Part shown: in pieces, positions 1-40,816 of the stretch
Layout: the number at the start of each line of letters is the position of its first letter
Position numbering within the stretch: the stretch's first letter is position 1
Assembly (NCBI GenBank): GCA_024684055.1
Contig: JAIKXN010000143.1
Coordinates: 1 to 40,816, forward strand
Source: Lachnospiraceae bacterium
GTDB taxonomy: Bacteria > Bacillota > Clostridia > Lachnospirales > Lachnospiraceae
DNA: 40,816 bases
Direction of reading: 5' to 3'
Notes under the pieces: generated by a model
Databases searched by the model: none
What the model saw: the letters and a program-made list of their open reading frames with translations, nothing else
Told to the model about the DNA's origin: nothing
Position numbers and translations under genes: made by a program

Positions 1-39
1 TTTTTTCAGTCTTTATCAAACTTCTTTTAAATTTCTGAA

Positions 40-990
40 TTACAATTCCCCGTTCATTTTCGTCATTCTGATGCTTCCGTCAAAAGCTCTGCTGAAAGTC
101 CAGTCGTAATTATCGGCATCTTCAAGGAACTGAATGAAGGATTGCATTTTTGCGTCCGTGTCATCGGCATAACTTAATGCAACTGCTTCGATGATTCCGG
201 GTTTCTTTGGGGAACCGAATTCGAGTTTGCCGTGATGTGAAGCGATGCAGTGTTTTAGTTCGTTGGCCGTATCCTTTGGGAATCCGGGGATGGTTTTTAT
301 CTTTTCACCGACCATTTCTATTCCGATCACAATATGTCCCAGAAGGTTTCCTTCGTCGGTGTAATCGTTCTCCGGAAAAGTCGAATATTCGTAAATTTTT
401 CCGATGTCATGGCAAAGCGCTGCGGTTAATATAAGGTCCCTGTTTATTGCGGGATACTGCTTTGCAAGAAACGCACAGAGCCTTGCAACACCGAGCGTAT
501 GCTCGAGCAAACCGCCTGCGAAATTGTGATGAATGCTCTTTGCAGCGGAAGAAAGTTTGAATGCGGCAATGAATTCCTTGTCATTTACAAAGAACTCTTC
601 CAAAAGTGAATGAAGATAATTGTTCTCCACTGAAGAAATGCATTTTAAAAGCGCATCGTACATTTCATCGATATTCTTTTTGGTCGTCGGAATAAAATCA
701 TCAATGTTGTATTCCGATTCATCCGCTTTTCTTATCTGTCTTATATCGACCTGGAGATTGCCGTTGAACGTCTTGGCTTCGCCGTTAACATATACATAAT
801 CCATCGGCTCGAAATCGCTGATCCCGGCGCTGTCGGCATTCCAGATCTTACAGTCTATGTTTCCCGTCTTGTCACCGAGAATAACATTAAGATACTCTTT
901 GCCGTTCTTGGTGGTCGCCGAATTTCTGGTTTTGCAAAGATATACGTCCTGCACAGTATATCCGTCTTTTATGTCTTTGATATATCTCAT
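40..990 (-). CDS. yhaM: YhaM-family 3'-5' exoribonuclease (OB-fold + HD domain)
   Basis: A 316-aa cytoplasmic protein with an N-terminal OB-fold (about residues 10-88) followed by an HD phosphohydrolase domain. The likely metal ligands are visible: H164 (LLEHTL), H194-D195 (CHDIGK), H252-H253 (SHHGK) and D276 (SYADD). This order and length match B. subtilis YhaM (about 314 aa), a 3'-5' exoribonuclease that trims RNA ends and single-stranded DNA. The ATG at 990 is preceded by GGACAGGAAAAAATT, a plausible ribosome site. It is the last gene of a minus-strand run, 51 nt after the response regulator, and no terminator with a U-tract follows it before the window edge. Family assignment is firm; the substrate is inferred from the family. 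Confidence 0.9.
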   Translation of the reverse strand: MRYIKDIKDGYTVQDVYLCKTRNSATTKNGKEYLNVILGDKTGNIDCKIWNADSAGISDFEPMDYVYVNGEAKTFNGNLQVDIRQIRKADESEYNIDDFIPTTKKNIDEMYDALLKCISSVENNYLHSLLEEFFVNDKEFIAAFKLSSAAKSIHHNFAGGLLEHTLGVARLCAFLAKQYPAINRDLILTAALCHDIGKIYEYSTFPENDYTDEGNLLGHIVIGIEMVGEKIKTIPGFPKDTANELKHCIASHHGKLEFGSPKKPGIIEAVALSYADDTDAKMQSFIQFLEDADNYDWTFSRAFDGSIRMTKMNGEL

Positions 991-1041
991 AATTTTTTCC
1001 TGTCCGGTCTTTCATTTGATCTTGTTATTCAAAACTGTTCT

Positions 1042-1746
1042 TTACACGGTAGTAAATTTATAGCCTACGCCCCATACGGTTTCAATCTTCCACTTTTCGT
1101 GGTCATTGATTTTTTCTCTGATACGCTTGATATGTACATCAACCGTACGTGTATCGCCGGGATAATCGTAACCCCAGATCCTGTCGAGAAGCTGTTCTCT
1201 CGTAAATACCTGATTGGGTGAATTTGCGAGGAAGAAAAGAAGTTCAAGTTCCTTCGGAGGCATGTTTACGCTCTCGCTCTTGTAAATGACCGAATAGTCC
1301 GTAAGCGATACTCTGAGTTCGGGATATTCCACAGTCTGTGCATTTTTCGGTTTTTCTTCCGGCTTAACTTCCTTTTCCTTGCATCGGCGAAGTACAGCCT
1401 TTACTCTGGCTACCAGTTCCTTCGAATCAAATGGTTTTTCCATATAATCGTCGGCACCGAGTTCAAGTCCGAGAACTTTGTCGAAGATTTCGCCCTTTGC
1501 AGAAAGCATAATGATGGGGATCTTGCTCTCCGCTCTGACTTCCCTGCAAACCTGATATCCGTCCATTCCCGGAAGCATCAGATCCAGCAGGATAAGGTTC
1601 GGTCCAAAAGAATCAAGCGCGTCTTTTACAGACTCGCCGTCATTAACTATCATGGTCTCGAAACATTCCTTGGTAAGATACAAGGAAACGAGTTCCGCAA
1701 TATTGTTGTCATCGTCCACTATCAGGATCTTCTGCTTTGAAATCAT
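1042..1746 (-). CDS. OmpR/PhoB-family response regulator (orphan)
   Basis: A 234-aa two-domain regulator. The receiver domain (1-120) has the acidic pocket D11-D13, the phosphoacceptor D55 (LLDLMLPGMDG), switch residue S82 and K104. A charged linker (about 121-138) leads to a C-terminal winged helix (140-232, ending in the typical TVWGVGYKF). AGAGG lies 6 nt before the ATG. No histidine kinase is adjacent, which is unusual for this family; the gene sits between mutS2 (42 nt upstream) and yhaM (51 nt downstream) and is probably co-transcribed with them. Its cognate kinase and target genes cannot be read from this window. Confidence 0.93.
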   Translation of the reverse strand: MISKQKILIVDDDNNIAELVSLYLTKECFETMIVNDGESVKDALDSFGPNLILLDLMLPGMDGYQVCREVRAESKIPIIMLSAKGEIFDKVLGLELGADDYMEKPFDSKELVARVKAVLRRCKEKEVKPEEKPKNAQTVEYPELRVSLTDYSVIYKSESVNMPPKELELLFFLANSPNQVFTREQLLDRIWGYDYPGDTRTVDVHIKRIREKINDHEKWKIETVWGVGYKFTTV

Positions 1747-1788
1747 TGTTAACCTCTGTCTTTCTTTTCTCCTGTTTATTCGTTTTCC

Positions 1789-4140
1789 TTAAAAAACAAC
1801 TATTGTTACTCCGGCATCGCCCTCGCCCTGTTCTGCGAGATGAAACTCAGAGACAAAATCAAGTCTTTTGAGATATTTGTGGATCGCACTTCTGAGAGCG
1901 CCAGTTCCCTTGCCGTGAACAACTCTTACGCTGTGAAGATGCGAAAGGTATGCGTCGTCAAGATATTTGTCAAGCTTCGCGATCGCTTCATCCGAATTGA
2001 GTCCGAGAAGGTTTATTTCGGTTGAGATCGTTGCGGCTTTCGAAAATCCCGAAGCCATATTCGTTGTTCTCGTCGGCTCTTTTACGATCTCTTCCTTCGC
2101 ATATATCAGATCGTCGAACGCCACCTTGAATTCCATGATTCCGGCAGCTATAGTAACTTTGCCCTTTGAATCGGGAAGTTTCTTAATCTCACCGGTCATG
2201 CCCATCGATACCGAATGAACCCTGTCGCCGACTTTAAGTTTGTCCCTGTCGACTTTCTTTCCGGTCTTTTCGGGCTTTTTCTCGGTGTTTTTAATCTTCG
2301 AGGCATTGTCGTCTATTTTTTTTCGAAGCGCAGCTCTCTTCTTTTCCATCTCCTGGATCGATGAACCCGAATTGTAAAGTCTTATGGCTTCATCCGCTTC
2401 TTCCTTGGCATCTTCAAGAATGCTTCTGGCTTCTTCCCTTGCCTCTCTTAATATCTTTTCTTTTCGCTCGTTGGCGTTTTCTTTGTTCCTGTCAAGTTCT
2501 TCCTTGAGTTTTTCGACTTCTTTTCTGAGTCTTGCCGCCTCTTCCCTGTCGGATTCTATGCTCTTCCTGGCCTCTTCGAGGTCCTTAAGGATATCCTCAA
2601 AATCTTCCCTGCTGTCATCCATCTCAAGTTTTGCTCTCTCGATGATGCGCTTGTCGAGACCGAGTTTTTCGGATATTGCAAATGCATTACTCTTGCCGGC
2701 AATACCGATATAAAGTCTGTATGTGGGTGAAAGTGTTTCCACGTCAAACTCGCAGCATGCGTTTTCAACATTCTCGGTATTTAGGGCAAAAATCTTAAGT
2801 TCGGCGTAGTGCGTCGTAACCATTACGGTTGCCCGCTTATCCATAAGCCTTGAAATAATGGCGATCGCGAGTGCCGCACCTTCCGTGGGATCCGTTCCCG
2901 AACAGAGTTCGTCAAAAAGACAGAGACTGTTATGGTTGGCCTCTTTGAGGATACTTACAATCCCCTTCATGTGACCGGAAAAAGTCGAAAGACTCTGCTC
3001 GATGCTCTGTTCATCGCCTATTTCAGCATAAATATCCCTGAAGATCTTAAGCTTGCTTCCGGGCGCCGCGGGAATGAAAAGTCCCGACTGTCCCATGGCA
3101 CAAAGAAGTCCCGTAGTCTTAAGAGAAACCGTTTTACCACCGGTATTGGGTCCGGTAACTATAAGACACGAGTATTTCTCCCCGAGAATAATATCGATGG
3201 GAACCACTTTGTTTTTGTCTATAAAAGGATGTCTCGCTCTTTTGATGTCAAGGTATTCACCCGACTCGTAATCAGGCATAACCGCCTCTTCGTTTATCGC
3301 GAGACTTGCTTTCGCAAAAATAAAATCCAGTTCGGAAAGGATTTCCTGATTGATCTTCAGCTCCTCAAGATGCGTCGCCGCTTCTTTGGAAAGATTGTGT
3401 AAGATCCTGTTGATCTCTTCTCTTTCTTCGGCTTCAAGTTCCTGGATTCTGTTATTCTGCTCCACAATCGCTGCGGGTTCAATAAAAAACGTCATTCCGC
3501 CCTTTGACTGGTCATGAACAATACCTTTGACCTGGCCTTTGTACTCTGCCTTAACCGGAATGCAGTATCTGTCGTTTCTCATCGTGATAACGGCATCCTG
3601 AAGGTAGGTTCTGTATGTGGAATTGACCATTTTATTGAGATCCGAATGAATACGTGAAGCCGTATTTACCATTTCTCTTCTTATGCTTTTCAGCGTGGGT
3701 GATGCATCATCCGCAATCTCATCTTCCGATACTATCACTCTTCTTATCTCTTTTGCGAGACTTTCCGACGGAACGATATTCTCAAACATTTCCCTCAGAG
3801 AATCTTCTCTTTCTTCGGCGAGTCCGTAATCCTTAACGTTCTTCGCACATTCCATTGATGACGCGATCATCAGAAGTTCTGATATCGCAAGCGTTGCTTC
3901 CACGCTCATGGCCTTGAAACATTCGTTAAGATTTTTGTTTCCGCCAAATGAAATCTTCTTGCCGGCAAGGACTCTTGCCACCGCATCCGAAGTATTTTCG
4001 AGACTTTTTAAAATAGCCTCTCTATTCCTTAAAGGATGCAGAGAGGCGCATTTTATCTTTCCTGAATCGCTTGTCGCACAAGCAGAGAGTAACTGTATTA
4101 ATTTGTCGTACTCTAAAATTTCTAAAGTTTTTCTGTTCAT
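1789..4140 (-). CDS. mutS2: MutS2 (RqcU-type ribosome rescue / recombination ATPase)
   Basis: A 783-aa protein with the complete MutS2 architecture. It has an N-terminal core and clamp, a MutS-type ABC ATPase with Walker A G330-T337 (GPNTGGKT) and Walker B D410-E411 (LCLFDELCSGTDP), a long E/K-rich coiled coil (about 505-620), a KOW-like segment (about 635-690), and a C-terminal Smr nuclease domain (about 708-783) with VVHGKGTGALR. In B. subtilis MutS2/RqcU acts on collided ribosomes; older work assigns a role in suppressing recombination. The start codon overlaps the upstream stop (TAATG) and no Shine-Dalgarno is evident, so translation is probably coupled to the 124-aa gene. Confidence 0.95.
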   Translation of the reverse strand: MNRKTLEILEYDKLIQLLSACATSDSGKIKCASLHPLRNREAILKSLENTSDAVARVLAGKKISFGGNKNLNECFKAMSVEATLAISELLMIASSMECAKNVKDYGLAEEREDSLREMFENIVPSESLAKEIRRVIVSEDEIADDASPTLKSIRREMVNTASRIHSDLNKMVNSTYRTYLQDAVITMRNDRYCIPVKAEYKGQVKGIVHDQSKGGMTFFIEPAAIVEQNNRIQELEAEEREEINRILHNLSKEAATHLEELKINQEILSELDFIFAKASLAINEEAVMPDYESGEYLDIKRARHPFIDKNKVVPIDIILGEKYSCLIVTGPNTGGKTVSLKTTGLLCAMGQSGLFIPAAPGSKLKIFRDIYAEIGDEQSIEQSLSTFSGHMKGIVSILKEANHNSLCLFDELCSGTDPTEGAALAIAIISRLMDKRATVMVTTHYAELKIFALNTENVENACCEFDVETLSPTYRLYIGIAGKSNAFAISEKLGLDKRIIERAKLEMDDSREDFEDILKDLEEARKSIESDREEAARLRKEVEKLKEELDRNKENANERKEKILREAREEARSILEDAKEEADEAIRLYNSGSSIQEMEKKRAALRKKIDDNASKIKNTEKKPEKTGKKVDRDKLKVGDRVHSVSMGMTGEIKKLPDSKGKVTIAAGIMEFKVAFDDLIYAKEEIVKEPTRTTNMASGFSKAATISTEINLLGLNSDEAIAKLDKYLDDAYLSHLHSVRVVHGKGTGALRSAIHKYLKRLDFVSEFHLAEQGEGDAGVTIVVF

Positions 4141-4514
4141 TATTTAGTGAAAAATCTGTAATTGAATTCGGCGTTGTTCTTTCCTCTGTAAGCGCCTTTA
4201 ACTATAAGAGCATATTTTTCACCGTAGAATATAATGTTCATAATGTCGCTCTCGGGAGCTTTTCTGATTTCTACAGTAACTTCCTCTTCCCAAAGATCCT
4301 CAGGAAGCTTCTTTAAAAGAACGCCCTTAACATATCCGTCTACCTTGTTCTCCATAAGGCACTGGGTGTCCTGTTTCTGCTCTTTAAAATGTACGATCAA
4401 TTTCTGTTCCTGAATGGTTGAAATGCAGGTAGCCTTTTTGAAATAGCTTCCCACTATCTCATAAATTGCATACTCAAATGCTGTCTGGTTGGATGTGAAA
4501 GTCATCTTTTGCAT
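4140..4514 (-). CDS. Hypothetical protein, 124 aa, translationally coupled to mutS2
   Basis: A 124-aa soluble protein that I do not recognise. It has no signal peptide or membrane segment and looks like an alternating alpha/beta fold. The ATG at 4514 has a strong site, AAGGGGGAATACTAAA. Its TAA stop shares the A of the mutS2 ATG (TAATG), and it begins 15 nt after the amidohydrolase gene. The strong ribosome site, its own reading frame and the coupling to mutS2 argue that it is real. No function can be assigned. Confidence 0.8.
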   Translation of the reverse strand: MQKMTFTSNQTAFEYAIYEIVGSYFKKATCISTIQEQKLIVHFKEQKQDTQCLMENKVDGYVKGVLLKKLPEDLWEEEVTVEIRKAPESDIMNIIFYGEKYALIVKGAYRGKNNAEFNYRFFTK

Positions 4515-4529
4515 TTTAGTATTCCCCCT

Positions 4530-5804
4530 TTATTTAAGTCGTTTTGTGATTTCTTCACACTTTTTATAAATTTCGTCAACTTCTATTGTATCATTAAACT
4601 GTCCGTTTTTGTATAGTACTTTTCCATTTATCATGGTCATTTTGATATTTGTTTTGCTTCCGCTGTAGACAATGTTCTTGGAAATGTTCAAAATCGGGCG
4701 CATATTGGGCTGATAAAGGTCTATCATTATGATGTCGGCAAGCTTTCCTTCTGCCAGGCAGTCATTGTCTTTAAGTTCCATTGCATGTGCACCGTTGACG
4801 CATGCCATCTTTAAAACTTCCATTGCATCCACTGCTTTGGGGTCTTTGTCCTTAATCTTTGCAAGAGCCGTCACAAGGAACATTTCCCTGAAGAAATCAA
4901 GACAGTTGTTGGAAGAAGGTCCGTCGGTTCCGATCGCAACCTCGATTCCTTTTTCAAGATATCTGCTTATTGGCGCGATTCCGCTTGCAAGCTTTGCATT
5001 CGAAGCGGGGTTGGTTACAACTCTTAATCCGCGTTTTTTCATTATGTCCATATCCGCGTCGTCACACCATACGCCGTGATAAATGCCGCCGCCGAAATCC
5101 CAGAGTCCGAGACTGTCGAATAAAGCCATCGGTGTCATGCCGTATCTTTCCTTGCATTCCTCATGCTCGGTTTTGGTTTCCGACATATGGGTATAAAACG
5201 GTGCTTTGTATTTATGAATGAGCTCGGAAGTTTTTTCAAGAAGTTCCCTGTCGCAGGTATATTCCGCATGAACTCCCATTAAAAATCCCACGAGATCGTT
5301 CTTTCCGTTAAGTTCGTTATATCTTCTTTCGAGAACTTCAAGAGTCGGTCCGAATTTGTTGAGTCCCGATACCATCTGGCATCTCATTCCAAACTCTGCC
5401 GAAGCATCAAAAATCGATTCGGGTGTAAGATACATATCCGCGCATGCGGTAATGCCCGACGTAAGATATTCAAGATATGCCAGTTTTGTAAGCCAGTAAA
5501 CATCTTCCGGCGTCATCTTTGCTTCTCTCGGGAAAATCTCATTGTTAAGCCAATCCTGAAGATTCAGATCGTCGGCAAGCGAACGGAATGCAGTCATTCC
5601 CGAATGTGTATGCGCGTTCTTAAATCCGGGAAGAAGAACATTTCCTTCGCAGTCGATTTCCTCGTCAAACTTCTTTTTCGAATCTGCGGAAACCTCTTTT
5701 CCCACATAGGTGATTTTGTTTCCGTCTGTATGTATTTCGCCGTCAAAGATTTCCTCGCCCGGCACCATTGTAAGTATTTTTGCGTTGTATAGTCTTTTCG
5801 TCAT
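4530..5804 (-). CDS. mtaD: 5'-methylthioadenosine / S-adenosylhomocysteine deaminase-like amidohydrolase
   Basis: A 424-aa metal-dependent amidohydrolase. Metal and catalytic residues of the MtaD/TrzA-type family are visible: H65 and H67 (NAHTHSG), H179 (GVHAEYT), H206 and E209 (THMSET), H243, and D294 in GTDGPSSNN. Such enzymes deaminate S-adenosylhomocysteine, methylthioadenosine or related nucleosides and so recycle products of S-adenosylmethionine use. Members of the wider family also include chlorohydrolases and guanine deaminase, so the exact substrate is inferred. The ATG follows AAAGGAAAAAT. It lies 19 nt after the lipoprotein gene and 15 nt before the 124-aa gene, consistent with one operon. 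Confidence 0.85.
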   Translation of the reverse strand: MTKRLYNAKILTMVPGEEIFDGEIHTDGNKITYVGKEVSADSKKKFDEEIDCEGNVLLPGFKNAHTHSGMTAFRSLADDLNLQDWLNNEIFPREAKMTPEDVYWLTKLAYLEYLTSGITACADMYLTPESIFDASAEFGMRCQMVSGLNKFGPTLEVLERRYNELNGKNDLVGFLMGVHAEYTCDRELLEKTSELIHKYKAPFYTHMSETKTEHEECKERYGMTPMALFDSLGLWDFGGGIYHGVWCDDADMDIMKKRGLRVVTNPASNAKLASGIAPISRYLEKGIEVAIGTDGPSSNNCLDFFREMFLVTALAKIKDKDPKAVDAMEVLKMACVNGAHAMELKDNDCLAEGKLADIIMIDLYQPNMRPILNISKNIVYSGSKTNIKMTMINGKVLYKNGQFNDTIEVDEIYKKCEEITKRLK

Positions 5805-5823
5805 ATTTTTCCTTTGTATATTA

Positions 5824-7320
5824 TCAGTTCTGAGGCACGAAAATGTTGGGTTCTGAAGAATTCTTGATGTATTTGAATTCGTCGCCTGCGTTTATGTACT
5901 CCCAGTCGGAATATGTGAATGTTACAGTTGCGGCTTCGCCGTCGACTTTAATGTATCCTTCCATGGGATTTCCGTTTTCGTCGTTTATGACAAATTCCAT
6001 TCTGTCATCATAAAGTTCACCGACACCGTCAGGCATAAAGCAGAGTCTTCCGATACCGATCTGAACGATATATTTTCCGTCCGAGCCTTTTGCGATCTGA
6101 AGGTTGGGGTCGTTAAGATCGTCAATAAACTCTCCGATATAGGATGCTTCATAATCCGTTCCTTCGAATGCATATGAAGTTCCCTGACCGTTTAAGCTGA
6201 TCCACGCGGGTGAATTGCCGCGCTTTGCATCGGGATTAAGTCCGATCTCGGCTTCATGTTCGAAAATCATTTCTTCAACCTGGCTGCCGTCATAGTAGCT
6301 TATTTCGTATTTATCAAGATAATCCTTAACCTTGCCGGTGGGTTCGGCAAAGTTTCCGTTCATATCTTCAAAAGTGATTATGTTTTTGTCTCTGTATTCG
6401 TTCATTTCCTTGTCATATACCGCATATCTGTCGGCGCTTTCGGGCGTTAATTTGCCCTTATCGTCATATTCAAGATTTTCGGGATATGAAGGATATTCGT
6501 TGAAATTGTAAATATACGTCGTATATGTATCGGTCTCTTCGGAATAATCCTCCAAATAGATCGAATCCGTTACTTTTTCGGTGGAAATCTCACTGATGGG
6601 AACCATCGGCTCGACAAGTCCTCTGTGGACCGTCATTGTATAGTCAAAAACGGTTTCGCCGTCGGCATCCAGGAAGCTGTATTCTTCCACGTACATTGTT
6701 GCTCCGCCGCTTCCGCCGCCCTTTATCACGCCGTATTCGTTGATATCGCACCATGATCTGTAGAAGCTTTCTTCACACGAAATGCATTTCAGGGCCTCCT
6801 CGTAATTTTTCAGAACAAAGAAACTGCTGAAAATGGTATCGTAGTTGTCTGCGTTTGTAACCGTACAATCCATTCTTACCGCAAGTTCCTTAATTCCGTC
6901 CATGCCGCAGTCGATCAGCGCATAGGAATTGTCGCTTTTATACTCAAGACCTTTTAAAGCCTCTTCCGAGTACAATGCTTTCATAAATGACTTAGCCTCG
7001 GCATCGATCATTTCATCAAAAGTATATGAAGCCTTCTCATCATAGATATCGTGGTCGAACTCCGCAGTACATTCATTATTTATAAACGCAGCATAAACCG
7101 CTTCGTCATCGGGCTTTTCGATTTCAACGGAAATGTTTTCTCCGTCGTTTTCCGTCAAATTGTCTCCGGGATCCGATGCCGGTTTTGTGGGATCGGGTGC
7201 GGGATTCTCATTTATCATTCCGTCTCCGTCCATAACCTGAAAAGGCGAACCGTTGCAGGCAGCAAGTGAAGCCGCTGCCAGAATTGCAGTCAGTGTTACC
7301 GAAATCACATTCTTTTTCAT
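5824..7320 (-). CDS. Secreted lipoprotein of unknown function, 498 aa
   Basis: The first 22 residues form a lipoprotein signal peptide with lipobox LAAC and the lipid-anchored cysteine at C22. A Pro/Asp/Asn-rich tether (about 24-65) leads to a large acidic extracellular region rich in Tyr, Asp and Glu. No repeat, catalytic motif or known domain is obvious. The ATG has the ribosome site GAGGAGAAAGAT. It is the first gene after a good sigma-A promoter (7390-7418) and heads the run mtaD, 124-aa, mutS2, regulator, yhaM. Lipid anchoring is well supported; function is unknown. Confidence 0.85.
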   Translation of the reverse strand: MKKNVISVTLTAILAAASLAACNGSPFQVMDGDGMINENPAPDPTKPASDPGDNLTENDGENISVEIEKPDDEAVYAAFINNECTAEFDHDIYDEKASYTFDEMIDAEAKSFMKALYSEEALKGLEYKSDNSYALIDCGMDGIKELAVRMDCTVTNADNYDTIFSSFFVLKNYEEALKCISCEESFYRSWCDINEYGVIKGGGSGGATMYVEEYSFLDADGETVFDYTMTVHRGLVEPMVPISEISTEKVTDSIYLEDYSEETDTYTTYIYNFNEYPSYPENLEYDDKGKLTPESADRYAVYDKEMNEYRDKNIITFEDMNGNFAEPTGKVKDYLDKYEISYYDGSQVEEMIFEHEAEIGLNPDAKRGNSPAWISLNGQGTSYAFEGTDYEASYIGEFIDDLNDPNLQIAKGSDGKYIVQIGIGRLCFMPDGVGELYDDRMEFVINDENGNPMEGYIKVDGEAATVTFTYSDWEYINAGDEFKYIKNSSEPNIFVPQN

Positions 7321-7338
7321 ATCTTTCTCCTCAAAATC

Positions 7339-7355
7339 TTTGAACTGCGTTCAAA
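7339..7355. promoter_or_regulatory. 7-bp inverted repeat in the lipoprotein leader
   Basis: TTTGAAC-TGC-GTTCAAA is a perfect 7-bp inverted repeat with a 3-nt centre. It lies between the predicted transcription start (about 7383) and the ribosome site of the lipoprotein gene. It could be an operator for a dimeric repressor or a small hairpin in the leader RNA. No regulator can be named. Confidence 0.5.
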
Positions 7356-7389
7356 TACTCCCCCTCAGTCAAAAGCGCTGACACGTTAC

Positions 7390-7418
7390 ATTATCATTCT
7401 TTATGCCTTTTTAGTCAA
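7390..7418 (-). promoter_or_regulatory. Sigma-A promoter for the lipoprotein-mtaD-mutS2-yhaM operon
   Basis: On the minus strand TTGACT (7418-7413), a 17-nt spacer and GATAAT (7395-7390) match the sigma-A consensus closely. The expected start is near 7383, giving a leader of about 60 nt. The -35 box overlaps the last codons and TAA stop of the upstream flavoprotein gene. Confidence 0.75.
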
Positions 7419-8763
7419 CCTTTAGCCCCTTTATATACTCTGCTGCCGCCTTTCCCGCCTTATAACCCGACGCAAAAGCCCAGTGCAGATTATATCCTCC
7501 GCATGTTCCGTCGACATCCGTTACTTCTCCCGCAAAGAACACTCCGGGAGAAACCGTCGATTCCATGTTTCTTGAAATCTCGTCCCTGCTTACTCCTCCT
7601 TTCGTGACCTGAGCGTTGGAAAAACTGTCATGGTCCGAGATCCTGACTCTGAATTCCTTGATTGTTTCCGCAAGTTCTTCGGAAGCTTCCGAAATGCCTT
7701 CTTTTGATAATGTACCGTTTATTCCGTTACAGCGTCTTAAGATAAGTCCTGCGGTCTGCGTACCGAGCATTCCCGAGAGAACTTTCATGCCCGCTTCCTT
7801 AAGACCGGTATATCTTCCGCTTTCCGCTTCTTTTTCGAGAAGTCCCTGAATGTATCTTTTCAGCTCGTCTTTTCTGATTTCCGAAAGGAAGTCGATTACG
7901 ATCTCGCATCTTCTGCCTTCTTCGATCGGTTTGGAAAGATATCTTGAAAGTTTGAAAATGCAGATTCCCGAAAGACCTTTGTCGGTGAACTGAATCTCAC
8001 CGTCTTCGGTATCAATCTTCTGTCCGTCGATATATGCTTTGACCTGTGCCTTAAAACGGACACCTGCCAGTTCAAGAACATCCTTTTCTTCCGTAAAAAG
8101 TCTCGTAAGCACCGGATAGGTAAAAGTTACCGTATGCCCGAGCGCTCTCGCAAGTCTGTATCCGCCTCCGTCCGAGCCGGTATTCGGATATGCCTTGCCG
8201 CCGGTTGCGATGATCAGGGCATCACAGACGATATCCTCTCCGTCTTCAAATCCGATCCTGTATCTGACGGCTCCTTCATCGTCCTTTTTTTCGTTTGCCG
8301 AACGGATCATGCGATCATCTTCGATAATAAGTTTCTTTTCCGTTTTGCCGTCGCTTCTTATCTTTTCTGCCGAAACTGCTTTTTTCGAAAAAAGAAATCT
8401 TACCTTTTTCTCTCTCGCCATGTTCATAAGCGTTTCTTTTACGGTTTCCGCTTTTTCGCTTCTCGGATATTTGAGCCCGTCTCTTTTGATGGCCAGCATT
8501 CCGTTTTCTTTAAAAAGACTCTCAAGCCATTCGGAATCATATTCTTCCAGAATACCGGCAAAAGGATGCTTGTCATCGAAGTTATAATATTCGCTTTTTA
8601 AATCCTCATTAGAAAAATTACACCTGCCGTTTCCGGTCAGGCATAATTTTTTAAGCGTCTCTATATTTCTTTCTATAACCGTTATCCTGCAGTCCCCGTC
8701 TGCCGCCGCGTACGACGCCATGATTCCGGCAGGTCCGGCTCCGATAATGCATATTTCCTTCAT
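7411..8763 (-). CDS. NAD(P)/FAD-dependent oxidoreductase, HI0933/YtfP family
   Basis: A 450-aa flavoprotein. The FAD-binding Rossmann motif is at the N-terminus (IIGAGPAGIMAS, residues 6-17), followed by the HI0933-type GNGRCNFSN motif near residue 45. The C-terminal FAD motif (FFAGEVTDVDGTCGGYN) is typical of the family. These proteins are widespread and mostly uncharacterised; some relatives (BaiN) were proposed to reduce bile-acid intermediates, but the family call does not imply that here. No convincing Shine-Dalgarno precedes the ATG. The gene lies 56 nt after copA and may be read from the copA promoter. Confidence 0.88.
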   Translation of the reverse strand: MKEICIIGAGPAGIMASYAAADGDCRITVIERNIETLKKLCLTGNGRCNFSNEDLKSEYYNFDDKHPFAGILEEYDSEWLESLFKENGMLAIKRDGLKYPRSEKAETVKETLMNMAREKKVRFLFSKKAVSAEKIRSDGKTEKKLIIEDDRMIRSANEKKDDEGAVRYRIGFEDGEDIVCDALIIATGGKAYPNTGSDGGGYRLARALGHTVTFTYPVLTRLFTEEKDVLELAGVRFKAQVKAYIDGQKIDTEDGEIQFTDKGLSGICIFKLSRYLSKPIEEGRRCEIVIDFLSEIRKDELKRYIQGLLEKEAESGRYTGLKEAGMKVLSGMLGTQTAGLILRRCNGINGTLSKEGISEASEELAETIKEFRVRISDHDSFSNAQVTKGGVSRDEISRNMESTVSPGVFFAGEVTDVDGTCGGYNLHWAFASGYKAGKAAAEYIKGLKVD

Positions 8764-8797
8764 ATTGTTAACTGCGCCGTTTTACGCTGCTTTTCAT

Positions 8798-8816
8798 TTT
8801 GTTTTAAGAAAACAAA
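8798..8816 (-). terminator. AT-rich hairpin just after copA
   Basis: An 8-bp perfect inverted repeat with a 3-nt loop (TTTGTTTT-CTT-AAAACAAA on the minus strand) begins 4 nt past the copA stop. It has a single G-C pair and no U-tract, so at best it is a weak terminator or an mRNA end structure. Confidence 0.3.
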
Positions 8817-8819
8817 CCT

Positions 8820-11036
8820 TTAAACCTCGTAGCCTGCTGCCTTTACCGCTGCCTTAAGCGTTTCTTCGTCAACGCTTCCGTCGGTTTCAACATCTACTTT
8901 CTTTGCCTCCAGATCTGCATTTGCGGATAAAACTCCCGCAACTGCCTTAATGGAATCCTCCACTCTCTTTTTGCAATGTTCGCACATCATTCCTTCAACA
9001 CCAAATGAAATCATCTCTTTAACCTCCGATATAATTTTACAATCACATTGATTTTCGTTCAACTCCAAATGAGACTCTTTTTCTTCTTTCGAAACTTCCA
9101 GGCCCTTATCAAGCCTGACTCCCATAAGCCTTAATGCGTTCAGGCATACACAGATGCTGCTTAAACTCATGCATGCCGCGCCGATCATGGGATTAAGTTT
9201 TAAACCGAATACCGGCAAAAGCGCACCTGCCGCAACAGGTATCATGAGAATATTGTAAAAGAAAGCCCAGAAAAGATTCTCTTTTATGTTAAGGATCGTC
9301 TTTTTCGAAAGCCTTATCGCACGGACAACATCAAGCAGATCGCTGTGCATAAGCACAACATCGCCGCATTCGATGGCGATATCCTTGCCCGCTCCCATTG
9401 CCATTCCGACTTCCGCGGTTGCAAGTGCCGGAGCGTCATTGATGCCGTCGCCGACCATAAGTACTTTTTTGCCCTGACTCTGAAGTTCTTTTACTATATT
9501 TGCTTTGTCATCGGGTTTAAGCTCGTATCTGACAGAGGAAACGCCCGCTTCTTCGGCTATTTTCAAGGCCTTTTCCTTTTTGTCGCCGGTAAGCATTATG
9601 GTTTCAAAACCCATGCCCTTAAGGATTTCCATGGCTTTGGGCGACGTTTTCCTGACTTTATCCTGACGAACCTCGCCTTCAACCGAAACGGTTCCCTCTG
9701 TTACGGTACCGGTCTTGTCAAAAACAATCGTATCAAGGCTTCTTAATCTCTCAAGGCTCTCGGCATTCTTAAAAAGTATACCTTTCTTTGCGCCCACTCC
9801 CATACCCACGGTAATCGCAACCGGAGTCGCAAGTCCCAGAGCGCAGGGGCAGGATATTACGAGCACGCAGATTGCATTTGAAAATGCCGTCTTGAAATCC
9901 TTCGTTGCAAAAATCCATATAACAAACGTGATGATGGCGATGACGATTATCGCAGGAACGAAAACCGCGGAAATCTTATCTGCGAGTCTTGCAATCGGTG
10001 CCTTCGTGGCTCCCGCTTCCTTAGTCATCTTTACTATCTTCATAAGAGTCGAATCTTCTCCGACTCCTTCTGCCTTAACACGCACGTATCCGTCGATGAT
10101 CATGCTTCCGGAGATAACTTCGTCTCCTTCGGCTTTTCTTACGGCTTCGCTCTCGCCCGTTATCGCAGATTCGTCAAAATCCGCTTTTCCGAAAACGACT
10201 TTTCCGTCCACACTCGCCGCCTCGCCTTTTGAAATAAGAATAATATCACCTTTTTTTATTTCTTCCGGTGAAATGGTCTCTTCTGTCTCGCTGCCGTTTT
10301 CATCAGTCTTTATCCTTATTATCTTTTTGGGACACATATCGATAAGTCCGTCGATCGCATCCTTCGTCTTTCTCTTTGATTTCGATTCAAGATATTTTCC
10401 CACGGAAACAAGCGTGAGGATCATTCCCGCCGAATCAAAGTAAAGATTCATCGAATAGTCCATGGCTTTTTCGTGATTTCCGTTTTCAAAGGAAATAAGG
10501 ATCATGAAAAGTCCGAAAAGACTGTATCCGAGTGCACACAAAGATCCGAGTGAAACCAGCACGTCCATATTTGTTCCGCCCGATCTTAACGCTTTAAAAC
10601 CGTTAATATAGAATTTTTTATTCAGTAAAAGTACCGGAATAACAAGAATAAACTGGGTTAACGCATTGGTGGAAACATCCCATTTCGCTCCCATTGCGAT
10701 AACCATAAGGATTATGATAAGGATTACGGAAGCGATAAGTCTCGCCAGTTCCGCTTTATCTTCTTTTTTATCCGCTGCATTTGCAGAATTTCCGGAAACG
10801 CCGCCGTTTTCCTTATTTTCTTTTTCCCCGATAAGACTCGCAAAATATCCTGCCTTATTTACGGCATTTTCTATCATTTCGGGATTTACTGCTTCTTCAT
10901 CAAAATGAACGATCATCATCTCTTCGATCAGATTGACGCTTACTTCCTCAACACCCTGTATTTTTCTGACTGCTCTTTCAACGTTCGCAACACAGTTTGC
11001 ACAGGTCATTCCCCTGACGCTAAAGGTTTTCTTCAT
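8820..11036 (-). CDS. copA: Copper P1B-type ATPase lacking the N (ATP-binding) domain, with HMA domains at both ends
   Basis: A 738-aa copper transporter. An N-terminal HMA domain carries C12 and C15 (GMTCANC). Transmembrane helices, the actuator loop TGES (293-296), the CPC copper site C396-C398, the phosphorylated D440 in DKTGT, TGD (483-485) and GDGINDAP (529-536) are all present. Y594-N595 and M623xxSS mark the Cu+ subgroup. A second HMA domain lies at the C-terminus (about 675-738) with GMMCEHC. Only 43 residues separate D440 from T483, against roughly 150 in normal family members: the N-domain with its SEHPL and GxGxxG motifs is absent, and the sequence goes straight from DKTGTVTEG to a DxVRxTS-like segment. 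The frame is open and the ribosome site (AAGGAGGACTAACCG) is excellent. Whether it can bind ATP normally is doubtful. Confidence 0.93.
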   Translation of the reverse strand: MKKTFSVRGMTCANCVANVERAVRKIQGVEEVSVNLIEEMMIVHFDEEAVNPEMIENAVNKAGYFASLIGEKENKENGGVSGNSANAADKKEDKAELARLIASVILIIILMVIAMGAKWDVSTNALTQFILVIPVLLLNKKFYINGFKALRSGGTNMDVLVSLGSLCALGYSLFGLFMILISFENGNHEKAMDYSMNLYFDSAGMILTLVSVGKYLESKSKRKTKDAIDGLIDMCPKKIIRIKTDENGSETEETISPEEIKKGDIILISKGEAASVDGKVVFGKADFDESAITGESEAVRKAEGDEVISGSMIIDGYVRVKAEGVGEDSTLMKIVKMTKEAGATKAPIARLADKISAVFVPAIIVIAIITFVIWIFATKDFKTAFSNAICVLVISCPCALGLATPVAITVGMGVGAKKGILFKNAESLERLRSLDTIVFDKTGTVTEGTVSVEGEVRQDKVRKTSPKAMEILKGMGFETIMLTGDKKEKALKIAEEAGVSSVRYELKPDDKANIVKELQSQGKKVLMVGDGINDAPALATAEVGMAMGAGKDIAIECGDVVLMHSDLLDVVRAIRLSKKTILNIKENLFWAFFYNILMIPVAAGALLPVFGLKLNPMIGAACMSLSSICVCLNALRLMGVRLDKGLEVSKEEKESHLELNENQCDCKIISEVKEMISFGVEGMMCEHCKKRVEDSIKAVAGVLSANADLEAKKVDVETDGSVDEETLKAAVKAAGYEV

Positions 11037-11056
11037 CGGTTAGTCCTCCTTAACAG

Positions 11057-11086
11057 AGTATAGCATTTTTGTATATGTTTTTTCAA
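11057..11086 (-). promoter_or_regulatory. Candidate copA promoter
   Basis: TTGAAA (11086-11081), an 18-nt spacer and TATACT (11062-11057) on the minus strand. The predicted start falls at or just before the AAGGAGG ribosome site, so the leader would be only a few nucleotides long. No clear CsoR- or CopY-type operator was seen. Confidence 0.5.
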
Positions 11087-11118
11087 TAATGTACTTATTT
11101 AAGTTCGATTCCGATTTT

Positions 11119-11157
11119 TAAAAAAGACACCCCACCATTCTTTCAGAAATGATGGGG
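11119..11157 (-). terminator. Rho-independent terminator after the activase-like operon
   Basis: On the minus strand CCCCATCATT pairs with AATGGTGGGG (10 bp, one U-G wobble, hairpin 11130-11157). TGTC and then six T residues (11125-11120) follow. It lies 28 nt downstream of the 415-aa gene and separates that operon from copA. Confidence 0.85.
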
Positions 11158-11184
11158 CAGGATTCAATTATTTTATTTAACCGA

Positions 11185-12432
11185 TTATTTGTCTTTATTT
11201 GCATTCGCAAGCAAAAGCTTGATCCTGTTCTGCTGGTTTATTTCGCTCGCACTCGCATCATAGTCGATGGCGATGATATTTACGCCGGGATTTCTTTCCT
11301 TGACGATCTTCATAACTCCCTTTCCGACTATGTGGTTCGGAAGGCATCCGAAAGGCTGCGCACAGATGATATTGTTCGTGCCTTTGTCGATATGCTCGAT
11401 CATCTCGGCTACAAGAAGCCAGCCTTCGCCCATTTTTACCCCAAGGTTTATGTAGGGTTTGGCGAGTTCAACCGTATGTGCAAAGGGTGTGGGCGGTTCG
11501 AAATCGCTCTCTTCCTTTATAACGTTGATGATATCTCTCTGTTTTCCGCTGAAAACCTTATACGCAAGCTTCAGAAGACCGATGCTCTTCTTGTGTGTTC
11601 TGTACATGTCATGCTCGATGATACGTCCGTAAACATAGAAAAGAAGGAAGTCGAGAAGTCCGGCCATAACGGGTGATGCGCCTTCGTCAATAAGGTAGTT
11701 TTCCAGATCTCTGTTTGCAAGCGGCGAGAATTTTACATATATCTCTCCGACGATGCCGACTTTGGTCTTTTCTTCCGTGCTTCTCGGAATCGAAGCGAAG
11801 TCCCTTACAACTTCCCTGTAAGTCTTTTTAATCTTTGAATAAGGAAGGGGACCGCTCTTTCCGAGCTGATCGACAAGTTTCTGCGTCCAGTAATCCGCCT
11901 TCGCTTCGGCATCGCCGCGATGGATTTCCATAGCCTTCGCCTGGTTTGTGAGGATCATGAGAATGTCACCGTAAAGAACCGAGTAAAGCATTCTTCTTAC
12001 CATCGGAGGATTGAGTTTGAAACCTTCGTTTTTCTCCATTCCGACGAAGTTGAGCGATATAACCGGCATGTATCCGTATCCGGCCTTTTTCAGGGCTTTT
12101 CTTATCAGAGATATGTAGTTTGATGCTCTGCATCCGCCGCCTGTCTGCGTAAAGAAAAGGGCTGTTTTGTGCACATCGTATTTGCCGCTCTGCAAAGCGT
12201 TAATAAACTGTCCGACTACCAGAGTTGCCGGGTAACAGGTATCGTTATGCACGTATTTCAAACCGGTTTCGATAACTTCCCTTCCGCTGTTTTCAAGAAG
12301 TTCCGCATCGTATCCGTAAACCCTCATAAGGGATGCAAGCATTTTTAAATGTCGCGGAAGCATTGTCGGAATCAGGATTTTGTAATCCTTTTTCATTTCC
12401 GCGGTAAATTCCACTCTTTCGGAATCGTTCAT
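11185..12432 (-). CDS. 2-hydroxyacyl-CoA dehydratase-related protein, C-terminal part of a split activase-like protein
   Basis: A 415-aa protein matching the C-terminal third of the giant (about 1400-aa) acyl-CoA dehydratase activase-like proteins of Firmicutes (COG3581-like). Cysteine-bearing motifs typical of this part are visible: NDTCYPATL, GGGCRASNY and CAQPFGCLPNH. Its ATG overlaps the TGA of the 984-aa gene by four bases (ATGA), so the pair is translationally coupled. Relatives of the dehydratase component carry Fe-S clusters bound by such cysteines. Function is inferred only: probably a reductase or activator using ATP and Fe-S clusters. The reaction is unknown. Confidence 0.85.
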   Translation of the reverse strand: MNDSERVEFTAEMKKDYKILIPTMLPRHLKMLASLMRVYGYDAELLENSGREVIETGLKYVHNDTCYPATLVVGQFINALQSGKYDVHKTALFFTQTGGGCRASNYISLIRKALKKAGYGYMPVISLNFVGMEKNEGFKLNPPMVRRMLYSVLYGDILMILTNQAKAMEIHRGDAEAKADYWTQKLVDQLGKSGPLPYSKIKKTYREVVRDFASIPRSTEEKTKVGIVGEIYVKFSPLANRDLENYLIDEGASPVMAGLLDFLLFYVYGRIIEHDMYRTHKKSIGLLKLAYKVFSGKQRDIINVIKEESDFEPPTPFAHTVELAKPYINLGVKMGEGWLLVAEMIEHIDKGTNNIICAQPFGCLPNHIVGKGVMKIVKERNPGVNIIAIDYDASASEINQQNRIKLLLANANKDK

Positions 12433-15383
12433 CTATCTTTTCCCTCTCTCATTTCGAGCGCGCCAAGCAGGGATCTTAATCTGATGTTGACGGCCGAAAG
12501 ATTATTAATCTCATCGATTTTGATCTGAGTATAAATTCTGCCTTCTTTTTCCACTATCGATCTTACTTCATCGGTGGTAATGGCATCGATACCGCAACCG
12601 AATGATACGAGCTGCACGAGTTCCATGTCTTTCTGAGTGATGGCATAATGAGCCGCTCTGTAAAGACGCTGGTGGAATGTCCACTGGTTAAGGACATTCG
12701 TGGGAACCTTGCCGATCCTGTTTGCGATCGCCTCTTCGGTAATGACCGCAAAACCGAGGCTGCACGCAAGCAGATCGATTCCGTGGCTTATTTCGGGATC
12801 GATGTGATAAGGTCTTCCGGCAAGTACCATGATCTTTTTGTTTAATTCTCTTGCTCTTTGGATGATTCTTTCAGTCTCTTCGAAAAGCTCTTTTTTGTAC
12901 TGAGCGTACTTTTCGAAGCCCGCGTGAACCGCTTCGAGATAACGCTTTCTGCTGACATTGATCAGATCTTTCGGAAGCGTGATCTCGAGTTCTCTTGCGA
13001 GTTCTTTTTCATCATTGATGTTAAGGAAAGGCGCAAGATATCTGACTTCTTTTAAGATATCCATGTTATCCTTCAGAAGTTCGGGATAATATGCAACAAC
13101 GGGACAGTTGTAATGGTTGTCGCCCGCTTTTTCGTCTATGTTGTAAGTAAGACAGGGAGCAAAGATCGCATCAACCTTGTCTTTTATAAGCATTTCGATG
13201 TGGCCGTGCATAAGCTTTGCCGGGTAGCAGACCGTATCCGAAGGAATGCTGTCCTGTCCGAGAAGATATGTGTCTCTCGATGAAAGTCCGGAAAGTTTCA
13301 CGCTGAAGCCGAGATTTTCGAATATGCCCACCCACAAAGGAGCAAGGTCGTACATTCCGAGCTGAAGCGGCATTCCTATGACTTTCTTTCCTTCTTCGAT
13401 GGGTTTTGCAAGATTCATGAAATACTGTCTCTTGTATTCGTATAAGTTTAATTTCTCGTCAATCTTTCCCTTGGATGTCATCTTTTCGCATCTGTTTCCG
13501 GAAACAAATCTTCCGCCGTCCGAAAAGATGTTTATCGTCAAAGCACAATGGTTGGTACAGCCCTGACATACCGAAGCTTTTGATGTATGCGTGAATGTCT
13601 TTAAGTCTTCGAGTGAAATAAGCGCGGATTCTTCAAGGCCGAGTCCCATAGAATAAATGGCCGCACCGTATGCACCCATAATTCCGGCAATGGCAGGTCT
13701 TACGACATTCTTGCCGATCTCGTTTTCGAAAGCGCGAAGTACGGCATCATTTAAAAACGTACCGCCCTGCACTACGATATGCTCGCCGAGTTCGGTCGGC
13801 GAATTCGCACGGATAACTTTGTAGATTGCATTCTTTATAACCGAAACGGATATTCCGGCGGAAATGTTTTCTACCGAAACACCGTCTTTTTGCGCCTGCT
13901 TGATGGATGAGTTCATGAAAACGGTACATCTTGAACCGAGATCCACCGGCGCATTGCCTTTGAGTCCGAGTTTGGAAAACTCTTTGGAATCGTATCCCAT
14001 GGACTTTGCGAATGTTTCTATAAAAGAACCGCAGCCGGATGAACATGCCTCGTTAAGCATGATGCTGTCGACCGCTTCGTTTTTAATCTTGATACATTTG
14101 ATATCCTGACCGCCGATGTCGAGGATGAAATCCACATTCGGAAGGAACTGCTTCGATGCCATGAAATGTGCCATGGTCTCAACAAGACCTCTGTCCACAT
14201 GAAAGGCATTTAAAATAAGCTGCTCGCCGTAACCTGTTACAGCCGAAGCTTTTATCTTTATCCTGTCGCCGCAAAGGGTTCTTACTTCCGTAAGTTTCTC
14301 TTTTACGACGTCAACGGGATTACCCTTGTTGGAATTGTAGTAATGCCAGAGGATATCCTTTTTGTCGCTTATAAGCACGAGTTTTGTGGTGGTCGAACCA
14401 CAGTCGATACCGAGATATGCGTCGCCGCTGTATTCGTTTATGTCCGCAAATTCAACGGTTTCCTTTGCGTGACGCTCTTTGAATTCAGTGAGTGCGGCTT
14501 CGTTTTCAAAAAGAGGAGGCATGCTCGCAACTTCTCTCTTTGCATTTACCGCTTCTTCTAGTTTCTCTATAAGCTTTTCGTAAGCATAGGTCTTTTCCGC
14601 TTTCTCGGCGAAGATCGAAGCACCGAGTGCAACCGCATAAAGCGAATAATCGGGGAAAAGAGCATTCCCGTCATCAAGCTTCAAAGTTTCCCTGAATGCT
14701 TTTCTTAATCCCTGATTGTAGAAAAGCGGTCCGCCGAGGAACATTACTTTTCCCTTGATCTTTCTTCCCTGAGCAAGTCCCGCGATGGTCTGATTGACAA
14801 CCGCCATGTAAATGCTTGCCGCTATATCGTTCTTTGAAACGCCCTGATTGATAAGGGGCTGAATATCGGTCTTCGCGAAAACACCGCATCTTGAAGCGAT
14901 CGGATAAACCTTTTCGCATTTAAGGCTCATCTCGTCGAGCTCATCCGGCGTAACATTTAAAAGAGACGCCATCTGATCGATGAATGCACCGGTACCGCCT
15001 GCGCAGGTTCCGTTCATTCTTTCGTCAACGCCGCCCTTTAAGAAAATGATCTTGGCATCTTCTCCGCCCAGCTCGATGACCACTTCGGTATCGGGTTCTT
15101 TTTTCTCAACAAGTGCAAAAGTAGCGTAAACTTCCTGAACGAACTGAAGTCTCGCCACCTGTGCCACACCCATTCCGGCGGATCCCGATATTGCGATCCT
15201 GATCTTTTTATCCCGCAAATAAGGCTCTGCTTCCTTTAAAAGGGACAGAGTCTTCTGACGTACCTGAGAATAATGTCTCTCGTATTTTTTGTAAATTACT
15301 TCTTCGCCATCGCGAATTACCAGTTTCGCCGTTGTGGAACCGACGTCCACACCGACTGATATTTCCTTGCCTTTTGTCTGCAT
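12429..15383 (-). CDS. Acyl-CoA dehydratase activase-like protein with two BadF/HgdC ATPase domains
   Basis: A 984-aa protein. It has two tandem ASKHA ATPase domains of the BadF/BcrA/HgdC family: DVGSTTAK at 13-20 and DCGSTTTK at 327-334. Each keeps the two cysteines expected to bind a bridging [4Fe-4S] cluster (C127 and C166 in the first; C447 and C486 in the second). A Cys-rich knot follows (CQGCTNHC near 636, then SGNRC), then a DUF2229-type region (about 665-880) with DTVCYPAKLMHG. Known activases use ATP to drive low-potential electron transfer to 2-hydroxyacyl-CoA dehydratases; these fused versions are uncharacterised. The ATG follows AAGAGAG. It lies 18 nt after the patatin gene and overlaps the 415-aa gene by 4 nt; together they total 1399 aa. 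Confidence 0.88.
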   Translation of the reverse strand: MQTKGKEISVGVDVGSTTAKLVIRDGEEVIYKKYERHYSQVRQKTLSLLKEAEPYLRDKKIRIAISGSAGMGVAQVARLQFVQEVYATFALVEKKEPDTEVVIELGGEDAKIIFLKGGVDERMNGTCAGGTGAFIDQMASLLNVTPDELDEMSLKCEKVYPIASRCGVFAKTDIQPLINQGVSKNDIAASIYMAVVNQTIAGLAQGRKIKGKVMFLGGPLFYNQGLRKAFRETLKLDDGNALFPDYSLYAVALGASIFAEKAEKTYAYEKLIEKLEEAVNAKREVASMPPLFENEAALTEFKERHAKETVEFADINEYSGDAYLGIDCGSTTTKLVLISDKKDILWHYYNSNKGNPVDVVKEKLTEVRTLCGDRIKIKASAVTGYGEQLILNAFHVDRGLVETMAHFMASKQFLPNVDFILDIGGQDIKCIKIKNEAVDSIMLNEACSSGCGSFIETFAKSMGYDSKEFSKLGLKGNAPVDLGSRCTVFMNSSIKQAQKDGVSVENISAGISVSVIKNAIYKVIRANSPTELGEHIVVQGGTFLNDAVLRAFENEIGKNVVRPAIAGIMGAYGAAIYSMGLGLEESALISLEDLKTFTHTSKASVCQGCTNHCALTINIFSDGGRFVSGNRCEKMTSKGKIDEKLNLYEYKRQYFMNLAKPIEEGKKVIGMPLQLGMYDLAPLWVGIFENLGFSVKLSGLSSRDTYLLGQDSIPSDTVCYPAKLMHGHIEMLIKDKVDAIFAPCLTYNIDEKAGDNHYNCPVVAYYPELLKDNMDILKEVRYLAPFLNINDEKELARELEITLPKDLINVSRKRYLEAVHAGFEKYAQYKKELFEETERIIQRARELNKKIMVLAGRPYHIDPEISHGIDLLACSLGFAVITEEAIANRIGKVPTNVLNQWTFHQRLYRAAHYAITQKDMELVQLVSFGCGIDAITTDEVRSIVEKEGRIYTQIKIDEINNLSAVNIRLRSLLGALEMREGKDR

Positions 15384-15401
15384 ATGAAACTCTCTTAAAA
15401 A

Positions 15402-16253
15402 CTAATTCGAATATAAAAATTTCTTAACATCTTCAAGTCTTTCTTCCGCTTCTCTCTGACCTTCGTCGTAAAGCGCCGAAATCTTGTCGATATCTTTTTC
15501 CATGTGAGAAAAATCCCAGTGTCCCGTGGGATTGAAAATCATTACCGTACCTTCTTTTTCCATATCCTCGATAAGACGGTACTGGCCCTGAAGAAGAGGA
15601 ATCCTTACCTGAACGGCATCGATAAAACCTTTGAATTTTCTGTATTTCATTTTCATGAAGGGTGTCCATTTTTTTAAGTTTGACGGTTCCATTCCGTCAC
15701 CTTTCGTGGAAAGAACGATAATTCTTTCGCAGCCCTTCTCCATGGCTCTTTTTACGGGAATCGGATCCGAAACGGAGCCGTCCATGTAATAATTGTCGCC
15801 GATTTTATAAGGACCCGTGATAAAAGGAAGAGAACTTGTGGCCATGGACACGTCACAAAAACTCTCGATCGTTTTACTGTCCTTTAAATATTCTGCCTTT
15901 CCCGTAACGCAGTTGGTCGCAACAAATTCGACTTCGGTTTGATTAGCAAAGTATGCATCAAAATCAAATGCAGGTTCTTCGTAGATCAACTCACCGTAAA
16001 GTTTATCGAGATTCATGTATTTGCCGCTTCTGCAAAGCTCTCTGAAGCCGTAGTACGAATCTCCTCTGGGGCATAACAAAACATCCCGGGATCGGCCTAT
16101 CTGTCCCGAAAGGAAATTGCACATGGCACCCGCGCCCGCGGAAACGCCGCATGCATAATCGAATGTTATGCCTTCCTTTGTAAAAATATCCAGAACTCCG
16201 GCAGTGAAAGCGCCTCTGACGCCGCCGCCTTCAAGTATAAGTCCGGTCTTCAT
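15402..16253 (-). CDS. Patatin-like phospholipase (RssA type)
   Basis: A 283-aa patatin-family serine hydrolase (numbered from the chosen start). It shows the oxyanion motif GGGVRG (9-14), the nucleophile S38 in GVSAG, and the dyad partner D158 in MDGSVSDP. Members hydrolyse lipid acyl esters in the cytoplasm or at the membrane. I chose the ATG at 16253 because relatives begin MKTGLxLEGGG; a TTG two codons upstream (16259) would add MR. The nearest purine stretch (TTGAGG) touches the ATG, while a good AAGGAG lies 28 nt upstream beyond a hairpin. It heads the operon with the activase-like pair. Confidence 0.88.
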   Translation of the reverse strand: MKTGLILEGGGVRGAFTAGVLDIFTKEGITFDYACGVSAGAGAMCNFLSGQIGRSRDVLLCPRGDSYYGFRELCRSGKYMNLDKLYGELIYEEPAFDFDAYFANQTEVEFVATNCVTGKAEYLKDSKTIESFCDVSMATSSLPFITGPYKIGDNYYMDGSVSDPIPVKRAMEKGCERIIVLSTKGDGMEPSNLKKWTPFMKMKYRKFKGFIDAVQVRIPLLQGQYRLIEDMEKEGTVMIFNPTGHWDFSHMEKDIDKISALYDEGQREAEERLEDVKKFLYSN

Positions 16254-16628
16254 CCTCAACTAATCCGTAATACCCGGATTTCTCCTTATTATCTGATAAT
16301 ACACAAAAAATCCCAGGCACATAAACCCGGCATGATTTTGTTATTTTCCATGATCGTCATTTACAGTTTTTTCCGTGCAAAAACAGTACTTTGCAACAGA
16401 CACCTACAGTAAAATTTATCATATAATTGTGAAAAAGTCATTAACTTTTACAGTTTATTAATGATTATCACTTTAGGAAATGCCGTTTTGCAGCGAAGTT
16501 TATATTTTCTAACCGACTTTTTCTTGTTTCGTGCATTAAAATAAAGTATAATTATATTTGGTGTTTTTTTGTCAAAGCAAAAAAATATTGCGCAGATTTT
16601 TAAAAGAATTCAAACTTGGAGAATAATA
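16254..16628. other. Divergent intergenic region between patatin and acyl-CoA synthetase genes
   Basis: About 375 bp of AT-rich DNA between two divergently transcribed genes. Its right part holds the synthetase promoter (16524-16552). Its left part holds AAGGAG (16287-16282, minus) and the 6-bp inverted repeat AATCCG-N7-CGGATT (16262-16280) in the patatin leader. A weak minus-strand -10 candidate (TATGAT, near 16421) has no good -35. I saw no small gene, riboswitch or RNA gene. Confidence 0.6.
16524..16552 (+). promoter_or_regulatory. Promoter for the acyl-CoA synthetase gene
   Basis: TTGTTT (16524-16529), 17 nt, then a perfect TATAAT (16547-16552). The start would fall near 16559, giving a leader of about 70 nt before the ATG at 16629. 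Confidence 0.65.
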
Positions 16629-18248
16629 ATGAAAAACAAAAAATATCCTTATTATACCGACCTTGAGGAAATTTCTGACTTAAAAGACCTGATCCTTACG
16701 AAAGCTGCTGACTTTCCCGAAAAGATCGCTTTCGTTTATCCCTGCGAAACCGGAGAAATGAGAAAAACTTTTTCCGATCTTAAGGAAGACGTTAATGCTT
16801 TCGGTACCTGGTTATACAGTAATAAAATCAAAGACAGACATGTCGCCGTCATCGGAAAGAATTCGTACGAATGGCTTGTTGCTTTTCTCGCATGCGTAAA
16901 CGGCGGAAATGTAGCGGTAGCCATTGACAAAGGACTTCCCTCCGAAGAGATCAATACTCTTGTTGAACACGGCGATTGCGATTATGCACTCGTTACCGAC
17001 CAGTTCGTTGAAAAAGTAACTACCAAAAAAGTCAAGAAAGTCATCGATCTCGGTACTTTCGACACAATTCTCTACGAGGGAAGAAAACTTCTTCGTGCCA
17101 AAAACAACGAATTCCTGAAATATCAGATAGATCCCGACAAAACGGCGGCAATCCTCTTTACTTCCGGAACAAGCGGAAAGAGCAAGGGCGTTGAGCTTAC
17201 AAACCACAATATCGCTTTCGAATTAAACAGAACATGTATGCTCTACAAACCCGAAGGAAACGTTCTTGCGGTTCTTCCTTTCCACCATGCTTTCGGTCTT
17301 ATCGTGGGTATTTTCATGCCTCTCAATTACGGAAAGTCGATATATATCAACAAGAGTCCCAAGTATGTTAAGAAAAATCTTCAGGATTTCAAGCCTCAGA
17401 CAATCTTCCTCGTACCTCTCTTCGTTGAATTCTTCCACAAGCAGATATGGGCCGAGATTGAGAAAAAGGGTAAAACAACACAGATCAAAGGTCTTATGAC
17501 CACAACAGATCTGCTTTTAAAAACCGGTGTCGATGTCAGAAAGAAAACTTATACCGCCATCCACAAGGTATTCGGCGGAGAACTTGATTATATCATCTGC
17601 GGCGGTGCCGCGCTTGACCCCATGTATGTAAAAGAATTCAGAACCTGGGGTATCGAAATCCTTAACGGCTACGGAACTACAGAATGTTCACCCTGTACAG
17701 CCGTAAACAGACCTTTCCATCACAAAGACGGAAGTGTCGGACAGATGGTTCCCGGTCTTGAAGTAAAAGTATCCGAAGAAGGTGAAATTCTCTTTAAGGG
17801 CGACCTCGTAATGAAGGGATACTACAAAGATCCCGAATCAACTGCGGCTGCCATTACCGACGGCTGGTATCACACGGGCGACCTCGGATATGTTGATGAA
17901 GACGGCTTCATCATCCTTACCGGACGTAAGAAAAACCTTATCATCTTATCCAACGGCGAAAACCTCTCTCCCGAAGAACTCGAAGGCAATCTTGCCAGAG
18001 ATCCTCAGGTACGCGAAGTTCTCGTTTACGAAGAGGACGGTAAGATCGTTGCGGAAATCTATCCCGAAGAAGATTACTTCGACAATTATGATTATTTCAA
18101 CGAATTAAAAGAAAAGATCAACAATAAGCGCCCCATGTACAAGCGCATCGCTGTAATCAAGCTTCGTAAGGAAGAGTTCATAAAGAATGCGAGCATGAAG
18201 ATCGTAAGATACTTAAATATCCCTTCGGCTCAGAAAAACGATCAGTAA
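16629..18248 (+). CDS. AMP-forming acyl-CoA synthetase (long-chain fatty acid-CoA ligase-like)
   Basis: A 539-aa ANL-superfamily enzyme. The P-loop motif TSGTSGKSKG (178-187), the NGYGTTECSP adenylate motif, the YHTGDLGYVDEDG hinge region and the C-terminal A10 lysine region (ASMKIVR) are all present. It activates a carboxylic acid as acyl-AMP and transfers it to CoA or another thiol; acid specificity cannot be read. The ATG at 16629 is preferred over a TTG 60 nt upstream because TTGGAG sits 7 nt before it. Its neighbour across the divergent promoter is a patatin-like lipase. The response regulator starts 107 nt downstream with no clear terminator between. Confidence 0.9.
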   Translation: MKNKKYPYYTDLEEISDLKDLILTKAADFPEKIAFVYPCETGEMRKTFSDLKEDVNAFGTWLYSNKIKDRHVAVIGKNSYEWLVAFLACVNGGNVAVAIDKGLPSEEINTLVEHGDCDYALVTDQFVEKVTTKKVKKVIDLGTFDTILYEGRKLLRAKNNEFLKYQIDPDKTAAILFTSGTSGKSKGVELTNHNIAFELNRTCMLYKPEGNVLAVLPFHHAFGLIVGIFMPLNYGKSIYINKSPKYVKKNLQDFKPQTIFLVPLFVEFFHKQIWAEIEKKGKTTQIKGLMTTTDLLLKTGVDVRKKTYTAIHKVFGGELDYIICGGAALDPMYVKEFRTWGIEILNGYGTTECSPCTAVNRPFHHKDGSVGQMVPGLEVKVSEEGEILFKGDLVMKGYYKDPESTAAAITDGWYHTGDLGYVDEDGFIILTGRKKNLIILSNGENLSPEELEGNLARDPQVREVLVYEEDGKIVAEIYPEEDYFDNYDYFNELKEKINNKRPMYKRIAVIKLRKEEFIKNASMKIVRYLNIPSAQKNDQ

Positions 18249-18354
18249 TCAGCATTCAATTACTGCTGTCAGAACAATCATTATGCTGTTGCCGGTTTAA
18301 CCATGAAATGAAGATTCGATCATTTCCGGGCCTGTAACAGACACCCAGGAGATT

Positions 18355-19035
18355 ATGTTTAATATTCTTGTTGTTGAAGATAATAAGAATACGGCGAGAC
18401 TTATGGAAGTCGTTCTCACTCAGAACGGGTACTGTGTTTTGCATGCCTCAAACGGTGAAGAAGCCCTCCGAGTCCTTGACGACAAACATATCGACCTTAT
18501 CCTCGTGGATATAATGATGCCGGTTATGGACGGCATTACTTTTACAAGAGTCCTTCGAAACAGCGGCTCCAAGATTCCCATTATCATGGTTACCGCTAAA
18601 GATTCGCAGGAAGACATAAGAAAAGGATTTTTAACCGGCACAGACGATTACATGGTTAAACCCATAGATGAGTTTGAGCTGGTTTTAAGGATCCAGGCAC
18701 TTTTAAGAAGAGCCAACATTGCCGCAGAGCATGAACTTACGATCGGAAATACCGTTCTTTTGTATGATTCTTTTACTGTTCGCGAAAACGGTGTCGATTA
18801 CGAACTTCCGAGAAAGGAATTTCAGCTTCTTTTCAAGCTCCTTTCCTACCCCAACAAAACTTTTACTAGAAGACAGCTGATGGAAGAATTCTGGGATTCC
18901 GAAACTCAGTCCGAAGAGCGTACAGTCGATGTTCACATCAACCGTCTGAGAGACAGATTCAAAGAAAATAACGATTTTGAAATAGTTACCGTAAGAGGCC
19001 TCGGATATAAGGCCGTCAAAAAGGAAAATGTATGA
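18355..19035 (+). CDS. OmpR-family response regulator
   Basis: A 226-aa regulator with a receiver domain (E8-D9 acidic pocket, phosphoacceptor D52 in LVDIMMP, switch T in MVTAK, and the K of MVKP) and a C-terminal winged helix (about 130-224, ending TVRGLGYKAV). AGGAG lies 3 nt before the ATG, which is closer than usual. The stop overlaps the kinase start (ATGA), so regulator and kinase are translated as a pair. Target genes are unknown; the adjacent synthetase or the convergent MATE exporter are possibilities only. Confidence 0.93.
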   Translation: MFNILVVEDNKNTARLMEVVLTQNGYCVLHASNGEEALRVLDDKHIDLILVDIMMPVMDGITFTRVLRNSGSKIPIIMVTAKDSQEDIRKGFLTGTDDYMVKPIDEFELVLRIQALLRRANIAAEHELTIGNTVLLYDSFTVRENGVDYELPRKEFQLLFKLLSYPNKTFTRRQLMEEFWDSETQSEERTVDVHINRLRDRFKENNDFEIVTVRGLGYKAVKKENV

Positions 19036-20132
19036 AAAACCTGGTTAAAAAAGCATCCGTATCGATTGGAAATCTTATTAACAAGCTGATCGAAAGTATC
19101 ATCTTTCGAATCAGCTTTTTTACAATATTCGCGCTGACGGTTTCGAACGTTCTCGCCGGCGGCATAATGATGATCCTGTACAACACTCCCTTAAAAGAGC
19201 GTTGGGGACTCACTCCTCTTACTCTGACCATAATCGTTCTTGCCTTCAGTTACGTTTCCTCATCTGTTTTCTCGATCATCATAAACAGAAACGTTTTCCT
19301 GCCTTTGAGAAAACTTACACGTATCACAAGACAGGTCGCAGACGGAAATTATAACGTAAAACTTGACGGCATTACCAATTTTTTCACCGAACGGACCGAC
19401 CTCGGTAAGCTTGTTGAAGCTTTCGACGACATGACTCACGAACTTTCTTCAACGGAAATCTTCAGAAATGATTTCATCCACAATTTCTCGCACGAATTCA
19501 AAACCCCTATCATTTCGATAAGCGGCTTCGCAAAACAGCTTTACAACGGCAATCTGACACCCGAACAGCAGAGCGAATTCGCCAAAATAATAATGGACGA
19601 GAGTGAACATCTCGCCAACATGTCTTCAAACGTACTACTTTTGTCAAAACTCGAATCACAGGAAATCATATCCGATAAAGAAGACTTCAGTCTCGACGAA
19701 CAGTTAAGAACCTGCATGCTTCTTTATGAAGAACAATGGAGCGAAAAGAACATCTCCATCGATATGGATCTTGAAGAAATAGATTATTTCCAGAGCAAGG
19801 ATCTGCTTTATCACGTCTGGATGAATCTTATCGGCAATGCCGTAAAATTCACGCCCGAAAGCGGAAACATCACAGTAAAGGCGTCAAAATCAGGAGAATT
19901 AATCGTTGTAAGCGTCTCCGATAACGGTATTGGAATGGACGAAGAAACCGTAAGTCATGTTTTTGAAAAATTTTACCAGGGTGATACGTCGCACGCTACT
20001 TCCGGTAACGGTCTCGGTCTCTCCCTGGTAAAAAGAATTCTCGATATGATGGATGGCAGAATATCCGTTATTTCCGCACGCGATAAAGGAACCACTTTCA
20101 CGGTCTCCTTACCGCTAAACACACAAAACTAG
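19032..20132 (+). CDS. Sensor histidine kinase (two TM, short loop, HAMP)
   Basis: A 366-aa membrane kinase. Two transmembrane segments (about 25-49 and 63-85) are joined by a loop of only about 12 residues, so it probably senses a signal in or near the membrane. A HAMP region (about 86-138), the dimerisation and phosphorylation helix with H154 (FSHEFKTP), and the ATPase domain follow, with NLIGNAVKFTP, DNGIGMDEE and GNGLGLSL. It overlaps the upstream regulator gene by 4 nt. Its TAG stop shares a CTAG with the stop of the convergent MATE gene. Confidence 0.92.
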   Translation: MKNLVKKASVSIGNLINKLIESIIFRISFFTIFALTVSNVLAGGIMMILYNTPLKERWGLTPLTLTIIVLAFSYVSSSVFSIIINRNVFLPLRKLTRITRQVADGNYNVKLDGITNFFTERTDLGKLVEAFDDMTHELSSTEIFRNDFIHNFSHEFKTPIISISGFAKQLYNGNLTPEQQSEFAKIIMDESEHLANMSSNVLLLSKLESQEIISDKEDFSLDEQLRTCMLLYEEQWSEKNISIDMDLEEIDYFQSKDLLYHVWMNLIGNAVKFTPESGNITVKASKSGELIVVSVSDNGIGMDEETVSHVFEKFYQGDTSHATSGNGLGLSLVKRILDMMDGRISVISARDKGTTFTVSLPLNTQN

Positions 20133-21499
20133 TTTTCTTTCTTTTCCACTACTGCTTTTCCGTACCACTTCTTCCGGTACCAGTAGATCATGACAATAAT
20201 GCCCCGGATACATTCATCGGTCGCCGTACCCATAAAGATACCGGCAACACCGAGTCCCGCCAGTACGCCAACGCCGTAACCTACTGTAAGTCCGAGTCCC
20301 CACATCGTACAGAGTCCGACGATAAGCGGGTATATATATGCACCTGCCGCTTTAAGCGAACAGATAAAAGTCATATTAAGGCATCTTCCGATCTCAACGA
20401 AAATATCCACAAGCATAATGGAACATCCGATGGCTATTATCGCCTCATTATTTGTAAAGATTCTCAAAGTCCAGGGACAGATAAGCCTGTTTATCGTTGC
20501 AAGAGCAATGGTTATGGGCATGGAAGTAAGCAGAGTCTTAAACACTCTCTTGTATGCCAGTTCTTCTTTTCCCGCACCGACAAGATGTCCGGTAATGATC
20601 TGCGTCGCCATTGCCGACGAATTCGAAAAGAGCATCGCAAACGAGATCAGCGAGTTACAATACACCCTCGCATTTACCGAATCGTTTCCCATTCCGTTTA
20701 TAAATGACAAAAGACACATCTGATAAAGATTGTAGGAAAGGTTCTCGCCCGCCGAGGGAAGACCGATCTTAATCATCTTCATTAAGAGTCCGAACGGGAA
20801 CGGCTTCAGGTATCGAAGCGAAATCTTTCCGATCTTAACAGCGTAAAATACAACGAAAGCTGCAATTACAGCCACAGCCCTGGCAGCCACAGTGGATATT
20901 GCAACACCTGCTACACCCATGTTGAGGTGCTTTAACGGTCCGTATAAGAAAAGATAGTTTCCGCCGATATTGATGACATTAATTGCTATGGAAATATACA
21001 TACCGACTTTCGGAAATCCGTTACAGCGAAGGATCTGTATAAGTACGTTGTAAACAGCCATAAGGAAACTTCCGCCGCCGACTATGTAAATATATGTCAT
21101 GCAGTGAGGTCTCATTTCGGGCGAAACCTGCAAAAATGCCATAAAAACGGGATTTGCGAGCACGATTCCGATACTTAATAACGTTCCGAATGTCGCATTA
21201 AACATTATCGCAACCGTGTATATCATATTCATTTTATCGTATTGTTTTGCACCCAGATACTGAGCAACTACAACTCCGGTCGCCGTAGCAATGATATTAA
21301 ACAGAATGTTTAACATAAACATAATGTTGTTGGCATTTCCGACTGCGCCCACCGCATATTCATCGTAGTGGCTTAACATCAGTGTATCGATGTTGTTGAG
21401 CATCGTACCCAGTAACAGCTCAAGAAACATAGGTCCCGCTATGACAAGAAGCGGTGTATTTTCATTTATCTGAGGTGCTTCTTTAACTTTTCCGCTCAT
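20129..21499 (-). CDS. MATE-family efflux transporter
   Basis: A 456-aa polytopic protein with about 12 hydrophobic segments in two halves, the pattern of MATE (MatE, NorM/DinF-like) exporters. These expel drugs or other small molecules using Na+ or H+ gradients. An early MFLELLLGTMLNNIDTLMLS-like segment and the VVAQYLGAKQYDKM loop are typical. The ATG follows TGAGGAATT. It converges on the kinase gene with a 4-bp overlap at the stops. Substrate is unknown. Confidence 0.92.
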   Translation of the reverse strand: MSGKVKEAPQINENTPLLVIAGPMFLELLLGTMLNNIDTLMLSHYDEYAVGAVGNANNIMFMLNILFNIIATATGVVVAQYLGAKQYDKMNMIYTVAIMFNATFGTLLSIGIVLANPVFMAFLQVSPEMRPHCMTYIYIVGGGSFLMAVYNVLIQILRCNGFPKVGMYISIAINVINIGGNYLFLYGPLKHLNMGVAGVAISTVAARAVAVIAAFVVFYAVKIGKISLRYLKPFPFGLLMKMIKIGLPSAGENLSYNLYQMCLLSFINGMGNDSVNARVYCNSLISFAMLFSNSSAMATQIITGHLVGAGKEELAYKRVFKTLLTSMPITIALATINRLICPWTLRIFTNNEAIIAIGCSIMLVDIFVEIGRCLNMTFICSLKAAGAYIYPLIVGLCTMWGLGLTVGYGVGVLAGLGVAGIFMGTATDECIRGIIVMIYWYRKKWYGKAVVEKKEN

Positions 21500-21559
21500 A
21501 ATTCCTCATTAATTCAATCGTATTTTACAGTTTTTAAAAATATCTGCATAAAAGCACAT

Positions 21560-21587
21560 ATTATCCTTTATCCTGAATCACAAGCAA
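21560..21587 (-). promoter_or_regulatory. Candidate MATE promoter
   Basis: TTGCTT (21587-21582), 16 nt, GATAAT (21565-21560) on the minus strand, placing the start about 53 nt before the MATE ATG. The -35 box is a moderate match. Confidence 0.4.
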
Positions 21588-21664
21588 TAATAATATATTT
21601 TTTTCGACGTCACAAGTGCATTACCATATAAAGATAGATTTTTACAATTTTTAAAATGATTTGT

Positions 21665-21725
21665 GCAAATAATAAACAAAACCCCTGAAGGAGACTTCGG
21701 ATATTTCCGGTGTCTTCTCCGGGGG
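21665..21725 (-). terminator. Terminator after the YesL-fusion gene
   Basis: A long hairpin (21682-21725): on the minus strand CCCCCGGAGAAGAC pairs with GTCTCCTTCAGGGG with two mismatches, and an inner CCGG/TCCG stem extends it. The T-rich run TTTTGTTTATTATTT follows directly. It ends the transcript of the YesL-fusion gene after a 3' region of about 245 nt that contains tandem repeats. No plus-strand gene precedes it. Confidence 0.75.
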
Positions 21726-21763
21726 AATATATCATTTTTTCAGTTAATCAGATAATTATCACT

Positions 21764-21913
21764 GCTTCAGCCAAAGCCGTCTTTCTTTTATCCGAAAATG
21801 CATTCTGCCAAAGCCACTTTTCTTTTATCCGAAAATGCATTCTGCCAAAGCCGACTTTCTTTTTCTGTAAATGCATTGTGTCAAATCCGTCTTTCTTTTT
21901 CTGTAAATGCATT
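21764..21913. repeat. Four tandem 36-37-bp repeats with AATGCATT palindromes
   Basis: Four imperfect head-to-tail copies of a 36-37-bp unit (GCCAAAGCC, then a CTTTCTTTT tract, then GAAAATGCA or GTAAATGCA), with a degenerate fifth copy after them. Each unit junction holds the palindrome AATGCATT, at 21797, 21834, 21870 and 21906. The array lies between the stop of the YesL-fusion gene and its terminator, so it is transcribed as 3' untranslated RNA. There are no unique spacers, so it is not CRISPR. Confidence 0.85.
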
Positions 21914-21969
21914 GTGTCAAAACTGTTTGGATTTATCAGAAAAATATTTCAGGCAAATATTTTCTGTTT

Positions 21970-23373
21970 TTATCTGAAAATATACTCAAAGAATTTGTCG
22001 TCGGTTTCTTTTTCTCTCTTGTTTAATGTAAGAAGCAGATAAACTCCCTCGCCGCTCTGTGAGGAAATGCCAAATTTCTCGCAGGTTGCTTCGGGAAGTC
22101 TGATGGCATTTATGTAAGTCTGACCTTCAAGTGCATGATTCTCTTCCACTGCTTCTTCATCATATGCGATAAAGTAACAGTCTTCATCGCTGAATCCGTA
22201 AAGGGACGCATATTCACCGATATTCTTGTAACAGTCAAACTGCTCGTAATGCTCTATAAGGTGCGCATCCACGAGGAAATAATCATAAGCTCCGATGATA
22301 ACGGAAGCCATAATTGCCTGATCCTGTGTGGGATCTGCAACCGGCATCGGGTTTTCTTCGTCAAAATCAAGAATAAGTTCGGTCAGCTGAATCTCTTTCT
22401 TGTGTTTGTTGGTCACCCATTCATCAAGAAGTTCATCCGTAAGAAGCTTCTCTCCGTCCTCGGTTACATTGACGTAAATAAGACCGCCGGAGTAAAGAAC
22501 ATCTTTCTTGTCAAGAAACGCATCATATATGAACCAGAGAACGAAAACTATAACAAGTATAATAAGGATTGTCTTTCCGAGATAGTAATCCTTGAAGAAC
22601 TGAATTTTCTCCGGGAAAGTAAGATTCTTGAAGGTTTGTTTTTCTGCCTCAACCTTTCCTTTGAGTGTATGCTCGTCAGGTCTTAAGACAAGCGGTTCGC
22701 TTTCTTCATAATTTTCGGCTTCTTCTTCAGCCTTCTTTTCTTCTTCCTCTTTCTGAATCTTGTCTTCGAGTTTCTTAAAGCCTTTTATGACCGCAAGATT
22801 CACATAGTACAAAGCCGAGGTGGTTCCGAATAACAAAATGAGAGGAAGCCATCTTGCATACCATACGCATGCAATCACGGTTATTACTTCGAGTGCGGCA
22901 ATAAGAATAAGTTTAAAGAAATTAAGGAAGGAAAAAATAACCGCTCCCTTAAATGCCTCTTTAAGTGTCAGCTGAAATCTTGCTATAAAGGGGAATATCG
23001 TCATTGTCGTAAATATGGCAAGAAGCGATATAAGTCCGACTCCGATAAGATAGATATTGTTTACGGTGCTTATGCCCTTTACTGCGATTATCCAGTACCA
23101 GTCAACTCCGAGTACCGCGAGTATAACAAGAAGGATGAGCCAGGCAATCGTTGACTGCCTGAAGTTTTCCTTAAAGGATTTGAAGTAAGGCTTAAACAAA
23201 GTCCCTTCCTCACCTCTTATTATCTTCATCGAAACGTAATATTTCGCTGTTGTCGCAGCTCCGTATGTTACTATCGGAATACTTAAAACCAGGGTCAGCA
23301 GATTTAAAATAATCAGATCCGCTACCTTTCCTATGAAATTCATTACGGGAGAATCAAACTTAAATATATTCAT
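21970..23373 (-). CDS. YesL/DUF624 membrane protein fused to an extracytoplasmic C-terminal domain
   Basis: A 467-aa protein. Residues 1-200 are a YesL (DUF624) domain with about five membrane segments and the typical start MNIFKFDSPVMNF. A highly charged Glu/Lys linker (201-250) leads to another membrane helix (about 267-284) and an acidic domain (290-467) that I do not recognise. B. subtilis YesL has about 209 aa, so the second half is an addition. I chose the ATG at 23373 (AAAGGTAG upstream); a TTG reading at 23484 would begin inside the preceding terminator. YesL proteins usually lie beside sugar ABC transporters, as here, but their role is unknown. Confidence 0.85.
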   Translation of the reverse strand: MNIFKFDSPVMNFIGKVADLIILNLLTLVLSIPIVTYGAATTAKYYVSMKIIRGEEGTLFKPYFKSFKENFRQSTIAWLILLVILAVLGVDWYWIIAVKGISTVNNIYLIGVGLISLLAIFTTMTIFPFIARFQLTLKEAFKGAVIFSFLNFFKLILIAALEVITVIACVWYARWLPLILLFGTTSALYYVNLAVIKGFKKLEDKIQKEEEEKKAEEEAENYEESEPLVLRPDEHTLKGKVEAEKQTFKNLTFPEKIQFFKDYYLGKTILIILVIVFVLWFIYDAFLDKKDVLYSGGLIYVNVTEDGEKLLTDELLDEWVTNKHKKEIQLTELILDFDEENPMPVADPTQDQAIMASVIIGAYDYFLVDAHLIEHYEQFDCYKNIGEYASLYGFSDEDCYFIAYDEEAVEENHALEGQTYINAIRLPEATCEKFGISSQSGEGVYLLLTLNKREKETDDKFFEYIFR

Positions 23374-23406
23374 TCCCAGACTACCTTTCAAAAAAATGCA
23401 AGTCTT

Positions 23407-23435
23407 ATTATAGCAATCGAAATAATATCGTGCAA
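23407..23435 (-). promoter_or_regulatory. Promoter for the YesL-fusion gene
   Basis: A perfect TATAAT (23412-23407) with TTGCAC (23435-23430) 17 nt upstream, on the minus strand, start near 23400. The -35 overlaps the last of three phased 11-bp repeats. It lies downstream of the transporter terminator, so this gene has its own control. Confidence 0.65.
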
Positions 23436-23464
23436 ATAATTTGCGAATAATTTGCAAATAATTC
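23432..23464. repeat. Three phased 11-bp direct repeats at a promoter
   Basis: GCAAATAATTT, GCGAATAATTT and GCAAATAATTC stand back to back at exact 11-bp spacing, abutting and overlapping the -35 box of the YesL-fusion promoter. One-helical-turn direct repeats are what OmpR/PhoB-type regulators and some others bind. The binding protein is unknown. Confidence 0.7.
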
Positions 23465-23468
23465 ACAG

Positions 23469-23508
23469 AAAAAACCCGCTTCAAAGATATTAATTATTTT
23501 GAAGCGGG
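23469..23508 (-). terminator. Strong terminator of the sugar ABC transporter operon
   Basis: An 11-bp perfect stem (CCCGCTTCAAA / TTTGAAGCGGG, arms 23498-23508 and 23475-23485) is followed on the minus strand by six T residues (23474-23469). It lies 24 nt past the last permease gene. Confidence 0.92.
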
Positions 23509-23532
23509 CCATTTATTATAGCAGAAATTTGG

Positions 23533-24540
23533 TTAACCTTTTACTCCACCGATTGTAAGTCCGGTTACGAAATATCTCTGTAAGAAAGGGTAAACACAGA
23601 TAATGGGAACCATTGTAACAACCGATGCCGCCGATCTAACGCTGACAGTTGTAACCTGCGTACTTGCAGCTGCCTGTGTAGCGGATGTACCAGCGTTACC
23701 ACCCTGCTTGGAAACAGAACTTAAGAGTTTCATCAACTCGTACTGAAGTGTTGTATACTCGGGTTTAAGTCTGTTGTAAAGCATTGCATCGAACCATGAG
23801 TTCCACTGCCATACAGCTACGAACAAAGCAATTGTAGCGTAAACCGGTTTACAAAGAGGAGATATAATTCTCAAAAAGATTGTTAAATATCCTGCACCGT
23901 CAAGCTGTGCGGACTCTTCAAGTTCATCAGGTAAGTCTTCCATGTAAGTTCTTAATACCATTACGTTGAAAGCACTTATCATACCGGGAACAACGTATAC
24001 CCAGAATGAACCTGTGAGGCCTAAATATTTGTAAAGCACCATGACGGGAACCATACCGCCGTTAACGTACATTGTAATTACCCAGAAAAGTGAAAGACTT
24101 GATCTGAATAAAAATCTTCTACGGCTGATAACGAATGCAAGAAGTGCATTTGCTATCAATGATGTAAGTGTTCCGAGAAGTGTTCTGAAAACAGTAATCT
24201 TTGCACCTACAAGAAAACCGTGCATATTGAATACAGTCTTATAACTTTCGAATGAAATCTTTCTGGGAAGGAGGTAAATACCGCCTCTAAGAGCATCAAG
24301 ACCATCGTTGAATGAATATGCAACCGTATTAAGAATGGGATAAAGAGTAATTACCGTAAATACTACAAGGAAGATGGTATTGATGATAACGAATGCCCAT
24401 CCGCCTGCATCCATACGCTTTGTATTCTTCTTTGCCATTCTTTTAAGTCTTTTGATCTCGTCAGCAGTAAGGTCTGACTCTCCGCCGTGTGTGGCGCCGT
24501 AATTTAACGCAAATTCGTCGTTTTTCTTATTAATACTCAT
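23533..24540 (-). CDS. Carbohydrate ABC transporter permease (CUT1, LplC/YtcP-like)
   Basis: A 335-aa inner-membrane subunit with about six transmembrane segments. The EAA loop that contacts the ATPase reads ELEESAQLDGAGYLTIF. The N-terminal 45 residues are hydrophilic and cytoplasmic. With the neighbouring permease and binding protein it forms an importer of the type that takes up complex oligosaccharides. No ATPase gene is present; such systems normally share an MsmX-type ATPase. A strong AAGGAGG lies 9 nt before the ATG, and a 15-nt gap separates it from the preceding permease. An Ala/Ser/Thr-rich insert near 270-295 (GGNAGTSATQAAAS) is unusual. Confidence 0.92.
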   Translation of the reverse strand: MSINKKNDEFALNYGATHGGESDLTADEIKRLKRMAKKNTKRMDAGGWAFVIINTIFLVVFTVITLYPILNTVAYSFNDGLDALRGGIYLLPRKISFESYKTVFNMHGFLVGAKITVFRTLLGTLTSLIANALLAFVISRRRFLFRSSLSLFWVITMYVNGGMVPVMVLYKYLGLTGSFWVYVVPGMISAFNVMVLRTYMEDLPDELEESAQLDGAGYLTIFLRIISPLCKPVYATIALFVAVWQWNSWFDAMLYNRLKPEYTTLQYELMKLLSSVSKQGGNAGTSATQAAASTQVTTVSVRSAASVVTMVPIICVYPFLQRYFVTGLTIGGVKG

Positions 24541-24555
24541 CTTTTACTGCCCTCC

Positions 24556-25686
24556 TTAGAATAATCCGCTCTGGCCGGACTTCTTGGCAATAGTATTAGA
24601 AATTGCTATCAATGCGATAGCTACCACACTCTTGAAGATACCTGCCGCAGTACCAAGTGAGAAATCACCTTTACCAATACCCCACTGAAGAACGTAGATA
24701 TCGATTGTCTGAGATACTTTCTGAACAAGACCGTTACCAAGTAAGTACTGAACTTCGAAACCTGCATTAAGGACATTACCGATATTCATTACCAACAAAA
24801 TGATAATTGTAGGAGCGATACCGGGTAAAGTAATATATCTGATCTTATTGAGTCTTCCTGCACCGTCGATTTCAGCTGCTTCATAGAGGCAGGGGTCGAT
24901 CGCTGTGATAGCAGCAAGATAAATGATCGCATTCCAACCGGTTTCCTTCCAGATATTTGACAATGCAACTATTGGCCAGAACCATAGTGGATGCATGAAG
25001 AAGTTATAACTGTCATCTACTATATGAAATAATCTCAGAATATCATTTACAATACCTGTACTTGATAATACATCACGGAGAATACCGGTAACGATGATCC
25101 ATGATAAAAAGTGAGGTAAGTAAGATACTGTCTGAACGAATTTTTTACCATATTTATTCTTAACCTCATTAAGCAGTATAGCAAAAAGGATTGCCATAAC
25201 TGTTGAAGAAACGAGGTTCAAAGCACCCATACCAAAGGTGTTTCTGATCGTTCTGATAAAGTCTGCCTGATCAATCCAGGCTTTAATTGATTTAAAAATG
25301 TTGTGAGTTTCTTCAAAAGATTCTTTTAAAGTACCTAATTGGAATAAGAATTTGAATTTACCAAGACCTACAAATTTCGACTTGGAAATTGATTCCCAGA
25401 AATTCTTCTTTGTTTTGAAGTTCTGGAAAGCCATAACCCATCCTAAAAGAGGAAGGTAATAGAAAACTAATCCGTATACTACGAATATGCCACCTAAAAT
25501 AAGCAGTACTGCCTGTCTTTTAAGTTCGCCTTTAGATAATTTTTTTGATTTTTTCAAGCTCTTTTCATAATAGTCATTTTTACGAGCAACATTTGACGCT
25601 CCCGAACCGGTGCCTGCTGAAGCATTGCTGGCCTGATTAGATTCTGATTCCTCAATGTTGACATTCTGATCGTTCTCGTATGCCAT
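24556..25686 (-). CDS. Sugar ABC transporter permease (CUT1, LplB/YteP-like)
   Basis: A 376-aa permease with about six membrane segments and the EAA loop CLYEAAEIDGAGRLNKI. The first 60 residues are a Ser/Asn/Gly- and then Lys-rich cytoplasmic tail, longer than in many relatives. The ribosome site GGGAGG lies 11 nt before the ATG. It follows the binding-protein gene by about 100 nt containing a large hairpin, and precedes the second permease by 15 nt. It pairs with that protein to form the channel. Confidence 0.92.
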   Translation of the reverse strand: MAYENDQNVNIEESESNQASNASAGTGSGASNVARKNDYYEKSLKKSKKLSKGELKRQAVLLILGGIFVVYGLVFYYLPLLGWVMAFQNFKTKKNFWESISKSKFVGLGKFKFLFQLGTLKESFEETHNIFKSIKAWIDQADFIRTIRNTFGMGALNLVSSTVMAILFAILLNEVKNKYGKKFVQTVSYLPHFLSWIIVTGILRDVLSSTGIVNDILRLFHIVDDSYNFFMHPLWFWPIVALSNIWKETGWNAIIYLAAITAIDPCLYEAAEIDGAGRLNKIRYITLPGIAPTIIILLVMNIGNVLNAGFEVQYLLGNGLVQKVSQTIDIYVLQWGIGKGDFSLGTAAGIFKSVVAIALIAISNTIAKKSGQSGLF

Positions 25687-25712
25687 TTATCAAAGCGCCT
25701 CCCTTTCTTTTA

Positions 25713-25751
25713 AAATGGCAACCATAGCATTAACAACCATGGTTGCCATTT
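25713..25751 (-). other. Intercistronic hairpin between binding protein and permeases
   Basis: A 13-bp perfect stem (AAATGGCAACCAT / ATGGTTGCCATTT, 13-nt loop) followed by TTTTAAAAG on the minus strand. Structures at this position in sugar transporter operons stabilise the binding-protein mRNA or partly terminate, so that more binding protein than permease is made. I infer that role here. Confidence 0.75.
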
Positions 25752-25789
25752 CATTAATTGATTTTATTTGCTAACTGATATCTTAATTA

Positions 25790-27565
25790 CTACTTTGCAG
25801 CTTCGATACGTGCGTTAACTTCTCTCTGCATGTCATCAAGGAAATCCTGAGGCTTGCAAGCGTTGTAAGCATCCATGTACTTGCCCCATTCGGAGTCAAA
25901 GTCTTTAGCCATAACTACCTTAGGAAGCCACTCGTGCTTAACATCGCCCATCTTCTGCCATGCAATACCTGCGGGCCAATCATCACCCTCTGCCCACTGT
26001 CCATCAGGATCATCTGAAGGATGTGTAGGCTTTAATTCGTTAGAGTATGACCACATAGGGAACCAAGGCTCGTTAACTTCTACGATAGAACCGATGAAAT
26101 CGGGATAACCGTCGCAGCCGTATGCTTCGAAGCACTTAGCAAGAGGCTCCGAAAGACCTGAACGGAATTCTGAACCCTGTTCCTGAGGCTGCATTGCGTT
26201 CTTACCGTCACGGCTTGTTCCAAGCCACTGAGGCATGTAAGAATAAGGACACATATGAGAAGCCTTGTACTGAGGATCGTTCTGTTTGTCTCTCATTTCC
26301 TGAGTTCTGTAGTATAAACCGTCTTCATCTACAAGGTAGTCAACGTCTTTGATACCCCAGTAACGAAGATCATGGATATCCTGCTCAAGAATGTCACTTA
26401 AGAACTTGAATGCTCTGTCGGGATCTTCACAGCTTGTTGTAACTGCACATCCTGAAGAGCTGTTAAGTGTATCACCGTATGTATGCCATCTGTTGTCTCT
26501 CTTACCATCGATTGTAAGTCCGAGAGGAACATATTCGCATCCTAATGCATCAAGACCTGCTGTCTTAAGAGCGGGCTGTACATCATAGTTGAAGTCCCAG
26601 TTCTGGTCAACCATACCAAGAACCTGGCCCTTTGAAAGCTTCTGGATATAAGTTTCATGGTCCTGTGTAGCGAATTCGCTATCGATAAGACCCTTATTCC
26701 ATGCTTCGTTCAATTTCTTGAAGTAAGCTTCAGCTGTAGGTGTTGTATTGTAGTCAATAACCTTACCTGTTCCTTTTTCTACGATAACGGAACCATCGTT
26801 AGGATAACCGTCGAGGAACTGAGGGGGATTCTCAAGACCGAAGTATAACCAGTCCTTAGCCTGTACTGTGTAAGGAATGATAGGTACATCAGCGCCTGTA
26901 GGATCTGTAAATGAAGGATGATCGTTGTAGTACTTCTCAAGGATATCGAAGTATTCATCCATTGTCTTGATTTCGGGATAGCCGTACTCTTCAAGAACTC
27001 TTACCTGAATCCAGAAAGCTTCGTCGTTGTGACCTGTAGGTCTGGGCTCGCCGTATGTGTTGTTGAATACGTTAGCCCAGTAGATCTTTCCATCTGACTG
27101 ACGGAATGTATCCCACTCAACGTCTGTATACATTTCTTTAAGGTTAGGATATTTCTCAAGATACTCATCCCAAGGAACAAGTAAACCGGCTGAGTAAAGA
27201 TCTGTCATACCGTTACCACCATCGATGAAGTCAGGTAAGTCACCTGAAGCGATGATAGAACCAACAGCTTCTTCTGCTGTCTGACCGGAAAGCCAGGTTT
27301 CTTTAACTCTGACACCTGTCTTCTGTGCGATAATCTCCTGGATTTCGTTTCCGGGGTTAAGCTCGGAACCTTCCATTGATGCAAACATTGTAAAGTCGAT
27401 AATGTCTTCAGCTGCAACTGTTGCATCACCGCCTTCTTCACCACCGGAGGGTGTGCCAGGATCGGGAGTAACTGTACCAGTTGATCCGCCCTTGTCACAG
27501 CCAACTAAGGTTGCTGCACTAAGCATACCAGCCATGCCGAGTGCAATGAATTTCTTCATTTTCAT
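25790..27565 (-). CDS. Extracellular sugar-binding lipoprotein of an LplA-type ABC transporter
   Basis: A 591-aa lipoprotein. The signal peptide ends at lipobox LVGC with lipidated C23, followed by a Gly/Pro/Ser/Glu-rich tether and a large solute-binding domain of the LplA type, longer than typical CUT1 binding proteins (about 400-450 aa). Many Trp, Tyr and Asp residues fit oligosaccharide binding. AGGAGGTAAAAGA stands before the first of two close ATGs (MKMKK), and the first fits the spacing best. It heads the transporter operon. The ligand is unknown. Confidence 0.92.
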   Translation of the reverse strand: MKMKKFIALGMAGMLSAATLVGCDKGGSTGTVTPDPGTPSGGEEGGDATVAAEDIIDFTMFASMEGSELNPGNEIQEIIAQKTGVRVKETWLSGQTAEEAVGSIIASGDLPDFIDGGNGMTDLYSAGLLVPWDEYLEKYPNLKEMYTDVEWDTFRQSDGKIYWANVFNNTYGEPRPTGHNDEAFWIQVRVLEEYGYPEIKTMDEYFDILEKYYNDHPSFTDPTGADVPIIPYTVQAKDWLYFGLENPPQFLDGYPNDGSVIVEKGTGKVIDYNTTPTAEAYFKKLNEAWNKGLIDSEFATQDHETYIQKLSKGQVLGMVDQNWDFNYDVQPALKTAGLDALGCEYVPLGLTIDGKRDNRWHTYGDTLNSSSGCAVTTSCEDPDRAFKFLSDILEQDIHDLRYWGIKDVDYLVDEDGLYYRTQEMRDKQNDPQYKASHMCPYSYMPQWLGTSRDGKNAMQPQEQGSEFRSGLSEPLAKCFEAYGCDGYPDFIGSIVEVNEPWFPMWSYSNELKPTHPSDDPDGQWAEGDDWPAGIAWQKMGDVKHEWLPKVVMAKDFDSEWGKYMDAYNACKPQDFLDDMQREVNARIEAAK

Positions 27566-27588
27566 TCTTTTACCTCCTATAAAACTAT

Positions 27589-27602
27589 ACCGTTTATACG
27601 GT
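27589..27602. promoter_or_regulatory. Inverted repeat in the binding-protein leader
   Basis: ACCGT-TTAT-ACGGT, a 5-bp inverted repeat just downstream of the predicted transcription start and upstream of the ribosome site. It could be an operator or a small leader hairpin. Confidence 0.35.
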
Positions 27603-27616
27603 TAATCGTATTTTTT

Positions 27617-27622
27617 ATTATA
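27617..27622 (-). promoter_or_regulatory. -10 box of the sugar transporter operon
   Basis: A perfect TATAAT on the minus strand, about 50 nt before the binding-protein ATG. The region at -35 is an A-run (TTAAAA or GTTAAA) and matches poorly, as expected for an activator-dependent promoter such as one controlled by a YesN-type regulator. Confidence 0.5.
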
Positions 27623-27642
27623 CTTTTATTAATATTTTTTTT

Positions 27643-27710
27643 AACCCGATAAAATTCTATAAAAAACCCGACAAAATATAGACTCGAAAAGGCCTGTATT
27701 TTATCGGGTT
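27643..27710 (-). terminator. Terminator of the pse operon with a duplicated 3' arm
   Basis: On the minus strand AACCCGATAAAATA (27710-27697) pairs over 14 bp with TATTTTGTCGGGTT (27678-27665), which runs into a T-tract ending at 27661: a clear terminator after the GT52-like gene. Ten nt further on a second copy of the 3' arm, ATTTTATCGGGTT (27655-27643), can pair over 13 perfect base pairs with the same 5' arm, but is followed by A8 instead of U. Confidence 0.85.
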
Positions 27711-27739
27711 TAAATACCTTGAAATTGTCCGTTTTTACG

Positions 27740-28810
27740 TTATTCCACAATATTGGCGTGAACGGATTTATCCTCGTAATTGTCCATGAATTTCACACCG
27801 AGGTAAACTTTTTCATCCGCAAACTTTATACTTCCGAGCTGTGTGAACACGCTCACTATTTTGTCAAAGTGAAGACTCGGGAAGAAATTGAGTATCTCCA
27901 TGGGCACCTTTTTGTCAAATTTGAATACGTCCGGGAAAAGCGTGTCATAATCGAGTTCGTCCCTGGGATGAATCTTGAAAAAGACGGTTCCTTCAGGTGA
28001 AAAGCGGTCGTAAAGATCCCTGAAGATTCTTTCTCTGACATCAAGCGTGCAAAGCGGTTCGGTAAGAATCAGAATATTCTTTCCGGAATTCTTTGTATTG
28101 GCGATGCTTTTGTTTAAATCATCTATTTTTTTTACAAATACCCTGACAAGGACTTCCTTCTGCTCTTCGGTAACCGCAGCCTCGAGTCCCGCTCTGGGAA
28201 CTTCCTTATATTTGCAGAAATCGTCCCTGATGAGCGACAGATCGTTTACTTCCATGTCAAGACAGTACTTGCTGTAGCCGTCCTGCATGAAAATAAGGTT
28301 TAATTTCATGCTCATGAATTTCTTGATTCCGAAATGTCCCTTGTTGTCGGCATGGGCATTCACGAAACTGGCCAGATAATTAAGACCGTCTTCCACCGCA
28401 TGATAATGAATTCTTTTCTTATTAAGATAGATTCCGATCGGATCGTTATCGCAGAATACGTAGATCTCTTCGTAATTCTTAAAATCCACGGGAACGTATT
28501 TTTCCTGAAGTTTTGCAAATTTCGATGTGAATATGATTCGCGGGATCATGTTTAAAACGATATTTCCGCGGTTTTTCCTGTATTTTGCAAGTTCGGGGAA
28601 TTCCGTGTCTCTTTTTTCGTCAAAGACAAATACTTCTTTAAAATACCCCGATGCGGGAATTCGGTCTCCTATATCGCCGAAGTCGTTGGAAAGTTTGCTA
28701 AGAACTATGGAAGCATTTCCTTTATCCGATTCCGGACGGGCAAATTCCTTCAGAAATGAAATATATACATGATAAAACGTATGGCAAACGTAAATTCTGC
28801 CGGATTTCAT
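27740..28810 (-). CDS. Sialyltransferase-like glycosyltransferase (GT52 type)
   Basis: A 356-aa soluble glycosyltransferase. It has the motifs shared by bacterial sialyl- and polysialyltransferases: E140-D141-G142 (AVEDGLNYL), the K279-I-H281-P282 motif (FFKIHPRDE) and a Ser motif near 320 (VSVFTQLGS). These bind the CMP-sugar donor. Because pseI lies 12 nt upstream and pseF is in the same run, the likely donor is CMP-pseudaminic acid or a related nonulosonic acid. The acceptor (flagellin, capsule or other glycan) is unknown. The ATG follows AAGGAGTTTTTTAT. It is the last gene of the cluster, before a strong terminator. Confidence 0.75.
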   Translation of the reverse strand: MKSGRIYVCHTFYHVYISFLKEFARPESDKGNASIVLSKLSNDFGDIGDRIPASGYFKEVFVFDEKRDTEFPELAKYRKNRGNIVLNMIPRIIFTSKFAKLQEKYVPVDFKNYEEIYVFCDNDPIGIYLNKKRIHYHAVEDGLNYLASFVNAHADNKGHFGIKKFMSMKLNLIFMQDGYSKYCLDMEVNDLSLIRDDFCKYKEVPRAGLEAAVTEEQKEVLVRVFVKKIDDLNKSIANTKNSGKNILILTEPLCTLDVRERIFRDLYDRFSPEGTVFFKIHPRDELDYDTLFPDVFKFDKKVPMEILNFFPSLHFDKIVSVFTQLGSIKFADEKVYLGVKFMDNYEDKSVHANIVE

Positions 28811-28822
28811 ATAAAAAACTCC

Positions 28823-29932
28823 TTAATTTACCCAGTCTCCGTTACCTGCGGGACAATCGGTATTTTTTCTGTTTTCAAAGCCTTCGACGTAGTCCCATCT
28901 CATGGGCATGCCGGCTTCGATATCGCAAAGGGCTTTTCTGCCGAGGATTTCCTCATAGTATTTCGTATGAAGTCCGTATCCCGGCCTTACGGATTTGATG
29001 TTTTCGGCCGTAAAAGTATCTCCGGCCTTTATATCGCTGCTTACAAAAAGACTTCTGGTATGCTCTCTTTCCCTTATCTGTTTTTCGGAAAGTTCGAATC
29101 CGACTTTGCCGAGAGCCTTTTCAACCTGACGAACGCCAGTGCACATTTCCTTAAACTCGGCGGGTTCCATCGAAAATGCGGAATCTGCTCCACCGTCGGC
29201 ACGGCTTAACGTAAAATGCTTTTCTATGAGCTTCGCACCCTTGGCTACCGATGCGATCGCAACCGAAGAGCCCATGGTGTGATCCGAAAGTCCGCTGATG
29301 CAGTCGAATTCTTTTGCAAGATACGGGATCATCTCGAGATTGACCGCTTCAAAAGGCGCGGGATAAGCAGATGTGCATTTAAGTACGATGCAGTCCTCGT
29401 TGCCTTCTTCCTTACATGTATTAAGCGCCAGTTCAATGTCTTCCTTATATGCTATTCCGCTTGCGAAAATGATCGGCTTTTTGAGGCGCGCGATTTTTCT
29501 GATAAGCGGAATGTCTGTAATTTCAAAAGATGCAATCTTGTAGCAGGGAACGTTCAGTTCTTCAAGAAAATCAACCGCCGTAAAATCAAAAGGCGATGAG
29601 AAAAACGAAATACCTATTTTCTTTGCTTCCTTTGCAAGATCCGCCTGCCACTCCCAGGGAGTATACGCTTCTTTGTACAAATCGTAAAGCGTTCTTCCGT
29701 CCCAGAGCGTACCCTGTGTTATCTGAAAATAAGATTTATTGCTGTTTAAAGTTATCGTATCTGCGGTATAAGTCTGGATCTTAATCGCATCCGCACCCGC
29801 TTCTTTGGCCGCATGCATTATTTCGACTGCCCTGTTGTAATCGCCGTTATGATTTGCGGACATTTCCGCTACGATGTACACGGGATTCCCTTCTCCGATT
29901 TTTCTGTTGTCGATTATTATTTCTTTATTCAT
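28823..29932 (-). CDS. pseI: Pseudaminic acid synthase (NeuB family)
   Basis: A 369-aa enzyme that condenses phosphoenolpyruvate with a 6-carbon diacetamido sugar to give the nonulosonic acid. The NeuB-type barrel starts EMSANHNGD (23-31). The stretch LWDGRTLYDLYKEAYTPW (76-93) is diagnostic of PseI rather than sialic or legionaminic acid synthases. KCTSAYPAPFE and SDHTMG follow, and a C-terminal SAF/antifreeze-like domain (about 290-350) is present. I prefer the ATG at 29932 over a TTG at 29938. The only good Shine-Dalgarno (AAGGAG) lies 31 nt upstream beyond a GC hairpin. It sits 12 nt before the transferase gene. Confidence 0.92.
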   Translation of the reverse strand: MNKEIIIDNRKIGEGNPVYIVAEMSANHNGDYNRAVEIMHAAKEAGADAIKIQTYTADTITLNSNKSYFQITQGTLWDGRTLYDLYKEAYTPWEWQADLAKEAKKIGISFFSSPFDFTAVDFLEELNVPCYKIASFEITDIPLIRKIARLKKPIIFASGIAYKEDIELALNTCKEEGNEDCIVLKCTSAYPAPFEAVNLEMIPYLAKEFDCISGLSDHTMGSSVAIASVAKGAKLIEKHFTLSRADGGADSAFSMEPAEFKEMCTGVRQVEKALGKVGFELSEKQIREREHTRSLFVSSDIKAGDTFTAENIKSVRPGYGLHTKYYEEILGRKALCDIEAGMPMRWDYVEGFENRKNTDCPAGNGDWVN

Positions 29933-29999
29933 TCTCAAATGCCGTTCTCAGAGGGCCGGCTTTCTCCTTGTCAGATATATAAGATATATTAAAATTTAG

Positions 30000-30115
30000 C
30001 AGTACTAAATATTCCATGATACCGCCAAGTAAAATATTTCTTCAGTATAATACTTCTTCATGATACCGCATGGTTAGATGTTTTACTTTTCGGCAGTATA
30101 CTTCTTCGTGATACC
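30000..30115. repeat. Three dispersed copies of a 22-28-bp repeat upstream of pseI
   Basis: CAGTA-(variable)-TTC-TGATACC occurs at 30000-30026, 30043-30070 and 30094-30115, starts 43 and 51 bp apart. Each copy holds a small palindrome at the same place (AGTACT, AGTAT-A-ATACT, AGTATACT). AAGTAAAA and TTTTACTT flank the middle copy as an inverted pair. The repeats occupy the 219-bp gap between the HAD gene and pseI, which holds no other gene. Confidence 0.8.
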
Positions 30116-30151
30116 AATCGAATGGTTTGCTTTAAATTTTTAAGCCGGAAT

Positions 30152-30832
30152 TTACATCAGCTGCGTAAGTTTTTCAATCTCAAGATCGGCCTTGTAACCT
30201 TCTGCTGCCGTTTCGTTTTCGAACATGGAACCTTTTCTTTTAATATGTACCGTTTTCATTCCGAGCTTTCTGGCTCCGATGAAATCCTTAAGCGGATTGT
30301 CTCCGATATAAACCGATTCTTCGGGTTTTACTCCGAGTTTTTCGAGGCACATTTCGTAGACTCTCGTATCGGGTTTGCACAAAGGCTTTCCGTTCTCATC
30401 CGTGTAATCATAACTTATTATGACCGCATCCGCAATTTCAAAAAGTCCGAGTCCTTTTACCTTTGAACGCTGAACCTTTGAAAATCCGTCCGTTATGACG
30501 CCGATTTTTAAGCCCGCCGATTTTATTTTTTCGATTAACTCTTTTGTATCGTCGTATAAATCCAGTTTCGTCTCGCAGCTTCTGTAAATATCCACGATTT
30601 TATCGACATCCTCGTCAATCGAAAACTCCTCGCAGAGCATGTTAAACGTGCGTCCCCTGTGACCGCTCTCTATTGAATTCATGCAAAAATCATATATTCT
30701 GTCGGACGGGATGCCGTACTTTTCGGAAAGGTAAAGACTCACATCTTTCATTGCCGCCCTTACGAACTGCTTTTCCTCATAAACGGTATCGTCCACATCG
30801 AAAATATATGCCCTGACACCTTCGGGTTTCAT
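30152..30832 (-). CDS. HAD-superfamily hydrolase (phosphatase-like)
   Basis: A 226-aa HAD-IA hydrolase. The nucleophile motif FDVDDTVYEE gives D12 and D14; motif II is VITDGFS and motif IV is IGDNPLKDFIGAR. Such enzymes remove phosphate from small metabolites. I chose the internal ATG at 30832 because CGAGGACAACAA precedes it; the ATG at 30856 has no ribosome site. It lies between an ATP-grasp enzyme and pseI. PseI-type synthesis needs no phosphatase after condensation, so its substrate in this cluster is unclear. Confidence 0.85.
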   Translation of the reverse strand: MKPEGVRAYIFDVDDTVYEEKQFVRAAMKDVSLYLSEKYGIPSDRIYDFCMNSIESGHRGRTFNMLCEEFSIDEDVDKIVDIYRSCETKLDLYDDTKELIEKIKSAGLKIGVITDGFSKVQRSKVKGLGLFEIADAVIISYDYTDENGKPLCKPDTRVYEMCLEKLGVKPEESVYIGDNPLKDFIGARKLGMKTVHIKRKGSMFENETAAEGYKADLEIEKLTQLM

Positions 30833-30946
30833 TTGTTGTCCTCGTTTTTGATACATCCAGGCAATAATTTATCCTGAACAGACTTCTGTTTTTTTATTTA
30901 CGAACTGCGGATAAAGTATATCCGCCGGGAAAAATTTCTTGATTTT

Positions 30947-31876
30947 CTATCCCTCAGTAAAGAAGGAAGTGTCATACCTCAGCATCGTAAGTTCTTTAAT
31001 CCCGTTCTTTGTAATGCTCCTGCCTTCGAGCATTTCCAAAAGAGCCTTCGCGTAATCGGCGCCTGCCGCAAACGAAAGCGGTACGCCGCCTCCGAATCTC
31101 GGATTGATTTCGAGCATTCTGGCTTCTTTGTCATCCGCAAAACACTGAAGCGTGAACGGTCCTTTAATGCTGCCTTCTTTTTTCAGGGCTTCCATAACTT
31201 TTTTGGAAATATCTATAACCGCTTCGTTTAATTCAACGCGGCTTTTTACAACTTCGCCGCTTTTAACTTCCAGTCTTTCTCTGGGAACTATGTAAATGAC
31301 GTTTCCGTCGTTGTCGCAAAGAACATCCATCGTAAACTCACGTCCCGTAAGTTTTTCCTGAACGATGGGCTCTTCGGTTTTCTTTAATGCGTATTTCAGA
31401 TCCTCGTCATCCGAAGCCTCAAAAACTCCTGCACTGCCCATTCCCTTCGAGGGCTTAACAATTACAGGGAAGGAAATTTCGGATTCTTTTTTAAGATCGT
31501 ATGTCTTCGGTGCGGGAATTTCGTATTTTTCAAAAAAAGCCGCTGTTTTAATTTTGTCCTTGCAGATATCCAGCACATTTTCATCCGACAGTAAAAGATT
31601 TGTACCAAGCGCAGAAAACTTTTCCCTGTTTTTTGCGAGGATATCAAATTCATCCTCCAAAAGCGGAATCAGATAATCAGGCTTTTCTTTTTCGCAGATT
31701 TCAAGAAGCGCAGTTATATAACCGGGATCACTGACTCTGGGTATAAGGCAGAATCCGTCGGTGAAATTCTTTGCAACGTTAAGACTGCTGCAGTCCGCAC
31801 CTATCACTTCAGCCTGAGTTTTAAGATGTGAAATAAGCTCGACCCTTTTTCCTATGGCCGTCATCAAAATCTTCAC
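30947..31876 (-). CDS. ATP-grasp domain protein in the pse cluster
   Basis: A 309-aa ATP-grasp ligase, carbamoyl-phosphate-synthase-like. The N-terminal fold starts KILMTAIGKRVEL. The nucleotide-binding loop is VIVKPSKGMGSAG, with QEKLTGREFTMDVL, and the metal-binding end is MLEINPRFGGGVPLS. ATP-grasp enzymes join a carboxylate to an amine or thiol through an acyl-phosphate. The start is GTG at 31876, supported by AAAGGGAAGCGTAAA and by the usual MKIL beginning of relatives. It is 27 nt after pseF. Its substrate is unknown; modification of the nonulosonic acid or its carrier is a possibility only. Confidence 0.85.
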   Translation of the reverse strand: MKILMTAIGKRVELISHLKTQAEVIGADCSSLNVAKNFTDGFCLIPRVSDPGYITALLEICEKEKPDYLIPLLEDEFDILAKNREKFSALGTNLLLSDENVLDICKDKIKTAAFFEKYEIPAPKTYDLKKESEISFPVIVKPSKGMGSAGVFEASDDEDLKYALKKTEEPIVQEKLTGREFTMDVLCDNDGNVIYIVPRERLEVKSGEVVKSRVELNEAVIDISKKVMEALKKEGSIKGPFTLQCFADDKEARMLEINPRFGGGVPLSFAAGADYAKALLEMLEGRSITKNGIKELTMLRYDTSFFTEG

Positions 31877-31903
31877 TTTACGCTTCCCTTTCCTGTTGCA
31901 TTT

Positions 31904-32602
31904 TTACTGCTTCTTATATTGTAACATATGTTGATATTTTATTTCGGCAATTTTCCAGTCCGATTCGTTGTCAATGTCCTGAACTTCCATTTCATCGATA
32001 ACATAGGGAATTATATCACCGAGCATGAGTTTTTTGTTCTTTTTAAATGTTTCAATTCCGAAGCAGTAGAACTGTCCGACGTCGTGATACTCGCTCTCGA
32101 GATCCTGCGAACGCGAATCCATGAATTCGGGATACTCGAAAACAAGTCTTTCGTTTCTAACAACCAGCGCTCTCTTGGGCGGATATGAAAATGCCACGAC
32201 GGGAATAAGCGAATCCGCTTTGCTCTCGATAAGTCTGTCGAGTGCGTCCTTAATCTTTTCGCTCGTAACAAAGGGAGCGGTCGGATAAATGCATACGCCG
32301 TAATCAAACTTCTCGCCTCTTTTTTCGTACTCTTCGATTACTTCAAGAAGCACGTCGTTCGTGGTCGCAAAATCACCGCTTGTTTTTTCGCTTCTCATAA
32401 AAGGTACTTTTGCGCCGTATTTTCTTGCGATCTCAGCGATCTCCTCATCATCCGTTGAGACCATGACCTCGTCAAAAATGCCCGATTTAACGGCTGCTTC
32501 TATAGAATATGCAACTACGGGTTTCCCGAGAAAGTCCTTGATGTTCTTTCTGGGAATTCTTTTGCTTCCGCCTCTGGCGGTTATGATTGCGATGTTTTTC
32601 AT
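31904..32602 (-). CDS. pseF: Pseudaminic acid cytidylyltransferase
   Basis: A 232-aa nucleotidyltransferase that makes CMP-pseudaminic acid from CTP. The CTP-binding motif is ARGGSKRIPRKN (9-20). STDDEEIAEIA, SGDFATTNDVL, IYPTAPF and RSQDLESEYHDVGQFY are all features of the PseF/NeuA family, and the last is typical of PseF. The ATG follows GAAAGGCATATT. It is the first gene of the run pseF, ATP-grasp, HAD, pseI, transferase. The 156-nt gap upstream separates it from a membrane protein gene. Confidence 0.9.
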   Translation of the reverse strand: MKNIAIITARGGSKRIPRKNIKDFLGKPVVAYSIEAAVKSGIFDEVMVSTDDEEIAEIARKYGAKVPFMRSEKTSGDFATTNDVLLEVIEEYEKRGEKFDYGVCIYPTAPFVTSEKIKDALDRLIESKADSLIPVVAFSYPPKRALVVRNERLVFEYPEFMDSRSQDLESEYHDVGQFYCFGIETFKKNKKLMLGDIIPYVIDEMEVQDIDNESDWKIAEIKYQHMLQYKKQ

Positions 32603-32722
32603 AATATGCCTTTCGTTATATGTATGATGATATTTTCAAAGTATAATTTTTTCTGCAAAACGACACCTGAATGTCTGTTTTTCATTCTCCGGCTGATTTC
32701 TTTTTTGTCGGTCTGTTCAGGC

Positions 32723-32744
32723 GGATATCGGAAGAACGATATCC
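32723..32744. other. 8-bp hairpin after the 331-aa membrane protein gene
   Basis: GGATATCG-GAAGAA-CGATATCC, a perfect 8-bp stem, starting 15 nt past the stop codon. It lacks a U-tract in either direction. It may mark the mRNA end or act as a weak terminator between the membrane protein gene and pseF. Confidence 0.4.
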
Positions 32745-32758
32745 TTTCATTTGTCGAA

Positions 32759-33754
32759 TCATTCAAGCGGGTACTGGAAGTACATTGCCTTGCTGCAAAG
32801 GAAAAGCCAGACCGCGATGATAAACAGTATAAGTATGCCGGGAAGTATTTCCGCGACGATTTTGTTTTTGTTTTCCTTTAAAAAGAATATACCTTTTGCG
32901 GCAGGAAAGCAAAGGAACATAACCGAAAGTCCCACAAAAAACGACGGACTTCCGAAGTGACGGATTATTTTTTCCGCGACAGGAAGTTTTGACGCCGGTA
33001 CATCCCACGGGAAAAATCTTAAAGAAAGTATCACCGAAACCGTTCCGATGATCGAATAAACCGAGTATCTGCGCGAATCTTTTTCTTCCGTCAGTGCATA
33101 GAGCCAGACGAATGCTCCAAGGAATACGGGCATTCCGAGTCCGGGATGATTTTCCGTGTGATGGAAAGTTAAGAACAAATCTCCCAAGGAATATCCGCCT
33201 TCCGCAAAAGTCGAGGTGGGATAAACGTATTTGACTGCAAATGCTCCGCCCGTAACAATCAGTAAAATAACTGCTGCCAGTGCCGACGGTACCGATTTGT
33301 TTCTGATAAAACTTATCGCGAACATTACGACTGCCGGAATCAGAACCCAGATAAGAATTTCCGAATAATCGCACATCTCGTAAGTTACGTAAAATCTGTA
33401 CGGCGAGAGGACGAACATGCATGTTGCGAGAATGCTTTTAAGTTCGTAATCCTTTATTCCTGTTTTACTTACTTCAAACTCTTTTTCCTTAAATGCTGCG
33501 GCGAACATTCCATAGGCCGAAAGAATTCCGAGTGCGTTAAGAAGAGCCATTGCCGCGCGCCAGAGAATCGGCTTTGTAAGAAATGCATCGAATCTTTGAA
33601 GTTTCATCATCCAATAAATCTGATCCCCGGTATCGGGAATGTAATTTCTGAAAAGAGGAATCGAAACCGTCACAAAAAGAAGCGCAAAAACCAGGGCTTT
33701 GAGCAAAGCCGGATTCGCATTATTCAGTTTTTGTGTTTGTTCTCTTTTTTCCAT
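32759..33754 (-). CDS. Polytopic membrane protein, short PTPS-related type
   Basis: A 331-aa protein with about eight hydrophobic segments. It resembles the family of large membrane proteins with a 6-pyruvoyl-tetrahydropterin-synthase-related domain, including YIPDTGDQIYWMMKLQRFD near the N-terminus, FVLSPYRFY, and FFPWDVP followed by FGSPSFF. Compared with the 1037-aa neighbour it lacks the loop containing the GYG-GxFY-type sequence after the GDxxY motif, so it looks like a shortened member or a copy of that protein's C-terminal module. These proteins are thought to be lipid-linked sugar transferases or polymer handlers; no function is proven. The ribosome site is weak (AGGAAA, about 20 nt before the ATG). 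Confidence 0.75.
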   Translation of the reverse strand: MEKREQTQKLNNANPALLKALVFALLFVTVSIPLFRNYIPDTGDQIYWMMKLQRFDAFLTKPILWRAAMALLNALGILSAYGMFAAAFKEKEFEVSKTGIKDYELKSILATCMFVLSPYRFYVTYEMCDYSEILIWVLIPAVVMFAISFIRNKSVPSALAAVILLIVTGGAFAVKYVYPTSTFAEGGYSLGDLFLTFHHTENHPGLGMPVFLGAFVWLYALTEEKDSRRYSVYSIIGTVSVILSLRFFPWDVPASKLPVAEKIIRHFGSPSFFVGLSVMFLCFPAAKGIFFLKENKNKIVAEILPGILILFIIAVWLFLCSKAMYFQYPLE

Positions 33755-33789
33755 ATGTTCGTTAGTTATATTATTTCCTGTGAAACACG

Positions 33790-33795
33790 ATTATA
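33790..33795 (-). promoter_or_regulatory. -10 box for the 331-aa membrane protein gene
   Basis: A perfect TATAAT on the minus strand, about 35 nt before the ATG, with only weak -35 matches (TTCATG at 18 nt). An 8-bp inverted repeat AATCAACT / AGTTGATT (33801-33808 and 33834-33841) brackets the -35 region and could be a regulator site. Confidence 0.4.
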
Positions 33796-33900
33796 TTTTC
33801 AATCAACTTTTCCCATGAAGCGAAACTAAATTCAGTTGATTTATTCTGCTTCTTTTTAAGTAATATATCTGTCAGCAGACTTTCTGTTCTGTCTATTTTA

Positions 33901-36900
33901 TCAGTTAATAAACACTCTGCTCTCGAGGAACAAATCATTCAGCTGGAATACCGCGGACAAAACAGCGAGCGTAATGAATATTTCGAGTATAAGCTTCTTT
34001 TTGTTATCGTTAATGTTGAGGCCCGAAACGCGCTTCATGAACAGAACGCACGCAACGGAATTAATCACATTCGCAAGCGCTGCCGCACCGACCGGTGAGA
34101 AAACTCCAGATACCGACGAAAGCACATCAAAAGGAAGCGGAAGCGTTCCGACAAACCATATAAGTTCCGTTACTGCCAGCGAAATGATAAGCGGCAAATC
34201 CTCTTTCGTAAGCGCTTTTTTCTTAGAAACTATTCTTACCGCAACAATCAGAAGCATCACGGTAAGCATCATAACGAATGTCGGTGAAAGCTGAATCGGA
34301 TGCGCAAGATAAAGTTTGTAATTATATGCTCCCTTGTAAATAAACGTATTGAAAAGCAGTGCCGTCTTTAAAGGGATTTCAAAAATGCCGCCTGCCTCAT
34401 GCTTTGAAAATACCGGCAGACAAAGTGTCGCAAAATCTGCTACCGCATATCTGTTGAAAAGCGTATAAACACACATCGGCGAAAGGATGTAAAGCGCGCT
34501 TCCGAAATCCGCGAATATCTTTTCTTCTTTTTTTCTTACGATAAGCGAAAAGAGCATTCTGACTGCGATGTAATATACGATAACAACAAGCGGAATAAAA
34601 AATACTTTCGAATTCTGCCTTATGTTATCATCCGAGAAAATCGGCGTGATCATGAAAAGCACAGTCATTATCATAATGAGCACGGATCTTGAAATCGCAA
34701 GTGCTTTCTCATTCGCGGGCTCATAGTACCCGTGGCTTCCGGCTGTATCTTTAACAACAGAAGATTCTGTTTTTTCTTCACTCTCTTCTTTCTGTGCTTC
34801 TTTTCCTTCCAAAATACGCTTCCTGGAATTTTCCTTAATAAGATAAACAATAAGCGCCGCCAGACTCAGAAGGCTTATTATTTCGGCAATTCTCCAGTAT
34901 ATGGGGCTTACGAATTTAACACTTATTTCATCCGAAAAACCGCCCGGGATTATTACTCTGACTAAGTTGTTTTCTCCCGTTACGACTTTGAGGTTGTTTC
35001 CTTTTGAATCCTTTGCGCGATATCCTTTGTAATTTAAGAAAGGAACATCGACATAATTTTCATCCGATGAATTATTCTTTACAAAAAGAGCTGCCTTAAG
35101 GTTACCTGACTGATAGCCGGAAGTTTCGACATCAGGACCTGCTGTCTCTTTGGAATAATGAAGCTTCGATTCATCCGTTCCCTCGAGAATATACTCGGCG
35201 CCTGAAATATAGCCGTTTCCTATGCCTTCCACATTTGCAATCATATAGCGATAATCTTCCGCAAGATGTATATCATTAAGATAAACTGACGAAAAAAGAA
35301 GGCTCAAAAAAGCTAAGACAATGCAAACCGCATACTCTGTCTTTATTCTCTTCTTTTCAAAATACAAAAGAAGATATCCGAAAACTGCAACCGAAGCTAT
35401 GGTTCCCCACTCCAGAAACCTGCTCGGGAACTGGAAACTGCTAACAAGGCTTCCGATGAAACCTCCGAGTGACTGAATCTTATTCCAGGGAAACCACTCA
35501 ATACTCATAATAGTTGTAACAATGGCAATTACAAAGAACACATCAGCAAAATCACGAATGTTATCTTTTTCTTTTCTATTTAACAATATACTTCCAACTC
35601 TTATGATTAAGAATGCAAAAAGACCCGCTGTCAGGGCGATTCCAAGTCCCGTTGGCTTCGTCTGATCACCCCAGAAATTCATATAAATCTCAGGGAAGAA
35701 AATTGCCATTTCCTGAATCGTTCTTGCGAAAACATGCTTAACGTGAACATCCTGTGTGATGTAATAATCAAGAAAAGGAACAATAAACCACAAAGAAAGC
35801 AAAAGCGCCGTTCCTGCTGCCTTAAATAACTCGCGCCAAACCTTAAGTTTTGCAAATTTCTTTATGTTAAGAATGCAGATTATCACGAGAACCATCGCCG
35901 AAATCTCGCTTGAGAGAACATGGCAGTTAATCATGCCCGCCATTCCGAGCGCAAGCGGAAGGAAGGCCTTTTTGTATCCTTTTTCTTCCGTATCAGTATA
36001 AAAAATCCTGTAAACTCCAAGCATTACAAGTGGAAGAAAAACAGATGCCGTTCCTTCTCCGAGATTGCCAAGCTGGATGAACTTGTGAAAATGAATTGTC
36101 GAAAGGCTGTAAAGTGCCGTAAGGATAAGCGCATGGGTATTCTTTTTGTAAATTTCCTCAAAAGCTTTGAATGCCGCAAGCACCGTACAGAGAGTGAGGA
36201 TCAGACAGTAGATGTTAAACGAATCCGTCACGGAAAATCCGATAATTCTCGCAAGTGCAGGGATAATAAGGAACAGATCACAGTAAAATACGCCGTTTGC
36301 GTATCCATGGCCCTGAAGCCAGTGAGGTTCAAGTCTCACCGGAATCTGTCCGGAAAGGATCGCCGATGCAACGCCTTCGATTCTTTGCATGTGATATCCG
36401 TTGTCGGCGGACGAAAGCGTATTGTTCAAAAGTAAAGGAATTGACGCGAAAAGCCAGATAAGCACCAGGCAGAAAATGTTTGTTTTGGTTTCGCTTTTAA
36501 TCGAATCGTCCCTGACCTTTTGCACAAAGATCAGAACGAGATCGACAAGAACCGTAAACACGGTCAGATATGAAAGAAGAACGAGCCATGATTTTCCGGT
36601 ATTTTTTACCGTCAGACCCGAAAGATTTATTTCTCCGGTATAAGCAGTTACCGAAATATCAAGAGTTTCGGTAAAATCGGATAAATATATTTCGAATTCG
36701 TTTCGCGAAAGCCCGTCATAAATCGGAGAACCGGTACACTCGAGTCCTCCGGCTCTGACACCTTCATCGGAAACATTGCAGAACCCTCCGTAGAGCTCGT
36801 CGGTTTCAAGACTGTAATCAAAAGAAATTTTATAAATCCCGGGCGAAAGCTTAAGGTTTTCGCCGATCACGGTTTCTTCACCTGCGTTTACCAAAAAGCC

Positions 36901-37014
36901 CGCAGGATCGTAATATACCTCTTTTCCTCGTGAAAAAAAGAAAAGAAGAATACAGGGAACAAAAAGAAAAGCGTATATAATTAATGAAATCAATAATATG
37001 CGTTTTGTTTTCAT
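33901..37014 (-). CDS. Large polytopic membrane protein (PTPS-related / YfhO-like), 1037 aa
   Basis: An N-terminal membrane anchor (7-27) is followed by a small extracytoplasmic domain (about 30-145). A multi-helix membrane core (about 150-580) carries family signatures: SADNGYHMQRIEG, LEPHWLQGHGYANGVFYCDL, WFPWNKI and SFQFPSRFLEWG. An extracytoplasmic beta-rich domain (about 585-710) and a charged linker lead to a second membrane module (about 740-1037) resembling the 331-aa neighbour. Such proteins are linked to surface glycan or teichoic acid decoration, but the reaction is unproven. AAAGGGATGAA precedes the ATG. It starts 9 nt after the YesN-like gene, so it is very likely under the same promoter as the two-component system. 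Confidence 0.8.
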   Translation of the reverse strand: MKTKRILLISLIIYAFLFVPCILLFFFSRGKEVYYDPAGFLVNAGEETVIGENLKLSPGIYKISFDYSLETDELYGGFCNVSDEGVRAGGLECTGSPIYDGLSRNEFEIYLSDFTETLDISVTAYTGEINLSGLTVKNTGKSWLVLLSYLTVFTVLVDLVLIFVQKVRDDSIKSETKTNIFCLVLIWLFASIPLLLNNTLSSADNGYHMQRIEGVASAILSGQIPVRLEPHWLQGHGYANGVFYCDLFLIIPALARIIGFSVTDSFNIYCLILTLCTVLAAFKAFEEIYKKNTHALILTALYSLSTIHFHKFIQLGNLGEGTASVFLPLVMLGVYRIFYTDTEEKGYKKAFLPLALGMAGMINCHVLSSEISAMVLVIICILNIKKFAKLKVWRELFKAAGTALLLSLWFIVPFLDYYITQDVHVKHVFARTIQEMAIFFPEIYMNFWGDQTKPTGLGIALTAGLFAFLIIRVGSILLNRKEKDNIRDFADVFFVIAIVTTIMSIEWFPWNKIQSLGGFIGSLVSSFQFPSRFLEWGTIASVAVFGYLLLYFEKKRIKTEYAVCIVLAFLSLLFSSVYLNDIHLAEDYRYMIANVEGIGNGYISGAEYILEGTDESKLHYSKETAGPDVETSGYQSGNLKAALFVKNNSSDENYVDVPFLNYKGYRAKDSKGNNLKVVTGENNLVRVIIPGGFSDEISVKFVSPIYWRIAEIISLLSLAALIVYLIKENSRKRILEGKEAQKEESEEKTESSVVKDTAGSHGYYEPANEKALAISRSVLIMIMTVLFMITPIFSDDNIRQNSKVFFIPLVVIVYYIAVRMLFSLIVRKKEEKIFADFGSALYILSPMCVYTLFNRYAVADFATLCLPVFSKHEAGGIFEIPLKTALLFNTFIYKGAYNYKLYLAHPIQLSPTFVMMLTVMLLIVAVRIVSKKKALTKEDLPLIISLAVTELIWFVGTLPLPFDVLSSVSGVFSPVGAAALANVINSVACVLFMKRVSGLNINDNKKKLILEIFITLAVLSAVFQLNDLFLESRVFIN

Positions 37015-37023
37015 TTCATCCCT

Positions 37024-38613
37024 TTACTGAGTATTGTTCTTTCTGTACTTAGAAGGTGTACATCCCTTGATCTCGATAAATTTTCTGATAAAGTAATCGC
37101 AGTCCATATAACCGACTTCTTCGGAAATCTGATTGATCTTCTTGTCGGTCATGATAAGCTGCTTTGCCGCTTCATTGATCCTTATATTGGTCAGATAGTC
37201 CTTGAAGGAAACGTTGTATTTCTTTCTGAATACCTGTCCGAGATAGGAACTGTTCATGTAATATTTTTCACCGAGGTTTCTTAAACTGATATTCTCCGCG
37301 TAATGCTCGGAAATCTCTTTTTCGATGCTGGACAGAATGCCTCTCGAAACGTTCTTTCTAAGACTCATAAGATAGTCGGCATACTGAAGCGCAAAGTTTT
37401 TAAGGTGCTGGCTGCTGCCTCGGGAAAGAGAATCTTCAAATGAATTCTCGGAAATATACTGAATTACTTCTTCCTGATTGACGTTGTCATCCTGCTCGCT
37501 GGCTAAATGAATGAGCTGGAAAAGAAGATAGTTGATGTTCAGATTGACAAGATTATAGTTCTCGCCCACGTTGTAAATTTCCTCGTAGAGCTTCTCCACG
37601 CTTTTTTCGATCTGTTCTTTCTCGTTTTTATCTATGGCTGCGATACATTCGTCAAGGCTCTTCTTGCAGATGTAAGCAGCTTTCTGCTCGATCTGCACTT
37701 CGTCTTCATAAATGTATACGCTTCTTTCGCTGTGGAACCCCTTGATACTGTTAAGCATTCTGCAGGAGCTGTATGATTTCGCTATCTGCGAAACGTCATT
37801 AACTTTCTTTCCGCAGATCATTCTTACGGGTTTTAAAACAATTGCTTCGAGTTTTTTGACCATGCTTTCAAAAAACTCCTCATCCGACATATCCACACGG
37901 GTTGCCATGTTGTCGCAGTAAATAAAGCCTATGTCATAGCTTGTTTCATCGTAGGATACGTCGAAAATAAAGTGATTTTTGTTTTCTTTCTGGACATCGC
38001 GGCAGGCGTTGTGAAGCTGATGCTGGAAAACTCTCATGTCGTAGTCATCCTCATCGCCTTCTCTTCTCTCAAATGTGGATTCGATATCAACATATCTGAT
38101 CTTGCCTGCAAGCTGCATGTGATTTTTAACATATTCGAGGTTGTTATCATCAAATTTGCCCTTTACCAGAGCAATAACGTTTCGCGCAAGATATGCGTCT
38201 TCCATCTTCTGACGGTCATCTTCTTCCTTGCGGCTTACCCTGTCGAGGTTGGAAACGTTTCTTAAAAGAGAGAGCATATCGCTTTTCTGTACGGGTTTCA
38301 AAATATAATCCATACTGTTATTCTTGATGGCTCTCTGGGCATACGAAAAATCGTCATAACCGGTAAGTATGGCGAATCTGGCTTTAGAAATTCCTTCTTT
38401 CTGGATGGTCTCAAGAAGTTCGAGACCGTTCATGACCGGCATCTGAATATCGGAAATAATCAGATCGACTTCATTGTTTTTAAGAAAATCCAATGCTTCT
38501 TTTCCGTTGGAAACAGCGGCTACTATTTCATAGCCTTCTTCTTCCCAGTTAACAAGGATCTGCAATCCCTGCAAAATAAACGGTTCGTCATCAACAAGCA
38601 TCACCCTTAACAT
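37024..38613 (-). CDS. yesN: YesN-type response regulator with AraC DNA-binding domain
   Basis: A 529-aa regulator. The receiver domain (1-120) has D8-D9, phosphoacceptor D55 (IISDIQMP), T in AILTGYD and K in ILKPVQ. A long middle region (about 130-420) of unknown fold follows. The C-terminal AraC double helix-turn-helix (about 425-525) contains YMNSSYLGQVFRKKY and ISEEVGYMDCDYFIRKF. YesN-type regulators usually control sugar-uptake genes. The ATG directly follows the TAG of the kinase gene, with GGAGG inside the kinase coding end, so the two are coupled. Confidence 0.92.
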   Translation of the reverse strand: MLRVMLVDDEPFILQGLQILVNWEEEGYEIVAAVSNGKEALDFLKNNEVDLIISDIQMPVMNGLELLETIQKEGISKARFAILTGYDDFSYAQRAIKNNSMDYILKPVQKSDMLSLLRNVSNLDRVSRKEEDDRQKMEDAYLARNVIALVKGKFDDNNLEYVKNHMQLAGKIRYVDIESTFERREGDEDDYDMRVFQHQLHNACRDVQKENKNHFIFDVSYDETSYDIGFIYCDNMATRVDMSDEEFFESMVKKLEAIVLKPVRMICGKKVNDVSQIAKSYSSCRMLNSIKGFHSERSVYIYEDEVQIEQKAAYICKKSLDECIAAIDKNEKEQIEKSVEKLYEEIYNVGENYNLVNLNINYLLFQLIHLASEQDDNVNQEEVIQYISENSFEDSLSRGSSQHLKNFALQYADYLMSLRKNVSRGILSSIEKEISEHYAENISLRNLGEKYYMNSSYLGQVFRKKYNVSFKDYLTNIRINEAAKQLIMTDKKINQISEEVGYMDCDYFIRKFIEIKGCTPSKYRKNNTQ

Positions 38614-40401
38614 CTACTCTTCTCCCTCCGATTTTGTTAATTTGTCCAAAGGTATTTTGATCAAGAAAGTAAGGCCGACTCCTTCTTCGCTTTCTATATC
38701 AAATCTGGCCTTATTGTCGGTTATCATCTTAATTCTGAGACACGCATTCAGAATTCCCACATGCTTCTTCGTTTTGATGGTATCAATGGACGCGTTTTTA
38801 ATGTCTTCAAGAAGTACCGCTACTTTTTCTTCATCCATTCCTTCGCCGGTATCTTCGATCTCTATGTAAAGTGTCTTTTCGTTTCTGTAAATCCTTACAA
38901 ATATCCAGCCCTGAGAAGCCTTGGATTCGATTCCGTGAACGCAGGCATTTTCAACGAATGTAACTACGGTAAGTTTCGGAACCAGGTATTCCATGCAGTC
39001 GTCATCGGCTTCAATGCTGAAAGAAAGTCTGTCTCCGAATCTGTAACTCTGAAGTGCAAGGTAAGCTTCTATCGAGTCGATTTCCTTTCTGATGGTAACA
39101 AAATCCCTGCCCCAGTCAACGTTCTGTCTTTCCATGACCGCCAATTTGTCTACCATCGAAGCGGTTTCCGTCTCGCCCTTTAAAAGGCTGTGCATTCTGA
39201 TGCTCTCAAGAGCATTGAACATAAAATGGGGGTTAATCTGGCTCTGAAGCGCCAGAAGTTCGGCTTTCTGTCTTGCGATATCACTTTCCTGTTCCTTGAT
39301 CTTATCCTTGTATACAGTGGAAATAAGTTCGTTTGTGATATCAACCATTTTGTTGTATTTGTTCATCAGGGATGCTATCTCGTCTTTTCCCTGAACATCC
39401 CTGATGGAACTGAATGTATTTGTAAGCTCGCTTCCGAATGCGTTCTCAAGTATTACGATTCTCTTGATGATGGTTCGTTCGATCGTGGTCAGGACCACCA
39501 CGGGAATAATGATCGTTATGATCAGAAGGAAAAGCAGTATTCCCAGGTTTTCTTTGAAAATATTGTATAAAAGATCCGTATTGTTCACGATTACGATCTC
39601 GACATCGTTTCCGGCTATTTCCACGTTTCTTATGACATTGAGTTTATCGCTCAGATCAAGTTCTTGGGCATTTATGGCACCGGGATCGGTCGACGAAAAA
39701 ACCACATAATCATCCACAATAACATATACGGGATATTTCGAATCGAATTTCTTCAGCGTTGAAGTAAGCGTATTCCAGTCGTGTCCGATCACAAGGACTT
39801 TTGCCGTGTCGCTTTTATAATAATCGAGTCTTTTAATGTAATAAAATTTTCTTTTGCTTCTGTTAACAACTTTTTCGTTGTAATCATAATATGCACTCAG
39901 ATAATCTTTTCTTCCGCTTGCGACAAAATCCGAATACCACTTCTGGGTATAAATATTGGAGATTTTTTTGACAAACTGCGAATCAAGAATATCCTCGTTG
40001 TCGGCGTAGAGAACTATTTCATTTCTGTTAAGACCTGCGGTTGTTTCAAGGAATGAGTCATTGATCAGCTGGAAATATGTGTTGTAGAAATCGTAGGGAT
40101 CCTCATAATCCGCTTCAACCGTCTTGTTTATTCTTTCATTCATGTTGAAACTGTTCGCAAGCGTTTCATCATTGGTCAGAGTATTTTCAAAGAAGTTCTG
40201 ATATACGCCCGCAACATATTCCATGTCGTATTTGACCGTGTTGAGTTCCTGTTCGTAAACGGACTTTATGATGATCGAGTCGGTTACGATCAGCGGGATA
40301 ATAACGCATGAAAAATAAAGCACAAGAAATTTGTGCTTAAACCGCATGTTATTCAGTGTCTTCTCAAACGGTCTCGCAAAGAAACCCAATATTTTTCTCA
40401 T
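38614..40401 (-). CDS. yesM: YesM-type sensor histidine kinase
   Basis: A 595-aa membrane kinase. Transmembrane helices lie at about 25-46 and 286-306, and the 240-residue region between them is extracytoplasmic and looks like a Cache-type sensor. A HAMP linker (about 307-365) precedes the His_kinase domain with H392 (SQINPHFMFNALES). The ATPase domain has ENACVHGIE and DTGEGMDEE. This class senses carbohydrates or cell-wall stress. It starts the operon with the YesN gene and the 1037-aa membrane protein. The ribosome site before the ATG is weak (AAGAAAGAT). Confidence 0.92.
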   Translation of the reverse strand: MRKILGFFARPFEKTLNNMRFKHKFLVLYFSCVIIPLIVTDSIIIKSVYEQELNTVKYDMEYVAGVYQNFFENTLTNDETLANSFNMNERINKTVEADYEDPYDFYNTYFQLINDSFLETTAGLNRNEIVLYADNEDILDSQFVKKISNIYTQKWYSDFVASGRKDYLSAYYDYNEKVVNRSKRKFYYIKRLDYYKSDTAKVLVIGHDWNTLTSTLKKFDSKYPVYVIVDDYVVFSSTDPGAINAQELDLSDKLNVIRNVEIAGNDVEIVIVNNTDLLYNIFKENLGILLFLLIITIIIPVVVLTTIERTIIKRIVILENAFGSELTNTFSSIRDVQGKDEIASLMNKYNKMVDITNELISTVYKDKIKEQESDIARQKAELLALQSQINPHFMFNALESIRMHSLLKGETETASMVDKLAVMERQNVDWGRDFVTIRKEIDSIEAYLALQSYRFGDRLSFSIEADDDCMEYLVPKLTVVTFVENACVHGIESKASQGWIFVRIYRNEKTLYIEIEDTGEGMDEEKVAVLLEDIKNASIDTIKTKKHVGILNACLRIKMITDNKARFDIESEEGVGLTFLIKIPLDKLTKSEGEE

Positions 40402-40426
40402 ATCTTTCTTATTTTACCACCCATGG

Positions 40427-40457
40427 ATTATTGAAACAACCGACTTTTATTTCAATA
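40427..40457 (-). promoter_or_regulatory. Promoter of the two-component operon, overlapped by an inverted repeat
   Basis: On the minus strand TTGAAA (40455-40450), 17 nt, AATAAT (40432-40427). A perfect 8-bp inverted repeat TATTGAAA-N13-TTTCAATA (40429-40457) covers both boxes and could be an operator, perhaps for autoregulation. Confidence 0.5.
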
Positions 40458-40504
40458 AGAGATAAGCGTCCGCACTCTCCGGTATAAAATTATAAAGAAT
40501 TATG

Positions 40505-40536
40505 AAAAAGAACCCGCCACAAATTGTGACGGGTTC
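40505..40536 (-). terminator. Terminator after the isomerase gene
   Basis: On the minus strand GAACCCGTCACAA pairs with TTGTGGCGGGTTC (one wobble), followed by five T residues (40509-40505). It lies about 45 nt past the isomerase stop codon. Confidence 0.9.
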
Positions 40537-40581
40537 GTAAATTTCTTTGCTTTCAGGTGCGAGACACCCGATATCTTTATC

Positions 40582-40816
40582 TTACTTGAAAGGATTCTCT
40601 GTAGGATAAGGAAGGCAAGCGGGCTGATTGTAGTTGATATCCTCGATGGGAACTCCGATGTATTTGAATACTTCGTAGAGTGCCTTGCCGTGATGACCGA
40701 ATGTAACGGCACCGTGGTGAGGATAGTTCTTCTCAATAAGCACGTGACGATAGAAACGTCCCATTTCCTTGATAGCGAATACACCGATACCACCGAATGA
40801 CCTGGTAGCAACAGGA
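40582..40816 (-). CDS. L-fucose isomerase-like sugar isomerase, C-terminal part
   Basis: The last 77 codons of a gene that continues beyond the window; the TAA stop is at 40582-40584. The visible end reads SFGGIGVFAIKEMGRFYRHV, then HHGAVTFGHHGKALYEVFKY and a C-terminal PYPTENPFK. I recognise this as the end of the clostridial L-fucose/L-arabinose isomerase-like family, which interconverts aldoses and ketoses; the assignment rests on this short stretch only. It has its own terminator before the YesM/YesN operon. Confidence 0.6.
   Translation of the reverse strand, partial: PVATRSFGGIGVFAIKEMGRFYRHVLIEKNYPHHGAVTFGHHGKALYEVFKYIGVPIEDINYNQPACLPYPTENPFK

Follow-up and report, generated by a model that had tools for sequence, protein, structure and literature searches.

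Cu-type P1B ATPases without an N-domain in Lachnospiraceae and Bacteroidota

Textbook P-type ATPases expose an A-, a P- and an N-domain to the cytoplasm, and ATP is brought to the catalytic aspartate by the N-domain. That aspartate, in the P-domain, is a HAD nucleophile, and the N-domain adds grip on ATP. Among HAD enzymes, the KdsC phosphatases are cap-less and take open-access substrates. The closest described relatives of the gene analyzed here are the CopA or P1B-1 Cu+-ATPases (TIGR01511; structures 7r0g, 3rfu and 4bbj). When the N-domain ATP site of another P-type pump, the H+,K+-ATPase, is modified with FITC, 1.7% of the ATPase activity is left compared with 76% of the K+-p-nitrophenyl phosphatase activity, and hydrolysis of acetyl phosphate is ascribed to the enzyme (cited portion of PMC4215238). 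We found no description of a P-type ATPase without an N-domain in the literature, in a search that reached few subscription papers and is thus weak evidence of absence.

A copper pump gene in which the N-domain is missing

The window, which is the whole stretch of DNA analyzed (40,816 nucleotides of a Lachnospiraceae genome), contains on its minus strand an open reading frame at 8820-11036 that encodes 738 amino acids plus a stop codon, has zero in-frame stops and is preceded by the ribosome-binding site AAGGAGGA (11044-11051, minus strand); a preliminary description of this DNA had likewise noted a very good ribosome site and no stop codons. The product scored 498.5 bits against TIGR01511 (NCBIfam), above the cut-off of 397. 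On the same strand, an N-terminal HMA domain covers residues 2-68 (10833-11033; supported by Pfam HMA, by NCBIfam CopZ models over residues 2-64 or 2-68, and by AF2 secondary structure), and a C-terminal HMA domain covers residues 674-737 (8826-9017; best Pfam stretch 678-737, and AF2). The A-domain spans residues about 233-345 (10002-10340; Pfam E1-E2_ATPase at 250-418 and motif alignment), with TGES at 10149-10160, and is followed by the CPC copper motif of TM4 (residues 396-398, 9843-9851) and by DKTGT (9705-9719) with the phosphorylation site D440 (codon 9717-9719). Alignment further placed TGDK at residues 483-486 (9579-9590; TGD itself is residues 483-485, 9582-9590), with Lys instead of the usual Asn after TGD, the invariant P..K of the P-domain at residues 508-511 (9504-9515), GDGIND at residues 529-534 (9435-9452), YN of TM5 at residues 594-595 (9252-9257), and, in TM6, C622 followed by MxxSS (residues 623-627; 9156-9173), where normal CopA nearly always has Ala at 622. 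Every Cu+-ATPase hallmark that had been described as intact was thus found (TGES, CPC, DKTGT, TGD, GDGIND, YN and MxxSS), as were both HMA domains, for which Pfam gave two stretches.

The departure from CopA lies between D440 and TGD, which are 43 residues apart, a count that our recount reproduced exactly, versus about 143-190 residues in normal relatives. Likewise, the distance from D440 to GDGxND is 89 residues, compared with 190-236 in canonical relatives (196 in the canonical protein L046). Pfam and the AF2 model recovered the A- and P-domains of the three-domain P-type plan and no N-domain; the Pfam Hydrolase profile was matched in its second half only (positions 96-190 of 191), in agreement with the earlier statement that the N-domain is cleanly absent and that the frame runs on into the P-domain. 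At the place of the CopA N-domain (about 110 residues) is a short loop, residues 446-463 (9648-9701), delimited by spacing, alignment and AF2, and mean pLDDT was 59 for residues 451-460 and 92-96 for residues 461-530. The excision runs from hinge to hinge, with DKTGT and a short strand leading directly to the hinge Asp and the pre-TGD helix. By family models, the window gene encodes a Cu-type P1B ATPase without an N-domain (hereafter, N-less). The protein has most of the features that define CopA, and, judged on sequence, it is set apart from ordinary CopA, among which we do not file it because the N-domain is missing.

The form is conserved in the genus of the window genome. At least 10 of the 31 genus genomes carry it, all with the identical 43-residue spacing, and the other nine copies share 71-80% identity with the window protein (among the matches listed). 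A shared gap among CopA homologues, which the preliminary description had proposed to look for, therefore exists, both in these nine genomes and in further lineages (among the matches listed). An eleventh genus genome (G008) contains a contig-edge fragment, in which the junction is not visible, whose likeness reaches 66% with N-less proteins and no more than 41% with normal CopA. Five N-less copies belong to named MAGs (RGIG8121, RGIG8351, UBA3802, RUG11047 and Tb.RUG.345), and the source of RGIG8121 and RGIG8351 is water buffalo rumen. Eight N-less pairs gave core dN/dS values of 0.020-0.123, similar to those of normal CopA, with several dS values above 1 for which the ratios are rough, and the A- and P-domains gave dN/dS of the same order as the rest of the protein. 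These ratios indicate that the N-less pump is under purifying selection. In the MAG G007 (L011/L035), the N-less gene lies at the start of a contig, and close to the end of that contig its first HMA domain is replaced by an aberrant N-terminus.

These data bear on the proposal that the gene is a recent deletion allele, perhaps dead, or an assembly error. The window genome is a draft of 264 contigs, and a 7-bp repeat, TCCTGAC, is present close to the junction at 9650 and 9661, the positions given earlier. However, of the 10 genus members with the form, 8 were compared, counting the window genome, and the repeat was missing at this place in 7 of 7 relatives, and a repeated 7-mer at a spacing of 20 or less occurred in 246 of 1233 window stretches of 132 bp. 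Since relatives are without the repeat and such repeats are frequent by chance, we reject it as a deletion scar. The exact spacing in nine other genus genomes (among the matches listed), dN/dS of 0.02-0.12 across pairs, and an N-less copy in a named strain of Segatella hominis, where the replicon is complete, refute both a dead allele and an assembly error, so that the chance of a recent deletion or a misassembly is vanishingly small. The N-domain loss evidently predates the divergence of the genus members compared.

Distribution and number of losses

Searches with whole proteins and with a profile (A2) built across the joined region, in genomes that were almost all Bacillota and Bacteroidota, recovered at least 39 Cu-type N-less proteins, all different, from Lachnospiraceae and two Bacteroidota families. 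These totals are lower bounds because the cut-offs miss weak cases (one search missed six that another found). Throughout the 39 proteins, the N-domain with SEHP and GxGxxG is missing between DKTGT and TGD, and the Asp-to-TGD spacing is 37-50 residues. Another Lachnospiraceae genus (g49) has at least two N-less Cu pumps, from 392 genomes of the order searched, and one Bacteroidia family has at least five (at least four in 199 genomes, plus G062 from other searches). The largest group is the family of G1021, in which at least 21 of 201 genomes have an N-less Cu pump and all junctions were read; 16 genomes passed in one search (15 with a pump of Cu type and one of Zn/Cd type), and six more came from another search. 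A further copy, WP_218457952.1, is encoded on a complete plasmid record of S. hominis HDD12 (Prevotellaceae), where it is annotated merely as a heavy metal translocating P-type ATPase. Since this copy nests inside the clade of the G1021 family, we take that family to be Prevotellaceae.

The form is rare in Bacillota: of 378 genomes sampled, the two g49 genomes not being among them, the window genome alone passed 1e-20. With the junction as query, no spanning match was found in plasmid records besides S. hominis and no match in phage records, while 12 matches to viral contigs were judged by span alone. Seven borderline rows whose match spans hinted at N-domain loss (G987, G674, G775, G342, G284, G366 and G954) proved to be normal, with 142-152 residues between Asp and TGD in 7 of 7.

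The N-less proteins of Lachnospiraceae and Bacteroidota fell on opposite sides of the drawn root of the tree, each among normal CopA mostly of their own phylum, and the starred branches on the tree require at least three changes. A single common N-less clade was rejected (AU p = 1.9e-5) in a test that shares the model's pull between long branches; the N-less stem branches are long, at 0.56-1.81 changes per column. One clade was not rejected for the window genus with g49 (p = 0.74), for the Bacteroidia family with G1021 (p = 0.54), or for all 27 Bacteroidota rows (p = 0.215). Outside the Cu pumps, G1547 encodes a Zn/Cd-type P1B ATPase of 617 amino acids (L262, 8342-10195, plus strand) with a His-rich N-terminus and no N-domain, the Asp-to-TGD spacing being 53 residues; it scored 381.7 bits against TIGR01512 (cut-off 313.5). 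Its N-domain loss is a separate event in another subfamily. Phylogenetically, two origins of N-less Cu pumps (one in Bacillota and one in Bacteroidota) appear secure, in addition to the separate Zn/Cd-type loss, and splits beyond these two origins are likely.

Genomic context and residues kept or changed

Normal CopA was not seen alongside the N-less form. Among the matches listed, the 31 genus genomes comprised 10 with the N-less form, 16 with the normal form, none with both, four with neither and G008 with its fragment. The 201 genomes of the G1021 family comprised 21 with an N-less Cu pump, 66 with the normal form and none with both, the remainder being 11 with a weaker match alone (mostly Zn/Cd-like, and including G1489, a contig-edge fragment of ambiguous metal type) and 103 with none at the cut-off (again among the matches listed). 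By chance, both forms would be expected together in 5.2 genomes of the genus and 6.9 of the family (p = 7e-5 and 1.3e-4, values that are indicative, as genomes were treated as independent though related). This absence of co-occurrence in the searched genomes indicates that the N-less pump stands in place of normal CopA in its hosts.

To look for an N-domain elsewhere, we built a profile (A3) from 20 normal Cu-type N-domains and ran it on 33 genomes, namely G1547 and 32 of the 39 genomes whose N-less pump is of Cu type; G1451, G1423, G1483, G1544, G1530, G1572 and S. hominis lay outside this search. Control genomes (G004, G011, G182, G857 and G978) gave matches of 1e-32 to 1e-38. In 31 of the 33 genomes, A3 matched open frames of 612-755 amino acids, the size of a Zn/Cd-type P-ATPase, mostly one per genome but two in G623, G480, G1466 and G1513. 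The second P-ATPase of G1466 has 755 amino acids and an N-domain, with no MxxSS or CPC found. No A3 match was obtained in G1547 or in G1561, whose N-less pump is of Cu type. Apart from a marginal match in G193 (E 0.0986, 120-aa frame), no free N-domain was detected across the 33 genomes, and the window genome gave no Cu-type N-domain with this profile. One check raised in the preliminary description thus came out negative, as no second full-length copA was seen in the window genome. Apart from the frames and the marginal match just described, the A3 search of the 33 genomes gave no N-domain placed elsewhere.

The residues of the transport cycle are retained. The DKTGT, MxxSS, P..K-GDGxND, [TS]GE, CPC and YN motifs are kept in 39 of 39 N-less proteins (L041, an N-less duplicate of L010, was left out of residue counts and stayed in the BLAST list used for G008). 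Of 29 sites with a catalytic, hinge or copper role, 25 do not vary among 18 aligned N-less proteins and the other four vary mildly, and the copper site formed by CPC of TM4, YN of TM5 and MxxSS of TM6 is present in all 18 rows. Outside the N region, changed residues adjoin the active site and the copper Met of TM6. At residue 622, which precedes this Met, 164 of 168 normal proteins have Ala versus 0 of 39 N-less proteins (Cys in 16, Leu in 21 and Phe in 2); the residue is altered in every N-less group, although three independent pairs are not enough for significance (sign test p = 0.25). Pro298, which follows TGES, is missing from 17 of 18 N-less rows compared with 0 of 75 normal rows (aligned counts). 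SGD replaces TGD in 28 of 39 N-less proteins versus 2 of 168 normal ones, the window protein having TGD, and the next residue is Lys or Arg in 32 of the 39, Asn in 6 and Gln in 1, compared with Asn in 126 of 138 normal proteins.

Among 90 columns, five conserved sites are changed in Lachnospiraceae and five in Bacteroidota, with an overlap of two (p = 0.023); one control canonical clade (L162-164 and L167) had seven conserved sites changed, at other places, and eight other controls had 0 or 1. The A-domain is about 14 residues shorter in all five Bacteroidia N-less proteins (L188-L191 and L049), as if trimmed together with the N-domain, with a landmark distance of 35 residues in 5 of 5 versus at least 49 in the 90 normal proteins measured.

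In 7 of the 10 genus genomes the pump gene is flanked by the same two gene groups, at times with a small ORF in between, and in the other 3 it adjoins one of the groups. Two genes near the pump in most genus members (window 11188-15383) resemble a 2-hydroxyglutaryl-CoA dehydratase activator/reductase pair. Farther along, two genes at window 28826-32602 look, judged from BLAST relatives, like a NeuB-type synthase and a CMP-sugar synthase, both belonging to nonulosonic acid synthesis. No copper-specific neighbour was recognized from the starts of neighbouring ORFs save for an HMA-like protein in G235, and the window contained 0 matches to a CopY-type box. This G235 protein (L191 9610-10173, plus strand; 188 amino acids) has the HMA-like start KNMVCPRCV, is divergent from the adjoining N-less pump, and is possibly a copper-linked regulator.

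How an N-less pump might be energized

The explanation that we favor, and to which we give about an even chance, is that the N-less protein is a working Cu+ exporter whose Asp is phosphorylated by a small donor, such as acetyl phosphate or pyrophosphate, or by weakly held ATP. Such a pump would move through the E1/E1P/E2P/E2 cycle, with D440 taking up phosphate directly in a HAD pocket that is open and has no cap, and with the donor being acetyl phosphate, pyrophosphate, or ATP held weakly without the N-domain. Dephosphorylation would follow by the usual route through the A-domain TGES, completing the cycle, and the extra positive charge next to TGD would be well suited to small donors. Such fermenters are expected to have acetyl phosphate and pyrophosphate in good supply. 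By analogy, since the FITC-modified H+,K+-ATPase still uses small substrates (cited portion of PMC4215238), the N-less pump could accept small donors as well. The earlier suggestion that the pump binds ATP by other means comes close to this explanation, which widens it to other phosphoryl donors. More tentatively, and with clearly less than even confidence, we propose that several bacterial lineages independently rebuilt a Cu pump, and at least once a Zn/Cd pump, into a nucleotide-free "A+P" motor that runs on acetyl phosphate or pyrophosphate.

Several observations count against a working pump. No copper-specific neighbour was recognized save for the HMA-like protein in G235, the window has no match to a CopY-type box, Lys or Arg does not always follow TGD, and the long N-less stem branches also fit a change of function. 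Such branches are in keeping with the doubtful but still appreciable possibility that the protein no longer pumps and has become a copper sensor, a buffer or a downhill channel, its phosphorylation motifs being regulatory or unused; the loss of the domain that holds ATP and the changed residue adjoining the TM6 copper Met point the same way. Yet this would leave the strict upkeep of the cycle residues across lineages unexplained, the A- and P-domains evolve under dN/dS comparable to the rest of the protein, and no normal CopA was seen with the N-less form (among the matches listed). The non-pumping sensor or buffer of the preliminary description therefore fits poorly with phosphorylation motifs kept in 39 of 39 proteins and with the lack of a normal CopA alongside. 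Alternatively, ATP could remain the fuel and bind in trans, with the open P-domain serving as the dock for an N-domain borrowed from a resident Zn/Cd-type P-ATPase or for an unrelated protein that binds ATP. The 612-755 aa frames that match A3 in 31 of 33 genomes would supply such a partner, and many of them match the pump core too, but G1561 combines an N-less Cu pump with zero N-domain matches, the only candidate for a free N-domain is the marginal one in G193, and neighbour genes differ among lineages. We consider binding in trans quite unlikely.

If the favored explanation of a working exporter holds, pumps that have naturally and repeatedly dropped the N-domain, with no normal CopA alongside, would show that the A- and P-domains suffice as a motor. 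With such pumps, one can test directly whether some other high-energy phosphate is able to drive a P-type ATPase. Some gut and rumen bacteria carry these pumps, which something unusual may power, and the class is concealed by present annotation, as the S. hominis copy exemplifies.

Compared with described systems, the N-less pump differs from the FITC-modified H+,K+-ATPase in that the latter is chemically modified and retains its N-domain, and ion pumping on small donors is not described in the cited portion of that report (PMC4215238). CopA has the N-domain that the N-less pump is missing, and its Ala before the TM6 Met is replaced by Cys, Leu or Phe, with SGD and a basic residue after TGD frequent in N-less pumps. 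In 3a1c, a construct of the CopA P- and N-domains with a chain of 267 residues, 154 residues on the P-domain side superposed on the window protein (rmsd 1.9), and the N-domain part was without a counterpart. The cap-less HAD phosphatases of the KdsC type may share with the N-less pump, which has a short loop at the N-domain place, a P-domain-like core without a cap insert, and a phage KdsC was among the structural matches (E 1.2e-4). Unlike the N-less pump, however, the KdsC phosphatases are soluble and are not coupled to a membrane pump.
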